Assembly (NCBI RefSeq): GCF_037023735.1
Contig: NZ_CP146069.1
Coordinates: 1,715,501-1,779,500 of the forward strand
DNA: 64,000 nt
Source of the DNA: Roseovarius sp. S88
Lineage (GTDB): Bacteria; Pseudomonadota; Alphaproteobacteria; Rhodobacterales; Rhodobacteraceae
Direction: 5' to 3'
This document shows, piece after piece, positions 1 to 64,000 of this stretch (its first letter is position 1; every line of letters begins with the position of its first letter). Below the pieces are notes generated by a model. It did no database searches. It saw nothing but the letters and a program-made list of their open reading frames with translations, and was not told the DNA's origin. The translations under genes were made by a program, and so were the position numbers.

Positions 1-51
1 AAAGTCTGCGAGATATGACTTTCGTAGTTCACGCGGTCGATCAACTGGGCG

Positions 52-1173
52 TCATACCAGCGTCAGGTAATGTTGGGTCTCGCAGTCATTGAAACTTCCG
101 TTCACCTTTTGCTTGCCATGAACGGTCTTTGCGACATCCGGGGCGCTCATCGCCCGCATAAGCGCACTGTAATTCACCCCCATCTTCATCTCGGACCCAA
201 CGGGCACGGCAGTTTTCCCTGTATCGACCACGGTGTGGTCGCAAGTCGCACCGATGAGTATGATTCCTGAGGGAAACTTAAGGCCGCTTGTTTCGGTATC
301 TTGCTGCCCGACAGCAAGGACAGTTCGGGCTCGCAGGTCATCACTCCGAACCAATTTCAACATCCCACGCTCCGGAGCAATTGACGCAGGTGGTATTGAG
401 CTTGGCTTGTCCCTGGCTTCGATCACCTCGGCAAAAAGGGCAAAGGCGTCCGTATGAAGGCCGGCTATCGGATGCCCTGTCACGGGGTCGGTGCCCAATA
501 GGATCGCCTCACCCAGGCGGAGGTTGTTGACCCGCCCGGTTGAACCTTCACCAAGCGCCCATGGCAAATTGGCCGAGCCACCTCCTGACACAAGCTCGAC
601 AAAAGGTCCGCAAGCGCCTTCGACTTGGTCGGCCAGTCTCGAGAGCATGGCCATGTCGCCGCCCGTCGGTGCCGCGTTGCCCATGCAGGCAAAATTCGCA
701 GCGATGCCTTTGAGCGCGACACCAGGTGTTGCGATGACGCGAGCGGCGCACTCGTTGAGGTTCTCCGGCAAAATGCCTTCGCGCATATCCCCCATTTCAG
801 CCAATAAGATAACATCGTGCGAGGTACCCAGTTTCTTTGCGGCGGCGCCAAGCTTCCGGATTGTGTCCATCTCCGTGTTGTAGCTCGCGTCACAATGCTG
901 GATTGCGTCTTCCATCTCGCTAAGTAGCGGCGCGCGGATCATCGAAATTGGGCAATTGATCCCTGCGATCCGCATCCGAACGACATTTGCGATGCGTGCG
1001 TCGGCCAGACCGACAACGCCACCGTCCAGCATCGCCCTGGCTATGTCAGGATGCCCGCACACTGCCTTGGTTACACCGGTGACCGAGAGTCCACGGGCGC
1101 CAAGACGACGGACGAGACATCGCGCGTTTGCCTGGATCTTGCCCAGATCAATCTCCACACGCGGCGTGGTCAT
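52..1173 (-). CDS. PLP-dependent alanine racemase-like protein (fold type III, YhfX-like)
   Basis: The 373-residue product has the N-terminal alanine-racemase barrel pattern: an early EIDLGKI segment and a PLP lysine at about residue 36 in VTGVTKAVCGH, which is the pattern of YhfX/ornithine-racemase-like proteins. It probably racemises or binds a free amino acid in the cytoplasm. The ATG at 1173 overlaps the stop of the upstream DUF1611 gene by four bases (ATGA), so the two are translationally coupled. The frame is open further upstream, but that part is antisense-like sequence inside the DUF1611 gene and I exclude it. Substrate is unknown. Confidence 0.85.
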   Translation of the reverse strand: MTTPRVEIDLGKIQANARCLVRRLGARGLSVTGVTKAVCGHPDIARAMLDGGVVGLADARIANVVRMRIAGINCPISMIRAPLLSEMEDAIQHCDASYNTEMDTIRKLGAAAKKLGTSHDVILLAEMGDMREGILPENLNECAARVIATPGVALKGIAANFACMGNAAPTGGDMAMLSRLADQVEGACGPFVELVSGGGSANLPWALGEGSTGRVNNLRLGEAILLGTDPVTGHPIAGLHTDAFALFAEVIEARDKPSSIPPASIAPERGMLKLVRSDDLRARTVLAVGQQDTETSGLKFPSGIILIGATCDHTVVDTGKTAVPVGSEMKMGVNYSALMRAMSAPDVAKTVHGKQKVNGSFNDCETQHYLTLV

Positions 1174-2369
1174 TCCGCGGCCACGAGAGGCACGGGCCGC
1201 AACTGTGGAAAGGCGGTCAGGACCATGTCGGTCAGGTGCACCTCCGGCCGGGTCAGCGCGTCCGTCACCGGAACTCCGAGATCGCGTGAAAGACTGTCGA
1301 TTGCACGATCGACCTCGGCGTCCGTCATCGTTTCGTGATTGATTGTGACACCAATCACCTGTGTGTCTGCAAAAGCTTCGATGAGGGCGATTTCGCTTTT
1401 CGGCTCGGGCATTGGCATGGTGGGAAAGTCGCAGCGGTGGGCACGCTTGGGCGCATGTTGAAGAACGACAGCATGCGGCTGGCTGCCGCGAAGAATGAAC
1501 GCCGATGTGCAAAAAGCCGGATGGCTGAGCGCGCCTTGTCCTTCGATCAGGATGACGTCTGGTTCGTCGCCGTGAGACGCCGCGACAATCACGCGTTCAA
1601 GTTCCCCGCAGCAAAACTGCGGTGGCACGGCGTCCATGGCAATCCCGTATTTCGCGCCCTGCATGAGCCCCGTCTGGCCGGTGCCAACGAGAACCGTCTT
1701 GATGCCACGCGCGTTCAACACCTTGGCCAGAACGGTCGCTGTCGTCCGCTTGCCAATTGCACAATCCGTTCCCAGTACGGCGATGCGGATTGCCTTCACC
1801 TTGGACACGCGTCCATCAAACAGGCGCATATCCTTGCTTGGTCGGGGTTTACGGATATCGCGGATCGTCACGTTGGCTGCGTGAGCAGCGCTCGAGATCT
1901 CGGGATCATCACCAAGGTATTCGTGCAGACCGCTGACGATGTTCATGCCGAGAGCGATTGCATCCAGCACAACCTCTCGATCTGTAGGTGACATCCTCCC
2001 TGTAGAGGGGGCCATCCCATAGATCAATGTGTCGGGGATTTGCGCCGCTCCTGTAACAGCAGCCTCGAGGTCTTCAACAATGGGGATGGCGTTACTCACA
2101 TTGTCCAGCACCTGCCCGCTGTCGCGCCCTTCAAGTCTGCTGTCTATGACCGAAAGAATGCGGTAGGCTTGGCTGTGACGGACAAGCCCATTTGCGGTCT
2201 TCCCGTCGACTTGCCCGAAGTTCCCTTCACAATAGACAACCGCTGTGGGCACCCAGTTTGTTATAGCTTTTCTGCCGCAAGTTCGACGGGATGCGGATAC
2301 GTCAGGTGGGTCTTGCGGGCCTATCACTGACAGCCTGGCCGTCAGGTTTTCTGCATTTTCCGATTCCAT
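1170..2369 (-). CDS. DUF1611 family protein (DgcN-like D-amino acid N-acetyltransferase family)
   Basis: A 399-residue DUF1611 protein with an N-terminal Rossmann-like part and a P-loop-like GTDCAIGKRTT at residues 200-210, typical of the family. DUF1611 includes DgcN, a D-glutamate N-acetyltransferase described from marine bacteria, where it works with the enolase-type racemase DgcA. Here the partner is instead the PLP-type racemase immediately downstream (four-base overlap). An AAAGGAA ribosome site precedes the ATG at 2369. I infer a role in D-amino acid metabolism; the exact substrate cannot be read from sequence. Confidence 0.75.
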   Translation of the reverse strand: MESENAENLTARLSVIGPQDPPDVSASRRTCGRKAITNWVPTAVVYCEGNFGQVDGKTANGLVRHSQAYRILSVIDSRLEGRDSGQVLDNVSNAIPIVEDLEAAVTGAAQIPDTLIYGMAPSTGRMSPTDREVVLDAIALGMNIVSGLHEYLGDDPEISSAAHAANVTIRDIRKPRPSKDMRLFDGRVSKVKAIRIAVLGTDCAIGKRTTATVLAKVLNARGIKTVLVGTGQTGLMQGAKYGIAMDAVPPQFCCGELERVIVAASHGDEPDVILIEGQGALSHPAFCTSAFILRGSQPHAVVLQHAPKRAHRCDFPTMPMPEPKSEIALIEAFADTQVIGVTINHETMTDAEVDRAIDSLSRDLGVPVTDALTRPEVHLTDMVLTAFPQLRPVPLVAAE

Positions 2370-2464
2370 GATTATTCCTTTACAAAGCGGGCCCGTCGGG
2401 TCCGATCAAAAGATGAGTTCGGAAGGAACGCCGCATTTCAGTCTGGATTGCGCGCGTTAGTCGT

Positions 2465-3289
2465 TCAGGACGCAACCCCCCGCGATCGCTGAAAATTCCT
2501 ATGGCACTCCCACCGGTTTCCCGATCGGTCGAGATGCGCATTTTCAGGGAGGTCAATCGCTGTGCAGCCATCGTCAGACTGTGCAAAGCCGCGATTACAC
2601 TTCCAGCCTGGGCCATAGCTTGCATCGTAGAAATAGGCATTCTCCGGAACGACGACAGCCTCACAGGTATCTTCGCGTTCGAAGTAACCCCGCTCACATG
2701 TCCATGGCTGTCCGTACCCAGCTCCGTTCAGAAAGGCATTCTCGGGAACGGCAATAGCAATGCATGTGTCGCCTTCGATCTCATAACCCCGATTACATAG
2801 CCAGACAGACCCATATACATTGTCGGCCAGATAAGCGTTTGGAGGCAGATCGATCTCTAGGCAAAGATCGTCAACCTTCATGTAACCACGAAGGCAGTTC
2901 CATCTCTTCCCGGACGGGTCGAGATATCCGCCATCGGGCACAACGACCTCAAGACACGTCTCGTCATCGACCTCCTGAAACCCGTGCAAACACTCCCAGC
3001 CTGCGCCATAGGTTCGGTTGGTGGCATAGGCGTTCTGCGGGACGATGATGGTTAGGCAGGTATCACCGTCACGCCGGTATCCACGATCACACTCCCATCC
3101 CTCGCCATAGCTTTTGGGCCGCGCATTCGCGGGCATCGGGGCCGATTGAGATTGGGCGAAAGACGGCGATCCGATCGCGATGAACGCGACAATGGCGACC
3201 GCAAGGAATTCCGTGAAAAACACTGTGGCGAGCACGCCTAAGGTGCTCTTGGACGAAACAGGCGACAGTTTGAGGTCATTACGATGCAT
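2465..3289 (-). CDS. Secreted Cys-repeat protein, C-terminus altered by a G-run frameshift
   Basis: The N-terminus has a long hydrophobic segment ending in SPSFAQ, a likely signal peptide or anchor. The rest is seven copies of a roughly 38-residue unit built on YGxGWxCxRGYxxxxDTC followed by a VPxNAY-type linker, with two cysteines per unit, suggesting disulfide-bonded periplasmic repeats. In the last repeat the frame breaks at a run of six G on the coding strand (plus-strand C at 2476-2481). With seven G the repeat would end in RGGC and a short tail, stopping at 2457, restoring the second cysteine. The start at 3289 overlaps the upstream gene by 11 bases. No known function. Confidence 0.7.
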   Translation of the reverse strand: MHRNDLKLSPVSSKSTLGVLATVFFTEFLAVAIVAFIAIGSPSFAQSQSAPMPANARPKSYGEGWECDRGYRRDGDTCLTIIVPQNAYATNRTYGAGWECLHGFQEVDDETCLEVVVPDGGYLDPSGKRWNCLRGYMKVDDLCLEIDLPPNAYLADNVYGSVWLCNRGYEIEGDTCIAIAVPENAFLNGAGYGQPWTCERGYFEREDTCEAVVVPENAYFYDASYGPGWKCNRGFAQSDDGCTAIDLPENAHLDRSGNRWECHRNFQRSRGVAS

Positions 3290-3632
3290 CAAGGTCGAGA
3301 CCTTCGATGCAAGCCTGCGCCAGATCGCGGTTCGGGCCATCTGATCCGGGCATCGTTGCCCAACCGGTTTCCATCACAGCGTCGCGCCGCTTGAATGACG
3401 ACGCCTCACGGATCGTAACCAGCTTTGCAATGCGTTCATTGTCAGTGCGGGACATGTCAAGGCAGAAGGGCACGAGCGCTGCGATAACGCTGTCCTCCGC
3501 CATCTCACTCGCCATCTTCTCGGCGCTGCTTCCGGTCACCCATCCTCCCCACGAGAATCCAACGATGCCGACAAACGCCGCGCCAAGGAGCGCGCCGTAG
3601 ATGCCGGGTTTCAGCCATTCGGGTGTGGTCAT
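3279..3632 (-). CDS. Small membrane-anchored protein of unknown function
   Basis: A 117-residue product with one N-terminal membrane segment (about residues 11-35, glycine and alanine rich) and a soluble C-terminal part containing a single-cysteine region around VPFCLDMS. It is the middle gene of a three-gene minus-strand operon: its ATG overlaps the upstream stop by four bases and its end overlaps the Cys-repeat gene. It resembles small uncharacterised proteins of Rhizobiales and Rhodobacterales by general look only. Function unknown; probably works with its two neighbours in the envelope. Confidence 0.7.
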   Translation of the reverse strand: MTTPEWLKPGIYGALLGAAFVGIVGFSWGGWVTGSSAEKMASEMAEDSVIAALVPFCLDMSRTDNERIAKLVTIREASSFKRRDAVMETGWATMPGSDGPNRDLAQACIEGLDLDAS

Positions 3633-4003
3633 TTCGTGTCCTCCAGCGGGGAAAGCGCCGCTTCGCTGTCATTGGTGGTTTCGGAGAGGGCCCGATCACA
3701 TGCGATGGCATGTTCGAGCTCCTCCTTTGTGGTCATTTGCATCGTCGTTTGTCCCGCATGGCTCCCGCGCCCCCGGATCATCAGGTATGTCGCGGTGCGC
3801 CGGTAAGCCTCGAAGCTGAGGCCTTGTATAAGCTCTTCTTCGACAAGGATTTCATATGTGCCGGGCGGAAGCTCTAGCTGGCTGTAGCCGATCGTGAAGT
3901 CGTTTGAAAACGTCACCGTTGATCTGGTCGAACGCGTGAACAACCCGGGTCTCCATTGAAAAGATGTTGGACTTTCCGCCGTCGCCATCGTGGCAAACGT
4001 CAA
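3629..4003 (-). CDS. Conserved hypothetical protein, first gene of a three-gene operon
   Basis: A 124-residue soluble protein with a beta-rich middle (TVTFSNDFTIG, LPPGTYEILVEEELIQGL) and an acidic tail. The TTG at 4003 has a GAGG site eight bases upstream; an ATG five codons later (3988) is an alternative start without a clear ribosome site. It overlaps the next gene by ATGA, so the three genes 4003 to 2465 are one unit. I do not recognise a named family; the beta-rich segment could be a binding domain. Confidence 0.65.
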   Translation of the reverse strand: MTFATMATAESPTSFQWRPGLFTRSTRSTVTFSNDFTIGYSQLELPPGTYEILVEEELIQGLSFEAYRRTATYLMIRGRGSHAGQTTMQMTTKEELEHAIACDRALSETTNDSEAALSPLEDTK

Positions 4004-4184
4004 AAAGAATACCTCGCCAAGGCAAGGCTGCTAAGTGCACATTATCCGAGCCCATGCGGGGCGATGCTGATCGAGGTTAGCCCCCGCCGGGTTCTTTGCT
4101 GTCAGGGTGGTAGGTAAAGCCGTTCCGCGGTTTCAGACACCTCCGTGCAAGTCTTAGCATCAGTCTCACGCCGAAAGGAAACCA

Positions 4185-4601
4185 GTGTCCGCCTCAGACG
4201 TACTTCACCCGGATGGCAGTGACTACGATGCCTTTCTTTTTGCGGAAGTGGGCGAGGACAGAACCGGTGCGGCCGTTACGGTCTTGTCAGCGCTCGCGCG
4301 CCTTGACCTGGAACCATGGACCGAGGCGCGTGAGCTCTCACAATTGTGCCCGGATGACGCGCAAGTCCGACTGACGACGCATTTTGAAGCGATAACCGAC
4401 ATTCCGGCGCTGGCGCTGGCTAGCGAGAGCAGAGCAGCAAAGCTGCTGTCATTGTTGCCGAAGCGCGCACCGCTTCGTGATACGAAATCACTCGAAACAG
4501 GCACCATCAGTTTTCCAAAGCTTTCGATGTCTTGGACAATGATGGCCTTCATAGGCGTCGTGGTTCTAACATGGTTCTTCTATCTGGCTCAAACGGGCTA
4601 A
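4185..4601 (+). CDS. C-terminally membrane-anchored hypothetical protein
   Basis: A 138-residue product starting at GTG, preceded by GAAAGGAAA. Residues 1-110 are soluble and residues about 115-134 (MAFIGVVVLTWFFYLAQ) form a single C-terminal membrane segment, so the protein is probably tail-anchored in the inner membrane. It is divergent from the three-gene operon at 2465-4003. No domain recognised. Confidence 0.65.
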   Translation: MSASDVLHPDGSDYDAFLFAEVGEDRTGAAVTVLSALARLDLEPWTEARELSQLCPDDAQVRLTTHFEAITDIPALALASESRAAKLLSLLPKRAPLRDTKSLETGTISFPKLSMSWTMMAFIGVVVLTWFFYLAQTG

Positions 4602-4771
4602 CCCATGTCAGTGCGGCGACGCAGAGAATCCGGAAAGATGAACCTGTCCACCGCAAGTTAAGGTGGCATTTCCCGAGTATCTCAGAGGCGCGGGAAACAT
4701 GTAGTGCATTCCTTCGTACTGTATGTTCCTTGCGCCTCTTTTCCTCGGACCGTCCAGGAAAGGGCAATTCC

Positions 4772-4972
4772 ATGAGTGAAGAAAACCAAACCCAGGAAAA
4801 CCAGACCGTGAAACACATGGCCTCGGTCAAGGCTGCATGGGACAAGGCGCCAGAAGGCCCCAAGAAGGCCGCAGCGCTAAAGCACTATCAGGCCGCTGAA
4901 AAGGCCCATGAAGCCGAAAACGACGAAGAGGCACACAACGAACTCAAGCAGGCAAGCCGCGCATTGGTGTAA
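4772..4972 (+). CDS. Small highly charged helical protein (66 aa)
   Basis: The ATG at 4772 follows an AGGAAAGGG ribosome site. The product is rich in Glu, Lys, Ala and Gln with no hydrophobic segment, and reads as one long helix (KAAALKHYQAAEKAHEAEND). Longer readings of the same frame from further upstream have no ribosome site. Small charged proteins of this kind are common in the group but unstudied. It ends just before a hairpin shared with the convergent Crp-type gene. Confidence 0.65.
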   Translation: MSEENQTQENQTVKHMASVKAAWDKAPEGPKKAAALKHYQAAEKAHEAENDEEAHNELKQASRALV

Positions 4973-5000
4973 TGTCAGTAACTGTGAAAAGACTGCAGGG

Positions 5001-5025
5001 CCGCCCAAAGCCTGACTTGGGGCGG
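5001..5025. terminator. Hairpin between convergent genes
   Basis: CCGCCCAAAG at 5001-5010 pairs with CTTGGGGCGG at 5016-5025 with one mismatch and a five-base loop. It lies between the end of the small charged protein gene and the end of the Crp-like regulator gene, so it may serve both strands. There is no long T run on either side. Confidence 0.5.
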
Positions 5026-5030
5026 TCGTT

Positions 5031-5765
5031 TCACGGCAAAAGAGGTCGTGACTGATCGAGATAAGCCGGATCGAAATCCGCCAATGCAACCAGTCCCTCG
5101 TAGTCATCGAACGTAACAAGCCCGCTCTGAAACGTGACGAGCCCGCCTTCGCGGAGCTTGCGAAGGACGCGGTTAACGTGGATGGCGCTTAACCCCAACG
5201 CATCAGCCAGATGATACTGCGTGAGCGGGCAGGCATAGCCTTGCCGACTTCCCATACCGACGAGGGACAGTCTCACGCCAAGCTCCAGCAGGAAATGCGC
5301 CATGCGTGCATCCGCATCGCGCCGCCCCAACCCAACCAGATGCTCGACAACCATCGCCTCATCCCGCGACACGGCCCAGAGAATGGCCGTAGCCAGCCGG
5401 GGTGTCTCTGCAAAGGCTTGCAGAAGATCGCTCCCCAGGACTTCCGCAGCTTCGATCTCGACGATTGGCTCAATCCCATGATCGGACGTGTGCAAAAGCA
5501 CGCTGCGCAGCCCCAGAAAATCCCCCGGTATCTGGAAATCAACGATCTGCCGCGTCCCGTCAGCCTGTATCTTGTAAGAAACGACCCAGCCCGCCGCCAG
5601 GATGTATGCTGCCTGTTCGGATTGGCCCTGGTGAACCAAGTCGCGCCCAGCAGAGAAAGATTTCCTCCGTTGGTGCAAACGCTCAAGAACGGCCAGCTCA
5701 GTCTCCGACAGTGCAACAAACGCGGAGAGCTTTTGGGTGAGTGGACTGGCTTTGATGTTCATCAT
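5031..5765 (-). CDS. Crp/Fnr family transcriptional regulator
   Basis: A 244-residue regulator with a cyclic-nucleotide-binding fold in the first ~130 residues and a C-terminal winged helix (LTQYHLADALGLSAIHVNRVLRKLREGG). It lacks the N-terminal cysteine cluster of oxygen-sensing FNR proteins, so it probably does not carry an Fe-S cluster. Two adjacent ATG codons (5765 and 5762) follow a GGAGGG site; either can be the start. Longer upstream readings lack support. The effector is unknown; no partner gene is visible. Confidence 0.85.
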   Translation of the reverse strand: MMNIKASPLTQKLSAFVALSETELAVLERLHQRRKSFSAGRDLVHQGQSEQAAYILAAGWVVSYKIQADGTRQIVDFQIPGDFLGLRSVLLHTSDHGIEPIVEIEAAEVLGSDLLQAFAETPRLATAILWAVSRDEAMVVEHLVGLGRRDADARMAHFLLELGVRLSLVGMGSRQGYACPLTQYHLADALGLSAIHVNRVLRKLREGGLVTFQSGLVTFDDYEGLVALADFDPAYLDQSRPLLP

Positions 5766-5912
5766 CGGTCCCTCCCGAACCGGCTCGTACTCATGGAAGA
5801 ATTCGGCGCCGACACTGCTTTCGATCAGTACGGGATACCAAACTCTTTGTGAATTTAGGGCGATCAAGACCCAACCCGGTCGCAAAACAACGAACGAAAG
5901 AGGAATGCCCCG

Positions 5913-6149
5913 ATGTCAGAGCAACGAGACGCCGCAGGCATGGCCGCCCTTTCGATTTGCGAGGCGCTCCTACTTGCCCTGCAAGATCGCAATCTACTGC
6001 CGGAACGCGAGATCGTGGGGGTTCTTCGGGATGCGGCTGCGACCCACGAGAATGCTCAAGACCCGGAGGACGAGCGCAAATTGCATGGGGCAGCCGCCAA
6101 ACTGATCAACGAGATCATCATTGGCGGCAACCTATCGCAACGCTCGTAA
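5913..6149 (+). CDS. Small conserved hypothetical protein (78 aa)
   Basis: The ATG at 5913 has a GAAAGAGGAA ribosome site. The product is helical and amphipathic, with SICEALLLALQDRNLLPEREIVGVLRDAAATH as its core, and no membrane segment or cysteine cluster. It is divergent from the Crp-like gene and may share its promoter region. I recognise it only as a type of small protein seen in Rhodobacteraceae; function unknown. Confidence 0.7.
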   Translation: MSEQRDAAGMAALSICEALLLALQDRNLLPEREIVGVLRDAAATHENAQDPEDERKLHGAAAKLINEIIIGGNLSQRS

Positions 6150-6203
6150 CGCCGACCCTCTTACGCTGGATATGAGCGAAGCCTAAATGCTCAATCGCGC
6201 CTC

Positions 6204-6338
6204 TCAACTCGTTTTCAGATCTGTCGATTCGGTCTTTGATTCAGGAGGCTGTTCTATTGCACTCCGCAACTGCTTGTCTTTTTCTTGAGAGGCCTTTTTG
6301 TCGGCGGCCTCTTTCTTCGCCAAGTCGTTGAACGACAT
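6204..6338 (-). CDS. Small charged protein (44 aa) beginning MSFNDLAKKEA
   Basis: ATG at 6338 is preceded on the minus strand by AAGGAAAG with five-base spacing, and the frame runs 44 codons to TGA at 6204. The product is lysine and glutamate rich after a short MSFNDLAKK start, with a proline and serine tail, and no hydrophobic segment. The good ribosome site and compositional match to other small proteins here support it; a longer ORF in another frame of the same region has no ribosome site and is rich in Trp, Cys and Arg. Function unknown. Confidence 0.55.
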   Translation of the reverse strand: MSFNDLAKKEAADKKASQEKDKQLRSAIEQPPESKTESTDLKTS

Positions 6339-6594
6339 TCTGGCTTTCCTTTTCTGGCTGCCAGGGTATCCAGCAGCTTGTGATCTTTAGGGGATAGAAG
6401 CTCCTTTGGCAAAGGAAATACTGGCGATTAGTTAGCCCGCACCTTGTAACATTGCCAGGAAACCACCACATACAACTTGCTACTGAACTCCATTCGACCC
6501 TCTGTTTTCCTTTACCGGCTCACAGCGCTAGACACTGTTGTGAGAAGCCGGGTTGCCGCATGTCGCGGGCAGCGATTAATCAAGGAAAATTCAC
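6339..6594 (+). other. Untranslated region and leader upstream of cspA
   Basis: About 250 bases without a supported gene. Its downstream part is probably the cspA leader: CTCACA at 6519-6524 can pair with TGTGAG at 6539-6544. Long structured leaders are usual for cold-shock genes; whether this one acts as a thermosensor is inference. Confidence 0.35.
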
Positions 6595-6801
6595 ATGGCC
6601 AATGGCACAGTGAAATGGTTCAACGCCACCAAAGGCTTCGGCTTCATTGCACCTGACACAGGAGGCAAGGATGTGTTCTTGCACATCTCCGCCCTCGAGA
6701 AGTCGGGGATGACTACTTTGAAAGACGATCAAAAGGTGACCTTCGATGTCGAGGCCGGCCGCGACGGCCGCGAAAGCGCAACCAACATCGCGCTTGCCTG
6801 A
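6595..6801 (+). CDS. cspA: Cold-shock domain protein, CspA family
   Basis: A 68-residue single cold-shock domain with both RNA-binding motifs, KGFGFI (RNP1) and VFLHIS (RNP2), and the usual length of the family. It should bind single-stranded RNA and DNA as an RNA chaperone. An AAGGAAAA site precedes the ATG. It is followed after a strong hairpin by a fatty acid desaturase gene only 39 bases downstream, on the same strand. Confidence 0.95.
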   Translation: MANGTVKWFNATKGFGFIAPDTGGKDVFLHISALEKSGMTTLKDDQKVTFDVEAGRDGRESATNIALA

Positions 6802-6811
6802 ACAATGCAAC

Positions 6812-6834
6812 GGGGCGCTCCTACGGAGCGCCCC
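6812..6834 (+). terminator. Perfect 10-bp hairpin between cspA and desaturase
   Basis: GGGGCGCTCC at 6812-6821 and GGAGCGCCCC at 6825-6834 form a perfect stem with a TAC loop. There is no T run, and the next gene starts seven bases later, so it may weaken rather than stop transcription, or protect the cspA 3' end. Confidence 0.6.
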
Positions 6835-6840
6835 ATCGCC

Positions 6841-7869
6841 ATGAGAAAGCCATCCAAAACGACCCAACCGGAACGAGACGCCCTGGAATGGACGCGCCTT
6901 ATGGCGCGATACCGCACACCGAACACGGCCCGAAGCCTTTTAGAGCTGTTTGTCACGGTTACGCCGTTTGTCGCGATTTGGGCAGTGGCCTGGTGGATGC
7001 TGTCGGTCAGCACCGTGCTGGCCGTCATTTTGGCATTGGGAAACGCGGCCTTCCTGGTCCGTCTTTTCATGATCCAGCACGATTGTGGCCACGGGTCCTT
7101 GTTTCGCAGTCGGAGCGCGTGCGACTGGTTGGGACGTGCAATAGGCGTGGTGACGCTGACGCCCTATGATGTCTGGCGCGAAACCCACTCGATCCACCAT
7201 GCGACAACCGGCAATCTGGACCGTCGGGGCATTGGCGATCTGCCGACGATGACTGTCAGAGAATATCGGGAAAAGGGGTGGATCGGCCAGAGCTTGTACC
7301 GCCTTGTCCGCAATCCGGTCTTCCTGTTCGGGGTCGTGCCATTTTATACCTTCTTCATCCAGAACCGGCTGCCGGTCGGTTTGATGCGATCAGGCTGGCA
7401 CTATTGGCTGAGCGCGCTCGCGACAAATGCAGCTATCGCCGCTGTCCTGGCAACGCTCGTCTGGTTCGGCGGTTGGCATGTACTGGTGTTCGTGTTTCTT
7501 CCGACGATGTTTCTCGCGGCGATGACCGGCATGTGGCTCTTTTACATTCAGCACCAATTCGAGGAAACCAGCTGGCAACGCGACGAGGATTGGAACATTC
7601 ATGAAGCAGCGCTGGAGGGTAGTTCACACTATGCGCTGCCCGGCATTCTGCGCTGGATCACCGGGAATATCGGCGTCCACCACGTTCATCACCTGGCGAG
7701 CCGAATCCCATTCTACCGTCTTCCCGAAGTCCTGCGCGACCATGACGCTCTCGCCAATGTCCGGCGTCTCACCTTCCGTGACAGCCTGCGCTGCGCAATG
7801 CTGGCGCTTTGGGATGAAAAGGGCCGACGGCTGGTCTCCTTCGCCGAAGCACGGCGGCTGACCCCGTAA
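6841..7869 (+). CDS. Membrane fatty acid desaturase
   Basis: A 342-residue integral membrane desaturase with the three histidine boxes: HDCGH at 80-84, HSIHH at 116-120 and a C-terminal HHVHH near residue 275. The boxes bind the di-iron centre that inserts a double bond in an acyl chain. Hydrophobic segments lie at about 38-60 and 60-78 and in the middle (around 160-220). The ATG at 6841 is used because the bases before it form the cspA hairpin. The placement next to cspA suggests a joint role in membrane adaptation to cold; regiospecificity is unknown. Confidence 0.85.
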   Translation: MRKPSKTTQPERDALEWTRLMARYRTPNTARSLLELFVTVTPFVAIWAVAWWMLSVSTVLAVILALGNAAFLVRLFMIQHDCGHGSLFRSRSACDWLGRAIGVVTLTPYDVWRETHSIHHATTGNLDRRGIGDLPTMTVREYREKGWIGQSLYRLVRNPVFLFGVVPFYTFFIQNRLPVGLMRSGWHYWLSALATNAAIAAVLATLVWFGGWHVLVFVFLPTMFLAAMTGMWLFYIQHQFEETSWQRDEDWNIHEAALEGSSHYALPGILRWITGNIGVHHVHHLASRIPFYRLPEVLRDHDALANVRRLTFRDSLRCAMLALWDEKGRRLVSFAEARRLTP

Positions 7870-7918
7870 GGCGGTCACATCGACACGCGAAACTCAATAA
7901 TCCAGAAAAGGGTTCCCC

Positions 7919-8599
7919 ATGACAGGTTCCAATGCACAAGGCAGAACAGATGCCGGCCATGACCTCTTCAAAGGCACGACCAAAAAGAGGAAAGACAAGG
8001 CCAGTAAGAAAGACACACCGCCCCCGATCCAAGTCGGCGAACATGGCAGATATCAGATCAAGTCGGGCCTCCTCGCCGGCAAATTCGTGGCCCGCGCATT
8101 TTCTAAACCGCCAACGAAGGCGCGTGGCATGATCGCCGAGGCCACAGGTGAGACCGAAGAAGCCGCGATCACCGCTTTGCACTCCGCCATCGATGCGCGT
8201 GAAGTCCGCAGGAACGAAGACCGAAGAAAGGATCCTCGTACAGGGACGCTGGTACCGTGTACCGACGAATACGTGGAAGCGTTCAATTCTGTAAACCTGA
8301 CGCGTCCTCAGCGCGCCATGTTGATGGCGTTGTCGCTGGCGGAAGATAACGGGTTGGCAGAGGAAAAGGTTGCGGATGCTGGCAGCTATAAGTCCGCGAA
8401 CTCGGCCAAAAAAGCTCTGGCAAGCGCGGGTCGTATGATTGCTGGATATCTGTCTTCAAAGACCGGTTCCAAGATGCCTTCAAAGAGTTTGGATGGAACT
8501 GCGCTAATTGGTTTTTGCGGTGACTCCGGACAAGAAGATAAGCCCGGGAACTGGATTCTGCACCCCGAACTTTGCGCCGCCATCCGTATCGCTACATGA
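7919..8599 (+). CDS. Hypothetical protein, lysine-rich N-terminus
   Basis: A 226-residue soluble product starting at an ATG behind AAAAGGG. Residues 1-35 are very basic (KKRKDKASKKD); residues 40-95 contain a GRYQIKSGLLAGKFVARAF segment; the C-terminal half has a helical region (LTRPQRAMLMALSLAEDNGLAEEKVADAG) resembling a helix-turn-helix-like bundle. No named family recognised. It lies just before a convergent tyrosine recombinase and could be cargo of a mobile element. Confidence 0.6.
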   Translation: MTGSNAQGRTDAGHDLFKGTTKKRKDKASKKDTPPPIQVGEHGRYQIKSGLLAGKFVARAFSKPPTKARGMIAEATGETEEAAITALHSAIDAREVRRNEDRRKDPRTGTLVPCTDEYVEAFNSVNLTRPQRAMLMALSLAEDNGLAEEKVADAGSYKSANSAKKALASAGRMIAGYLSSKTGSKMPSKSLDGTALIGFCGDSGQEDKPGNWILHPELCAAIRIAT

Positions 8600-8794
8600 G
8601 CTAAAAGGGTTGGCCGTTTGAGTGATTGCCCACTTGGAGCTGGCAGCCAATTCATCCTACTTTATTTTGTCCGGGATAGTTATGGTGAGCGGACGTCAAA
8701 TAGATTTTGGCGGCGCTGGTCATTTTTTGTCAAACCTGATGCTTGCAGCGGGTTGGCCTGCAAAGGCGAGCGGGATCAGCCGCTCGCCCAATGC

Positions 8795-9427
8795 CTAAAG
8801 GTCAATACTTTCGGCGATACTCAGCGCATCTTCGAGTTCAACTCCCAAGTAGCGCACTGTGCTGTCGACCTTTATATGTCCTAGCAAGAGCTGAACCGCG
8901 CGCAGGTTACCTGTTTTCCGGTAGATCTCAGCAGCTTTGGTTCGGCGAAGCGAATGTGTTCCGTATCCGCTTGGTTCCAGACCAATTGACGACACCCAAT
9001 AGTGTACCAACCGGCCATATTGACGGGTTGAAATATGCGGTCGATCGTGGAAGCGGCTGGGAAACATGAACGAGCAAGCCAACATCTCGGGTGACTTGAC
9101 CCAAGCCAGGACAGTTTCCCTTGTGTTTTCCGTCAGTTCAAACCGAACGGGCCGCTTGGTTTTGCTCTGAATGACCGAAACACGTTCTCGGAGGCGATCT
9201 TCTTTGACCAGATCGACCACAGAGAGCCTGACCAGATCACATCCACGTAGCTTGCTGTCGATGGCAACGTTAAAGAGCGCCAGATCGCGAAGGTTGTTCG
9301 CCAGTTCCAGTCGCGCTCGGATGGCCCAAACCTGTTTTGGTAGCAACGGTCGCTTCTGGCCGACGATCCGCCCCTTGTTCCAGGCTTTACGTTTCGGGGT
9401 GACAGCAGGAAGTTGGACTCGAGGCAT
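8795..9427 (-). CDS. Tyrosine recombinase / integrase, catalytic domain only
   Basis: A 210-residue product with the tyrosine recombinase active-site pattern: Arg in DSKLRGCDL, Lys in QSKTKRP, HSLRR (HxxR), GH in LLLGHIKVDST and the nucleophile tyrosine in VRYLG. It lacks the usual N-terminal SAM-like core-binding domain, so it is a minimal solitary integrase of a kind common in Proteobacteria. ATG at 9427 is preceded by AAGGAGGG six bases upstream, a strong site. It could be a remnant or the recombinase of a small element; no attachment sites were recognised. Confidence 0.85.
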   Translation of the reverse strand: MPRVQLPAVTPKRKAWNKGRIVGQKRPLLPKQVWAIRARLELANNLRDLALFNVAIDSKLRGCDLVRLSVVDLVKEDRLRERVSVIQSKTKRPVRFELTENTRETVLAWVKSPEMLACSFMFPSRFHDRPHISTRQYGRLVHYWVSSIGLEPSGYGTHSLRRTKAAEIYRKTGNLRAVQLLLGHIKVDSTVRYLGVELEDALSIAESIDL

Positions 9428-9804
9428 GATTTGCCCTCCTTGCCGCCCTCCAAACCCAAGCATCAGCACCGCGCTGACGTTGGAATGCTACTTGCAAACC
9501 TGATTGTATTTGGCCTGCCACCAGCGGGTTTGTACTCCAAACTTTGTAGCAGCCCGAATGAATGGCCGAATTCACCGCTGCCTTGCCGCGCTGAAATCTA
9601 AGCGCTTGCAGCAATTTCCGTGCTGCGAGCGCGCGCAGCGAAGGATCAAGACTTCTGCTGTGGGCTCTCACCCGCCATTCGCTGATCCCAGACTTACACG
9701 TCCAAAGACAAATCCCTGCATGATACTTAACGCTCTCGACTGAGCTGTTGAACACAGTCCGTTAAGACCGTACACCCCAAGGGTCAACCGAAAAGGGGCT
9801 CCAC
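9428..9804. other. Intergenic region between integrase and esterase genes
   Basis: About 380 bases with no supported gene, RNA or clear repeat. It marks the boundary between the accessory-looking first 9.4 kb and the more ordinary genes that follow, and is where an attachment site would be expected if the integrase belongs to an island, but I see none. Confidence 0.4.
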
Positions 9805-10470
9805 ATGACACGCGTATTGAATGCTGGCCGCAAAGAGCCTTTGTCGGGCACCACCCGGTCTGTCGTGGTGTTCCTGCATGGCTATGGCGCCAATGGGGCC
9901 GATCTTTTGGGGCTGGCCGATCCATTGGGCGAACATCTGCCCGATACGCTGTTTGTCGCACCGGACGCCCCCGAAACGATCCCCGGCGCGCCCTTTGGAT
10001 TTCAATGGGCGCCGATCCCATGGATTGATGGCTCCAGTGAAGAGGCGGCGGAAACGGCGTTTCGGGCCTCTGCGGCAGATGTGAACGCTTTTCTCGATGC
10101 GCTGATGGTTGACGAGGATGTGTTGCCCGAGCAGGTGGTGCTTTTTGGCTTTTCCCAGGGCACGATGATGGCCCTGCACGTGGCCCCGCGGCGCGAAGAT
10201 GCCGTGGCAGGGATCGTGGCCTTCTCTGGTCGCCTGTTGCAGCCTGATCTGCTCGCTGATGAAGTGGTCAGCCGTCCGCCTGTGCTTTTGGTGCATGGCG
10301 ATGCAGATGATGTGGTGCCGCCGCAATCCTTGCCGGAGGCCGCCGAGGCGTTGCAGGGCGCTGGGTGGACCGATGTCTATGCGCATGTGATGAAAGGCAC
10401 CGGCCACGGGATTGCGCCAGATGGGCTTTCCGTCGCACTGGCCTTTATGCGCGACAAGCTGGGGCTTTGA
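9805..10470 (+). CDS. Alpha/beta hydrolase, carboxylesterase / phospholipase family
   Basis: A 221-residue serine hydrolase with the HGYGANG oxyanion segment, nucleophile in GFSQG, acid in HGDADDVVP and histidine in TGHGI, in the order of the YpfH / acyl-protein thioesterase-like family. Length matches the family. AAAAGGGG lies six bases before the ATG. It probably cleaves short-chain esters or lysophospholipids in the cytoplasm; the substrate cannot be told. Confidence 0.9.
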   Translation: MTRVLNAGRKEPLSGTTRSVVVFLHGYGANGADLLGLADPLGEHLPDTLFVAPDAPETIPGAPFGFQWAPIPWIDGSSEEAAETAFRASAADVNAFLDALMVDEDVLPEQVVLFGFSQGTMMALHVAPRREDAVAGIVAFSGRLLQPDLLADEVVSRPPVLLVHGDADDVVPPQSLPEAAEALQGAGWTDVYAHVMKGTGHGIAPDGLSVALAFMRDKLGL

Positions 10471-10622
10471 GGCGCGGGTTCATGCCGCCTGTGCGATTTG
10501 GATCACCCAATCGTTACGTTCAGCCGCCCCGGCATGTATGCTAACATCAGGCAAGCACCGAACCGGCTCGGGTATTGGTCCTGAGTGAAGGATTTGGGCC
10601 TTATTTGAGGTGACAAGCTGGC

Positions 10623-11597
10623 ATGAAACACAAGGTTTTTGGATGGGTACTTTGCGGTGCGATCAGCCTTGGGGCAGGGCCAGCCGCCGAGGCGTGCGCC
10701 TTTCATGGCTATGTGCCTGATCCAACGCTGGTCGATCTTCTGCTGGCCACCGAACAGATCGTGGTGGCGCGCCCTGACCCCGGTGATCCCACCCGTTATC
10801 AGCCGATCAGCGTGCTCTTGGGGCCTGACACCGCGCAGGTTCCCGTGCCTGTGAGCCCGGCCACCCGTGCGCGGCTCTCCAAAGAGACAACGCACACAGC
10901 TCTTTTGGCCCGTGATGGAGCCTATGGGCCGTGGCAGGAGCTTGCGGTTCTCGATGACAGGTTTCGCGGCGTGATTGATCATGTCGTGGCGCACCAGTTC
11001 GAGTGGTCTTTCGGTGCGGATGCCGAGAGGGTGTCTTTGTTCTCAGGCTATCTCAACGATCCCAATCCCGATTTGCGCCGCCTGGCGCTGCAAGAGCTGG
11101 ACCGCGTGCCCTATGGGGTTCTGCGCGCCGCGCGTTTGCCGAAGATCCCAACCCTGAAGCAGGATCTGCAATCAGGGGACAGCGATCTGTTGCCCATTCG
11201 CATTCTGCTGGCCGGGCTGTCACCGGACCCCAGCTTTGGCGCTGTTTTGGCGCAAGACCTTGACGCTGCAATTGCGCAGGATTTGCCCTATCTCGGGGCC
11301 TACGCGACCGCATGGATAGAGCTGGACGGCAAAACAGCGGCACAGGCCATTCTGGATCGCGTTGCCCAAGATGACACGCTGTCTCTCAACGCCCGCATCA
11401 AACTTCTTGAGGCGCTGGCCCTTCAGCACACACATGCGCCTGCGCCCACGCGTCGGGTGATTGCGCGCGGCGTGGCCGAGATTCTGCGCAGCAGGCCCGA
11501 CCTCAGAGAAGCCGCGACGACGCAGTTTGGCTTTGGCGGGGGCTGGGCGTCGTCAGGTAAGGAACCTACCGGGAAACCCCTTGAAACCGACCGCTGA
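10623..11597 (+). CDS. Exported hypothetical protein with HEAT-like helical repeats
   Basis: A 324-residue protein with a signal peptide (about residues 1-24, ending GPAAEAC) that could also be read as a lipobox-free export signal. The middle (residues 140-300) contains helical repeats such as NPDLRRLALQELDRV and LNARIKLLEALAL that resemble HEAT units. A GAGGTGACA site lies upstream. It probably acts in the periplasm as a binding scaffold. No close family recognised; neighbours do not reveal a role. Confidence 0.65.
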   Translation: MKHKVFGWVLCGAISLGAGPAAEACAFHGYVPDPTLVDLLLATEQIVVARPDPGDPTRYQPISVLLGPDTAQVPVPVSPATRARLSKETTHTALLARDGAYGPWQELAVLDDRFRGVIDHVVAHQFEWSFGADAERVSLFSGYLNDPNPDLRRLALQELDRVPYGVLRAARLPKIPTLKQDLQSGDSDLLPIRILLAGLSPDPSFGAVLAQDLDAAIAQDLPYLGAYATAWIELDGKTAAQAILDRVAQDDTLSLNARIKLLEALALQHTHAPAPTRRVIARGVAEILRSRPDLREAATTQFGFGGGWASSGKEPTGKPLETDR

Positions 11598-11705
11598 GCG
11601 AGCATGGCTCTGTCAGGTGTCTTTGTTTGACCACGGCGCAAAAAAGTTGATTTTTAGGATACTTCGGCGCAGTCTGCCTGTTGTGGGTGACGTAGGGTAA
11701 GACAA

Positions 11706-12926
11706 ATGGATCAGACGCGGTCTGAGCTTCAGGATCTGAGTGATCTGATTGGCGTGGTCTATGAGTCCGCCCTTGAGCTGAAGCAATGGCAGCAGCTGTT
11801 GATGACGCTCAACCAAAAATTCAAAGGTTTCATGGGCGCGGTTTACACGCAGGAAGGCGAGAAGTTCATCGGCATGTACAATCCCGATGGGTTCAACACC
11901 GCGTCGCAAGAGGTCTATGACAAGCACACGGTCGATGGCAAAGTGCATGGCATCAAGGATGACCAGAACGATCATCGGCGGGAGCTGTTGAAGCGCATCG
12001 ATCCGCAGATTGGGGATGTCTACTACTCGCGAGAGATATTTACTGACGAAGAATTCCGGTCCTCAACTTCGTACAAGACCGTATTGGAACCTGCCGGGAT
12101 TGGGCATTGGGTGTCACTCAAATTTGCCCAAAGCGGTGTGCGCGAGGCGGTGTTTATCTTTTTCGAGAACGAAAAAAGCCCCGATACGCCCGACCCGGAG
12201 GCGCTGAAGCAGGTGTTTGAGCTGATTTCACCGCATGTGGTGCGGGCCACCCGTATCGCGCGGGCCTTACGCATGGCCAAGGAAGCGTCCGAGACCTTCC
12301 AGGGCTTTCTGGATGCCATTGCCCTGCCGATGCTGGTCACGGACCGCGAGGCGCGGCTGGTTTTTTCCAATGCGGCCGGTCAGCGACTTTTGGAGCGTGG
12401 TGCACTTTTTCGCACGGATGCCTCAGGTCGGTTAACCTTGAGCGATGCGCACAACACCAGCGCCGTCTATCGCCAGATTGCCGGTATTGAACGCAACGAT
12501 GTGCCCACAGGTCTGCGTCTTGACGAAAGCGACGGGCCTGTGTCGCTTTGCATTGCGCCGTTTCACCCGTCGATGGCCGATGTCGGGGAGGCGGACAAGG
12601 ATCTCTTTGATGCGCGCAGGCTATATGCGGTTTTTGTCGGCAGTCAGGGCGATGAGCCGGTGAACACCGGGTTGTTGCGGGATGTCTTTGAGCTGACTGA
12701 GCGGGAGGCCGAGATTTGCAGCGCTGTGGTCGCGGGGCAAAGCCCGTCGGATATCGCCGCCGCGACAGGGCGCGCCGAAAAAACCATCCGTAACCAAATT
12801 CAGGCGATCTATGAGAAAGTCGGCGTGAACTCAGCGCAATCGCTCAACGAAGCGCTCTCGGTGTTCAAAACGGTTGGGGCGATCTTCAACGTGGAAGACA
12901 AACATATGTTTGAGCTTCGCAGTTAA
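11706..12926 (+). CDS. LuxR-type HTH regulator with PAS-like sensor region
   Basis: A 406-residue regulator ending in a LuxR-type helix-turn-helix (LTEREAEICSAVVAGQSPSDIAAATGRAEKTIRNQIQAIYEKVGV, residues about 322-367). The middle region (about 200-300) looks like a PAS fold (ITDREARLVFSNAAGQRLLE type). It lacks the autoinducer-binding domain of quorum-sensing LuxR proteins. It stands alone, with no sensor kinase nearby, so it probably binds a small ligand directly. Targets unknown. Confidence 0.8.
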   Translation: MDQTRSELQDLSDLIGVVYESALELKQWQQLLMTLNQKFKGFMGAVYTQEGEKFIGMYNPDGFNTASQEVYDKHTVDGKVHGIKDDQNDHRRELLKRIDPQIGDVYYSREIFTDEEFRSSTSYKTVLEPAGIGHWVSLKFAQSGVREAVFIFFENEKSPDTPDPEALKQVFELISPHVVRATRIARALRMAKEASETFQGFLDAIALPMLVTDREARLVFSNAAGQRLLERGALFRTDASGRLTLSDAHNTSAVYRQIAGIERNDVPTGLRLDESDGPVSLCIAPFHPSMADVGEADKDLFDARRLYAVFVGSQGDEPVNTGLLRDVFELTEREAEICSAVVAGQSPSDIAAATGRAEKTIRNQIQAIYEKVGVNSAQSLNEALSVFKTVGAIFNVEDKHMFELRS

Positions 12927-12993
12927 AAACCGCCCCATAAGCCTGCTCAATTTGGAGGAGAGAACAGGCCCATTTCTGGAAGGTGTGGTTGGA

Positions 12994-13281
12994 TCAGGCC
13001 GACCAGTTGGCGATCACATCAAACCCTGACGGCTCCGGTGGTGCAGCCAGGTGATCCGCGAACTGTGCCCAAAGCTGCGCCACGGCCTCTTCGTTGGCGT
13101 CCGAGACTTCACGGCTTTCCACAAGCGCGACGACGCATCCGCTGCCATCGGCGTTGATTGTGTTGATGAATTGCCGCATGCCGGGCAGGCCCATGATGGC
13201 CGGTTTCATCTGTTCCAGCCGTGCAATGGCGTCCTGCACCATGTCCGGCTTCATTTGATAATGTGTAATACGCGCATACAT
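12994..13281 (-). CDS. ABM / dimeric alpha-beta barrel domain protein
   Basis: A 95-residue single-domain protein starting MYARITHYQMKPD, with the length and alternating pattern of antibiotic-biosynthesis-monooxygenase-like dimeric barrels (ITHYQMKP, FINTINADGSGCVVALVESREVSD). AGAAGGA lies before the ATG. It sits 47 bases downstream of an exported protein gene on the same strand and may be co-transcribed. Members range from haem-degrading and quinone-oxidising enzymes to non-catalytic proteins, so no reaction is assigned. Confidence 0.75.
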   Translation of the reverse strand: MYARITHYQMKPDMVQDAIARLEQMKPAIMGLPGMRQFINTINADGSGCVVALVESREVSDANEEAVAQLWAQFADHLAAPPEPSGFDVIANWSA

Positions 13282-13328
13282 TTAAGGGTCCTTCTTAAAA
13301 AGAGGCGGGGCGATAATTGCACCGCGTA

Positions 13329-13805
13329 TCAGGGTTTCGAAATCGCGCCCGTGAGTGTGATTTGTTGCGCGCCGGTTTCTGGGTTGGTGAGGCTGCGATA
13401 GGTGCCCCCGCCGGTCAGGCCTTCCATCGCGCCATTGCCTGCCACCATGACCCATCGCCCTTCAAACGCGCCATCCGCGCCAAGGCCTGTCACGGTCCAG
13501 CGATTGGCCGCCATGCTACCGTCAGCCCCTGTATAGACGCACATCCCCCCGCCGGTGGCAGATGCCCCGCGTATCTCGGCCGCACCAGTGCAGGAGCCGC
13601 TCATGCCAGAAAACGGGTGATCCGCTGCAGCCATTTGAAATTCATCGTGTGTTGAGCGCAGTTCGAGCACCAGATGGCCCTCATGCAGCGCGTGGATTGC
13701 GCTGGTGGATTGGCCGATCACAGTTCCGGTTGAATCGAATGTCCCTCCGGCCTGTGCCATGCTTGCGATGCCCATGCAGAACGCTGCTGCTACATATCTC
13801 TTCAT
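13329..13805 (-). CDS. Exported hypothetical protein (158 aa)
   Basis: ATG at 13805 follows GGAGGAGGAGACA, a very strong ribosome site. A classic signal peptide (about residues 1-19, ending MAQA) is followed by a beta-rich domain with TFDSTGTVIGQST, two conserved-looking cysteines (SGSC and GGGMC) and repeated glycine motifs such as GNGAMEGLTGGGTY. It is probably periplasmic with one disulfide. No named family recognised; likely co-transcribed with the ABM-domain gene downstream. Confidence 0.75.
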   Translation of the reverse strand: MKRYVAAAFCMGIASMAQAGGTFDSTGTVIGQSTSAIHALHEGHLVLELRSTHDEFQMAAADHPFSGMSGSCTGAAEIRGASATGGGMCVYTGADGSMAANRWTVTGLGADGAFEGRWVMVAGNGAMEGLTGGGTYRSLTNPETGAQQITLTGAISKP

Positions 13806-13923
13806 TGTCTCCTCCTCCATTGAAATTGTTGGCGCACCCAAAGCATGGGCGCGCTGTGTGAACGGAAGTGTAGAGGAGAGGTCGGATCGCACGCATGGGC
13901 AATATTGCCCAAAACGGGAACGG

Positions 13924-13972
13924 GAATACCTTTTTGAAAGGAATTCCCAAAAGCTTTTAGAAAGCTTTTGGG
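13924..13972 (-). terminator. Two adjacent hairpins downstream of the dehydrogenase gene
   Basis: CCCAAAAGCTTT at 13946-13957 and AAAGCTTTTGGG at 13961-13972 form a perfect 12-bp stem with a TAG loop, just past the stop of the minus-strand dehydrogenase gene. A second stem, GGAATACCTTT with AAAGGAATTCC (13924-13948, one mismatch), overlaps it by three bases. They may form alternative structures; the likely role is termination. Confidence 0.65.
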
Positions 13973-13983
13973 ACAGGCGTGGC

Positions 13984-14856
13984 TTAATCCATTTTGCGCA
14001 GGCGCTTAAACAGACTCGAGGTATCCCAACGACCACCGCCCATTTTCTGCACGTCCTTGTAGAACTGATCGACAAGCGCTGTGACGGGCAGCGAGGCGCC
14101 GTTTTTGTCGGCGCTGGTGAGGCAGATATCAAGATCCTTGCGCATCCAGTCGACGGCAAAGCCGTGTTCAAAGTGATCGTCAAGCATGGTCTCGTAGCGG
14201 TTGGACATCTGCCAGCTTCCTGCTGCGCCCTGGCTGATCACCTCGACCACCGAACGCCCATCAAGCCCGGCTTTTTCCGCAAAATGCAGGGCCTCTGACA
14301 GGCCTTGAACCAGCCCGGCAATCGCAATCTGGTTGCACATCTTGGTGACCTGACCTGCGCCGCTCTCGCCAATGCGTTTGCAGAGCTTGGCGTAGACATT
14401 CATGATTGGCTCTGCTGCGTCGTAGGCGTCCTGATCGCCGCCGCACATGATGCCAAGCTGGGCGTTTTCCGCGCCCGCCTGACCGCCTGAAATAGGCGCG
14501 TCGACAAAGTTGAGGCCGTGATCTTTGGCAACGGAATAGAGCTCATGTGTGACCGTGTCCGAAACAGTGGTGTGATCGACAAAAATCGCCCCCTTGGACA
14601 TGCCTGCAAACGCGCCATCGTCGCCCGTGCAGACGCTGCGCAAATCATCGTCATTGCCCACACAGGCCATGACAAACTCTGCACCTGCCGCGGCCTCGCG
14701 TGGCGTTTTGGCGGCCATTCCGCCATGTTGGGCGGCCCAAGCCTCGGCCTTGGCAAAGGTTCGGTTGTAGACGCATACCTCATGACCAGCGGCCTGCAGA
14801 TGCCCTGCCATCGGGTATCCCATTACACCCATGCCCAAAAATGCCAGCTTTGCCAT
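13984..14856 (-). CDS. NAD(P)-dependent 3-hydroxyisobutyrate dehydrogenase-family protein
   Basis: A 290-residue beta-hydroxyacid dehydrogenase with the N-terminal dinucleotide motif LGMGVMGYPMAG, the substrate motif APISGGQAGAE near residue 120 and the catalytic lysine segment GAGQVTKMCNQ near 170. It should oxidise or reduce a short hydroxyacid or semialdehyde (3-hydroxyisobutyrate, tartronate semialdehyde or similar). ATG at 14856 matches the family start; AGGGAGA precedes it. It is divergent from the penicillin-acylase-family gene with 91 bases between. Confidence 0.88.
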   Translation of the reverse strand: MAKLAFLGMGVMGYPMAGHLQAAGHEVCVYNRTFAKAEAWAAQHGGMAAKTPREAAAGAEFVMACVGNDDDLRSVCTGDDGAFAGMSKGAIFVDHTTVSDTVTHELYSVAKDHGLNFVDAPISGGQAGAENAQLGIMCGGDQDAYDAAEPIMNVYAKLCKRIGESGAGQVTKMCNQIAIAGLVQGLSEALHFAEKAGLDGRSVVEVISQGAAGSWQMSNRYETMLDDHFEHGFAVDWMRKDLDICLTSADKNGASLPVTALVDQFYKDVQKMGGGRWDTSSLFKRLRKMD

Positions 14857-14947
14857 GATATTCTCCCTTTGCGCCTTAAGGCGGTCATTGTCATGGGCGG
14901 GATTTCTGACTATCCCGACCCAAGATGCAAGGTAATTCGAGGCAGGC

Positions 14948-17419
14948 ATGGCGCAAGTCTTTGTGTGGCTGATCCGGATCGCCGGAGGGATGATCCTTCT
15001 GGGCGTGGCGGCTGTGCTGATCAGCTATTATCTGCTGTCGCGTTCACTGCCGGATTATCAGAAAACACTGGCCACGGATGGTGTGGCGCAGTCGATGGAT
15101 ATCGTGCGCGACAATTCCAATGTACCGCACGTTTTCGGGCAACAGGACACGGACACGTTTTTTGGACTGGGCTATGCCCATGCGCAGGACCGGTTGTGGC
15201 AGATGGTGATGCTGCGCCGCACTGCGCAGGGGCGGTTATCAGAAGTGCTGGGTGTGCGCACGGTTGAGATCGACAAGCTGATGCGCCGGTTTGACCTTTA
15301 TGCCTTGGCCAAGACATCCGTTGCCGCGCAGGACAGCCAGACACAGGCCGCACTGGCCGCCTATGCCAGAGGTGTGAATGCGCGGTTGACCGAGATCAAC
15401 ACTTTTGCCCTGGGGCGCGGCGCGCCGGAACTTTTCTTTATCAACTCACCCATTTCACCCTGGCAGCCTGCAGATTCTCTGGCCATTCTGAAACTTCTGT
15501 CGGTGCAGCTGTCCTCGCATCTAGAAGAAGAAGTGCTTTATGCGCGCAGTTCGCTGGCGCTGAACAACGCCGCGCGACTGAACGACATCATGCCGTTGGC
15601 ACCGGGCAATGGCATCGCGGCGCTGCCGGACTATGCGTCGCTGTTCCCACAGGGGCAAAGTTTTGCGCAAGCTACGGGAACAGGCATTCCAGACCATCCC
15701 TTGTCGCCGTTCCAAAAGCGCGCACATGCAGGAGCCTCCAATGTCTGGGCAGCAGCGCCAAAACGCTCTGCGGCTGGCGCGACGCTACTGGCCAACGATC
15801 CGCATCTCGGCTTTACCGCTCCGGCGATGTGGTATCTGGCCCGGCTTGAGCTTGAGACCGGCGGGGTTATTGGCGGCACAATTCCTGGCATTCCGATTGT
15901 CATGACGGGGCGGTCGGATACGCTGGGCTGGGGGATTACGTCGTCCTATCTGGATGATCAGGATCTTTATGTCGAAAAACTCAACCCCGAGAACCCGCAG
16001 GAATACCTGACCCCGGACGGGTATCAGCCATTTCGCACAGAAAGCTCGATTATTCGCATCAAGGACACTACACCCGTCACGATGACCTTGCGCTGGACCG
16101 AAAATGGCCCGGTCCTCCCCGGCTCGCACTACAACCTCGTCGAAGTGACACCTGCTGGTCATGTCGCCTCGCTGGCCTGGACGGCGTTGTCGGATCGCGA
16201 CACCACCATGAGCGCGGGCTATGCTTTGATGCGCGCGCAATCGGTGCGCGAGGCGCTGGCGGCAGGAGAGCTATACGTGGCCCCGTCGCAGAACCTGACT
16301 GTCGTGGATCGCAACATGATTGCGATGAAGACCGTGGGGGCGATGCCACGCCGCAATGCTGCCCACGAAAGCCAGGGGCGTATGCCCAGCCGGGGATGGA
16401 TCGAAGAGAACCGCTGGCAGGGGATAAATGCCTACTCGGCCAATCCAGAGTTTGTGGCCCCCGCAGGCGGGTTGCTTGGCAATACCAATAACAAGACCGT
16501 GGACCGGCCTTTCCCACAGCATGTCAGCCATGTCTGGGGCGACACACAGCGGGTGCTGCGTTGGCGGCGGTTGATGCAGACGCGGCAGGTGCATACGCGA
16601 GACAGTTTTATCGAGGCACAGCTTGATACGGTGAGTTTCACCGCGCGGTCACTTCTACCCCTCATCGGTAAGGACCTGTGGTTCACTGGCGAGGCTGCTC
16701 CCGACGGTACGCCTGAACGGCAACGCCAACGCGCTTTGGACCTGTTGCAACGCTGGAACGGTGAGATGAACGAGCATCTGCCGGAACCGCTGATTTATGC
16801 TGCCTGGTTACGCGCGCTTCAGGAGCGGCTCATCGAGGATGACATGGGGCCGCTGGCCGAAGAGTTCACCCATCCCGATCCAGTTTTCATCGAGCGTGTC
16901 TACCGCGATATTGACGGCGCGTCGGCTTGGTGTGATGTGCGGCAGTCAACCATCACTGAAACCTGCACCGATATTGCCCGGCTGGCGCTGGATGATGCGC
17001 TTGTGTGGATTGATGAGCGCTATGGCACCGCGTTGGAAAGCCTGCGCTGGGGCGATGCGCATCAGGCCACACATGATCATCAGGTTTTGGGCGAGATCCC
17101 GGTGCTGCGCTATTTCGTGAACATTCGCCAGTCCACCTCCGGGGGCGACAACACGCTCTTGCGCGGGCGCACGGCGGGAGAGGGAGCCGATCCTTTCCAC
17201 AACGTGCATGGGGCCGCCTATCGCGGGGTCTACGATTTCGCGGATCCAGATAGCAGCGTGTTCATCATTTCCACCGGCCAGTCGGGTCACTTCCTGAGCC
17301 GGCATTACGATGACCTGTCGCAGCTCTGGAGGCGGGGGGAGTATATTCCCATGTCGCTTGATGCAGATCTGGCAAGGGCGGCGTCTGTTGGGGTCACGCG
17401 GTTTCTGCCAGCCAAGTAG
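14948..17419 (+). CDS. Penicillin-acylase family amidohydrolase (Ntn hydrolase)
   Basis: An 823-residue precursor with an N-terminal membrane segment (residues 7-30), alpha-chain region with the HVFGQQDTDTFFGLGYAHAQ type motif, and a predicted autocatalytic cleavage before Ser264 in AGA|SNVWAAA, giving the beta-chain nucleophile. The NDPHLG motif follows. The family cleaves amide bonds of penicillins, N-acyl homoserine lactones and other acylated amines. It is exported or anchored. Its neighbours are peptide-uptake and M20 hydrolase genes, suggesting use of acylated peptides or amides as food; quorum-signal cleavage is possible. Confidence 0.88.
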   Translation: MAQVFVWLIRIAGGMILLGVAAVLISYYLLSRSLPDYQKTLATDGVAQSMDIVRDNSNVPHVFGQQDTDTFFGLGYAHAQDRLWQMVMLRRTAQGRLSEVLGVRTVEIDKLMRRFDLYALAKTSVAAQDSQTQAALAAYARGVNARLTEINTFALGRGAPELFFINSPISPWQPADSLAILKLLSVQLSSHLEEEVLYARSSLALNNAARLNDIMPLAPGNGIAALPDYASLFPQGQSFAQATGTGIPDHPLSPFQKRAHAGASNVWAAAPKRSAAGATLLANDPHLGFTAPAMWYLARLELETGGVIGGTIPGIPIVMTGRSDTLGWGITSSYLDDQDLYVEKLNPENPQEYLTPDGYQPFRTESSIIRIKDTTPVTMTLRWTENGPVLPGSHYNLVEVTPAGHVASLAWTALSDRDTTMSAGYALMRAQSVREALAAGELYVAPSQNLTVVDRNMIAMKTVGAMPRRNAAHESQGRMPSRGWIEENRWQGINAYSANPEFVAPAGGLLGNTNNKTVDRPFPQHVSHVWGDTQRVLRWRRLMQTRQVHTRDSFIEAQLDTVSFTARSLLPLIGKDLWFTGEAAPDGTPERQRQRALDLLQRWNGEMNEHLPEPLIYAAWLRALQERLIEDDMGPLAEEFTHPDPVFIERVYRDIDGASAWCDVRQSTITETCTDIARLALDDALVWIDERYGTALESLRWGDAHQATHDHQVLGEIPVLRYFVNIRQSTSGGDNTLLRGRTAGEGADPFHNVHGAAYRGVYDFADPDSSVFIISTGQSGHFLSRHYDDLSQLWRRGEYIPMSLDADLARAASVGVTRFLPAK

Positions 17420-17495
17420 AGCGGTGCGCCTTGTTTGACGTCAGACGGTAGCAGCACTAGCGTCTAGTGCATTCACAGCGGAGCCACAGGCCCTC

Positions 17496-19268
17496 ATGCT
17501 CGACAGTCCTCTTGCCAAGATCGAAAACCTGCAAGTGCGCTTTGCGACGAGGCAGGGTGTTGTTAAGGGGGTGGAGGATGTCTCCTTCGATATTTTCCCG
17601 GGCAAGACGCTCTGCATCGTCGGTGAATCCGGCTCAGGCAAATCGGTCTCGGCGCTTTCGCTGATGCGGCTGGTCGAGTTTGGTGGCGGAGAAATCACAG
17701 GCGGGCGGGTTCTGTTTGAGGCTGAAGGCGCAGCGCGGGACTTGACGCAAGCCGCTGCTGACACCATGCGCCATCTGCGTGGCAACAACATTGCGATGAT
17801 CTTTCAGGAGCCGATGACCGCCCTCAACCCAGTGTTTACGGTGGAACGGCAACTCACCGAAGGTTTGCGGCAGCATCAAGGCGTGAGCCGCAAAGCCGCG
17901 CGTGACCGAGCGCTGGAATTGTTGCAGCAAGTGCGATTGCCAGAGCCGGAGCGGCGTCTGCGGCAATATCCGCATGAGCTTTCGGGTGGGATGCGCCAAC
18001 GGGTGGTGATTGCCATGGCGCTGGCCTGTCGGCCCAAGCTGCTCATCGCGGATGAGCCGACCACGGCGCTTGATGTGACCACGCAGGCCGAGATCCTGGC
18101 GCTGATCAACCGGCTCAAGGTAGAAACCAACGCGGCGGTTCTGTTTATCACACATGACATGGCAGTGGTGGCCCAAGTGGCGGATCGTGTGGTGGTCATG
18201 CAGGATGGGCGCAAGGTTGAGGACGGTCCGGTCAACGACATCTTTGAGCGACCTAAAGCGGCCTACACCAAGGCGCTGCTCAAGGCTGTTCCGCGTCTGG
18301 GGCAGGGGAGTACTGTCTCAAAGGTCACAGATTCAGGTCCGCCGTTGCTTGAGGTCAAAAACCTCACCACCCGCTTTGCCGTGAAGGGGGGTATGCTGCG
18401 CCGCACGGTGGCTGAACTGCACGCGGTCGAGGACGTGTCTTTCTCGTTGCAACCGGGGCGCACACTGGCGCTGGTCGGCGAGTCGGGCAGTGGGAAATCC
18501 ACTGTAGGCCGGTCCATCCTGCGGCTGGTGGAGCCGACATCCGGCGCGGTGCAGTTCGATGGGCAGGATATTCTGGCGCTGGATGCGCCGGGCCTGCGCG
18601 CGGCGCGAGCAGGCATGCAGATGATCTTTCAGGACCCTTATGCCAGCCTCAACCCGCAGCGCCGCGTGGCAGATCAGGTGGCCGAGCCGCTGTGGAACTA
18701 CGCGCCCATGCCACGTCAAGACACGGAGGCCCGTGTTGCAGAGCTGTTTGACCGGGTGCACCTTCCGCGAGACCTTTTGCAGCGCTATCCGCATGAGCTT
18801 TCCGGAGGGCAACGTCAACGGGTCGCGATTGCACGTGCCTTGGCGTTGAACCCCAAGCTGATTGTGGCGGATGAGGCCGTCAGTGCCCTGGATGTCAGTG
18901 TGCAGGCTGAAATCCTGAGCCTTTTTCGGGACTTGCAGGCGGATATGGGGCTGTCCTATCTCTTCATCAGTCACGACATGGCCGTGGTGGAGCAGATGAG
19001 CCATGAGATTGCGGTCATGTATCTGGGGCGCATCGTCGAGCGTGGACCCCGCGACGCGGTGCTGCGCGATCCTCGTCATAGCTATACCAAAGCCTTGTTG
19101 AGCGCTGTGCCGGTCCCGGATCCAAAGCGGCGCATCACAGACGATGAGTTGAATTTCAAACCAAATCCCTCTCCTATACACAAGATCGGACATGATCCCG
19201 GCCCTTCGATTTACGAAGAGGTGACACCGGGGCATCATGTGCTGATCTCTGACAGCGGATATGACTGA
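17496..19268 (+). CDS. Oligopeptide ABC transporter, fused double ATPase
   Basis: A 590-residue protein with two complete ABC ATPase domains in tandem: Walker A GESGSGKSVS with signature LSGGMRQR, then GESGSGKSTVG with LSGGQRQR. Each half ends in the oligopeptide-type C-terminal extension (second half DPRHSYTKALLSAVPVPDP). It is a DppD-DppF / GsiA-like fusion and powers the permeases at 20556-22455, although they are encoded on the opposite strand. The start has a poor ribosome site. The gene is followed 11 bases later by the M20 hydrolase gene. Confidence 0.93.
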   Translation: MLDSPLAKIENLQVRFATRQGVVKGVEDVSFDIFPGKTLCIVGESGSGKSVSALSLMRLVEFGGGEITGGRVLFEAEGAARDLTQAAADTMRHLRGNNIAMIFQEPMTALNPVFTVERQLTEGLRQHQGVSRKAARDRALELLQQVRLPEPERRLRQYPHELSGGMRQRVVIAMALACRPKLLIADEPTTALDVTTQAEILALINRLKVETNAAVLFITHDMAVVAQVADRVVVMQDGRKVEDGPVNDIFERPKAAYTKALLKAVPRLGQGSTVSKVTDSGPPLLEVKNLTTRFAVKGGMLRRTVAELHAVEDVSFSLQPGRTLALVGESGSGKSTVGRSILRLVEPTSGAVQFDGQDILALDAPGLRAARAGMQMIFQDPYASLNPQRRVADQVAEPLWNYAPMPRQDTEARVAELFDRVHLPRDLLQRYPHELSGGQRQRVAIARALALNPKLIVADEAVSALDVSVQAEILSLFRDLQADMGLSYLFISHDMAVVEQMSHEIAVMYLGRIVERGPRDAVLRDPRHSYTKALLSAVPVPDPKRRITDDELNFKPNPSPIHKIGHDPGPSIYEEVTPGHHVLISDSGYD

Positions 19269-19279
19269 AAGGACGCCCC

Positions 19280-20443
19280 ATGCCCGTGAAAAACCGCTTT
19301 GCTGACCTGCAGGATGAAATCACCGCCTGGCGACGGGATATTCATGCAAATCCTGAGCTGATGTTTGACACGCATCGCACCAGCGCTTTGGTCGAGGAAA
19401 AGCTCAAAGACTTTGGCTGTGACGAGGTGGTGACTGGCGTTGGCCGCACCGGTGTGGTGGGCGTGATCAAGGGGCGCGAAAGCGGATCGGGCAAGGTTGT
19501 TGGTTTGCGTGCTGATATGGACGCACTGCCAATTCATGAGCAGACGGGATTGGACTATGCCTCTAAAACCGACGGCAAGATGCATGCCTGCGGGCATGAC
19601 GGGCACACCGCGATGCTCTTGGGGGCGGCGAAGTACCTGGCGGAGACGCGAAATTTCAACGGCACGGCGGTGGTGATCTTTCAACCTGCCGAAGAGGGCG
19701 GCGGCGGCGGGCGCGAGATGTGCGAAGACGGATTGATGGACCGGTTTGGCATTCAGGAAGTTTACGGCATGCACAACTGGCCCGGCGTGCCGGAAGGGAC
19801 GTTTGCCATTCGGCCGGGGCCGTTTTTCGCCGCCACCGACAAGTTTGATATCGTTGTGGACGGCAAAGGCGGACATGCCGCCAAACCGCAGGAGACGGTG
19901 GATCCTGTGGTGATGACCGCGCAACTGGTCAGCGCACTGCAGACCATTGTGAGCCGTAACGCTGATCCGATTGAGAACGCCGTGGTGTCGGTGACGTCGA
20001 TGGAAACCTCGTCCAAAACCTTCAACGTCATTCCGTCACAGGTCACGCTGATGGGAACAGTGCGCACGCTCAGTCCGGCCATCCGCGACCTGACCGAGCG
20101 CCGCATGCGCGCGCTGTGTGAAAACATCGGCGAGGCCTTTGGCGGCACGATCACGCTGGAATACGAGCGCAACTATCCGGTGATGGCCAACCATGCCGAG
20201 CAGACCACCTTCGCCGCTGAAGCCGCAAGGGCGGTGACAGGAAAATGCGAAGACGCGCCGCTTGTGATGGGCGGCGAGGATTTTGCCTTCATGCTGGAGG
20301 AGCGACCCGGTGCCTATATCCTGATGGGCAATGGACAGACTGCCCCGGTGCATCACCCAGAATACAATTTCAGCGACGATGCCATCCCCTTTGGCTGCAG
20401 CTGGTGGGCGGAAGTGGTAGAGCAACGGATGCCAGCTGGCTGA
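19280..20443 (+). CDS. M20 family amidohydrolase (hippurate hydrolase-like)
   Basis: A 387-residue metalloenzyme of the M20D aminoacylase / hippurate hydrolase type. Metal-ligand motifs are visible: GLRADMDALPI, CGHDGHTAMLLG, PAEEGGGGG and a C-terminal MGGEDFAF. It removes an acyl group from N-acyl amino acids in the cytoplasm. It follows the ABC ATPase gene by 11 bases with an AAAGGA ribosome site, so the pair is one operon; together they suggest uptake and deacylation of N-acyl peptides or amino acids. Confidence 0.92.
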   Translation: MPVKNRFADLQDEITAWRRDIHANPELMFDTHRTSALVEEKLKDFGCDEVVTGVGRTGVVGVIKGRESGSGKVVGLRADMDALPIHEQTGLDYASKTDGKMHACGHDGHTAMLLGAAKYLAETRNFNGTAVVIFQPAEEGGGGGREMCEDGLMDRFGIQEVYGMHNWPGVPEGTFAIRPGPFFAATDKFDIVVDGKGGHAAKPQETVDPVVMTAQLVSALQTIVSRNADPIENAVVSVTSMETSSKTFNVIPSQVTLMGTVRTLSPAIRDLTERRMRALCENIGEAFGGTITLEYERNYPVMANHAEQTTFAAEAARAVTGKCEDAPLVMGGEDFAFMLEERPGAYILMGNGQTAPVHHPEYNFSDDAIPFGCSWWAEVVEQRMPAG

Positions 20444-20555
20444 CTATATTGAGTGGTTGCGCCACGCTCTTTTTTTGTTTGGATATTTGAAGCAAAAAGA
20501 AAGAGTTAGGGGAAATTTCTTTCTTCTTGCGGTAAATATCCCCGCCGGAGGCATC

Positions 20556-21455
20556 CTACCTTTGCCGCCGGGCGCGCGGATCGAGCCCGTCGCGCAGCCC
20601 GTCGCCCATATAGTTCACGCTCAGCACTGTAAGGGAAATTGCTAGCCCGGGCCAGATCACCCGTTCGGGGTAGTCCTGCAGATACACAGTGGCGTCTTTG
20701 AGAAGCTGACCCCAGGTGGCGAAATCCGGGGGAAAGCCGAAACCGAGGAAGCTGAGCGCGCTTTCGGTTATGATGGCCGTGGCAATGCCGAGGGTGGCAG
20801 AGACCAGTATCGGGGAGAGTACATTGGGCAAGATATGGCGGGTTATCAGCTTGGTGGGGGACGTGCCGATGGAGCGCGCGGCGAGCACGAATTCTCGTTC
20901 TTTCAGGGCAAGGACCTCCCCCCGCACGATCCGTGCCGTGGGCATCCAGCTTGTCAGGCCAATGGCGCCGACAATGAGGATGAACGTCCCGGTTTCCGGG
21001 CCCAGAACGCCGGTCAGGCTTTCGTTGAAGAGCAGCATCATTACCAGAAGCAGCGGCAGGAGCGGCAGGGACAAAAAGAGGTCTGTGAGTCGCATGAGCG
21101 GGCCATCGAGAAGGCGGAACATGCCCGCCAGCACGCCGATGAGGCTGCCAAGGCCGATGGACAGCGCCATGGCCGCCAGGCCGACTGCGATGGAAATCTG
21201 CCCGCCTGCCATCACCCGTGCCAGTGTGTCACGCCCAAGATTGTCGGTGCCAAAAGGATGCGCCCAGCCTGGGCCCTGGTTGCGGGCGCGGATATCGGCA
21301 AAGCCGGGATCAAGCGTCCAGAAGAATGGGCCGAGATAGACCGTCACGATGACGAGGCCAAACACAACGGCACCCAGAAGCGCACCGCGATGTTGGGCAA
21401 AGATGTGCCACACGTCCCGCAATGGGCCGCTTGCGGGTGTCTGATGATCAGTCAT
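20556..21455 (-). CDS. Oligopeptide ABC transporter permease, DppC type
   Basis: A 299-residue permease of the DppC/OppC type with an N-terminal membrane segment, the RDTLARVMAGGQISIAVGLAA motif before the inner-membrane domain and the EAA loop (VLALKEREFVLAARSIGTSP). The start at 21455 overlaps the upstream permease stop by eight bases; a start six codons earlier is less likely. It is the third gene of the binding protein-permease-permease unit and pairs with the ATPase encoded convergently at 17496-19268. Confidence 0.93.
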   Translation of the reverse strand: MTDHQTPASGPLRDVWHIFAQHRGALLGAVVFGLVIVTVYLGPFFWTLDPGFADIRARNQGPGWAHPFGTDNLGRDTLARVMAGGQISIAVGLAAMALSIGLGSLIGVLAGMFRLLDGPLMRLTDLFLSLPLLPLLLVMMLLFNESLTGVLGPETGTFILIVGAIGLTSWMPTARIVRGEVLALKEREFVLAARSIGTSPTKLITRHILPNVLSPILVSATLGIATAIITESALSFLGFGFPPDFATWGQLLKDATVYLQDYPERVIWPGLAISLTVLSVNYMGDGLRDGLDPRARRQR

Positions 21456-22455
21456 AGCGAATCCTCGGGTCAAGCAACCCGTAAAGGATGTCCGCCAGCA
21501 GGTTGGCCAGCACGATCAGGACCGCGAAAATAAAGGTCAGCGTATGCACCGTGGGCAGGTCATTGGCGCGAATGGCGTCAATCAACTGCGCCCCGATGCC
21601 GTTGATGGAAAACACCTGTTCGGTGATGATCGCGCCACCAAAGACCGCAGGCAGGCCAAGCGCGATGACCGTGACCACCGGGATCATCGAGTTGCGCAGC
21701 ACATGCACCAGAACCACCACCACCTCAGAGAGGCCTTTGGCGCGTGCCGTGCGCACATAATCCTGGTTCAGATTGTCCAGCATAGCGGCGCGCATATAGC
21801 GGCTGATCTGGGCTGTCGTCTGCAGGGACAGGACCATCACCGGCAAGACCATCTGGCCCAGCTGCACTTTGAAACTGGCCCAGTCGGTGACCTCGTGGGT
21901 GGTGTCATAGACAAAATCGAACCAGGCGAGCTGTACTGAGAAGAGTGCGATCACCAAAGGACCGCTGAAAAAGGGCGGGATCGAATAGCCAATCATGGTG
22001 ACGAATGTGCCCGCCTGATCAAACACGGAATACTGGCGGTAAGCCGAGTATATCCCGATGGGCAGGGCGATGAGAATGCCCACTACATAGGCCGTGCCCA
22101 CAACCCAGAGCGTCTGGGGCAGGCGTTCTGCCACGACATCCATGACCGGGCCGCGATGCTGCCAGCTGAGCACGCGCAGTTGGCCCTCTGACAGGGACGT
22201 GCCAAACATATGGTCAATGAACACCTGTGGTTCGATCCAGAAAAACTGCACCAGCCATTTGCCGAACCGGATGTGCATTGCCTCGCCAAGACCCAAGGCC
22301 TCGCGCATTTGCGCCTTGACCTCGGGTGGCACTGTCAGTGGTACCTGCGCCATCGGATCACCGGGGGCCAGCTCCAGCAACAAGAAGATAACCAAGGCGA
22401 CGAACAGCAGCATGGGCACTGCCAAGAAGAGTCGACGCAGCGTATAGCTCAGCAT
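21448..22455 (-). CDS. Oligopeptide ABC transporter permease, DppB type
   Basis: A 335-residue permease with the N-terminal LRRLFLAVPMLLFVALVIFLL segment, large periplasmic loop and C-terminal EAA region (DYVRTARAKGLSEV), typical of DppB/OppB partners. It forms the channel with the DppC-type neighbour, which it overlaps, and follows the binding protein gene by 26 bases. Confidence 0.93.
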   Translation of the reverse strand: MLSYTLRRLFLAVPMLLFVALVIFLLLELAPGDPMAQVPLTVPPEVKAQMREALGLGEAMHIRFGKWLVQFFWIEPQVFIDHMFGTSLSEGQLRVLSWQHRGPVMDVVAERLPQTLWVVGTAYVVGILIALPIGIYSAYRQYSVFDQAGTFVTMIGYSIPPFFSGPLVIALFSVQLAWFDFVYDTTHEVTDWASFKVQLGQMVLPVMVLSLQTTAQISRYMRAAMLDNLNQDYVRTARAKGLSEVVVVLVHVLRNSMIPVVTVIALGLPAVFGGAIITEQVFSINGIGAQLIDAIRANDLPTVHTLTFIFAVLIVLANLLADILYGLLDPRIRYD

Positions 22456-22481
22456 TCAACAACTCCGCACACCACGTGCAT

Positions 22482-24188
22482 TCAGTTGCCGTCCTTGCGC
22501 ACCCAATCGGCGGCGTTCCAAAGCTCTGTGTCCCAGGTGTTGATCCGCACACCACCGAGGGAATTGGCATGAGCGGAGACACGGCCGCGATCCACAAGCG
22601 GCAGCAGGACAAACGCGCCGACCAGAGCGTCATTCATGGTTTTGGCCAAGGCGGCGCGCTCTTGCATGGCACCGGTGCGCCGCATTGTGTCGGCGAGCAT
22701 GTCATAGTCTGCGCTACAAAACCGCGAGATATTGCTGCCTTGCCATTGGTTGTCTGGTGCCGGGATCTTGTCGCAGCGCCAGCTTGACATATAAGCCTCG
22801 GGATCGGTGCCATCGAAGCTTCCGGCAAACATCTGCACATCGGCAAAGAACTTTTGAAATGTATCCGGGCTTCCGGGATCGCCGCCGAAAAAGACGCTGG
22901 CATCAATGTTGCGCAACTGTGTGTCGATACCAATCTCGGCCCACCATTGCTTGATCAGAACCTGAAAATCCTGGCGCACGGCATTGGTCGAGGTTTGGAA
23001 CTGAAGGCGCAGCGCGACGCCATCCTTGTCCCGCACCCCGTCGCCATCGCTGTCGATCCAGCCTGCGGCCTCAAGCAAAGCCTGAGCCGCTGCAATATCC
23101 TGCGTCATGCAGGCGTCATTGGCGGTGGAGACATAGATCGCGGGTGCTGGCAGGACGTTGCAGGTGACTCGGCCAGCGGATCCGTAGCCGATCTCGACCA
23201 GAAGCTGGCGGTCAATGGCAAGGCTGAGGGCTTCGCGCACTGCCGGGTCATACAAAAACGGGTGAGGGTGGGCCGTTGTTGAGCGCTCATTCCCAAGTGT
23301 GCTTGAGGGATCGGTGAGATTGAGAACAATCCGCTCCACAACTGTGCCGAAAGCCGAGACAACCTGGCCCTTTCCGGCGGCCTCCATGCGCGTCAGAACT
23401 TCCGGCGACAGTTGCAGGTTCCAACCATAGTCAAACTCACCTGTTTCCAGCACCGCGCTTCCTGCGGTGCTGGCATTGCCACCCCCTTTGATCAGGACGT
23501 TGGCAAAGGCTGGCTTGTCGGGGTCGCGATAATTTGGGTTGGCCGAAAGTTGCACCACGTCATTGGGGCGAAAATCCTCGACCACAAAGGGGCCAGTGCC
23601 GATGGGGGCAAAATTCTCGGCGCTGCATTCCGGGGCGCGGGGGCCGAGACAGTCGGCAAACTGCGCCTTTTGCAGGATGGGGGCCAAGCCGCCGACAAAG
23701 GCGGAGTAGGGGAAGGGCTTGGGGCCTTCAAACCTGACCACTGCGGTCTGTGCATCCGGCGTCTCAATCGCAGTAATGCCACCAAATTTCTCGAATTGTG
23801 CGCATCCGCCGCCGTCGGCTGTACAGTATTCCCATGTGAACTTGATGTCTTCTGAGGTCAGGGGGCTTCCATCTGACCACAATAGGCCTTCGGTGAGGCG
23901 CCAGGTGACCGTAGTCAGATCACTGGACACACCACCGTTTTCGAGTGTCGGGATATCATCCACCAACCAAGGCACCATCGCGCCCGTTTCATCATAGCGC
24001 ACCAGAGGTTCAAGGATCAGGCTGGCGGCCTCGATATCCTTGGAACCGCCCGACAGGTAGGGGTTCAAGATGGATGGCGCTTGCCAATAATAGAGATTGA
24101 GCTGGCCGTCACTGGCCCGGTCGGCATAGGCTGAGGAGGCCAAACACCAAACGGCCCCGGCCCAAAGGGCGTTGCGTCCAAGTACCAT
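22482..24188 (-). CDS. Peptide ABC transporter substrate-binding protein (SBP family 5)
   Basis: A 568-residue periplasmic binding protein of the oligopeptide class. A signal peptide (about residues 1-22, ending AYA) is followed by QLNLYYWQAPSILNPYLSGG and the family segment WRLTEGLLWSDGSPLTSEDIKFTWEY. It is the first gene of the minus-strand transport unit. Length is typical of family 5. The ligand is probably a peptide or acylated peptide given the neighbouring acylase and M20 hydrolase. Confidence 0.92.
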   Translation of the reverse strand: MVLGRNALWAGAVWCLASSAYADRASDGQLNLYYWQAPSILNPYLSGGSKDIEAASLILEPLVRYDETGAMVPWLVDDIPTLENGGVSSDLTTVTWRLTEGLLWSDGSPLTSEDIKFTWEYCTADGGGCAQFEKFGGITAIETPDAQTAVVRFEGPKPFPYSAFVGGLAPILQKAQFADCLGPRAPECSAENFAPIGTGPFVVEDFRPNDVVQLSANPNYRDPDKPAFANVLIKGGGNASTAGSAVLETGEFDYGWNLQLSPEVLTRMEAAGKGQVVSAFGTVVERIVLNLTDPSSTLGNERSTTAHPHPFLYDPAVREALSLAIDRQLLVEIGYGSAGRVTCNVLPAPAIYVSTANDACMTQDIAAAQALLEAAGWIDSDGDGVRDKDGVALRLQFQTSTNAVRQDFQVLIKQWWAEIGIDTQLRNIDASVFFGGDPGSPDTFQKFFADVQMFAGSFDGTDPEAYMSSWRCDKIPAPDNQWQGSNISRFCSADYDMLADTMRRTGAMQERAALAKTMNDALVGAFVLLPLVDRGRVSAHANSLGGVRINTWDTELWNAADWVRKDGN

Positions 24189-24366
24189 TCTGTCTCCCCT
24201 GCTGTGGACGTTTTTTCGTCTCTTCTTTGCTTCGTCGAACTGGTTTGGCCGGTCTTGAGGCCGGATATTCGCGTTGCGTGCCGGAGAGTGGTGAACCGGC
24301 GCTTGCAGCCCTTCGAAGATACCTAAGACGATAGCAAGAACACCGGTTCAATCAATGCGTGTTCGC

Positions 24367-24402
24367 AATAAAAAAGCGCCCCGCTACGAGCTGAGCGCTT
24401 TT
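24367..24402 (-). terminator. Rho-independent terminator of infC
   Basis: On the minus strand AAAAGCGC (plus 24395-24402) pairs with GCGCTTTT (24372-24379), and the T run continues after the stem. It lies 26 bases past the infC stop codon. Confidence 0.85.
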
Positions 24403-24427
24403 GTCGTTCAAAACCAGAGACCTAAGG

Positions 24428-24973
24428 TTATTTCCCGCCAGGCCCGATAATCATAATCATCTGGCGGCCTTCCATTTTGGGCATGTTTTCGATCTTACCG
24501 ATGCCCTCAATGTCCTCGGCAACACGTTCCAGAAGGTCACGGCCCAGGTCCTGGTGAGCCATCTCACGACCCCGGAACCGCAGCGTGACCTTGACCTTGT
24601 CGCCGTTCTCCAGAAAGCGGAACACATTGCGCATTTTCACGTCATAGTCATGCGTGTCGGTGTTGGGCCGAAACTTGACCTCTTTGACCTCGATAACCTT
24701 CTGTTTTTTGCGCGCCTCGGATTCGCGTTTTTGCTGTTCGTACTTGTACTTGCCATAATCCATGATCTTACAGACCGGCGGTTCGGCATTTGGGGAAATT
24801 TCAACCAGATCGAGACCGGCGTCTTCGGCCATCTCCATAGCTCTTTCGGGTGTCACAACCCCTACATTTTCTCCATCAGCGCCGATGAGGCGGATTTCAG
24901 AGGAACGGATGCGGTCGTTGATGCGCGGTCCGGTGTCGCGCGTAGGGGGCGCGTTGTGGGGTCTGCGAGCTAT
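24428..24973 (-). CDS. infC: Translation initiation factor IF-3, apparent AUA start codon
   Basis: A 181-residue IF-3 with the N-domain segment [17 protein letters not shown], the linker region [17 protein letters not shown] and the C-domain [14 protein letters not shown]. No ATG, GTG or TTG exists in frame upstream of the conserved N-terminus; the nearest, a GTG at 24856, would delete the first 39 residues. The codon matching the family start is ATA at 24973, with AAGGA eight bases before it. Non-AUG starts are known for infC in other bacteria and allow IF-3 to limit its own synthesis. A T-run hairpin follows the gene. Confidence 0.92.
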
Positions 24974-25176
24974 GGCTTTGGTCCTTCTTATCGTCTGACT
25001 TGAAGTGGCAACCTAACGCCGCTGAGGGACTGATTCAAGCGGCAAAATCGGCTGATCTGAGCCGATTGGCACCGAATTTCCCCTTGTACCTTTTCAAGCT
25101 CGGACGCATCTGACAGCTACAGACATCGCAGTTCGCGCATGAGGCGCAAAGACTGCTTTAAAAGGGGATGAAGATT

Positions 25177-26058
25177 ATGAAAAACCTGCTTTGGGTTCTT
25201 GTGGCACTGGTTGTGATTGCCGGAGGGTACATGCTGTTTTCCGGCAAGTCACCGCAGGAGATCGCAAGCGACGTCAGCGAGAATGTGAATGCACCGGAAG
25301 CGCTGGAAAGTGCTGCGGATGCTGCGGGTGAGGCAGTGGAGAACGCGACTGAGGCCGTGACGGAAGCGGCTGAAGGCGCGGTTGAGACCGCTACAGAAGC
25401 TGCAAGTGACGCAGCCGCAGCAACGGAGGAAGCTGTGGAAGGCGCGGCGGAAGGCGCGCAGAACCTTGTTGAAGGGGCAGCAGACACGGCTGGTGAAGTG
25501 GCGGATGCTGCTGCCGATACAGCGCAAGAAGCTGTGGAGACCGTGACGGAGGCTGCCGAAGGTGCTGCGGATGCAGCGGCAGACACCGCCAATCAGGCGG
25601 TTGAAGCCGCCGAAGGTGCGGCAGATGCTGCAGCCGACACCGCAGCAGAAGCAGCTGATGCGGCGACAGACACAGCATCCGAGGCCGCAGATGCGGCAGC
25701 AGATACTGCAAGTGAAGCAGCCGATGCTGCAGCTGACACGGCTGCGGAGGCCGCAGATGCCGCGACTGACACCGCCAGTGAAGCCGCGGAAGAGGCAACG
25801 GAGACCGCCGCGCTGGACACCAACACCGAAGAGGCCGCGTCCTCTACGGCAGACGCCGCTGGTGATGCCACACCAGACATCATGGAGCTTTTGACCGTGG
25901 ACGGCTTTGACCTCGATAAGGTGACAGAGTTCATCGACGGCTCAAACCTGGGCGCGCTGGAAAAAACCGGCCTGACCACAAGCCTCAAGGCGGCGCAGGA
26001 CAATCCCGAGCTGCTGAAATCGGCGCTGGATGCTGTTCGTGAGGCGCTTGGGCTGTAA
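25177..26058 (+). CDS. Membrane-anchored alanine-rich repeat protein
   Basis: A 293-residue product: an N-terminal membrane segment (about 2-21), an alanine-rich region (about 40-215) made of imperfect 11-residue units of the type AADAAADTASE, and a C-terminal domain of about 50 residues (FDLDKVTEFIDGS, LTTSLKAAQDNPELLKSALDAV). The units lack proline and suggest a long amphipathic helix or coiled coil, like 11-mer LEA-type proteins. The ATG at 25177 sits nine bases after AAAAGGGG; the earlier ATG at 25168 is too close to that site. Probably periplasmic; function unknown. Confidence 0.75.
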   Translation: MKNLLWVLVALVVIAGGYMLFSGKSPQEIASDVSENVNAPEALESAADAAGEAVENATEAVTEAAEGAVETATEAASDAAAATEEAVEGAAEGAQNLVEGAADTAGEVADAAADTAQEAVETVTEAAEGAADAAADTANQAVEAAEGAADAAADTAAEAADAATDTASEAADAAADTASEAADAAADTAAEAADAATDTASEAAEEATETAALDTNTEEAASSTADAAGDATPDIMELLTVDGFDLDKVTEFIDGSNLGALEKTGLTTSLKAAQDNPELLKSALDAVREALGL

Positions 26059-26298
26059 GAAACGGCTGATAGCTCTTATGAAAATATTCGGGTCGGATCG
26101 TGTGCTTTGGCGTATGGTCCGGCCCGAAATTCATTTAGGTCTTCTGAAAGTCGCGGCGCTGGCACGGAGGGGCTGCGTCCCTTGAGACCGGGCCTTTGGT
26201 CAGATGGACAGATGTGCTTGTTGAGCTCAAGCCAGCCATCCGATGTTTTCAGTCGGCAATTCTGGGTTCAGAGGTCCGTTAGGCGGGCAAATCGGCCA

Positions 26299-26832
26299 CT
26301 ACCGTACATTTGCGTTATTCTCGAATTCACGGAGAAGTTCTGAGATTTCGGCCAGTTCTTCTGAGCTTAAAACTGACTGTGACACATCATTCTCAAGTTC
26401 TCTCAGGGAGTAATAGTCCCCTTGGTTCGTAATCTTGCGTGATTTTAAGGCCTTATCGGCCACTTTTCGTAGAAGACCTGCTTCGGCATAAAAATCGAAC
26501 CCTACCTCTCCCGGAAAATCTTTTAGAAACTGCCTTGCATCAGCGGTCCATGCCTCATCACCAGAATTCATCATATAGCGCAAGTCACTGGCTGTGTGAG
26601 AGTACCACTGTTGAACTTCTTTGATTACCGCCGCACTGCTGCTGCCTTTTGTTTCGTCAAAGACTTGAAGGAAGAAGGAACTCGGCATTACGACCTGATT
26701 TAGGTCATCTTCGGTGACCACACCTTTGTCGCGATCTATGCATGAAATTTTCCATGAGCGGTAGCACTCCAAACCTTCCAGAAGTCGGACTAACTCGCGT
26801 CTAGCAGTATCTCTGTCGCTTCCCTTAGTCAT
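26299..26832 (-). CDS. Hypothetical orphan protein (177 aa)
   Basis: A soluble 177-residue product with no signal peptide or membrane segment. It has a helical C-terminal half ending in LENDVSQSVLSSEELAEISELLREFENN and a central segment VVMPSSFFLQVFDETKG. Its base composition is more AT-rich than the neighbouring genes, and it is flanked on both sides by non-coding sequence of about 170-240 bases, suggesting recent arrival. No ribosome site stands out. No family recognised; function unknown. Confidence 0.5.
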   Translation of the reverse strand: MTKGSDRDTARRELVRLLEGLECYRSWKISCIDRDKGVVTEDDLNQVVMPSSFFLQVFDETKGSSSAAVIKEVQQWYSHTASDLRYMMNSGDEAWTADARQFLKDFPGEVGFDFYAEAGLLRKVADKALKSRKITNQGDYYSLRELENDVSQSVLSSEELAEISELLREFENNANVR

Positions 26833-26999
26833 TCACCACGGTTACTCAAATTCGCGCAAAGAGGGAAAAGCTAGCGTGTTTACTTTAGCCTCGAAGCTGA
26901 CATCCCACCTAAGCCGTACAAGCGGCCGGTCGCTGGCATGGCCGGGCTGCGCTCTTGAACCCGTGCCCTGGGTGCGATGAACTCAAACCCTCTGATACC

Positions 27000-27851
27000 T
27001 CAGTCCAAAAACGCCTTCTCGACCACGTACTCCTTTGGGTCGGAATTCGCCCCTTCGCGCAGGCCGTATTCTTCCAGCATGTCCTTGATCTCAAGGTTAA
27101 ACGCCATGTTGCCGCAGACCATGGCGCGGTCTGTTTCGGGGGCCAGGGGAGTCACGCCGAGATCCTCAAACACCTCGCCCGAGCGCATCAGATCGGTGAT
27201 GCGGCCCATCTTGGGGCTCTCCTCGCGGGTGGTGGTGGGGTAATAGCGCAGCTTTTCAGCAAAGCCTTCGCCGATCAGTTCTGCCAGCATTTCATCGCTG
27301 CGGATGCTCTCAATCAGCTCCGCGCCATAAGTCAACTCACCCACCTCGCGGCAGGTATGGGTGATAATGACCTCGTCGTAATCCTCGTAGGTTTGCGGAT
27401 CGCGCAAAAGCGAGGCAAAGGGGGCAAACCCAGTGCCAGTCGCAAAAAGCCAGAGCCGTTTGCCCGGCAACAGCGCGTCATGCACCAGCGTGCCCACGGG
27501 TTTGGGGCGCAGGATGATCTGATCGCCGGGCTGGATGTGTTGCAGGCGCGAGGTCAGCGGGCCGTCCTGCACCTTGATCGAGTAGAACTCCAACTCATCA
27601 TCCCAGGAGGGCGAGGCGATGGAATACGCGCGCAGAAGCGGTTTCTCTTTGCCCGTCTTCTCATCGGTCTGCATGAGGCCGATCATCACGAACTCGCCCG
27701 AGCGGAAGCGCAGAGAGGCTGGCCGCGTGGTGCGGAAGGAAAAGAGCCGGTCGGTCCAGTGCTTGACCTCGGTCACAGTCTGGGCATCGGGCAGGAGGGG
27801 CACTTTGACAGCCTTGGCTTCGGTCACGTTTACGGTCTCATTCATTCGCAT
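27000..27851 (-). CDS. fpr: Ferredoxin--NADP reductase
   Basis: A flavoprotein of about 283 residues with the FAD-binding LLRAYSIASPSW segment and NADP-binding GTGFAPFASLLRDP. The end EYVVEKAFLD is typical of bacterial Fpr. It transfers electrons between NADPH and ferredoxin, here probably supplying sulfite reductase, since it is the last gene of the sulfate assimilation operon. Start choice among ATG 27851, ATG 27845 and the TTG just before is uncertain; no clear ribosome site. A perfect hairpin lies directly upstream. Confidence 0.92.
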   Translation of the reverse strand: MRMNETVNVTEAKAVKVPLLPDAQTVTEVKHWTDRLFSFRTTRPASLRFRSGEFVMIGLMQTDEKTGKEKPLLRAYSIASPSWDDELEFYSIKVQDGPLTSRLQHIQPGDQIILRPKPVGTLVHDALLPGKRLWLFATGTGFAPFASLLRDPQTYEDYDEVIITHTCREVGELTYGAELIESIRSDEMLAELIGEGFAEKLRYYPTTTREESPKMGRITDLMRSGEVFEDLGVTPLAPETDRAMVCGNMAFNLEIKDMLEEYGLREGANSDPKEYVVEKAFLD

Positions 27852-27856
27852 CAATT

Positions 27857-27878
27857 GCCGGGGGATTTTACCCCCGGC
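27857..27878 (-). other. Perfect hairpin directly upstream of fpr start
   Basis: GCCGGGGG at 27857-27864 and CCCCCGGC at 27871-27878 form an eight-base perfect stem with a six-base loop, ending six bases before the fpr ATG. It may stabilise or terminate the upstream operon transcript, or mask the fpr ribosome site. Confidence 0.55.
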
Positions 27879-27916
27879 ATCTCCTCGTATACTTTGATTT
27901 AGGTCAGGTGAAGGGC

Positions 27917-28348
27917 TTATTCAGCGGCAAATTCGCTCGCGGACGACCCCCGCAGACGGCTTTGATAGTCATGCGCGCGCCAATCTGCGCGGAACCTCCA
28001 CTGATCCTCGGGCTGACGCTTGGCCAGATCTTCCGAGATTTCAATCTCGTCAAAGCCGGCGCGACGCGCCATCGCGTATTGATCCGCAATCACATGACCG
28101 CGGGCGCGCAAGCGCCCCTTGAACCCCATCAGACGCAGCTGACGCGCAATGGTGAACCCGCGCCCATCGGCAAAGTTGGGAAAATCCACGCGGATCATTG
28201 GTGTGTCATCGAGGCGTCCAGCCAACTCGTTAGGATCATTGGACGAGGCCAGATCAATGGCCACACCGGGATGCGCGTCATTGAGCGCGGCGAAATCGCC
28301 GTCCCAGTCGTCTTGTGCAAATCCTGTGTCGGATACGATGATGCTCAT
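27917..28348 (-). CDS. DUF934 family protein of the sulfur assimilation operon
   Basis: A 143-residue DUF934 protein, with the typical FPNFADGRGFTIARQLR segment and a C-terminal EDQWRFRADWRAHDYQSRL. DUF934 genes are regularly linked to sulfite reductase; the biochemical role is not established. The ATG at 28348 overlaps the cysH stop by four bases (ATGA), so the two are translationally coupled. Confidence 0.9.
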   Translation of the reverse strand: MSIIVSDTGFAQDDWDGDFAALNDAHPGVAIDLASSNDPNELAGRLDDTPMIRVDFPNFADGRGFTIARQLRLMGFKGRLRARGHVIADQYAMARRAGFDEIEISEDLAKRQPEDQWRFRADWRAHDYQSRLRGSSASEFAAE

Positions 28349-29091
28349 GCTCTTTCTCCTGTTCTGACGGCTTTCCCGTCCACGAAATGGATGCCGCACT
28401 CGGATTTTTCTGTTCCGCGCCAACGGCCTGCGCGGATATCCTCATTCTGTTTCACGGGGCTGGTGCAGGGCATACAGCCAATCGACGGATAGCCCTTGGC
28501 CAACATCGGATGACGCGGCAGACGGTTTTCTTCCATGTAGGTCTGCACGTCCTCACGGGTCCAATGCGCCAGCGGATTGACCTTCATCCGGCCGGTGGCC
28601 TCTTCGACCTCAAAGAAATCAAGAGTGGCGCGGTCCCCGCCATGATAGCGTTTGCGCCCGGTGATCCAGCCATCAAAGCCTGCAAGAGCGTCTTGCAAAG
28701 GCTGGGTTTTGCGCAAAGCACAGCAGGCGTCGGTATCGCGTTGATGCAACGTAGCATCCGGGTCTTCGGCCTTGAGCGCCACGTTTGAGGCGCGAATGAT
28801 CCGCAAGTCGCTGAGACCTAACCGCTCGCTCACCTCCTGCTGATACACCAGCGTCTCGGCAAAGAGCATCTTGGTGTCGATAAAAATGACCGGTGTGCTG
28901 CGATCAATGATCGAGACCATATGCAAAAGCACGACAGACTCCGCGCCAAAGCTCGACACCAGCGCCAGCTTGCCCGCATCCGGGTTGCCAAGCGCATGCT
29001 CCAGAACGGCGGTGGCCGAATGCAGCCGATACCACTCGTTCAGGCTATTCACCCGAACCGGCAGATCGGTGTTGATCTTACTCTGCAGCAT
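28345..29091 (-). CDS. cysH: Phosphoadenylyl/adenylyl-sulfate reductase, APS type
   Basis: A 248-residue reductase with the nucleotide segment LVSSFGAESVVLLHM, catalytic Cys232 in SECGIHF, and the four cluster cysteines Cys123, Cys124, Cys206 and Cys209 (CC...CxxC). The CC/CxxC pattern marks a 4Fe-4S APS reductase rather than an E. coli-type PAPS reductase, so sulfate would be reduced after a single activation step with no APS kinase needed. ATG at 29091 overlaps the cysI end by 14 bases. Confidence 0.93.
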   Translation of the reverse strand: MLQSKINTDLPVRVNSLNEWYRLHSATAVLEHALGNPDAGKLALVSSFGAESVVLLHMVSIIDRSTPVIFIDTKMLFAETLVYQQEVSERLGLSDLRIIRASNVALKAEDPDATLHQRDTDACCALRKTQPLQDALAGFDGWITGRKRYHGGDRATLDFFEVEEATGRMKVNPLAHWTREDVQTYMEENRLPRHPMLAKGYPSIGCMPCTSPVKQNEDIRAGRWRGTEKSECGIHFVDGKAVRTGERA

Positions 29092-30745
29092 AGGCCTCTG
29101 CCTGTTCATAGAGTGCGGCCTTGAAAGGGGCCATGCCGACGCGGCGGTAGGTCTTGATGAAAGGCTCTTCGGCGCTTGTGCGCACCTCAAGATACGCCTC
29201 AACGATCCGCTCGATGGCCGGAATGATCTCGTCCGCAGAGAAGCCCGGGCCGGTGCGGTCGCCGATGGCGGCGGTTTCGGTGTGATCGCCACCAAGCGTG
29301 ATCTGGTAGTTCTCAACGCCCGCGCGGTCGAGGCCCAGGATGCCGATATGGCCCACATGGTGGTGACCACAGGCGTTGATGCAGCCCGAGATTTTAATCT
29401 TCAGCTCGCCAATCTCATGCTCCAGCTTCAGCTCGTCAAACCGCGTGGCAATCTCTTGCGCAATCGGGATCGAGCGGGCCGTGGCCAGCGCGCAGTAATC
29501 CATGCCGGGGCAGGCGATGATATCGCTGATCAACCCTATATTCGCTGTCGCCAGCCCGTGCTTTTTCAGCTCGGCATGGATCGCAGGCAGGTCGGATTTG
29601 TGCACATGCGGCAGAATGACATTCTGCTCATGGGAAATGCGCAGCTCATCATGGCCATAGCGTTCGGCCAGATCGGCCATCACGCGCATTTGCTCTGCGG
29701 TGGCATCACCCGGCGTTTCGCCATGGGCTTTGAGGCTGATCTGCACGATGGCATAGCCCGGGGCACGGTGCTGGGCCAGATTCACATCCGCCCAGGAGCG
29801 GAAGATCGGATCGGTTTTGTAGGCCGTTTCATAAATCGCCGTGCTTTCGTCGCGGAACGCAGGGGGCGCAAAGGCGGCTTTGATCTCTTCAAAGAGCTGC
29901 ACGTCAATGCCGCTAAAGGTGGGGCGGATCACCTTGAACCGCTCCTCTACCCGCGCACGGATGTCATCAATGCCATGCTCATGCACGGTGATCTTGATGC
30001 GTGACTTGTACTTGTTGTCGCGCCGACCCAGCAGGTTCCAGACGCTGACCACGGCCTCGACATAAGGCAGCAAGTCTTCCTGGCTCACAAACTCAGCGAT
30101 GACCTTGCCAATCATCGGCGTGCGGCCCAAACCACCGCCGACGATGACCTTGTAGCCAATCTCGCCATCGCGCTCGACAATCTGCAAGCCGATGTCATGC
30201 GCCATGGTGACGGCCCGGTCGGCAGGCGCGCCAGTCACAGCGATTTTGAACTTGCGGGGCAGGAACTGAAATTCCGGGTGATCCGTGGACCACTGGCGCA
30301 AAAGTTCAGCCACAGGACGCGGATCGGCAATCTCGTCCGCCGCAGCACCGGCGAAATGGTCCGCGGTGACGTTGCGGATCGTGTTGCCGGATGTCTGGAT
30401 GGCGTGCATCCCCACCTCGGCCAGCGCATCGAGCATATCCGGCACATCGCGCAGCTCGGGCCAGTTGTATTGAATGTTCTGACGCGTAGTGAAATGGCCA
30501 TAGCCCTTGTCCCACTTCTCTGCCAGCAGCGCCAACTGACGCATCTTGGCGCTGTCAAGCGTGCCATAGGGAATGGCCACGCGCAGCATGTAGGCGTGCA
30601 GTTGCAGGTAGAGGCCGTTCATCAGGCGCAGGGGCTTGAATTCGTCCTCGGTGAGCGAGCCGTCAATGCGGCGCTCGACCTGAGCACGGAACTGGCGGTT
30701 GCGCTCGGCCACGAAAGCGGCGTCGAATTCGGAATAGTTATACAT
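29078..30745 (-). CDS. cysI: Assimilatory sulfite reductase hemoprotein (nitrite/sulfite reductase family)
   Basis: A 555-residue siroheme enzyme of the nitrite/sulfite reductase family, with the cluster and siroheme motif CPGMDYC (CX5C) and CINAC (CX3C) near residue 460, and two ferredoxin-like halves. It reduces sulfite to sulfide in the cytoplasm. Its position between a siroheme synthase and APS reductase supports sulfite, not nitrite, as substrate. It overlaps the DUF2849 gene by eight bases. Confidence 0.93.
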   Translation of the reverse strand: MYNYSEFDAAFVAERNRQFRAQVERRIDGSLTEDEFKPLRLMNGLYLQLHAYMLRVAIPYGTLDSAKMRQLALLAEKWDKGYGHFTTRQNIQYNWPELRDVPDMLDALAEVGMHAIQTSGNTIRNVTADHFAGAAADEIADPRPVAELLRQWSTDHPEFQFLPRKFKIAVTGAPADRAVTMAHDIGLQIVERDGEIGYKVIVGGGLGRTPMIGKVIAEFVSQEDLLPYVEAVVSVWNLLGRRDNKYKSRIKITVHEHGIDDIRARVEERFKVIRPTFSGIDVQLFEEIKAAFAPPAFRDESTAIYETAYKTDPIFRSWADVNLAQHRAPGYAIVQISLKAHGETPGDATAEQMRVMADLAERYGHDELRISHEQNVILPHVHKSDLPAIHAELKKHGLATANIGLISDIIACPGMDYCALATARSIPIAQEIATRFDELKLEHEIGELKIKISGCINACGHHHVGHIGILGLDRAGVENYQITLGGDHTETAAIGDRTGPGFSADEIIPAIERIVEAYLEVRTSAEEPFIKTYRRVGMAPFKAALYEQAEAYAAE

Positions 30746-31046
30746 CAGTCAACTCCGCCTGTTTGCCGTGGAAGTAATTCGACGGCCCGGTGCGCCTAAA
30801 CTCTTCGCGGAAATGCGTCGGCTGCGGTCCATCCTCGGACGGTGCGGCATCGGCCAGATACGCGCCCACAACTAGCTCGGGCTGGCCTTCGGCCTGGGCC
30901 AGACGCAGATTGGCCAGACCCTCGTCTTTGATAAGTTCCGCCTCGGAAAGATCGCGCGTCCAGCGGTCATCGGCGGTCTGATAGACCACATCGCCCTCAA
31001 TCAGCGCGTTGGCGGTGACGACTTTGGGAGTGAATTCACGGGGCAT
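30738..31046 (-). CDS. DUF2849 family protein
   Basis: A 102-residue protein of the DUF2849 family, found almost always beside sulfite reductase in alphaproteobacteria. Segments KVVTANALIEGDVVYQTADDRW and YLADAAPSEDGPQPTHFREEFR are typical. It is one base from the siroheme synthase stop and overlaps cysI, so it is a core member of the operon. Its biochemical role is unknown. Confidence 0.92.
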   Translation of the reverse strand: MPREFTPKVVTANALIEGDVVYQTADDRWTRDLSEAELIKDEGLANLRLAQAEGQPELVVGAYLADAAPSEDGPQPTHFREEFRRTGPSNYFHGKQAELTDV

Positions 31047-32440
31047 CAGGCGAACTCCTGTTGAATATCTGTAAGGGCGGCTTCGGCGGCGCGGGGGGCA
31101 AGGCCGATGAGCGTGAGGGCCGGGCCATTGAGGTCAGAGGCGTCGAGATCATTGACCAGCCCCGACAGGGTGGTCGCCAGAATGCGCTGATCCGGGCGGC
31201 TGGCGTTTTCAATGATGCTCACCGGTGTGCTGCGATCCGCGCCGTACATCAACAGACGGCCCTGAATAAAGCGGGCGGATTTCTTGCCCATGTAGACGGC
31301 GGCCACCTCTCCGGGGCGGGCCAGCGAGGCCCAGTCGTGATCGGCATAACCCTTCATGTCGTGACCGGTGACAAAGCGCACAGACGAGTTGCGCCCCCGC
31401 TTGGTCAGGCTTTGACCCAGGCTTGCGACACTGGCCGAGGCGGCGGTAATGCCAGGCACGACGTGCCAGCTGATGTCGGCGGCCATGACGGCCTCAATTT
31501 CTTCATCCAGACGGCCAAAAACGGTGGGATCGCCGCCCTTGAGGCGCACCACCTGTGCGCCTGTGGCGGCATGCTCGATGATCAGCGCGTTGATGTCATC
31601 TTGCGACATGGAGGGGCCAAACCCCTCTTTGCCAGCGTTGATCAGGATGGCCTCGCGGCGGGCGAGTTCCAAAATGTCCTTGGTCACAAGACGGTCGTGA
31701 ATGACCACATCGGCCGCGTCGAGCGCCTTGCGCGCCTTGAGCGTCAGAAGCTCCGGGTCGCCGGGACCTGCGCCGACAAAGGCGACATGCCCTTCACGCT
31801 CTTGCGCGCGCTCATGTTTGTCGAGAAGAGCGGGCAGGGTGTCCTGCACAGCGTTTTCACCGCCCTGATCCATCGCGCGGGGGCCTGCGTTGAAGTAAAA
31901 GTCCGACCAGAAGTCGCGACGCTTGCGGCCCATGGGCAGCACTTCAACCGCTTTGCGGAAGGCCTTGCCGATGCGCGCGAGCGGACCCAGGTTGGCGGGC
32001 AGGCGCGCCTCAAGGTCGGATTTTATGGCTCGGGCCAGAACCGGGGCTGCGCCCTCGGTGCCGATGGCGACGGTGACAGGGTCACGATCGACGATGGCAG
32101 GTGTGATAAATTCGCTGTCGCCCAGATTGTCGACGATATTGACCATCGCCCCATCCGCACGGGCAATGGTCGAGGTGCGCGCGTCTTCGGCGTCATCCTC
32201 GTCAGCGGCATAGAAAAGCACGGCGCAGGTCGCATCACCCGGCTCCATCGCGCGGCGCACCAGACGCAGGCGGCCTTCATTTGCCCAGTTTTCGATCTCT
32301 TTCGCGGGATCGGATGAGAACACGGTCAGGCTGGCTTCGGTTTTTAGAAGTAGACGCAACTTGGCCAAAGCCGCCTCACCGCCGCCCGACAGCACCACGC
32401 GCCGTCCTTCCAGCGCTACGAAGATAGGAAAATGTTTCAA
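31046..32440 (-). CDS. cysG: Siroheme synthase, trifunctional CysG
   Basis: A 464-residue protein: the N-terminal dehydrogenase/ferrochelatase part (VVLSGGGEAALAKLRLLL) followed by a uroporphyrinogen-III methyltransferase (GAGPGDPELLTLKARKALDAADVVIHDRLV, RLKGGDPTVFGRLDEE). It makes siroheme for the sulfite reductase downstream. It is the first gene of the sulfate assimilation operon and is divergent from an Lrp-type regulator gene. Confidence 0.94.
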   Translation of the reverse strand: MKHFPIFVALEGRRVVLSGGGEAALAKLRLLLKTEASLTVFSSDPAKEIENWANEGRLRLVRRAMEPGDATCAVLFYAADEDDAEDARTSTIARADGAMVNIVDNLGDSEFITPAIVDRDPVTVAIGTEGAAPVLARAIKSDLEARLPANLGPLARIGKAFRKAVEVLPMGRKRRDFWSDFYFNAGPRAMDQGGENAVQDTLPALLDKHERAQEREGHVAFVGAGPGDPELLTLKARKALDAADVVIHDRLVTKDILELARREAILINAGKEGFGPSMSQDDINALIIEHAATGAQVVRLKGGDPTVFGRLDEEIEAVMAADISWHVVPGITAASASVASLGQSLTKRGRNSSVRFVTGHDMKGYADHDWASLARPGEVAAVYMGKKSARFIQGRLLMYGADRSTPVSIIENASRPDQRILATTLSGLVNDLDASDLNGPALTLIGLAPRAAEAALTDIQQEFA

Positions 32441-32584
32441 GGCCGTCGCCTCCGGTTCCAGAATTCTTGAGTAATATATAGGAAATTATTCCAATAAAGC
32501 GCCATATACGCTTGCAAATAAGGATCAATGTTCTAATTTTTAGCTAACTTATCGGGAATGTTCTGGAAAAGAGGAAAAACCGGA
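32441..32584. promoter_or_regulatory. Divergent cysG / Lrp-type regulator control region
   Basis: An AT-rich 144-base gap. GGAAATTATTCC at 32481-32492 is an inverted repeat (GGAA-N4-TTCC) 40 bases before cysG. AATGTTCT occurs twice, at 32527-32534 and 32557-32564, exactly 30 bases apart, which places the two copies on the same face of the helix. These are candidate sites for the divergently encoded regulator; not verified. Confidence 0.5.
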
Positions 32585-33055
32585 ATGGCTGTTCGTCTCG
32601 ACGATCTGGATCGGAAAATTCTTTTGGAGCTGCAGCGCGACGGGGGGCAATCGCTGGATGATATCGCCAAGTCCGTGGGCAGTTCCAAGACCCCGGTGTG
32701 GAACCGGATTCGCAAAATGCGCGATGGGGGCGTGATCAAGCACCAGACCTATCTGCTGGATGCTGAAGCGCTCGGGTTCGAGGCGTGTTTCTTTGTCCTG
32801 ATCCGCACGTCAGAGCATGATGCCGGCTGGCAGGGGCGGTTTCTGAACGCGTTGAAAAGCCGCCCCGAAGTGCTGGAGGCACACCGTTTGGCAGGGGATA
32901 TCGACTACATCCTGAAGGTCGTGGTGGCCAACGCACGGGCCTACGACACGTTCTACCAGGCGCTGATATCGGAAGTGAAAGTGCACAATGTTACGGCGCT
33001 TTTGTCGATGGAAGAAATCAAGTCGACGACGGTGTTGCCGATGGAGGTGGGGTGA
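32585..33055 (+). CDS. Lrp/AsnC family transcriptional regulator
   Basis: A 156-residue regulator with an N-terminal helix-turn-helix (LDDLDRKILLELQRDGGQSLDDIAKSVGSSKTPVWNRIRKM) and a C-terminal ligand-binding ferredoxin-like domain. The ATG at 32585 gives the usual Lrp start; longer readings are weaker. Divergent placement from the sulfate assimilation operon suggests it controls that operon, possibly sensing a sulfur amino acid or intermediate. This regulation is inferred from location. Confidence 0.9.
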   Translation: MAVRLDDLDRKILLELQRDGGQSLDDIAKSVGSSKTPVWNRIRKMRDGGVIKHQTYLLDAEALGFEACFFVLIRTSEHDAGWQGRFLNALKSRPEVLEAHRLAGDIDYILKVVVANARAYDTFYQALISEVKVHNVTALLSMEEIKSTTVLPMEVG

Positions 33056-33272
33056 GGGGGTGTAACTCTCGCGCGGAATTGAGGCGCGCAGCGCCGCCGC
33101 GCGATCGCCAGACCGCCCCATCGGGCTGGCGATTGGTTGATGTCAGCACATTGTTCAAAGAGTTTGCGGCTTGGCAGACATAAAGTGCTTTGAACTTTCA
33201 GCAGGTCGCCACCCCGCGGTCTGACAATCGCGCGGCTCAATGGTAAATGTTATGTATGGCTTAACGCAGTTG

Positions 33273-33329
33273 GTAGGCCGGGTTTCAACCCGGCACGTGT
33301 TGCGATCGCGGGGTGAAACCCCGCCCTAC
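33273..33329. repeat. Paired inverted REP-like element
   Basis: Two 22-base hairpin units face each other across 13 bases: the first (33273-33294) contains GCCGGGTTTCAACCCGGC, and the second (33308-33329) contains GCGGGGTGAAACCCCGC. Each is a GTAGG-led unit when read from its outer end, and the reverse complement of one resembles the other. The element overlaps the tpiA stop codon. It fits a REP/BIME-like bacterial repeat; other copies in the genome are needed to prove it. Confidence 0.7.
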
Positions 33330-34084
33330 GCCGACCCCTCCAGCGCCGTGATAATCGGCGAGAAATCCTCGGCCTTCAAACTCGCGCCGCCCACAAGTGC
33401 GCCATCCACATTGTCCGTCGCAAAAATCTCGGCCGCGTTGCCGGGTTTCACGGACCCGCCGTAAAGCAACGGTATCCCACCGCCCTCAGCCTCCCCGAAA
33501 CGCTGGATCAGCCGCGTGCGAATGAAGTCATGCACTTCGTCAATCTGTGCGGTGGTGGGCACTTTGCCGGTGCCAATGGCCCAGATGGGTTCATAGGCGA
33601 CAACGGTGTTGGTGGCACAGCAGCTGTCGGGCAGGGAGGCGGCCAGCTGACCGCCGATGATGTCGAGCGTGTTGTTGGCCTCGCGTTGGGCCAGCGACTC
33701 GCCCAGGCAGATGATCGTCACAAGACCCACCGCCTGTGCCGCCTTGGCCTTGGCGCGGACATCTTCGCTGCTTTCCTCGTGATCCTCGCGGCGCTCTGAA
33801 TGGCCCAGGATCACGGATGTGGCCCCGGCATCCACCAGCATTTCCGCCGAGATATCGCCGGTATGGGTGCCAGATGGCTCGGCGTGACAATCCTGTCCGC
33901 CAATTTCTACGGGTGTATCCGCCATTGCCGCACTTGCGGTCTGAATGAGCGTGGCAGGCGGGCAGATCAGGATACCGACCGAAGGATTGGGATGCGCCCG
34001 GGCCAGCGCCTCCAGCTCTGCAAGCGCCGCGCGGGTGCCATTCATCTTCCAGTTTCCAGCGGCGAGTTTGCGGGCTTGGGTCAT
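33326..34084 (-). CDS. tpiA: Triosephosphate isomerase
   Basis: A 252-residue TIM barrel with substrate lysine in AAGNWKMNG, catalytic histidine in ILGHSERR and catalytic glutamate in [12 protein letters not shown], with the phosphate loop GGSVKPGN. It interconverts dihydroxyacetone phosphate and glyceraldehyde 3-phosphate. The upstream TfoX-like gene follows on with a four-base overlap. A repeat element covers the stop codon. Confidence 0.97.
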
Positions 34085-34410
34085 CTGAGGTCCTTCAATG
34101 TCTCGCGTGCCAGATCGCAGGCCAGCTCCGCGTCGTCAAGCGCGGCGTCGGGCAGGGACCAGTAGGGCATGGATGTGGGCGGCTTGCCTTCGCGGCTGTA
34201 GGTCCAGCGGGTGCCGCCCATCTCTTCCAGCTTGGCAATCATATCCGCGCCCTGCGCCTTGAGATAGGGCGTACCGTCGCTGTGCAGAATGGCAAAGATC
34301 GTGCCGTCGGCATAAAGGCACAGCCCGCCCATCATCTTGCGTGTGGTGATGTCTCCAATGGGGCCAAAAAGCTCAACTGAACCGGCGATATCGGCGTCTG
34401 AGACGCTCAT
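34081..34410 (-). CDS. TfoX/Sxy N-terminal domain protein
   Basis: A 109-residue protein with the TfoX_N pattern: [23 protein letters not shown] and LKAQGADMI. This domain occurs in competence regulators but is also widespread without that role; here only the N-terminal domain is present. It overlaps tpiA and the Fe-S assembly gene by four bases each, so it is part of a coupled minus-strand run. Confidence 0.85.
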
Positions 34411-34772
34411 TTCTTCTCGAACAACGCCTCATCGAACTTGATCGACTCGCCGCAGCCGCAGGCCTCGGAGACATTGGGGTTGTTGAAGACAAAACCGGAT
34501 TCCAGCAACGAGGTCTGATAATCGATCTCGGTGCCAAAAAGGAACATCTGCGCCATCGGCGCAATCATCACCCGCGCGCCGTCCTGTTCGACCACCTCGT
34601 CATGGGGATCGACCTCATTGACGTAATCCATGGTGTATTCCATGCCCGCGCAGCCGCCTTTCTTGACGCCGATGCGCAGGCCCTGATGGCCGTCTTTCTC
34701 CATCAGCGCCGCAATCTTTTGTGCCGCGTTGGGGGTCATGCTGACCGCTTGTTTTCCTGGAATGCCGAACAT
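34407..34772 (-). CDS. Iron-sulfur cluster assembly A-type carrier (HesB/IscA/SufA family)
   Basis: A 121-residue A-type carrier with the three cluster cysteines Cys41 (KGGCAGMEY), Cys105 and Cys107 (ACGCGES). It receives and delivers Fe-S clusters. The downstream order, TfoX-like gene then tpiA, and the SufT-like gene upstream by 29 bases, show it is in an assembly-factor run, separate from a full suf operon that would be elsewhere. Confidence 0.93.
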   Translation of the reverse strand: MFGIPGKQAVSMTPNAAQKIAALMEKDGHQGLRIGVKKGGCAGMEYTMDYVNEVDPHDEVVEQDGARVMIAPMAQMFLFGTEIDYQTSLLESGFVFNNPNVSEACGCGESIKFDEALFEKK

Positions 34773-34801
34773 AAAGCTCGCCTTTCAATCCAATAACCAC
34801 T

Positions 34802-35164
34802 TCACAGAAAGCCCAGCTCCAGCCGCGCCTCATCGCTCATCATATCCATGCCCCAGGGGGGCTCCCATGTGAGCTCCACGTCGACCTGTTTGACCCCTGG
34901 CAGGGGTTCAACCGCTTCGGCCACCCAGCCGGGCATTTCGCCGGCCACGGGGCAACCCGGCGCAGTCAGCGTCATGATCACCTTCACTGCATTTTCCGGA
35001 TCAACATCAATGGTATAGATCAGACCCAGGTCATAGATATTAACAGGAATTTCCGGGTCAAACACCGAGCGGCACGCCTCGACGATCTGGTCATAAAGCG
35101 GGTGATCTGTGGTTGAGGGCGCAATGAGCGGCGCACCTTCCATGGGATCAGGATTTTGGGTCAT
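34802..35164 (-). CDS. SufT / DUF59 (MIP18-like) iron-sulfur assembly protein
   Basis: A 120-residue DUF59 protein with the FDPEIPVNIYDLGLIY segment and the cysteine in LTAPGCPVAGEMPGW. It helps Fe-S cluster maturation. ATG at 35164 is chosen as the family start; a longer reading adds 18 unlikely residues. It lies upstream of the A-type carrier on the same strand. Confidence 0.92.
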   Translation of the reverse strand: MTQNPDPMEGAPLIAPSTTDHPLYDQIVEACRSVFDPEIPVNIYDLGLIYTIDVDPENAVKVIMTLTAPGCPVAGEMPGWVAEAVEPLPGVKQVDVELTWEPPWGMDMMSDEARLELGFL

Positions 35165-35248
35165 GTCCGGTCCTGTGACGTTTTCCTGAGCAAAGATATA
35201 AGGTTTATACTGAGGCACGTCCAGAGGCGTGTCCCAATCAGGGTTGTG

Positions 35249-36652
35249 CTATTTCGCCGCTTTCCTCCGCCGGATGGGCGTCGGGCGCACACGGGCCTCA
35301 ATATCCTCATAGAGCATTCCAACGATATTTTTGCCGGTGGATGTCTCGATCCCTTCCATGCCCGGCGAGGAATTGACCTCTAGTACTTTAGGCCCGGCCT
35401 CAGCGCGCAAAAGGTCCACACCGGCCAATCCGAGACCAAATGACTTGGCCGCGCGCAGGGCGGTTTCGCGTTCGGTTTTGGTGATGCGCACCGCCTTGGC
35501 CGAGCCGCCGCGATGCAGGTTGGAGCGGAAATCGCCCTCAGCCCCGGTGCGTTTCATGGACGCCACGACCTTGCCGCCAATGACAAGGCACCGGATATCT
35601 TCACCTGCAGCTTCCTTGACGAAATCCTGCACAAGGAAGTTGGCCTTTAGCCCGCGAAAGGCATCAATCACCGACTCGGCGGCCTTTTTGGTTTCTGCTA
35701 GAACGACGCCCTTGCCTTGGGTGGATTCCAAAAGCTTTACGATCAACGGTGCAGTGCCTACCAGTCCGATAAGATTGCCGGTGTCCTGGGGCGAGGCGGC
35801 AAACGCGGTGTTGGGCATCCCAACTTTGGCGCGGGCCATGATCTGATGTGCGTAAAGCTTGTCCCGGCTGGCCGTGATTCCTGCAGACGGGTTCACGCAA
35901 TAGGTGCCGATGGTTTCAAACTGGCGGATGACAGCAGCGCCATAAGCGGTGATCGAGGCGCCGATACGCGGGATCACAGCGTCATAGCGCGGCAGGCGCT
36001 TGCCATCGTAATGCACCTCGGGGGCCAGTGTGTTTATCGTCATATAACAACGGGTTGTGTTGATTACCTCAACTGCATGGCCGCGTTTTTCACCTTCTTC
36101 CACAAGCCGTCTGGTCGAGTAATTGTCCTCACGGCTCAGCACGGCTATGCGCAGGGCGCGATTGGGCTGCACCTCTCGCATGCGCTTGGTGTGATAGACG
36201 TCATAATTGAGTTCAGGCTGTAGGAACCGGTCGGTAGCGGCAATCGAGATGTGGTCCTTCATCGCCTGCCGTCCCAAAAGCATTCGGCTTGTCATGGAGG
36301 AGCGGTTGGTCAGCGTTATTTCGATAGGCCAGCTTTGACCGGCCACTTCCATCGTGCTTTCAATCACAAAGCGCAGCTCTTTTTCACCATTCGAACTTGA
36401 GACTTCGCGGCGGTCCACGATGGGGGCCGAGCAGGGGATCACCAGATCATCGCGCCCCGGAATGGGGTGCACGGTAAAACGCACCTTGGGTTTGGCGGCT
36501 GAGCCAAAGGTTTCGATGTCAAAGGCATGAAGCGCCGACGTTCGCGCGCCGGTGTCGACCTTGGCGCGCAGAGCAGGGACGCCCAGATCGGGCAGGCTGA
36601 TCCATTCTTCCCATCCAAATTGAAGTGTTTCGGGAGCGGAACTGTCAGCCAT
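35249..36652 (-). CDS. RimB-RimK fusion: aspartic protease-like domain plus ATP-grasp glutamate ligase
   Basis: A 467-residue protein. Residues 1-150 are an ATP-dependent zinc protease / RimB-type domain with the aspartic-protease-like DTGA at 33-36 and LLGRQAM near 126. Residues about 168-460 are a RimK ATP-grasp ligase ([47 protein letters not shown]). In other bacteria RimB and RimK are separate and act on glutamate tails of ribosomal protein S6. Fusion suggests both edit the same target. S6 as target here is inference. Confidence 0.88.
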
Positions 36653-36673
36653 GGGATACCTGTTTTTAAATCA

Positions 36674-36709
36674 AGGGCTCGGCGCGGAGATGTTTTCCGG
36701 CCGAGCCCT
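36674..36709 (-). terminator. Strong hairpin upstream of the RimB-RimK gene
   Basis: AGGGCTCGGC (36674-36683) pairs perfectly with GCCGAGCCCT (36700-36709), followed on the minus strand by TTGATTTAAAAACA. It ends only 21 bases before the RimB-RimK ATG. It may terminate the SPFH/NfeD transcript or act as an attenuator for RimB-RimK. Confidence 0.6.
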
Positions 36710-36746
36710 GATCCCAACATGTATCCTGCGCCAACTCAAGGGCACT

Positions 36747-37016
36747 TTATTTGTTGATGTCCTCATGCACGATGCGGGTCTGATCGTCCGGCGACCGAAA
36801 CACCCGGCGTAGGACCAGCCAGGACACCAGCGAAACAGCACCAAAGATGGCCATCAGCGTTGAAACGCCAAGCCCCGGCGCGACGACGACAACGCCAGCC
36901 ATAACGGCGGCACCGACCGCGATACCAAGGAAAATGTAGCTTGGGATCAAAAGCTCCAGAATGGCCAGCACAAGTGCTGCACAAAGCCAGACCCACCATA
37001 GTGAAATCCAGGCCAT
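36747..37016 (-). CDS. NfeD-like membrane protein
   Basis: An 89-residue short NfeD-type protein with three to four hydrophobic segments (LWWVWLCAALVLAILELL, FLGIAVGAAVMAGVVVV) and the end QTRIVHEDINK. It lacks the C-terminal beta-barrel of long NfeD proteins. It overlaps the SPFH gene by one base (TAATG), the usual pairing, and is thought to support SPFH membrane complexes. Confidence 0.87.
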   Translation of the reverse strand: MAWISLWWVWLCAALVLAILELLIPSYIFLGIAVGAAVMAGVVVVAPGLGVSTLMAIFGAVSLVSWLVLRRVFRSPDDQTRIVHEDINK

Positions 37017-37906
37017 TATGATTTCCCCTTCAACATGTTGAAGGCATTGCCGAAGGCTTCAAGTGCCTGTGCAGGCACCAGAACGGTAGATGTCGAAGGC
37101 CCTTGGCCAAGCGCATTCAGCGATTCTACCTGTTTCAAAGCCACCTGATACTGCGCAGCCTCCAACCCGTTATCGGCAATCGCCTTCGCTACGACACCGG
37201 TTGCATAGGCTTCGGCATCGGCCTCTATCCGACGTGCCTCGGCGGCTTTTTGCGCGGCATAAAGCTCGGCATCCGCGGCGAGTTCCACGGCACGACGTTT
37301 TCCCTCGGCCTCAGTCACCTGGGCGCGGCGGGCGCGTTCGGCGTTGAGTTGTTGCAGCATAGCATCGCGGGTGGCCTGATCGAGGTTCACATCGAGGATT
37401 TCGGCGCGTGTCACCTCGATTCCCCAGTCGTCCACGGCGCTTTCGACCAGAACTTTGATGGTTGAGATCAGCTGATTTCGGTTTGCCTGAACATCATCAA
37501 GGTCCATTTTACCGATCTCGGCCCGCACGATCCCGGCCACGGTGGTGGCAATCGCGGCATCCACATCGCGGATCCGGTAGACCGTCTTTTCCGGCTGGGT
37601 GATGCGGTAAAAGACGGATGTCTCAACCTGCACAAGAACGTTGTCCTTGGTGATGGCATCCTGGCTGGCATTGGGAAGCTGACGTTCCAGAATGGATATC
37701 TTGTGCCGCACAACATCCAGAAAAGGCACGATAAAGTTGATGCCAGGTCCAAGCACGGAACGCAGGCGGCCAAAACGTTCGACCACATGTTGTTCGGATT
37801 GGGGAACAATCTTGATGCCCTTGAAAATGACAAGGAAAAGAAGAAAGGCGAGCAGGATGTAAATCAGGTTCGAAGAAAGCAGGCTGATGATTTGGTCTTC
37901 TGTCAT
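37016..37906 (-). CDS. SPFH / stomatin-like membrane protein
   Basis: A 296-residue protein: N-terminal membrane helix (about 10-32), SPFH domain (IKIVPQSEQHVVERFGRL, KDNVLVQVETSVFYRITQPE) and a coiled-coil C-terminus rich in Ala and Glu (EAEGKRRAVELAADAELYAAQKAAEARR). It matches QmcA/stomatin proteins that scaffold membrane domains and regulate proteases. ATG at 37906 follows AAAGAGGGA. It is coupled to the NfeD gene. An inverted repeat lies about 15 bases upstream. Confidence 0.92.
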   Translation of the reverse strand: MTEDQIISLLSSNLIYILLAFLLFLVIFKGIKIVPQSEQHVVERFGRLRSVLGPGINFIVPFLDVVRHKISILERQLPNASQDAITKDNVLVQVETSVFYRITQPEKTVYRIRDVDAAIATTVAGIVRAEIGKMDLDDVQANRNQLISTIKVLVESAVDDWGIEVTRAEILDVNLDQATRDAMLQQLNAERARRAQVTEAEGKRRAVELAADAELYAAQKAAEARRIEADAEAYATGVVAKAIADNGLEAAQYQVALKQVESLNALGQGPSTSTVLVPAQALEAFGNAFNMLKGKS

Positions 37907-37922
37907 GTAGGTCCCTCTTTTA

Positions 37923-37940
37923 TGTATACGACAGTATACA
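37923..37940. promoter_or_regulatory. Inverted repeat TGTATAC-GACA-GTATACA
   Basis: A perfect seven-base inverted repeat with a four-base spacer in the gap between the divergent SPFH and tgt genes, 17 bases from the SPFH ATG. The pattern resembles operators of GntR-type regulators (TGTATACA core), but no GntR regulator gene is present here. Candidate operator only. Confidence 0.45.
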
Positions 37941-38019
37941 ATATATGTGCTCACAGCGAATTTACAATGTAAGGTAAACCGCTTTAGAGAGAGGCGAAAG
38001 TGAAAGAAACGGGTGTCGA

Positions 38020-39144
38020 TTGGGTTTTTCTTTTGATTTGCAGGCCACGGATGGCTCGGCACGTACTGGTGTAATCAACACGCCACGTGGAGACATCCGC
38101 ACGCCCGCTTTCATGCCTGTGGGCACGGCGGCGACGGTGAAGGCAATGATGCCCGAAAGTGTGCGCGAAACCGGTGCCGATATCCTTTTGGGCAACACCT
38201 ATCATCTGATGCTGCGCCCGGGCGCAGAGCGGATGGCGGCCCTGGGCGGGTTGCATAAATTCATGAACTGGCCACGGCCTATCCTGACCGACAGCGGCGG
38301 GTTTCAGGTGATGAGCCTGGCGGGGTTAAGAAAACTTACCGAAAAAGGTGTGACCTTTAAGAGCCATATTGACGGGTCCAAACATGAGCTGACCCCGGAA
38401 CGGTCCATGGAAATTCAGGCACTGTTGGGTTCGGACATTGTCATGTGTTTCGATGAATGCCCGGCGCTGCCTGCCACGGACGAAGAAGTGGCGCGCGCCA
38501 TGCGGCTATCAATGCGGTGGGCAGAACGCTCGAAGGTAGCATTCGGCGACCGGCCCGGACATGCACTTTTCGGCATTATGCAGGGCGGCGTGACGCAAGA
38601 GCTGCGCGAAGAAAGCGCCAAGGCGCTGGTTGAGATCGGGTTTGATGGTTATGCCGTCGGCGGCCTTGCCGTGGGTGAGGGGCAAGAGGCCATGTTCGGC
38701 GTGCTGGATTATGCCTGCGACAGCCTGCCAAAAGACCAGCCCAGATACCTGATGGGGGTAGGCAAACCGGACGATATCGTGGGTGCTGTGAAGCGCGGCA
38801 TTGACATGATGGATTGCGTTTTGCCCTCGCGTTCGGGGCGCACCGGGCAGGTTTTCACCCGGTATGGGCAGCTCAATATCAAGAACGCGCGTCACATGGA
38901 TGACACACGTCCGCTGGATGAGGCGTGTTCCTGTCCCGCCTGCCGCAACTATTCCCGCGCCTATCTGCATCACCTTTTCCGCAGTCAGGAAATTTTGAGT
39001 TCGATGCTGCTGACCTGGCATAATTTGCAGTATTATCAGGATATTATGAATGAAATGCGAGGTGCGATTGCAAATGGCAACTTTGCCCAGTGGGAAGAAA
39101 ATTTCCATGCCGGGTGTGCCCAAGGCGACATCGATCCGCTCTGA
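38020..39144 (+). CDS. tgt: Queuine/preQ1 tRNA-ribosyltransferase
   Basis: A 374-residue TIM-barrel enzyme with the nucleophile aspartate region [12 protein letters not shown], the tRNA zinc site motif [17 protein letters not shown] and a [13 protein letters not shown] segment. It exchanges guanine 34 in tRNA for preQ1 in queuosine synthesis, the step before QueA, encoded 17 kb away. The start is TTG at 38020; no ATG or GTG is in frame before it, and the family N-terminus begins here. Confidence 0.95.
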
Positions 39145-39204
39145 ATTCTGTATTATCCCGATTTTGGCATCAGTCCGTTTCTGCCGCATCGGCGGATTCT
39201 TGCT

Positions 39205-39218
39205 AGGTGATATCGCCT
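39205..39218. promoter_or_regulatory. Near-palindrome AGGTGATATCGCCT upstream of peptide ORF 1
   Basis: A 14-base near-palindrome with one mismatch around GATATC, centred about 58 bases before the first 22-codon ORF. A similar GATATC-centred palindrome lies at the same distance before the third ORF, so this may be a shared regulatory site. Confidence 0.4.
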
Positions 39219-39269
39219 GACTCGGGGTAAGATACCCGTGTTTTAGTGATGTCTGTGAGTGATAGTATT

Positions 39270-39338
39270 ATGCCTTTTGCTATGTTTGCTGTGAGCTGGA
39301 TGTCAGCAGCCGTTTTGGCGGTCGCTGTTCTGGCGTAA
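39270..39338 (+). CDS. Hydrophobic 22-residue peptide, array copy 1
   Basis: ATG at 39270 to TAA, 22 codons. It begins MPFAMFAVSWMS and continues with Ala, Val and Leu to a VLA end, so it is one short membrane segment. Compared with copy 3, 17 of 22 residues are identical while nine of the identical residues use a different codon, so change is concentrated at silent positions, which supports translation. The ribosome site is weak. It is the first of three tandem paralogues between tgt and lon. Confidence 0.65.
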   Translation: MPFAMFAVSWMSAAVLAVAVLA

Positions 39339-39372
39339 AATTAAGGTTCGTTATGATCCGTTTACCCTTTGA

Positions 39373-39431
39373 GAAGGTTTTGCATGCACCTTCGGTTTCA
39401 CGGGCGGTTCACGCCCGGTTGATGGGAACCG
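39373..39431 (+). other. Cluster of three small hairpins before peptide ORF 2
   Basis: Three stems are possible in a row: GAAGGT (39373-39378) with ACCTTC (39388-39393); CGGGCG (39401-39406) with CGCCCG (39412-39417); and CGGTT (39416-39420) with AACCG (39427-39431), the last two being exclusive. The block ends six bases before the second ORF. It may be an RNA regulatory leader or a terminator after copy 1. Confidence 0.4.
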
Positions 39432-39436
39432 ATAAA

Positions 39437-39505
39437 ATGTCTTTTGCTGTCTTTTCCTTTTCCTGGGCCTTTATGGCGATGGTCGCAATTTCTCTGCTGA
39501 CCTGA
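39437..39505 (+). CDS. Hydrophobic 22-residue peptide, array copy 2
   Basis: ATG at 39437 to TGA, again exactly 22 codons. It starts MSFAVFSFSW, keeping the SW pair at positions 9-10 seen in all three copies, then AFMAMVAISLLT. It is more divergent than copies 1 and 3 but has the same length, the same FAxF start and full hydrophobicity. It lies behind a cluster of small hairpins with GATGGGAA upstream of the ATG. Confidence 0.6.
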   Translation: MSFAVFSFSWAFMAMVAISLLT

Positions 39506-39548
39506 CCTCGCCGGATTTTGGAGCCGCACGCGCGTTTATGTGACCTAA

Positions 39549-39566
39549 AGTCAGGATATCCTGACT
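39549..39566. promoter_or_regulatory. Perfect 18-base palindrome AGTCAGGATATCCTGACT
   Basis: A perfect 18-base palindrome centred on GATATC, about 63 bases before the third 22-codon ORF. It is a candidate operator or RNA hairpin without a loop. It resembles, with the shared CTGACT arm, the shorter GATATC palindrome before copy 1. Confidence 0.55.
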
Positions 39567-39620
39567 AGGCGTGTGTGCGGTCCTTTCCTAGTTTGATGTG
39601 TAACCAGTGAGGACCTGACC

Positions 39621-39689
39621 ATGCCATTTGCCGTATTCGCCGCCAGTTGGATGTCCGTTGCCGTTTTGGCAGCGTCCGTTTTGGCCTGA
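39621..39689 (+). CDS. Hydrophobic 22-residue peptide, array copy 3
   Basis: ATG at 39621 to TGA, 22 codons, with GTGAGGA seven bases upstream, the best ribosome site of the three. It begins MPFAVFAASWMSVAV and ends SVLA. It differs from copy 1 at five positions, all conservative (Met/Val, Val/Ala, Ala/Val, Val/Ala, Ala/Ser). It is a predicted single membrane helix of the size of small regulatory or type I toxin peptides. No function can be assigned. Confidence 0.7.
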   Translation: MPFAVFAASWMSVAVLAASVLA

Positions 39690-39751
39690 ACCCTTAAACA
39701 AACCTGAAATTTGATTGAATTCGCGCTTGTGCCAGCGCTGTGCGCACGGCA

Positions 39752-39784
39752 TTGTCAGCGCCACAGGTAAAACGACCCCATATA
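39752..39784 (+). promoter_or_regulatory. Possible heat-shock (RpoH) promoter of lon
   Basis: CCCCATATA at 39776-39784 matches the RpoH -10 box. TTGTC at 39752-39756 is a weak -35 candidate, with longer than usual spacing. It lies about 120 bases before the lon ATG. Lon is a heat-shock protein in related bacteria. Confidence 0.35.
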
Positions 39785-39904
39785 AGCCCACCAAGGTTGA
39801 AACAGGGCGGGCATCGCCCCAGATTAACCTCATCGAAACGGAAAAGGCCGGGCGTTGCCGCCAAGTCGGGACCAGAGCCTTTTTGCGAGTATAGGATATC
39901 GAGC

Positions 39905-42307
39905 ATGAAAGATCCCCTTAACGCCTCTTACCCAGTGCTGCCGCTGCGCGATATTGTGGTGTTCCCACATATGATCGTGCCGCTTTTCGTGGGCCGTGAA
40001 AAATCGGTGCGCGCGCTGGAAGAGGTGATGCAGGATGACAAACAAATCCTGCTCAGCAGTCAGATTGATCCCTCTGAGGACGATCCGACATCTGATGGTA
40101 TTTACAACACCGGTGTGCTGGCCAATGTGCTGCAGCTGCTCAAACTGCCCGACAGCACGGTTAAAGTGCTGGTCGAAGGCGTGAGCCGTGTGAAAATCAC
40201 AGATTACATTGAAAACCCCAACTTTTTTGAGGCCCGCGCTGAGTATCTGACCGAAATGCCGGGCGATGCCGCAACGATTGAGGCGCTGCTGCGCACAGTG
40301 ACGGATGAATTCGCGCGCTACGCCAAGATCAAGAAAAACATTCCCGAAGAGGCGCTGGCCGCCGTGACAGAAGCCGATGATGCGGCCAAGCTGGCCGATC
40401 TTGTGTCGGGGCATCTGGGCATTGAAGTGGACCAAAAGCAAGAGCTTTTGGAGACGCTTTCCGTGAGCGAGCGGCTTGAGAAGGTGTACGGCCTGATGCA
40501 GGGCGAGATGTCGGTGCTTCAGGTCGAGAAAAAGATCAAGACCCGCGTCAAATCCCAGATGGAGCGCACGCAGCGCGAATATTATCTGAATGAGCAAATG
40601 AAGGCCATTCAAAAGGAATTGGGCGACGGCGAAGAGGGCGAGGGCGAAATCGCCGAGCTAGAAGAGAAAATCGCCAACACTAAGCTCTCGAAAGAGGCGC
40701 GTGAGAAGGTTGATGGCGAGCTGAAGAAGCTCAAGAACATGAGCCCGATGTCGGCCGAGGCCACCGTGGTGCGCAATTACCTCGACTGGATGCTGTCGAT
40801 CCCGTGGGGCGTGAAAAGCCGGGTTAAAAAGGACCTGAGCCGCGCGCAGGATGTGCTCGACAACGATCACTATGGCCTTGAAAAGGTGAAGGAACGCATC
40901 GTCGAGTATCTGGCGGTTCAACAACGCTCGAAGAAGCTCAAAGGCCCGATCCTGTGCCTTGTGGGACCTCCGGGTGTGGGTAAAACCTCGCTTGGGCAAT
41001 CCGTGGCCAAGGCGACGGGGCGCGAATTTATTCGCATCAGCCTGGGTGGCGTGCGCGATGAAAGCGAGATTCGCGGTCATCGCCGGACTTACATTGGGTC
41101 CATGCCAGGTAAGATCATTCAGGCGCTGAAAAAGGCGAAAACCACCAACCCGCTTATTCTTCTCGATGAGATCGACAAGATGGGTCAGGATTTCCGGGGT
41201 GACCCAGCGTCGGCCATGCTTGAGGTGCTGGATCCGGAACAAAACTCGACCTTTATCGATCACTACATGGAGGTCGAATATGACCTCTCGAATGTGATGT
41301 TCCTGACCACGGCGAACTCTTACAACATGCCGGGGCCATTGCTGGACCGGATGGAGATCATTCCGCTGGCCGGTTACACCGAGGACGAAAAGCGCGAGAT
41401 CGCCAAGCAGCATTTGCTGCCCAAGCAGATCAAGAACCATGGCTTGAAAACCAAGGAGTTCAGCTTTGGCGACGATGCGCTGACCGATATCATCCGCTAT
41501 TACACGCGTGAGGCGGGGGTTCGGAACCTTGAACGTGAGATTGGCAAGGTGGCGCGAAAGGCGTTGACCAAGATCATTCGCAAGGAAGCGGAAAGCGTTG
41601 ATGTCACATCAGAAAACATCGACGATTTCCTTGGCGTGAAAAAGTTCAAGTTCGGCCTGGCCGAGGAAAAAGACCAGGTCGGTGTCGTGACTGGTCTGGC
41701 CTATACCTCGGTGGGCGGTGAGCTTTTGAACATCGAGGCGCTGCGCCTGCCGGGCAAAGGCCGGATGAAAACCACCGGCAAGCTGGGCGATGTGATGAAG
41801 GAATCCATCGACGCGGCGAATTCCTATGTGCGTTCGATTGCACCAAAGATCGGGGTCAAACCGCCCAAGTTTGAGAAATGGGATATCCACGTGCATGTGC
41901 CCGAAGGCGCGACGCCGAAAGACGGGCCAAGTGCTGGTCTTGCCATGGTGACGTCGATTGTCTCGGTTCTGACCGGCATTCCGGTGCGCAAGGATATTGC
42001 CATGACAGGTGAGGTCACCCTGCGCGGCACGGCCCTTCCGATTGGCGGCCTTAAGGAAAAACTCCTTGCGGCATTGCGCGGGGGGATCACCACTGTGCTT
42101 ATCCCGCGCGACAACGAGAAGGATCTGGTGGAGATTCCCGACAACGTGAAAGAGGGGCTGGAAATCATCCCGGTCGATCACGTGAGCGAAGTGCTGCGGC
42201 TGGCGCTGGTGGACACGCCAAAGGCCGTGGAATGGGACGAAGAGGCCGAGGAAGCCGCGGCTGCTGCTCTGCAATCGACGCAAGGGTCAGGCGCAACGGC
42301 ACATTGA
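39905..42307 (+). CDS. lon: ATP-dependent Lon protease
   Basis: An 800-residue Lon: N-terminal substrate domain from YPVLPLRDIVVFPHMIVPLF, AAA+ domain with Walker A GPPGVGKTSLG and Walker B ILLDEIDK, and the protease domain with the serine in PKDGPSAGLAM. It degrades damaged and regulatory proteins. ATG at 39905 gives the standard N-terminus; the frame is open further upstream but without homology. A strong terminator follows at 42331. Confidence 0.97.
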   Translation: MKDPLNASYPVLPLRDIVVFPHMIVPLFVGREKSVRALEEVMQDDKQILLSSQIDPSEDDPTSDGIYNTGVLANVLQLLKLPDSTVKVLVEGVSRVKITDYIENPNFFEARAEYLTEMPGDAATIEALLRTVTDEFARYAKIKKNIPEEALAAVTEADDAAKLADLVSGHLGIEVDQKQELLETLSVSERLEKVYGLMQGEMSVLQVEKKIKTRVKSQMERTQREYYLNEQMKAIQKELGDGEEGEGEIAELEEKIANTKLSKEAREKVDGELKKLKNMSPMSAEATVVRNYLDWMLSIPWGVKSRVKKDLSRAQDVLDNDHYGLEKVKERIVEYLAVQQRSKKLKGPILCLVGPPGVGKTSLGQSVAKATGREFIRISLGGVRDESEIRGHRRTYIGSMPGKIIQALKKAKTTNPLILLDEIDKMGQDFRGDPASAMLEVLDPEQNSTFIDHYMEVEYDLSNVMFLTTANSYNMPGPLLDRMEIIPLAGYTEDEKREIAKQHLLPKQIKNHGLKTKEFSFGDDALTDIIRYYTREAGVRNLEREIGKVARKALTKIIRKEAESVDVTSENIDDFLGVKKFKFGLAEEKDQVGVVTGLAYTSVGGELLNIEALRLPGKGRMKTTGKLGDVMKESIDAANSYVRSIAPKIGVKPPKFEKWDIHVHVPEGATPKDGPSAGLAMVTSIVSVLTGIPVRKDIAMTGEVTLRGTALPIGGLKEKLLAALRGGITTVLIPRDNEKDLVEIPDNVKEGLEIIPVDHVSEVLRLALVDTPKAVEWDEEAEEAAAAALQSTQGSGATAH

Positions 42308-42330
42308 CGCTATACAGCAAACACATAAAG

Positions 42331-42358
42331 CGGCGCCTTAATCCAAGGCGCCGTTTTT
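42331..42358 (+). terminator. Rho-independent terminator of lon
   Basis: CGGCGCCTT (42331-42339) and AAGGCGCCG (42345-42353) form a perfect nine-base stem with a five-base loop, followed by TTTTT. Confidence 0.93.
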
Positions 42359-42395
42359 CGTTTGAATTGAGCTTCTTGCGCTGCGACGTTTAAGT

Positions 42396-42593
42396 TTAGA
42401 ACGCGCCCGCAGCCGCCAGGATGATCAACAGAACCGACAGACCTGCCAACGTGCCTTCCAACTGCTCAGAGCTGGCCGTCGCATCTTCGGCGATCACCGA
42501 AGGCTCTACAACTGGGTCAGACAAAGACCCGGCGAAAGATGGCTCTGCCGCAAGCACAACAATCAAACCGGCAGCAACAAATAAGTGTTTCAC
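42396..42593 (-). CDS. Small exported protein (65 aa) with C-terminal membrane segment
   Basis: The GTG at 42593 has a GGGGGA site six bases upstream. The 65-residue product has a signal peptide (about residues 1-21, ending PSFAG), a short acidic middle (DPVVEPSVIAEDATA) and a C-terminal hydrophobic segment (LSVLLIILAAAGAF). Larger ORFs in this region have no matching ribosome site. This PVxEPxVIxED pattern resembles unstudied small proteins of Rhodobacteraceae. It is convergent with lon. Confidence 0.7.
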   Translation of the reverse strand: MKHLFVAAGLIVVLAAEPSFAGSLSDPVVEPSVIAEDATASSEQLEGTLAGLSVLLIILAAAGAF

Positions 42594-42720
42594 GTAAATT
42601 CCCCCAGAATTTATTCTGCAACAGTTTACATTTCCTGAAACAGCAAGGTCAACTGAGAGGTGGTTTTTGACGCAGATTTCCGTATGCTGTTTCCAAAATA
42701 CAAACAATCGGGTGGTGATT

Positions 42721-43140
42721 ATGGCAACACAAAGCGCAACCAAGACAAAGCCCAAGGCTGTTTCTGCGGCTGCGGGCAGCAAGGCGAAGTCCCTCAAGAC
42801 ATCGACAAAACCGGCCCCAGCCAAACCCAAGATACCTGCGCAGGTGCCACCGACATCCAAAGCGCCTGCGACGCCAAACCCGGCTCCTGCCGCGACCAGT
42901 GTGAAGGCCGAAATGAAGCGCAAAGAGCTTGTGGAAGAGGTCAGTCGACACGCCGAACTTCCCAAACACAAAGTCAAACCGGTTGTGGAAGCCATGCTCG
43001 AAGTGATGGGCGAGGCTGTGGCCGAAGGTCGAACCATGAACCTGCAACCTTTGGGGCGAATGGTGCACAAACGCCGCAAAGAAAACCCGAACGCGAATAT
43101 CAGCATCGTGCGCATTCGCCAGTCCAAAGAGCAAAGCTGA
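42721..43140 (+). CDS. HU-family DNA-binding protein with basic Ala/Pro/Lys N-terminal tail
   Basis: A 139-residue protein: residues 1-60 are a low-complexity tail rich in Lys, Ala and Pro (histone H1-like), and residues about 62-135 are an HU/IHF-like domain (MKRKELVEEVSRHAELPKHKVKPVVEAMLEVMGEAVAEGRTMNLQPLGRM). The DNA-binding arm is shortened (VHKRRKENPNANISIV). It probably bends or compacts DNA. The ATG at 42721 is chosen since the upstream extension has no ribosome site. Confidence 0.8.
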   Translation: MATQSATKTKPKAVSAAAGSKAKSLKTSTKPAPAKPKIPAQVPPTSKAPATPNPAPAATSVKAEMKRKELVEEVSRHAELPKHKVKPVVEAMLEVMGEAVAEGRTMNLQPLGRMVHKRRKENPNANISIVRIRQSKEQS

Positions 43141-43200
43141 ACTCAGGCTCTGTGCTGGGACTTGCACGAGGCAAACTGTGCAGCTAGATAGCGCTCTGGC

Positions 43201-43275
43201 GGGCGATTAGCTCAGTGGTAGAGCGCTTCGTTCACATCGAAGATGTCAGCAGTTCGAATCTGTTATCGCCCACCA
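43201..43275 (+). tRNA. tRNA-Val (anticodon CAC)
   Basis: A 75-base tRNA. The acceptor GGGCGAT pairs with ATCGCCC, the anticodon loop TTCACAT gives CAC, and the CCA end is encoded. T-arm loop TTCGAAT and D-arm AGCTCAGTGGTAGAGC are normal. Confidence 0.96.
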
Positions 43276-43301
43276 CTTTCTTACCGCGCGGATGACACGC
43301 C

Positions 43302-43913
43302 ATGTCTCAAAAGCAGTCGGATCAGCCTCGCGCGCCAAAGCTGCCAGAGCTTTGGGTGCTGCGCCATGGAGAAACCGAGTGGAACCGGGCCGGGCGCTTG
43401 CAAGGGCAACTGGACAGCCCGTTGACTCAGACAGGGATGGCGCAGGCCCGGGCGCAGGGACGTATCCTGATGCGCTTTGGTTTGCCGTCGGGCACGAGCC
43501 TGGTGACCAGCCCTGCAGGACGGGCGCGCCGCACGACCGAGATCGTGAACGAGCCCCTGGGGCTTGAGTTGCAAATCGATGCGGCATTGGTCGAGATCAA
43601 TATGGGCATCTGGCAGGGAGAGACTGTGACCTCGCTGTCGAACGCACATCCCGGATTGCCCATTGAAAATGATCCGAATCTTTGGAAATTTGAGGCACCT
43701 GAGGGCGAAAGGCTTCAAGACATGACCGCACGGGTGCGAAAGGCGCTCAACCGGTTGCAGGGTCCCACAGTGATCGTCACGCATGGGGTCACGTCGCGGC
43801 TGTTGAGATGTGTCGCGCTTGGTTTGAATCCTGAGGCATTGTCATCATTGCCCGGCGGGCAGGGGATTGTTCATCACGTTAAAGACGGCAAAGCCACTGT
43901 TCTGACGACGTAG
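43302..43913 (+). CDS. Histidine phosphatase family protein
   Basis: A 203-residue member of the phosphoglycerate mutase / histidine phosphatase family with the phosphohistidine motif LRHGETEWNRAGRLQG, the second arginine in TSPAGRARRTTEI and catalytic histidine in VTHGVTSR. It is probably a phosphatase on a small substrate rather than a glycolytic mutase. The ATG lies 27 bases after the tRNA-Val gene. Confidence 0.9.
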   Translation: MSQKQSDQPRAPKLPELWVLRHGETEWNRAGRLQGQLDSPLTQTGMAQARAQGRILMRFGLPSGTSLVTSPAGRARRTTEIVNEPLGLELQIDAALVEINMGIWQGETVTSLSNAHPGLPIENDPNLWKFEAPEGERLQDMTARVRKALNRLQGPTVIVTHGVTSRLLRCVALGLNPEALSSLPGGQGIVHHVKDGKATVLTT

Positions 43914-43928
43914 GCAATACCGCGCAAA

Positions 43929-44276
43929 TTACATCGAAAACATGCGGAAAATGGGCAGCCCAACAGCGACAAGTGCAAGCACAACACAGACCGGCCAAGA
44001 CCAGGTCGGCCAGGTGTCGGGCAGCCGGGTTTTTAACACCATCATCGAGCCACCAAGCACAAGAGCGGTAGAAAACCCAAGCAATTTCATGATGTTGTAA
44101 ACGCCGTCCGACGTGTCAACAGCGCCTGCGTCACCGATTTTCAGGAAAAACGCTGCCCAAAGCACGCCAATGCCAAGGCCGGACAGAATGAAGAGGCGCA
44201 CCGCGCCAGCTTTGGGTAGGAGAGCAAGACCAAAATAAAGGGCCAAAGGAAGGGCAATACCGACAAACCACGACAT
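43929..44276 (-). CDS. Four-helix membrane protein of unknown function
   Basis: A 115-residue integral membrane protein with hydrophobic segments at about 4-20, 27-46, 64-82 and 93-112. It resembles small unannotated membrane proteins of Rhodobacteraceae. It is convergent with the histidine phosphatase gene. No motif or partner reveals a role. Confidence 0.7.
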   Translation of the reverse strand: MSWFVGIALPLALYFGLALLPKAGAVRLFILSGLGIGVLWAAFFLKIGDAGAVDTSDGVYNIMKLLGFSTALVLGGSMMVLKTRLPDTWPTWSWPVCVVLALVAVGLPIFRMFSM

Positions 44277-44366
44277 TTAGAGTACAATCTCCTCACAAAC
44301 CCCGCACCGCTCCAAATATGAGTGCTACTTGAAACCAGTGAGAAAAAAAGGCGAAGGGGTGAAATT

Positions 44367-44390
44367 CTTGACGTGACGTAACGTCTCAAG
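44367..44390. promoter_or_regulatory. Imperfect inverted repeat CTTGACGT...ACGTCTCAAG
   Basis: CTTGACGT (44367-44374) pairs with ACGTCTCAAG (44381-44390) with one bulged T. It lies between the divergent membrane protein gene and the tRNA-Val(TAC) gene. It may be an operator or a tRNA promoter element. Confidence 0.3.
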
Positions 44391-44484
44391 ACAGACAGGG
44401 CACACAATCAAGGATTATTCTTGTTTCTTACGCGCTTCTGCCCTTGCGCCCCAGTGCAGACATTTGTTAGAGGGCGCGCAAGGC

Positions 44485-44560
<76 letters not shown>

Positions 44561-44627
44561 TCCACTCTTACAAATTGTGACGGTTTGAGAGCTTGCTGGC
44601 TTGTGCGCGTTTTCACGTTGACAGTGC

Positions 44628-44656
44628 TTGACGGGGCCGGGCGCGCAGCCTAAGAA
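44628..44656 (+). promoter_or_regulatory. Promoter for tandem tRNA-Asp genes
   Basis: TTGACG (44628-44633), 17-base spacer and TAAGAA (44651-44656), ending 40 bases before the first tRNA-Asp gene. An overlapping TTGACA at 44618 is another -35 candidate but with poor spacing. Confidence 0.5.
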
Positions 44657-44696
44657 GCACCTCACGTCTGGGCTTTCGGGGTCAGGCTTGCAGCGG

Positions 44697-44773
44697 GCGG
44701 TTGTAGCTCAGTTGGTTAGAGTACCGGCCTGTCACGCCGGGGGTCGCGGGTTCGAGCCCCGTCAACCGCGCCA
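44697..44773 (+). tRNA. tRNA-Asp (anticodon GTC), copy 1
   Basis: A 77-base tRNA with acceptor GCGGTTG pairing CAACCGC, anticodon GTC in CCTGTCACG and encoded CCA. Confidence 0.96.
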
Positions 44774-44794
44774 CTGCTGCAAAACATGATCTGC

Positions 44795-44871
44795 GCGGTT
44801 GTAGCTCAGCTGGTTAGAGTACCGGCCTGTCACGCCGGGGGTCGCGGGTTCGAGCCCCGTCAACCGCGCCA
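44795..44871 (+). tRNA. tRNA-Asp (anticodon GTC), copy 2
   Basis: Identical to the copy 21 bases upstream except for one base in the D-loop (C for T). The two copies form a tandem duplication. Confidence 0.96.
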
Positions 44872-45140
44872 GTCCTGTGTAACTCCAATCCTTTGACGAG
44901 CCGACATGCGGCCATCCGTTAAAGCAACACGGCACAGCGGACACTGATCACACTCAATTTCCTAGTGGAAACCTGTCATATCCTTGAAACCATTCCGCGC
45001 CACCTCAACCGCAACATATGCTGCAATATCTGGGTATTGCCAGAGTCAAAACACGAGATATAGTGGTGGCTGAGAAGGGTGTGGCATCGCATCCCAAGGC
45101 ACAAAGCATGAGGCAGACTGAGCAGGAGAACGAGAGCGTT

Positions 45141-45725
45141 ATGATTGCAGAGTTTAGAACTGAATTCGTCAGAGAACCGTCCGCGTTGAAACATCATCCG
45201 GCGTTGGTTCTAAATGCGGATTATCGGCCTCTCTCGTACTATCCGTTGTCGCTTTGGACGTGGCAGGACGCCATCAAGGCGGCCTATCTGGATCGGGTGG
45301 ACATCGTGGCCGAATATGAGGACACGGTGCGCAGCCCTTCGACTGAGATCAAGATCCCCTCGGTCATCGTGCTTAAGGACTATGTGAAGCCACAAAAGCG
45401 TGTGGCCTTCACCCGGTTCAACCTCTTTCTGCGCGATCAGTTTTGCTGTCAATATTGTGGCTCGAAGGGAAACCTCACCTTTGATCACGTTGTGCCGCGC
45501 GCCAAGGGCGGAATTACAAGTTGGGAAAACGTCGTGGCAGCGTGCAGCCCTTGCAACCTCAAGAAAGGTGCCAAGAGCCTTCGGCAGTCCAACCTAAGCC
45601 TGCGCCGCCCGCCGCGTGCGCCAGAGGCTGAACAGCTGCGCAATCTGGGGCGTAAATTTCCACCCAACTATCTGCACGAAAGCTGGATGGATTTCCTTTA
45701 CTGGGATGCCGAGCTGCAGGCTTAG
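45141..45725 (+). CDS. HNH endonuclease
   Basis: A protein of about 194 residues with a C-terminal-half HNH nuclease fold: CCQYCGSKGNLTFDHVVPRAKGG with the zinc pairs CxxC and CSPCN, and catalytic DH. The family (RlmB-independent HNH proteins starting near HHPALVLNADYRPLSYYPLSLW) is widespread in alphaproteobacteria and may act on damaged nucleic acid. ATG at 45141 is preferred over earlier in-frame starts because the conserved part begins soon after. It ends convergently, overlapping the helicase stop. Confidence 0.88.
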   Translation: MIAEFRTEFVREPSALKHHPALVLNADYRPLSYYPLSLWTWQDAIKAAYLDRVDIVAEYEDTVRSPSTEIKIPSVIVLKDYVKPQKRVAFTRFNLFLRDQFCCQYCGSKGNLTFDHVVPRAKGGITSWENVVAACSPCNLKKGAKSLRQSNLSLRRPPRAPEAEQLRNLGRKFPPNYLHESWMDFLYWDAELQA

Positions 45726-47002
45726 GCAGCCTTACGACGGCGAGGCCTGCGCCTCTTGGTGCCTTGAGGTGCCTGGCCATTGCCCGCAGGTTTCGATGAC
45801 CTGTTCCGGGGTGGGCCTGAACGACGGCGTTGCCCTTGCTTCTGGCCTCGTTTGGGACGCGCTGTGAAATCTGTTGGCGGCGTGCCACTCGCCACCGGGA
45901 TCGTGATTTTCATCAGTTTCTCGATGTCGCGCAACAATCCGGCCTCTTCATGGGCGCAAAAGGCAATGGCCTGGCCCTCTCGCCCGGCGCGTGCCGTGCG
46001 GCCAATCCGGTGCACATAATTGTCCGCAACTTCTGGCAGATCGTAGTTGATCACATAAGCCACGCCGGGAATGTCGATGCCGCGAGCGGCCACATCGGTG
46101 GCCACCAAGATGTTGACGGTGCCTTGCCGGAACGCCTTGAGTGCGCGGTCGCGTTGGCCTTGGGTCTTGTTGCCGTGAATGGAGGCGGCGTTGAACCCGT
46201 CGGCCACGAGACCTTTCATCAGCTTTTCCGCGCCATGCTTGGTGCGCGCAAAAACCAATGTCAAAGCACCGGCATCATTCGACAGGATTTCGCGCAGCTT
46301 GGAGGGCTTTTCCGGGCCGGGCACAAAATGGACCGACTGGGTGATTTTGTCGGCGGCTTTGCCCGGAGGTGCCACCTGCACCCGTTTGGGATTGCTCAAA
46401 TAGGCTTGGCTCAGTTCTTCCATCTGTTTTGGCATGGTGGCCGAAAACAGCATGGTCTGACGCGGGGTGCCCAGCTTCGGTGCGATTTTGCGCAGGTCAT
46501 GGATAAAGCCCATGTCGAGCATCTGGTCGGCCTCGTCCAGCACCAGATGACGTGCGGTTGAAAGATCGAGCGCACGGCGGTCCATCAGGTCGATCAACCG
46601 GCCCGGCGTGGCCACAAGGATATCGGTGCCCCGGCTGAGAAGCTTGATCTGTTTGCCGATGGACTGTCCGCCGACCACGGTCACAACCCGCAGCTTGGTT
46701 TTAGCCGTCAGGTTGCGCAGGCTGTCGGCGATCTGGTTCACCAGTTCGCGGGTGGGGGCCAGGATCAGGGCCTTGACCGTTTTCTCGCGCGGCTTACCGG
46801 GCTGATCCAGCAAATGCTGAATGAGCGGCAGACCAAAGGCGAGGGTTTTGCCTGTGCCGGTTTGGGCGAGGCCCAAAACGTCGTGACCTTCGAGGGCCAG
46901 CGGAATGGCCTTGTTTTGGATGGGGGTTGGTTCAGTAAGACCGGCCTCTTTGATGGCCGTGTTCAATTGGGGCGCAAGGCCCAGCATGTCAAAATCGTAC
47001 AA
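45722..47002 (-). CDS. DEAD-box RNA helicase, RhlE-like
   Basis: A 426-residue helicase with Q motif TPIQNKAIP, Walker A AQTGTGKT, VLDEADQML (DEAD), SAT, and HRIGRTARAG, followed by a basic C-terminal tail (RPKRGQKQGQRRRSGPPRN). It unwinds RNA duplexes in ribosome assembly or cold response. The start is TTG at 47002, with AAGGA six bases before; the following MLGLAP ATG would drop the YDFD lead seen in the family. Convergent overlap with the HNH gene. Confidence 0.92.
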   Translation of the reverse strand: MYDFDMLGLAPQLNTAIKEAGLTEPTPIQNKAIPLALEGHDVLGLAQTGTGKTLAFGLPLIQHLLDQPGKPREKTVKALILAPTRELVNQIADSLRNLTAKTKLRVVTVVGGQSIGKQIKLLSRGTDILVATPGRLIDLMDRRALDLSTARHLVLDEADQMLDMGFIHDLRKIAPKLGTPRQTMLFSATMPKQMEELSQAYLSNPKRVQVAPPGKAADKITQSVHFVPGPEKPSKLREILSNDAGALTLVFARTKHGAEKLMKGLVADGFNAASIHGNKTQGQRDRALKAFRQGTVNILVATDVAARGIDIPGVAYVINYDLPEVADNYVHRIGRTARAGREGQAIAFCAHEEAGLLRDIEKLMKITIPVASGTPPTDFTARPKRGQKQGQRRRSGPPRNRSSKPAGNGQAPQGTKRRRPRRRKAA

Positions 47003-47340
47003 GTCGTGTCCTTTTCGGAGCGCACAGCCGCAAGGGCATGCACGCAGATACATAATGCCCGCACCGAATGCGCAGGCGAGAGGGTTTGGCGATGCTTTAA
47101 GACAGTCGGGCGTATCCCGCGCCGTCTGGCACCGCATCAGAAACCCTGCGTGATGGGGAACTGGAAATCTTGGGCTGGTTGCTTGTCCCGGCTTTGCCGC
47201 CAGGCTCACGCGCAATCACAGCGATGGATGCGACATGGGGCCTAGGCGGCTAAGTGTCAAGCATTCTTTGGTTTTTTGCGACTGAGGTGCTGTTTGCGGC
47301 ACAGGCCAAACGGCCTGTGTGCGTTGCTTAGAGGAGATGT
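47003..47340. other. Intergenic region upstream of helicase and downstream of MACPF gene
   Basis: About 340 bases without a supported gene. It holds the helicase promoter region and, near its end, a perfect hairpin (CACAGGCC 47300-47307 with GGCCTGTG 47312-47319) that may terminate the MACPF gene on the minus strand, although no T run follows. Confidence 0.5.
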
Positions 47341-48666
47341 TTACCACGACACCAGTTTGTTGCGCGCATGCGCCTTGAGGTAAGACGCCTTTGGGTCATC
47401 ACCATGAATGCTAAGAAACTTTACATCCATGTATTTGCTCATGTATGGGGTCTTTCCCCGAAGTTTGACGGTTTCACCCGCGTAAACGGTTTTTTCAGTC
47501 CATCCACCGGGTTCGGCGTCGGATTTGCAGGCAATCGTTGCGTAAGCGCCCGGCTTGGCGGTGAGGCAGGCGTAGGTTTCGTAGGTTGCCATCCAGCCGC
47601 GCATGGTAAAGCGCGCCTTGTTGCCGAGCTTGATTTCCTTCGATTCCGCCAGGGAGGCTGTCAACGTCTGCACCTTTGTTGCAAACGGATTCTTGCCACC
47701 AAGATATGTTTTCAAAGCCGCGTCAAAACGCGTTGTTTCATCAGTGCTGAGATCGAGCACCGAATGCAATGGCACGTATTTCAGATGCCCCAGGCCCAGG
47801 TAAAGCTTACCTTGCTGTGCGCCGAGCATGGGTTCGTCATGTGGGCGCATGTCCTCTTGGTCGACAGGCTGTGAAAATATTTCACTGGCGTTCAGGCTGT
47901 CGCGCCATTCGGTGAACCCTTTTGAGGCGATCATGCCACCTTTGAGCAAAACACTCACACTGGTGTTCTCGCGAAACACTTTATCTTCTGTTGTGGAACG
48001 TTGATCGAAATCGAATTTTCCATTGGCATATCCACCTGCTTCTGACTTCGCGGATGCCTCAAGATTGATCTTGTTTTGGCTGATTTTCTTGGAGGATGAC
48101 ACGTTGAGCGACACGGACGTCTTCACACGCATCTCGCCGCCGACACTTGCCGATTGCACAATATGCGTTCCCCATTCCTTGAAGAAATCTTCGAAAGGTT
48201 TTGACCCGTCAAGCGCGTCTTTGGCTGCCTGAGTCACATCTTTGTTGGCCGCGCCTTTCAGGCTTCCACCGTTCAAAGTCAGGATCACGTAATCTGCCGC
48301 CGTTTCGATGTAATAGCGCGCGGTCGTGGTTGTTTCCTGTTCAAAGAGGCTGTTGACTGACGAGGCTTGTCCTGAGAATTCGACGCCATCAACAACGCCG
48401 CCAAGCCCCAATTCACGCCCCAGACTGATCTGAAACTCTCGTGATGTCTGCATTACGCCTGAAGAGCGAAGTTCTGTGAGTTGATGTACGGGGGTCGGAT
48501 CATAGCTGTATTGATCCGGAATAAGGATTTTCTTTTGAAATTCAAACGTATTGCGTTCGTTGTAGGTGTAATTGATGATGCGTTTCAGGGGCTGATTATT
48601 GAGAATATCAATGCCATATCCCAAAATTCCATAATCGCTGATGGCTTCCAATTTTTTATCTCCCAA
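47341..48666 (-). CDS. MACPF-domain (perforin-like) protein
   Basis: A 441-residue protein with the MACPF signature W165-GTH-xIVQSASVGG near the centre, a long Ser/Lys-rich stretch after it (about 185-215) as in TMH1 regions, a second TMH2-like region around 240-262, and a LKYVPLHSVLDL segment near 295-306 as in the domain's end. A beta-rich C-terminal domain (about 330-441) may bind targets. No signal peptide is visible. The start is TTG with no ribosome site, so the true start or N-terminus is uncertain. Pore formation is a family inference, not shown. Confidence 0.7.
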   Translation of the reverse strand: MGDKKLEAISDYGILGYGIDILNNQPLKRIINYTYNERNTFEFQKKILIPDQYSYDPTPVHQLTELRSSGVMQTSREFQISLGRELGLGGVVDGVEFSGQASSVNSLFEQETTTTARYYIETAADYVILTLNGGSLKGAANKDVTQAAKDALDGSKPFEDFFKEWGTHIVQSASVGGEMRVKTSVSLNVSSSKKISQNKINLEASAKSEAGGYANGKFDFDQRSTTEDKVFRENTSVSVLLKGGMIASKGFTEWRDSLNASEIFSQPVDQEDMRPHDEPMLGAQQGKLYLGLGHLKYVPLHSVLDLSTDETTRFDAALKTYLGGKNPFATKVQTLTASLAESKEIKLGNKARFTMRGWMATYETYACLTAKPGAYATIACKSDAEPGGWTEKTVYAGETVKLRGKTPYMSKYMDVKFLSIHGDDPKASYLKAHARNKLVSW

Positions 48667-48803
48667 TGTCTGAAATATTTTTTGGTAACTCTGGGAGGCT
48701 TCGAGGAAACCAAGGCAAAACTATGGTCTATGGCGGAAAATCGCCTGTTACATGTGCTAGGCAACCTCAGTGCGGTTTCGATTGAATGCGTATGAACGGA
48801 TAT

Positions 48804-48836
48804 CAAAAAAGGCGCCGCGACAATGCCGGGCGCCTT
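48804..48836 (-). terminator. Rho-independent terminator of the bactofilin operon
   Basis: On the minus strand AAGGCGCC (48829-48836) pairs with GGCGCCTT (48809-48816), followed by TTTTTT. It lies 22 bases past the bactofilin stop and upstream of the MACPF gene, so that gene probably has its own promoter. Confidence 0.9.
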
Positions 48837-48857
48837 CCAAATCTTATTGCCAGTAGC

Positions 48858-49382
48858 TTAGCTCTTGGCTTGCGCCGGAGCAGCCGCAGGGGCGGCTTGT
48901 TGTGCGGGCTTCTTTGCGCCGGCGCTAAGAGGATCATCCTGACGTTGAACCGAGCCTTCGAAATGAGCACCGGATTCGATCGCGATGGTCTTGTGGATGA
49001 TGTCGCCCTCAACACGTGCGGTGGATGTCAGGCGTACTTTGAGACCGCGCACGCGGCCTACGATACGGCCATTAATCACCACATCATCGGCAATGACTTC
49101 GCCTTTGATCGTGGCGCCTTCGCCGATGGTCAGAAGATGTGCGCGGATGTCGCCCTCAACCGTGCCTTCGACCTGAATGTCGCCGGTCGTCTTGAGATTG
49201 CCAGTGACGTGCAAATCGGTCGACAGAGTAGAAGCAGGGGGTTTCGCCTTGGGGGCTGTTGCCTTGAACTCGCCGCTTGCACCAGATGCAGGGGGAACAT
49301 CAGTGCGCGTCTCAGGCGTTGCGGGCTTGGCCGCGGTGTCTGCCTTCGGTGCTGGTTCGTTGATTTTGCTTTTAGAAAACAT
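48858..49382 (-). CDS. Bactofilin (polymer-forming cytoskeletal protein)
   Basis: A 174-residue bactofilin: a proline/alanine-rich N-terminal tail, a central beta-helix domain (about 50-150) of repeating GxI/V units (VTGNLKTTGDIQVEGTVEGDIRAHLLTIGEGATIKGEVIADDVVING), and a flexible C-tail. Bactofilins form non-polar filaments that position cell-wall enzymes. It overlaps the M23 peptidase gene by 11 bases, the known pairing in alphaproteobacteria. Confidence 0.95.
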   Translation of the reverse strand: MFSKSKINEPAPKADTAAKPATPETRTDVPPASGASGEFKATAPKAKPPASTLSTDLHVTGNLKTTGDIQVEGTVEGDIRAHLLTIGEGATIKGEVIADDVVINGRIVGRVRGLKVRLTSTARVEGDIIHKTIAIESGAHFEGSVQRQDDPLSAGAKKPAQQAAPAAAPAQAKS

Positions 49383-50694
49383 TGTTTGCAGCCTTGATGT
49401 AGATCATAGGGTTGACGGCTTTGCCGCCGACACGGACCTCATAGTGTAGATGCGTGCCCGTGGAACGTCCAGTGTTCCCCATATCACCAATTCTTTGGCC
49501 ACGCGAGACCCTTTGACCTTCCTTGACGCGAATGGCGGACAAATGCGCGTAACGGGTCTCAATTCCGAATTCATGCTTTATTTTGATGAGCCTGCCATAT
49601 CCCGAGAGCCACCCGGCATGGGTCACCACGCCATCGGCTGTGGAATAGATTGGCGTGCCGTGGGGCGCAGCAAAATCCGTCCCGTTATGCGGTCGCCCCC
49701 AGCGGATGCCAAAGCCCGATGTGTAGCGGAACGAGTTTTTGACCGGCAGAGCAAAGGGCGCTTTTTCAGCGGCAATGCGATAGAGGTTCAGCTTGTCCAT
49801 CTGGTTCAGGATGCGATTGGCGCGATCCGCGTCTGGGGAAGGAGTTTCTCCAAGTGTGGAAAAACTTAAAGGCAAAAGCGGGCCACCTTGACCCGAATAT
49901 CCGCGCCGTACCGTGTTCAGAAGTGACTCGGTGTTCATGCCAGCAGCGCGGAACATTTTGTCGAGCGGCTCAACGGAAATGCTCATGGCTTCTTCGAGTT
50001 GGCGGAAAATCTGTTCGTTGCGGTCTTCCATTAGGCGGATTTGCGTGGCCATCTCATCCGCGGCCAAGAGCGCTTCTTGCGCGTCTTCGATGACTTTGTC
50101 GCGCTCCTGCGCGGTTTGAGCCAAAGCACTGGACAGAAAGTCCACTGTACTGTCGCCTTCCGCTGCGGCGCCCGGTGTGCTGACCGGCGCGGTATCAGAA
50201 TTCTCAAGCACAAGGGCCAAAGCCTGACTTTCCTCGCGCGCTGTGTCGCGTTCTTTCATGGCGCGGCGCAGCGTGGACTGAACAACTTCGATACCCGTCT
50301 CCAGCTCGCGACGGCGTGTTTCCGAGGCCAGAAGCTCGGTCTGCATAACGGAGATTTGTTCGAGTGCGGAGTTAAAGCGCTCTTGCGCGGCCAGTGCTTC
50401 TTCGGCGCGCAGGTTGCGTTCGGCTTCGAGCGCATTGAGACGGGTCTCGTAGGTGCGCTGATCGCGCTTGGCCTGTTCGCGGAAATTGCCTGATCCAATT
50501 GAATCCATCACCAAAATCGCAGTCGCGATAATTGCCCAGGCCACGACAGCAGACGCGCCTAGAAAGGCAAAAAGCTGTGAGGCGGGCTTCAGGCGGATGA
50601 ACCGCGTATCTGTGTCCGAGCGCAAAAACACCCTGCGCTCTGGAAAATGTCGTTCCAACAAATTGTGGATTTTTATCGCAAGACGCGTCCGCAC
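49372..50694 (-). CDS. M23 peptidase with membrane anchor and coiled coil (DUF5930 type)
   Basis: A 440-residue envelope protein: N-terminal KIHNLLERHFPERRVFLRSDTDTRFIRLKP (DUF5930), a membrane segment (about 45-68), a coiled coil (about 75-150) and a C-terminal M23 LytM peptidase with HNGTDFAAPHGTPI and THLHYEV zinc motifs. It cuts peptidoglycan cross-links. The GTG at 50694 is chosen on family N-terminus; longer in-frame extensions exist. Co-transcribed with bactofilin, which may localise it for cell shape. Confidence 0.9.
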   Translation of the reverse strand: MRTRLAIKIHNLLERHFPERRVFLRSDTDTRFIRLKPASQLFAFLGASAVVAWAIIATAILVMDSIGSGNFREQAKRDQRTYETRLNALEAERNLRAEEALAAQERFNSALEQISVMQTELLASETRRRELETGIEVVQSTLRRAMKERDTAREESQALALVLENSDTAPVSTPGAAAEGDSTVDFLSSALAQTAQERDKVIEDAQEALLAADEMATQIRLMEDRNEQIFRQLEEAMSISVEPLDKMFRAAGMNTESLLNTVRRGYSGQGGPLLPLSFSTLGETPSPDADRANRILNQMDKLNLYRIAAEKAPFALPVKNSFRYTSGFGIRWGRPHNGTDFAAPHGTPIYSTADGVVTHAGWLSGYGRLIKIKHEFGIETRYAHLSAIRVKEGQRVSRGQRIGDMGNTGRSTGTHLHYEVRVGGKAVNPMIYIKAANNVF

Positions 50695-50942
50695 GAGGCC
50701 CCCATAGTCGTCCTTAGCCAACCATTCCCTTGTCGGTGCTCTTTTACGTCGCTTTGCCCCATATGTGCTCACTTTCATGCGTGTGCGACATACCAAAGCT
50801 GCCATCTCGGCACCGTCGCAAAGTGCGTACACAGTGCCTAAGCTTTGGGCAAGTCTTTTGACCAGCTTGTGCCGAAAATGCGACGAAACCCCCAGTAAAC
50901 GGCAGAAAATCGCCGACTTAGAAGGGTTTGGCACAACCAGCG

Positions 50943-51770
50943 TTAGAGCGGCGACTTGGCCTCTGCGGCGAGGGGCCAGTAGAAATCAGGAGGCAGACCG
51001 GCCTCAGCACGTTTTTCTTCGTTGAATGGGGGCTTGAGCGCGCCGTGGAAATAGCGACGCACCAGATCGTGAAAGGCGCCCTTTGGGTCCAGTTCGTGCC
51101 GGCCGCACAGAAAGTGAAACCACTTGGATCCATAAGCGACATGGCTGACTTCTTCTGCGTAGATGATGCTCAGCGCGTCGATGGCTTTGTCATCCTTGGC
51201 CTTGCGGAAAATCTCAATCATGCCGGGTGTCACATCCAGACCGCGCGCTTCCATCACCATGGGCACAACGGCAAGGCGGCCCATAAAGTCATCCACCGTG
51301 TCCTCGGCCGCGCGCCACATGCCTGCATGCGCGTCAAGCGCGCCATAATGACTGCCGTGCGCTTCAAGACAATCGCATACAAGGTTGAAATGTTTGGATT
51401 CCTCCTCGGCTGCTTTGACCCAGTCATCGTAGAATCCAATTGGCATTTTCGTATCGGCGAAGCGCGGAATGATGTCCCAATGCAGGTCAACGGCATTCAG
51501 CTCGATATGCGCCACAGCGTGCAGTATGGCGATGCGACCGGCCTCTGTTCCCGGGCGGCGGCGCGGCACGTCGCGCGGATCAAGCAGGCGTGGTGTCTCT
51601 GGTCGCGATGGACGCAAGGGGGCTTCTGCGCGCCCAACAGGCAAAGGCGTTCCAGCCTCGCGCGCTTCAAACCACCGCTTGGCATGGGCCCGTGACAGGG
51701 CGGTCTTTTCGCGGCCATCGGCGGTGGTCAAAACCTCCACCGCCATTTGTGATAAGCTGAGATCAGTCAT
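50943..51770 (-). CDS. DUF455 ferritin-like protein
   Basis: A 275-residue DUF455 protein with iron-type carboxylate/histidine helices (AVAHIELNAVDLHWDI, AAEEESKHFNLVCDCLEAHG, EEVSHVAYGSKWFHFLC). The fold suggests a di-iron oxidoreductase; the reaction is unknown. It follows the Bcp gene on the same strand 12 bases downstream, a linkage common in alphaproteobacteria. Confidence 0.9.
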   Translation of the reverse strand: MTDLSLSQMAVEVLTTADGREKTALSRAHAKRWFEAREAGTPLPVGRAEAPLRPSRPETPRLLDPRDVPRRRPGTEAGRIAILHAVAHIELNAVDLHWDIIPRFADTKMPIGFYDDWVKAAEEESKHFNLVCDCLEAHGSHYGALDAHAGMWRAAEDTVDDFMGRLAVVPMVMEARGLDVTPGMIEIFRKAKDDKAIDALSIIYAEEVSHVAYGSKWFHFLCGRHELDPKGAFHDLVRRYFHGALKPPFNEEKRAEAGLPPDFYWPLAAEAKSPL

Positions 51771-51782
51771 GCGACGTCTTTG

Positions 51783-52244
51783 TCACAAGGCGCGCACGGC
51801 CTCCAGCACTTCTTCGGCATGGCCGGGCACTTTCACCTTGGGCCAGATACGCACGATTTTTCCGTCCCCGTCGATCAGGACCGTCGTGCGTTCAATCCCC
51901 ATGTATTTCTTGCCATACATACTCTTTTCTTTCCAAACGCCGTATTGCTCACAGACATCTCCTTCGGCATCGGACAAGAGTGGAATGCCCAGATCATGCT
52001 TGTCCCGGAACTTGTCATGCTTGGCCACGGTGTCCTTGGAAATGCCGAAAACCCGTGCGCCAGCTGCCTCAAACTCGGCGTTCAAGCCGGTAAAGGCAAT
52101 CGCCTCTTTGGTGCAGCCTGACGTGTCATCTTTGGGATAAAAGAACAAAACAATGGGTGCAGGGCGCAGCCCAGAGAGCACTACTTCACCTCCTCCATCG
52201 CGTGGAAGCGTAAAATCCGGGGCCAAATCGGCGATTTCGGGCAT
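51783..52244 (-). CDS. bcp: Peroxiredoxin of the Bcp / AhpE-like family
   Basis: A 153-residue thiol peroxidase with the peroxidatic Cys44 in FFYPKDDTSGCTKEA. The resolving cysteine usually found five residues later in E. coli Bcp is absent (CTKEAIAF), so it may act as a 1-Cys enzyme or resolve through another cysteine (Cys in GDVCEQYG) or a partner thiol. It reduces hydroperoxides. It precedes DUF455. Confidence 0.92.
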   Translation of the reverse strand: MPEIADLAPDFTLPRDGGGEVVLSGLRPAPIVLFFYPKDDTSGCTKEAIAFTGLNAEFEAAGARVFGISKDTVAKHDKFRDKHDLGIPLLSDAEGDVCEQYGVWKEKSMYGKKYMGIERTTVLIDGDGKIVRIWPKVKVPGHAEEVLEAVRAL

Positions 52245-52339
52245 GGTGGAACCTCCAAAAAGAAAAAGTGAGTTTTAAATTAGAGTGTAACGCGCGAGAA
52301 TAAAGGCAGCAGGCAGGCCAAGTGGCCATAACGGGAAAA

Positions 52340-55300
52340 ATGACCGAAACGGCAGAGACAAAACCGCGTCGTGGCTGGGTGAAGAAAACCGGCATGCGTT
52401 TGGGCATCGGGTTGCTACTGACGGCCGGTGCCCTGGCGATCCTGTTTTCGGCCATGATTGGCATGCGACTTTCTGCGCCGGATTGGGTGCGTGACCGCCT
52501 CACCACCGAGATCAATGATCAGCTTGAGGGCGTTTCGCTCCATTTCGGAGATGTGGCGGTGGTGCTGAACGAAAACCTTGTGCCTCGGCTCTGGCTGCGA
52601 GACGTGATGCTGCGCGACGACACCGGCCTGCCGATTGCCAACCTGTCAGACATTCAAAGCCAGGTGGCCCTGAAGCCGCTGATGCGCGGCGAAGTCCAGC
52701 CGAGCTACATCAAGCTAAGCGGTGCGCGCTTGTCTTTGCGGCGTGAAGATACCGGTGCGGTGGGCCTTTCGGTTGGGCAGGCGGAAACACAGGTCGAAGA
52801 GGCCAGCAGCCTGCGCGAACTGATCGGCGAGATGGAAGCCATGCTGCTGCGTCCGGGCTTTGCCGATCTAACACTGATTGATGTGGAAAATGTATCGGTG
52901 CGGTATGATGACCTGCGCGCCGGGCGATCCTGGAGCGTGGATGGCGGGCGTCTGTCATTGACCCGGGACAACACCGATTTGCGCCTGCGCGGAGATTTCG
53001 TGCTCTTGGGCGGACGGGACTATGCCACGACGCTGGAGATGAATTACGCCAGCCGGATTGGCGACACGGCAGCAGAGCTTGGTCTCAGCTTTCAGGATAT
53101 GCATGCGCGCGACATTGCGGGTCAATCGCCCGCCCTGGCCTGGCTGAGTGCGCTGGACGCGCCAATTTCCGGAGCCTTGCGTGTGGCGGTTGAAGAGGAC
53201 GGCGCGCTTGGTCCGCTCAACGCGACGCTGCAAATCGGGGCAGGTGTGGTCAAACCAAATGAGGCGACCAAACCGATCGCGTTTGACGGCGTGCGCAGCT
53301 ACTTCACCTACGATCCTGAGGATCAGGAAATCATCTTCAGTGAGCTGTCAGTTGACAGCAAATGGCTGAAGACCAGCGCCGAGGGGCGCGCCAACCTGAT
53401 TGGTGTGGAACAGGGGCTGCCGCGAGAGATTGTCCTTCAGGTTGGTTTGGACACAATCGAAGCCAACCCGGCGGACATCTATCCGGAACCCATAACCCTG
53501 GGACCCGCACGTATGGATATGCGGCTTCGGCTGGACCCGTTTGTGGCGACCCTGGGAGAGCTGTCTCTCAGCGACAAAGATGTCGCTGTGGTGATGTCCG
53601 GTGAGGCGCGCGCGGGTGAGGACGGATGGAGCGTGGCGCTTGATGGCAATGTGGATGAGATCGGCGATGTCCAGCTTCTGGAGCTTTGGCCCGAGACTCT
53701 GCTGGCTAATGCGCGCACATGGATCGCCGCGAATGTGCGTAAGGCAACTATTCAGAACGTTCAGCTTGCCCTGCGCTCCTTGCCCGAACACAAGCCGGAT
53801 GTCTTTTTGGGGTTTGATTTCAAAGGTCTCGACACACAATATGTGAAGCGCGTGCCGATCATCAAAGACGCCGCGGGTCATGCGACACTCTATGGCAATC
53901 AATTTGTCCTGTCGGCGCAATCGGGATACATCTCTCCCGCTCAAGGCGGGCGCATCGATATCTCAGGCACAAGCTTTGAGATCCCCGATGTTGATATGAA
54001 ACGCACCCCGGCGCAGGTGCATTTGCGCACCCAAAGTACCATCACCGGCGCGCTGTCGCTCTTGGATGAAGAGCCGTTTCGCTTCATGCAAAAGGCGGGC
54101 AGGCCGGTGACGCTTGCGGATGGACGTGTGGATTTGTCCGGGTTGCTCAAGTTTCGAATGGTGCCGCAACTGACAACAAAAGATGTGACTTTTGACGTCA
54201 GCGGGACGTTGCGAGATGTGCGCAGCGAGGTGCTTGTGCCGGACCGGGTGCTCAGCGCCAACGCGCTTGATCTCAATGTCACCCATGAGGTTCTGAAGAT
54301 AGACGGTCCTGGCCTGATTGGTCAGGTGCCATTCGAGGCCAGCTTTGAGGCGCTTCTGGAGGAAGAGCACAACGGCAAAGCCCAGGTGCGCGGCACAGTG
54401 GAGCTGTCGGAACGGTTTACAGATGAGTTCCGCATCTCACTGCCCCCCGGCAGTGTATCTGGTGTGGGCCAAGCACAGGTCGAGCTTGATTTTGAAAAGA
54501 ACACGCCTGGTGATTTTCGCCTGAGTTCCGATCTTGCAGGTATCGGGTTGAGCCTGCCTCAGATCAGTTGGGGGCTGTCACAGGGCGGGACAGGTCAGTT
54601 TTCGTTGGACGGGCGGCTTGGCGAACCGCCGGTGATTGATCAGATCATACTCAACGCGGCAGGGTTGGAGGCACGCGGGAATGTATCATTGCTGCCCTCT
54701 GGACAGCTCAACCGTGCGTCTTTTACCCGTGTGCGCGCCGGAAACTGGATCGACGCCCCGGTCGAGCTTGTTGGACGCGGCGGTAACGCGCTGCCTCTTG
54801 TGCGGGTTCTTGGCGGGGAGATTGATCTGCGGGAAACCTCCGTCAACGCGCAAGCTGGCGAAGGTGGTGCGGCGCGCAGACGCGGACAAACCGGACCAGT
54901 ATCTTTGGTGTTGGACCGGTTGATTGTCTCGGACAGTATTTCACTGACAAGCTTTAGATCCGAGCTCAATATGAGCAATGGGCCAGACGGCAAATTCACC
55001 GCGCGCGTTAACGGGCAAGCGCCGCTTGAGGGTCGGGTGATCCCGCAAAATGGGCGCAGCGCATTTCGCATTCAATCCGAAAATGCCGCTGCGGTGTTTG
55101 CCTCTGCAGGGCTTATCAAACAGGCGCGCAATGGCGTGCTGGACCTGACCTTGATCCCGGGCAGGGCAAGCGGAACCTATGAAGGGCGCTTGCAGGTGAC
55201 GGATGGCATGCGCGTCAAAGACGCCCCGGCAATGGCCGCTCTTTTGAACGCAGTCAGTGTTGTGGGCATCCTTGAACAGATGGCGGGCGAAGGGATCCAT

Positions 55301-55753
55301 TTTCAGGAAATCGACGCGCGGTTCCAATTGTCGCCAGACCGGATCACGCTCTATTCCGGAAGCGCGGTTGGGGCGTCGATGGGGATATCAATGGACGGCT
55401 ATTATTATCCGGAAAATGGTCGCATGGATATGCAGGGTGTGTTGTCACCTGTGTATCTGGTCAATGCCGTGGGCGGGCTTTTCACGCGTCGTGGAGAGGG
55501 CCTTATAGGATTTAACTACACCATCCGCGGCAGCGCGTCGAACCCACAGGTCGGTGTAAATCCGCTTTCGGTTTTCACCCCGGCCATGTTCCGCGATCTC
55601 TTTCGGCGCTCACCGCCGGCACGGCCCAACCTTGGGGCGTCTCAAACGACACCCGACGTGGCTCAATCGGATGGCACAGCGCCCGCACAGCCACAAGACA
55701 ACAGCGCTCAACCCGCGAAACGACCTCAGGTCGAGGAAAACGGCGGGCGATGA
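52340..55753 (+). CDS. Large AsmA/TamB-like envelope protein (DUF3971 type)
   Basis: An 1137-residue protein: an N-terminal membrane helix (about 18-42) and a long beta-rich periplasmic part with the AsmA-like and DUF3971 pattern, ending in a low-complexity Pro/Gln tail. Such proteins form a groove that may carry lipids between membranes. The ATG at 52340 is preferred; a GTG six codons earlier is possible. It overlaps queA by four bases. Confidence 0.85.
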
Positions 55754-56796
55754 AATTATCAGATTTCGACTTCGATCTGCCTGAAGAGCTGATCGCAACC
55801 CGTCCAGCGCGTCCGCGCTCGTCTGCTCGACTCTTGGTGGCTGAAGGAGACAATTTAACAGATGCGCATGTCTATGATCTTGGGAGATGGCTTCGGGCGG
55901 GGGACCGGCTTGTCCTCAACAACACCAAGGTTATTCCGGCGCGCCTTTTTGGAACACGTCGCCGCGATACGCCACATGGAGATGGTGTCGCGCGGATTGA
56001 CGTGACCCTGCTTGAGCCTGATGGGCAGGGTCATTGGTCGGCCATGGTGCGGCCCTTGAAAAAGCTGCGTGAAGGCGATGAAATTCGCTTCAACGATGAA
56101 TTTTCGGCCAAGGTCATGGGAAAGCCGGATGGGCAGGCCAAACTGGCCTTCAATCTGACTGGTGACGATTTCGACACCGCCTTGAATGCGGCGGGTGCCA
56201 TGCCATTGCCACCCTACATTGCCAACAGACGTGCGGCGGATGCGCAGGACCGAGAAGATTATCAGACTGTGTTTGCCAAGACCGAAGGGGCCGTTGCGGC
56301 GCCGACCGCGAGTTTGCACTTTGACCACGCGCTGTTGACCGCACTCGCGGCGCAAGGCGTAACCTTCACCGAAGTGACATTGCATGTAGGAGCCGGAACA
56401 TTTCTTCCGGTTAAAGTTGAGGATGTAACCACCCATAAGATGCATGCCGAGTGGGGGGAAGTGAGTGCGCAGGCCGCCGCCGAGATCACGGCCACCAAGG
56501 CCTCTGGTGGTCGGATCATTCCGGTCGGCACTACGGCCCTCCGGTTGATCGAAAGCGCTGGACAAGGCGGCGCGATCAAACCTTGGACAGGAGAGACGGA
56601 CATTTTCATCTATCCTGGGTTCACCTTTCACATTGCCGACGCGCTGATGACCAATTTCCACCTGCCCAAAAGCACGTTGATGATGCTGGTTTCGGCACTT
56701 ATGGGACAGGCGCGCATCAAGGCGGTTTATGACCATGCGGTGCGCGAAAAGTATCGCTTTTTCTCTTATGGTGATGCGTCCTTGTTGATTCCGTAA
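55750..56796 (+). CDS. queA: S-adenosylmethionine:tRNA ribosyltransferase-isomerase
   Basis: A 348-residue QueA ([19 protein letters not shown] start; [25 protein letters not shown] and [18 protein letters not shown] near the C-end). It makes epoxyqueuosine in tRNA after Tgt. It begins inside the stop of the large AsmA-like gene (ATGA overlap), an unusual coupling of functions. Confidence 0.97.
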
Positions 56797-56900
56797 CATT
56801 CGCCTGTCACGAGAGGCGCACCGACATGGGTGAGTCGCGTTTGAACCAGACAGGTGTCGGGGCAGGCGCGTAGAGCGCTCATAGGAATTTGGAGTGCGCA

Positions 56901-58154
56901 ATGTTTTCAGTCTTGTCCAGCGCCTGGGCTTTGTTGCTCGGCATGATGCTCTTGCAGGTTGGCAATGGTATGCAGGGCACGCTTTTGGGTGTGCGTGGTG
57001 AGCTTGAAGGCTTTTCCACGTTGGAAATGTCGCTTGTGATGTCGGGCTATTTCGTGGGCTTTCTGTTTGGCTCGCGCAAGGCGCCTGACATGATCCGCCG
57101 CGTTGGCCATGTGCGTGTTTTTGCGGCGCTGGCCTCCATGATCTCCGCAGTCATGATCCTATATCCGGCTTTCACGAATGTATATGCCTGGGGGGCAGGG
57201 CGCATCCTGATCGGGTTCTGTTTTTCCGGCGTGTATGTGACCGCCGAAAGCTGGCTCAACAATGCCGCGACAAACGAGAACCGCGGCAAGGCGTTGTCTC
57301 TATACATGATCATGCAGATGGTGGGCATTGTCAGCGCACAGGCCCTGATGCTGAGTGCGGATCCGGCCGGGTTTTTGTTGTTCATTATTCCATCCGTTCT
57401 GATCTCTTTGTCCTTTGCACCTATTCTGCTTTCCGTCAGCCCGACGCCAGCGTTTGATTCAACCAAACCAATGTCTTTGCGGGAGATCCTGCGCATTTCC
57501 CCCTTGGGGTGTGTGGGCATGTTCCTTTTGGGTGGGATATTCTCGGCGCAGTTTGGTATGGCCTCGGTCTATGGCGCCGAGGCGGGGCTGAGCATCGGGC
57601 AAATCTCAACCTTCGTTGCCACATTCTATGTCGCGGCCTTGCTGATCCAGTATCCGCTGGGATGGCTCTCGGATCGTATGGACCGGCGCCTGCTTATCCT
57701 TGGTGTGTCCGCCGTATGTGGGTTTGGCGCGATCATTGGCATGCTGTTCGGGGGTGTCTTCGCGTTGTTGCTTGTCGCGGCCTTTCTGGTCGGAGGGACG
57801 TCTAATCCTCTCTACTCACTGCTGATTGCTTACACCAATGACTTTCTGGGTCATGATGACATGGCGGCTGCAGCCGGCGGGATGGTTTTCATCAATGGAC
57901 TCGGTGCTGTGTTTGGGCCGATTATCACAGGGTGGATCATGGGGGTCATGGGCCCCAGCGGGTTCTTTCTCTTCATCGCGATGCTGTGTGCGTTGATGGT
58001 TGCCTATGCGGCCTACCGGATGACACAGCGCGCGGCCCCTGCGGTTGAGGACACCGATACCTATGCGGCTGTGGCGCCAGGTGCGTCGCCGATTGTCGTC
58101 GAAGTGGCCCAGGAATACGCGATCGAAACAGCTCAGGACGACGACGAAACCTAA
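56901..58154 (+). CDS. MFS transporter (YcaD-like)
   Basis: A 417-residue 12-helix major facilitator with the loop motif FGSRKAPDMIRRVGHVRV and a second-half motif LGWLSDRMDRRLLI, and an acidic C-terminal tail (AIETAQDDDET). GGAG lies six bases before ATG 56901. Substrate unknown. Confidence 0.9.
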   Translation: MFSVLSSAWALLLGMMLLQVGNGMQGTLLGVRGELEGFSTLEMSLVMSGYFVGFLFGSRKAPDMIRRVGHVRVFAALASMISAVMILYPAFTNVYAWGAGRILIGFCFSGVYVTAESWLNNAATNENRGKALSLYMIMQMVGIVSAQALMLSADPAGFLLFIIPSVLISLSFAPILLSVSPTPAFDSTKPMSLREILRISPLGCVGMFLLGGIFSAQFGMASVYGAEAGLSIGQISTFVATFYVAALLIQYPLGWLSDRMDRRLLILGVSAVCGFGAIIGMLFGGVFALLLVAAFLVGGTSNPLYSLLIAYTNDFLGHDDMAAAAGGMVFINGLGAVFGPIITGWIMGVMGPSGFFLFIAMLCALMVAYAAYRMTQRAAPAVEDTDTYAAVAPGASPIVVEVAQEYAIETAQDDDET

Positions 58155-58342
58155 TGCGTTACGCAGCCAACCTGACTCCAAGGTGATCGCGAAGCGCAGC
58201 CGGGCACGCCACCGCTGCGCGCGTTTCGCTTGTCGCCAAATTGTCACGCAGTATTGCCACTGTAGTAAATTTTTACTGTGCAGAAGGGTTTAACTGTCGT
58301 TTACTCCGGGTATGTGCGGTGTGTCTTGGTGAGGAGGGTGAG

Positions 58343-58927
58343 ATGAAAGCGCCTGAAGATGTATTGGGGTTTTGGCTCGACAAAGTCGGCCCCAAAGGCT
58401 GGTACGAACAATCCGATGAACTGGACGCTGAAGTTCGGGATCAGTTTCAGGGGGCTTGGGAAAATGCGCGCGAAGGCACCTATGGCCTTTGGCTCACCTA
58501 TTCGAGCGGGACATTGGGCTACATCATCCTGATGGATCAGTTCCCGCGCAACATGTTCCGTGATCATGCGCTGTCTTTCTCCACCGACAAACACGCGCTG
58601 GCCGCAGCCAAGGCCGCCATTCATCGTGGCTGGGACAAGCGCATAGACGGACCCGCGCGGCAATTCTTTTACTTGCCACTCATGCATTCCGAGAACTTGT
58701 GTGACCAGGACCGCTGTGTGCGGTTGATCTGTGAGCGGATGAGTGACGATGATGGCACCAATTTATTGCACGCGCGGGCGCATCGCGAAGTGATCCGTCG
58801 ATTTGGCAGGTTCCCGCATCGCAATGCGGCTCTGGGGCGCGCGTCCTCTGCAAAAGAAGAGCAGTTTTTAGAGGCCGGTGGCTATGGCGGCATCGTACGT
58901 GAGCTGCAAAAGGCCGACGCGGCCTGA
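58343..58927 (+). CDS. DUF924 family protein
   Basis: A 194-residue DUF924 protein with the FWLDKVGPKGWYEQSDELD start and LIILMDQFPRNMFR-type helix (YIILMDQFPRNMFRDHALSF), a TPR-like all-helical fold. GAGGAGG precedes the ATG. The function of the family is unknown. Confidence 0.92.
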   Translation: MKAPEDVLGFWLDKVGPKGWYEQSDELDAEVRDQFQGAWENAREGTYGLWLTYSSGTLGYIILMDQFPRNMFRDHALSFSTDKHALAAAKAAIHRGWDKRIDGPARQFFYLPLMHSENLCDQDRCVRLICERMSDDDGTNLLHARAHREVIRRFGRFPHRNAALGRASSAKEEQFLEAGGYGGIVRELQKADAA

Positions 58928-58944
58928 AAATTCCTTTCCAAAAG

Positions 58945-58958
58945 TTGACCTAAATCAA
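58945..58958. promoter_or_regulatory. FNR/FnrL-like box TTGACCTAAATCAA
   Basis: The 14 bases match TTGAY-N4-RTCAA, the FNR-type site of alphaproteobacteria. It lies 109 bases before the lpd ATG and just after the DUF924 stop, so it may control lpd in response to oxygen. Confidence 0.5.
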
Positions 58959-59066
58959 ATCTTTAAGGGTGGCATCCGTGGCAAGTTGTTGCGGGTGTGG
59001 AATGCTGCGTTGCGGCGTTCTGCAAAATAGTTTAATATCAAACTAATTTTTGAAGCGGAGATGAAC

Positions 59067-60461
59067 ATGGCGGCGAAATCCTTCGACATGATTGTGATCG
59101 GGGCGGGTCCCGGTGGGTATGTTGCGGCAATCCGTGGCGCGCAACTGGGGATGAATGTCGCCGTTGTAGAACGTGAGCATATGGGTGGCATCTGTCTCAA
59201 CTGGGGATGTATTCCGACCAAGGCGATGCTGCGCTCGTCCGAGGTCTTTCACCTGATGCACCGCGCCAAAGAGTTTGGTCTTAAGGCCGACAAGATCGAT
59301 TATGATCTTGATGCCGTGGTCAAAAGATCGCGCAGCGTTGCAGGGCAGCTTTCTGGCGGCATTGGCCACTTGATGAAGAAGAACAAGGTTACCACCGTGA
59401 TGGGCGAGGCCACGCTGACCGGGAAAGGCAAGGTGTCGGTCAAAACCGAGAAGGGCACCGAAGAGCTCACGGCCAAGAACATTGTGCTGGCCACAGGTGC
59501 GCGGGCGCGGGAATTGCCTGGGCTTGAGGCCGATGGGGATTTGGTCTGGACCTACAAACATGCGCTTCTGCCGCCGCGCATGCCCAAGAAGCTTCTTGTG
59601 ATCGGCTCCGGTGCCATCGGGATCGAATTTGCCAGTTTCTACAATACGCTTGGGGCCGACACGACCGTCGTTGAGGTTATGGACCGGGTTTTGCCCGTAG
59701 AAGACGCCGAGATTTCGGCCTTCGCCAAGAAAGCATTCACGAAGCAAGGCATGAAGATCATGGAGAAAGCCATGGTCAAGCAACTCGACCGCGCCAAAGG
59801 CAAGGTCACTGCGCATATCGAAGTCGGTGGCAAGGTCGAGAAGCATGACTTTGATACGGTGATTTCAGCCGTGGGCATTGTGGGGAATGTTGAAAACCTT
59901 GGGCTGGAGGCTTTGGGCGTAAAAATCGACCGCACGCATGTGGTTGTGGATGAATACTGTCGCACCGGCGTTGATGGACTCTATGCCATTGGGGACATCG
60001 CCGGGGCACCGTGGCTGGCTCACAAGGCCAGCCACGAGGGTGTCATGGTGGCCGAGCTGATTGCGGGGAAACACCCGCATCCCGTCCGCCCTGAAAGCAT
60101 CGCGGGCTGCACCTACTGTCATCCGCAAGTGGCCAGTGTCGGTTATACCGAAGCCAAGGCCAAGGAACTGGGCTATGACATCAAGGTGGGTCGTTTTCCG
60201 TTTATCGGCAATGGCAAGGCAATTGCGCTGGGTGAGCCTGAGGGCATGATCAAGACGATCTTTGACACCAAGACGGGCGAGCTTTTGGGTGCGCATATGG
60301 TGGGCGCGGAAGTGACCGAGATGATCCAGGGCTATGTCGTGGGTCGGCAGCTTGAGACCACCGAAGAGGATCTGATGCACACGGTCTTCCCGCATCCGAC
60401 GCTCAGCGAGATGATGCATGAAAGCGTGCTCGATGCCTATGGCCAGGTGATTCATATGTAA
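59067..60461 (+). CDS. lpdA: Dihydrolipoyl dehydrogenase
   Basis: A 464-residue flavoenzyme with the FAD motif GAGPGGYVAAIRGAQLG, redox cysteines Cys43 and Cys48 in GICLNWGCIPTKA, NAD site IGSGAIGIEF and catalytic HPHPTLSEMMHE. It reoxidises lipoamide in 2-oxoacid dehydrogenase complexes. ATG 59067 lies six bases after GGAG; an ATG two codons earlier is too close. No pyruvate or 2-oxoglutarate dehydrogenase genes are adjacent. Confidence 0.96.
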   Translation: MAAKSFDMIVIGAGPGGYVAAIRGAQLGMNVAVVEREHMGGICLNWGCIPTKAMLRSSEVFHLMHRAKEFGLKADKIDYDLDAVVKRSRSVAGQLSGGIGHLMKKNKVTTVMGEATLTGKGKVSVKTEKGTEELTAKNIVLATGARARELPGLEADGDLVWTYKHALLPPRMPKKLLVIGSGAIGIEFASFYNTLGADTTVVEVMDRVLPVEDAEISAFAKKAFTKQGMKIMEKAMVKQLDRAKGKVTAHIEVGGKVEKHDFDTVISAVGIVGNVENLGLEALGVKIDRTHVVVDEYCRTGVDGLYAIGDIAGAPWLAHKASHEGVMVAELIAGKHPHPVRPESIAGCTYCHPQVASVGYTEAKAKELGYDIKVGRFPFIGNGKAIALGEPEGMIKTIFDTKTGELLGAHMVGAEVTEMIQGYVVGRQLETTEEDLMHTVFPHPTLSEMMHESVLDAYGQVIHM

Positions 60462-60553
60462 GGCGCAAGCCGCCAACGGTTTTTAGGTATTTTTGACAAG
60501 AAAGAAGCGTGTGGTGGGTTTTACCTGTGGCGCGCTTCTGTTTGAGTGGTCGC

Positions 60554-61111
60554 ATGGCCAGTCTCAACCGCATTGTGCTTTATAAGACCTCCCGCGCGTG
60601 GTTTGCCGATCTTGATCTGGCGGCGATGGACGCCGCAGAGATTTCTGGCAAGCATGGGCGACGGTATGAGTTCAAGTCTTATGAGCGGTTTCGCTTTCCT
60701 GCATATGATGTTTGTGCAGGGCCATTTGTGGATGACGCAGGCGCGCCACGGCAGTTTGACCTCATCCTTGCCAATCAGGTATGGGAGCATCTCGACCGGC
60801 CCTATGCGGCTACTCAAAACATCCTCAAAATGCTGCGCCCAGGCGGGTATTTCTGGGTCGCGGTGCCGTTTTTCATTCCTTATCACGGCGATCCGGTGGA
60901 TTGCTCACGCTGGACGGCGCGGGGGCTGAAAAACCTGTTGATTGAGGCGGGGTTTGATGAGGATAAAATCCGCGCTGAGCAATGGGGCAATCGGCTGGCC
61001 GGTTTGCGCAACCTCGGGGAAGAATGGCCGCCGGTCTATAACCCGGAGCGCGATGACCTGACCAATGATCCCGATTTCCCGATCTGCTCTTGGGCGCTGG
61101 CACAGAAATAA
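60554..61111 (+). CDS. SAM-dependent methyltransferase
   Basis: A 185-residue class I methyltransferase-type protein. The segment FDLILANQVWEHLDRPYAATQNILKMLRPGGYFWVAVPFFIPYHG matches the post-motif region of the family; motif I is unusual, around AEISGKHGRRYEF. Substrate unknown. The start at 60554 is chosen over GTG 60509. Confidence 0.75.
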   Translation: MASLNRIVLYKTSRAWFADLDLAAMDAAEISGKHGRRYEFKSYERFRFPAYDVCAGPFVDDAGAPRQFDLILANQVWEHLDRPYAATQNILKMLRPGGYFWVAVPFFIPYHGDPVDCSRWTARGLKNLLIEAGFDEDKIRAEQWGNRLAGLRNLGEEWPPVYNPERDDLTNDPDFPICSWALAQK

Positions 61112-61150
61112 CTGTGGATAAGTCAGGGATGCTGACAGGTTCTGACGCAC

Positions 61151-61165
61151 GTTCCACTTATGTTC
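61151..61165 (+). promoter_or_regulatory. SOS (LexA) box of uvrA
   Basis: GTTC-CACTTAT-GTTC, the alphaproteobacterial LexA direct repeat GTTC-N7-GTTC, 66 bases before the uvrA ATG. A third GTTC lies at 61139-61142. Confidence 0.85.
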
Positions 61166-61230
61166 TCATTTTTAACTTGGAAGACCGGACTGCGTAAACT
61201 ATGTGTTGAGCATCGTGAACCGGGGGGCCC

Positions 61231-64000
61231 ATGGCCGAGCTGAAAAACATCGAGGTGCGCGGCGCGCGCGAGCATAACCTCAAGAACATCGACGTGGATA
61301 TTCCCCGCAATGAGCTTGTTGTGATCACTGGACTCTCTGGGTCGGGCAAGTCGTCTTTGGCGTTTGACACGATCTATGCCGAAGGGCAGCGGCGTTATGT
61401 CGAGAGCCTCAGCGCCTATGCGCGGCAATTCCTTGATATGATGGAAAAGCCCGATGTGGATCACATCAGCGGGCTGTCTCCTGCAATTTCGATTGAGCAG
61501 AAGACGACGTCGAAAAATCCCCGCTCAACTGTGGGCACGGTGACAGAAATTTACGACTACATGCGCCTGCTGTTTGCGCGGGTCGGCACGCCCTATAGCC
61601 CGGCCACTGGCAAACCGATTGAGGCGCAGCAAGTGCAGGACATGGTCGACCGGATCATGAGCATGGAGGAGGGCACGCGCGCCTATCTACTGGCCCCCAT
61701 CGTGCGCGACCGGAAGGGCGAATACCGTAAGGAATTCCTGGAATTGCGCAAACAGGGGTTCCAGCGGGTCAAGGTTGATGGTGCGTTTCATGACCTTGAT
61801 GACGCGCCGACGCTCGACAAAAAATTCCGCCATGACATTGATGTGGTGGTGGACCGGATCGTGGTCAAAGACGGGTTGGAGACGCGTCTGGCCGATAGTC
61901 TACGCACCGCATTGGATTTGGCCGACGGGATCGCTGTGTTGGAAACGGCCCCCAAGGAGGAAGAGCCAGAGCGCATCACGTTCAGCGAGAATTTCGCCTG
62001 TCCGGTCAGCGGGTTCACCATTCCGGAAATTGAGCCGCGGCTGTTTTCGTTCAACGCGCCTTTTGGGGCCTGTCCAGATTGTGACGGTTTGGGGATGGAG
62101 CTTTTCTTTGACGAGCGGCTGGTGGTGCCGGATGAGGCGTTGCGTATTGATGACGGCGCATTGGCCCCGTGGCGCAAAGGCAAGTCACCTTATTTCCTGC
62201 AAACGATTGAGGCGATTGCCAAGCATTACGAGTTTGACCAGAAATCTGCGTGGAAGGATCTGCCTGCGCATGTGAAGCAAGTGTTTTTGTATGGCTCAGG
62301 CGAAGATGAAATTCAGTTCCGTTATGACGAGGCGGGGCGTGTTTATCAGGTGAGCCGTGTCTTTGAAGGCGTCATCCCAAATATGGAACGCCGCTATCGC
62401 GAGACCGATAGCAATTGGATCCGCGAAGAGTTTGAACGCTATCAGAACAACCGTCCTTGTGGGAAATGTGAGGGGTATAGGCTTCGGGATGAGGCGCTGG
62501 CGGTGAAAATCGCGGGCCTGCATGTGGGGCAGGTGGTGCAAATGTCGATTCGCGAGGCGTTTGAATGGTGCGAGAATGTGCCGGAGCATCTGACCGCGCA
62601 GAAAAACGAGATTGCGCGCGCGATTTTGAAGGAAATTCGTGAGCGCTTGGGTTTTCTGAACAATGTAGGACTCGAGTATCTCACGCTCAGCCGTTCGGCA
62701 GGCACTCTTTCAGGGGGGAAAGCCAGCGCATCCGACTGGCCAGTCAGATAGGCTCTGGCCTGACAGGGGTGCTCTACGTGCTTGATGAGCCTTCTATCGG
62801 CCTGCACCAGCGCGACAATGGGCGGTTGCTGACCACGCTGCAGAATCTGAGGGATCAGGGAAACACCGTGATCGTCGTGGAACATGACGAGGAAGCCATC
62901 CGCACCGCGGATTACGTCTTTGACATTGGTCCTGGCGCCGGTTTGCATGGGGGTGATGTCGTCAGCCACGGCAAACCGGACAAGGTGGCGGGTGACAAGA
63001 ACTCGATCACCGGTCAATACCTTTCAGGCGTGCGTGAAATCGCGGTGCCAACAGAGCGGCGCACAGGTAATGGCAAGTCTGTCAAGGTTATCAATGCGAC
63101 AGGCAACAATCTTAAAGCGATTGATGCCGAGTTTCCTTTGGGAAAATTCGTTTGTGTGACGGGGGTGTCCGGTGGAGGAAAATCCACACTGACAATCGAG
63201 ACTCTCTTTAAAACCGCCTCGATGAAGTTGAATGGCGCACGTCAGACGCCTGCGCCTTGCGAAACGATCAAGGGGCTGGAGCATCTGGACAAGGTCATCG
63301 ACATTGACCAGCGACCTATTGGGCGTACACCGAGGTCCAACCCGGCCACCTATACCGGGGCCTTCACACCCATCCGCGATTGGTTTGCCGGGCTGCCCGA
63401 AGCCAAGGCGCGCGGGTACAAGCCCGGTCGGTTCAGCTTTAACGTCAAGGGCGGGCGTTGCGAAGCCTGCCAAGGTGACGGGGTCATCAAGATCGAGATG
63501 CACTTTCTGCCGGATGTCTACGTGACCTGTGAAACCTGTCAGGGAAAGCGGTACAACCGAGAGACGCTGGAAATCCTGTTCAAGGGCAAAAGCATCGCGG
63601 ACGTTTTGGACATGACCGTTGAGGATGCGCAAGAGTTCTTCAAGGCGGTGCCATCCATTCGTGAGAAGATGGATGCGCTCATGCGAGTGGGCCTTGGGTA
63701 CATCAAGGTGGGCCAACAGGCGACCACGCTCTCAGGGGGTGAGGCGCAGCGCGTGAAACTGTCCAAGGAGCTTTCAAAACGCTCTACGGGTCGTACTCTT
63801 TACATTCTCGATGAACCCACGACGGGACTACACTTTGAGGATGTGCGTAAACTCTTGGAAGTGCTGCATGAATTGGTTACCTCGGGCAACACGGTGATCG
63901 TGATTGAGCATAATCTCGATGTGGTGAAAACCGCCGACTGGATCATCGATATCGGTCCCGAGGGTGGAGATGGAGGTGGTGAGATTGTTGCCGTGGGCAC
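61231..64000 (+). CDS. uvrA: Excinuclease ABC subunit A, frameshifted and cut by window end
   Basis: UvrA with first Walker [10 protein letters not shown], zinc region CPDCDGLG, first ABC signature LSGG and second half [37 protein letters not shown]. The frame breaks at a run of six G (62713-62718) right at the first signature: one extra G would give [18 protein letters not shown] and join both halves, with no other damage seen. The 3' end lies beyond 64000 (about 30 residues missing compared with usual UvrA). Probably a sequencing error, since uvrA is a core repair gene under its SOS box. Confidence 0.93.

Follow-up and report, generated by a model that had tools for sequence, protein, structure and literature searches.

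Can three open reading frames (ORFs), each of 22 codons and a stop codon, be genes, and if so, what would peptides of this size do? The question arises in the stretch of Roseovarius sp. S88 DNA analyzed here (64,000 nt, hereafter the window), where three such frames lie between a tRNA-guanine transglycosylase gene and the lon protease gene. They had been pointed out in a sequence-only reading, and we verified both their coordinates and their shared (+) strand. The observation is thereby confirmed, and the interpretation that came with it is partly supported by the comparisons described below. The upstream neighbor we take to be tgt, as in the earlier reading.

38020..39144, + strand: tgt, tRNA-guanine transglycosylase, from the ORF list; its C-terminus is a synteny anchor and it forms the upstream boundary of the locus
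39270..39338, + strand: copy 1, 22 codons, MPFAMFAVSWMSAAVLAVAVLA, from the ORF list; orthologs in L022, L023, and L115
39437..39505, + strand: copy 2, 22 codons, MSFAVFSFSWAFMAMVAISLLT, from the ORF list; orthologs in L022, L023, and L115
39621..39689, + strand: copy 3, 22 codons, MPFAVFAASWMSVAVLAASVLA, from the ORF list; orthologs in L022, L023, and L115
39906..42307, + strand: lon protease gene, start ATGAAAGATCCCC, from the ORF frame; its N-terminus is a synteny anchor and it forms the downstream boundary of the locus

The start of copy 1 is ambiguous, with GTG codons upstream in frame and a 30-amino-acid version from 39246 in the ORF list. As had been counted before, 17 of 22 residues are the same in copies 1 and 3, and nine of these use different codons. 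Copy 2 is less similar (52% to copy 3). At the DNA level, the repeat formed by copies 1 and 3 spans 70 nt, that is, the ORF with its stop codon and one further base, and no similarity was found around these two ORFs beyond it. When the whole genome was searched at E values up to 10, the three copies were the only matches. Shortly 5′ of copy 2, at window positions 39400-39418, there is a hairpin-like stretch (ACGGGCGGTTCACGCCCGG) that by eye recurs in L115 with small changes and may contribute to controlling this copy.

Coding potential

The way in which the copies differ points to constraint on their products. The 19 mismatches between copies 1 and 3 are split 3/3/13 over codon positions 1/2/3, and none of 20,000 random placements of these mismatches retained as many residues. 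For this pair pN/pS was 0.14, versus 0.69 for copies 1 and 2 and 0.45 for copies 2 and 3, from which we conclude that copy 2 has diverged more. Among nine groups of orthologs, raw pN/pS was 0.06, 0.26, 0.25, 0.18, 0.29, 0.28, 0.29, 0.08, and 0.30, and mismatches were distributed 229/79/456 over the three codon positions. Copies 2 and 3 had zero gaps across the three nearest relatives. The gap columns of copy 1 fall at its stop codon, which by eye was split by the aligner, and the 22-codon ORF is intact in all four genomes compared.

Judged by these substitution patterns, purifying selection is acting on the peptide itself, and the family is real and coding. The sequence-only reading had suspected such selection, and the range of 0.06 to 0.30 in the nine ortholog groups bears it out. 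We also looked for three signs that would speak against a coding family, namely the lack of a conserved ORF at the site, frame-disrupting indels, and dN equal to dS; instead, the ORF was conserved at the site, its frame was undisrupted, and dN was below dS.

Phylogenetic distribution

An unannotated family of small proteins was what the earlier reading had inferred, and the genus bears this out, with the family conserved at the same site in relatives. A profile of 44 members detected 41 places in 27 of the 84 genomes of the genus. All but two of these places (39/41) share the strand of tgt and lie 101-2220 nt past its matched end. The other two consist of one true copy elsewhere (G062:C38, MAYAAFAFSWMSVAILAVALLA) and one weak, partial match (G092:C64, E = 0.014) that we left out, so that 39 of 40 credible places are just downstream of tgt on its strand. 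The true copy outside the tgt-lon interval (L269, G062:C38:139204-139269) has, by eye, no upstream palindrome of the kind described below. Three linked copies were present in G000 (the genome of the window), G008, and G075, and two copies in six genomes; the rest have a single copy (17 single-copy genomes in the genus). Farther downstream comes lon in all loci but a few, where the fetched DNA stops short of it.

Other searches gave a consistent picture. A first search with copy 3 against 60 genomes had matches in 13, own genome included. In the first search of relatives, tgt was present in 20/20 loci and lon in 19/20, the other locus ending too early. We located the end of tgt in 81 of the 84 genus genomes and read the DNA behind it. 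A position-specific scoring matrix (PSSM) scan of 171 loci, which include repeats of one genome, returned 49 family ORFs, and the range from 8 to 30 bits was empty. The accepted family ORFs are beyond chance: they score at least 30.7 bits, and none of 370 candidate ORFs on the reverse strand of the same regions exceeds −12.4. Because the stop codon was part of the tgt query in this and the other scans of these loci, some regions started only at the following in-frame stop (67 nt late in the genome of the window), and at least one member (G072) was missed. The search of the 84 genus genomes with the 44-member profile is free of this effect.

Outside the genus the peptide is rare. Across the order, the first profile matched 15 of 390 genomes at E = 0.1, and three of these are chance matches; the order-level matches L109, L110, and L112, which were partial and in loci without tgt or lon, were left out. 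In the bacterial family, 5 of 394 genomes matched the second profile at E = 0.02, and all four besides the own genome had the peptide flanked by tgt and lon. A few other genera also carry the peptide, likewise between tgt and lon. The nearest tgt, from an uncultured Roseovarius (L115), has three copies behind it, while R. albus and an uncultured Tateyamaria each have one. The plasmid and phage collections, searched with copy 3, gave no match, and in the portions of the literature consulted we found nothing on a 22-residue peptide family.

On a tree of Tgt and Lon pieces, presence of the peptide needs 13 changes versus 22.7 in shuffles (0/500 as low), on a quickly built tree in which 17 of 78 inner branches are well supported. 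Presence on the tree is clustered but patchy. With 57 of the 84 genus genomes lacking a match, either the function can be dispensed with or some members have diverged too far.

Predicted structure of the peptides

The family comprises 43 distinct 22-mers, in which W10 is invariant (43/43) and A17 (42), F6 (40), and L21 (39) are nearly so. Position 3 is F or Y in 43/43, and position 9 is S or G in 36/43. None of the 860 residues at positions 3-22 of the 43 sequences is D, E, K, or R, and K occupies position 2 in five of the peptides. Mean Kyte-Doolittle hydropathy over the 43 sequences is 1.86. Conservation is periodic, with a moment of 0.30 at 100 degrees (permutation P = 0.00035) and a best angle of 97. 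The natural reading of these features is a predicted membrane helix with one conserved face.

Searches of family libraries returned little. Among the 44 members scanned against Pfam, the only hit was DUF2759, in three members (best E = 0.013); no match was obtained in NCBIfam for five members or in PADLOC for 44 members. We considered a C-terminal degron and dropped it, because residue 22 is not fixed (A 29, V 6, G 5, T 2, S 1; n = 43).

Putative promoter architecture

Upstream of copy 3, the window contains a set of putative expression signals:

39549..39566, + strand: palindromic putative operator of copy 3, AGTCAGGATATCCTGACT, from the expectation-maximization (EM) motif, at −72 from the start codon
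39589..39594, + strand: putative −10 box of copy 3, TAGTTT, 22 nt past the operator; information peaks T40, A41, and T45
39609..39613, + strand: Shine-Dalgarno-like GAGGA of copy 3, read from the sequence

The EM procedure, run on 43 upstream regions, gave GGTCaGGaaaaCCtg.aT. As a pattern, the palindrome GTMAGG-N4-CC is present in 23 of the 43 regions, at −70 to −83; in full it reads GTMAGG-N4-CCTKAC, with a right half that is often degenerate. When the 23 promoters are aligned on the operator, T, A, and T information peaks appear 22 nt later, at the position of a −10 box. A clear palindrome is absent upstream of copies 1 and 2 of the window, and the upstream regions of these copies and of the two-copy clade differ from the palindrome type. 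We also asked whether the palindrome could be an RNA stem and rejected this, because by eye the right half frequently does not pair.

A position weight matrix (PWM) of the site scored more than 11 bits in 26 of 35 peptide loci, a count that is circular because the PWM was built from peptide-locus sites, versus 8 of 132 loci without a detected peptide, a count that is not. Two of those eight (L077 and L032) turned out to have a family peptide immediately behind the site. Near the tgt end of L171 and L186, the palindrome is followed by a hydrophobic ORF of 24 codons with a GTG start (MSFKYLIFIVMVAASVVLAAPSLA), which the PSSM scan did not report and which is possibly a remote or convergent family member.

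The arrangement around the ORFs suggests that each is expressed on its own. An opposite-strand ORF separates the peptide gene from lon in L105, L106, and L108, and the gap to lon reaches 0.7-0.9 kb with an opposite-strand ORF inside; the peptide gene can be remote from tgt as well as from lon, with ORFs of this kind in the intervening DNA. In L054 and L047, a GC-rich, terminator-like hairpin and a T run follow copy 1 (by eye). We read the copies as separate mini-genes because of their differing upstream regions, the hairpin with its T run, and the distance to both neighboring genes with its opposite-strand ORFs. Because the upstream regions differ, the copies are probably expressed under different conditions.

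Additional sites of the palindrome

The same site was first seen outside the interval before a flavin adenine dinucleotide (FAD) oxidoreductase gene, in the own genome and in G095, with both strands examined:

L303, G000:C1:2474232-2474867, − strand: FAD_binding_4 oxidoreductase gene preceded by the palindrome at −71 to −78; further loci L304-L318

Among the 18 genomes of the genus with this gene, 15 have the palindrome before it at −71 to −78; the PWM scores are 13.7-17.8, versus at most 7.9 for the reversed control. In 10 of the 15 sites, the A and T of the −10 box occur at the spacing of the peptide promoters. The protein looks exported, and its start (MRKLSRRALLLGGGALIGG) is Tat-like. A common regulator is likely because the same palindrome occurs at the same distance before the FAD oxidoreductase gene.

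The two genes often occur apart. The FAD gene is absent at E = 1e-20 from 15 of 27 peptide genomes, and the peptide is absent from 6 of 18 FAD-gene genomes. The peptide was present in 12 of 18 genomes with the FAD gene versus 15 of 66 others (Fisher P = 0.001, raw), and a tree-aware comparison left three to five independent pairs that had no direction. We rejected co-occurrence as proof of a partnership, the independent pairs being too few and directionless.

Extending the search to other genes yielded leads of varying quality. With the tail of the peptide promoter included, the pattern matched 27 times in the own genome (24 in the reversed control) and 36 times in the genus (25 in the control), and 15 of those 36 were tgt-lon sites. 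This pattern gave background only for other targets among the 12 of 27 own-genome matches and the 16 of 21 other genus matches that we inspected. Without the tail, there were 150 matches versus 64 in the control across 14 chosen genomes, palindromic sites being counted on both strands. A simple ORF rule, to which 76 of 93 distinct sites were put, placed 25 of the 76 in intergenic DNA. The palindrome also recurs at places other than such promoters, several of them between other genes. In L396, L401, L380, L324, and L227, it lies 71-84 nt before ORFs with signal-peptide-like starts (by eye, in single genomes). We treat this as a lead only, because the ORFs that follow the site in L352 (68 nt) and L250 (71 nt) lack such starts.

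There were also two recurrent intergenic GTAAGG-N4-CCTTAC sites, many with a ACGTNACGT palindrome approximately 20 nt away (L325, L323, L321, L336, and L354 for one; L322, L330, L358, L363, L368, L376, and L383 for the other). One set appears to adjoin an AsnC/Lrp-like regulator ORF, and the other to precede a stretch like TTCCGTGAGTGGTGGCTTT.

A broader proposal, speculative and rather unlikely to hold, is that the peptides and exported proteins such as the FAD oxidoreductase are induced jointly, in response to an envelope or redox signal, by an undescribed activator binding at GTMAGG-N4-CCTKAC, the peptides being the membrane arm of that response.

A candidate structured leader upstream of lon

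The 3′ part of the interval holds a second candidate element:

39836..39892, + strand: RNA hairpin of 57 nt with covarying pairs, 5′ of lon, from the match of RNA model R1 (G000:C1:1755336-1755392) and covariation

The hairpin has two parts, and 96.1% of cells pair among 32 selected sequences, versus 82.7% in shuffles and at most 62.9% in slid versions, where the structure was derived from the same 32-sequence alignment that gave these figures. Both sides have changed in 9 of 13 pairs. Of 61 genomes in the order, 53 have a single match to the RNA model, and the hairpin lies 11-16 nt before the Lon start codon in 30/30 loci checked. Rfam had no match at the lon leader in the window or in six relatives; its matches elsewhere were all under gathering scores, and by position none was in the lon leader. 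The portions of the literature consulted yielded nothing on a lon leader RNA, and in PMC2864571 the words lon and Rhodobacter have 0 occurrences. We regard the hairpin as a candidate for a new cis-regulatory RNA of lon. Farther 5′ of the leader, at window positions 39726-39755, the stretch CTTG...GGCATTGT resembles, by eye, a heat-shock sigma promoter.

Candidate functions

We propose that the three paralogous genes encode uncharged, single-helix peptides of the inner membrane that are expressed from regulated promoters of their own and act on a membrane protein partner, a reading to which we give an even chance. Copy 3 and most single-copy relatives would have their own promoter, made up of the palindrome, the −10-like box, and the Shine-Dalgarno-like stretch ahead of the ORF. 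The center of the palindrome would fall near −43 from the putative transcription start, and class II activators sit near −43 from the start of transcription. One regulator, presumably an activator, would serve the peptide genes and other genes, at least that of the FAD oxidoreductase. Once made, the peptide would form a single helix within the membrane, where its conserved face (F3, F6, W10, V13/A14, A17, and L21) would pack on the partner and adjust its activity or stability, as with known small membrane regulators. We prefer this reading because it best accommodates what we see: a predicted helix that lacks charge and has a sharply conserved face, a patchy distribution, promoters that appear regulated, and duplicates with different control regions. 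The conserved face could serve self-assembly instead, as in a pore-forming toxin. A membrane-stress regulator, as suggested in the sequence-only reading, is possible.

There are precedents for such peptides. MgrB (on PhoQ) and MgtR (on MgtC) are single-helix membrane peptides that each act on a specific membrane protein, and YohP is a 27-amino-acid membrane protein with a single helix, like the peptides described here. The present family differs from all three in being shorter (22 residues) and in having tandem paralogs at one syntenic site.

Ranked second, and unlikely in our view, is that the peptides are type I toxins like Ibs and Ldr, which insert in the membrane, depolarize it, and are restrained by an antisense RNA. 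Their length, hydrophobicity, predicted single helix, and tandem copies fit, and as in Ibs/Sib and Ldr/Rdl, there are several copies per chromosome of a very short hydrophobic peptide; being short, hydrophobic, and tandem is common to other small membrane peptides, too. In the part of PMC8309996 consulted, tandem duplication of small hydrophobic proteins is a search criterion that found ZorO, and IbsC, ShoB, and DinQ are without positively charged C-terminal residues, so the missing charge of our peptides does not count against a toxin. However, unlike in Ibs/Sib and Ldr/Rdl, the repeat between copies is limited to the ORF, with no common flank or region seen that could encode an antisense RNA, and the one antisense promoter-like match, inside copy 1, compares to 0.5 expected by chance. 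Matches to named toxin families were lacking in Pfam, NCBIfam, and PADLOC, libraries that may lack Ibs/Ldr models. The residue-specific conservation, with W10 in every peptide, seems beyond the needs of a depolarizing helix. With neither a shared antisense-coding flank nor a toxin-family match, the toxin-like character that had been suggested earlier is so far not supported.

The peptides might instead belong to an enzyme complex of the membrane as accessory subunits, comparable to the very small subunits found in respiratory oxidases, and be required for assembly, not regulation. A charge-free helix with one conserved face would suit this role, and a short F-A-x-S-W-M stretch in the peptides resembles, by eye, CcoQ of the own genome. 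FixQ/CcoQ is a longer oxidase subunit with charged tails. On the family PSSM, CcoQ scored 1.2 bits, below seven other segments among 165,099 22-mers, and none of the 44 members matched FixQ/CcoQ (PF05545) in Pfam at E = 0.1; we rejected homology to CcoQ, since its score is at the level of unrelated segments. Presence in 27 of 84 genomes also misfits an obligate subunit, unless the complex itself is patchy. We consider this quite unlikely.

It is improbable that the peptides act on Lon as dedicated substrates, inhibitors, or membrane tethers, which would explain their place beside lon. Their location is strikingly constant (39/40 credible genus places just past tgt, with lon farther downstream in nearly all), and 29 of 43 peptides end in A, mostly as -LA. 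Yet plain vertical inheritance can account for a fixed place, with presence clustered but patchy on the tree; the last residue varies; and the gap to lon extends up to 0.7-0.9 kb with an opposite-strand ORF within it. Leader peptides whose translation controls lon by attenuation, a reading prompted by short ORFs 5′ of lon on the same strand, are very improbable given the opposite-strand ORFs that intervene in L105, L106, and L108, the conservation along the full length of the peptide, in which no single regulatory amino acid is repeated in a row, and the structured leader that lon itself has 11-16 nt before its start codon in 30/30 loci.

Implications

The family combines features in an unusual way: its tryptophan is invariant, its predicted helix carries no charge, its tandem paralogs differ in their upstream regions, its chromosomal site is fixed, and it has a palindromic element in common with another gene. 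The palindromic promoter element is a handle for finding the regulator, and the 17 single-copy genomes are simple targets for deletion. Because selection shows that the gene is coding, this 22-codon family is also a test case for small-ORF callers. In a bolder reading still, the proposed activator, if real, and the covarying leader RNA of lon would make the tgt-lon interval a two-part locus for the control of Lon. Proteins of fewer than 25 residues are a poorly known class, to which the finding contributes one coherent family.
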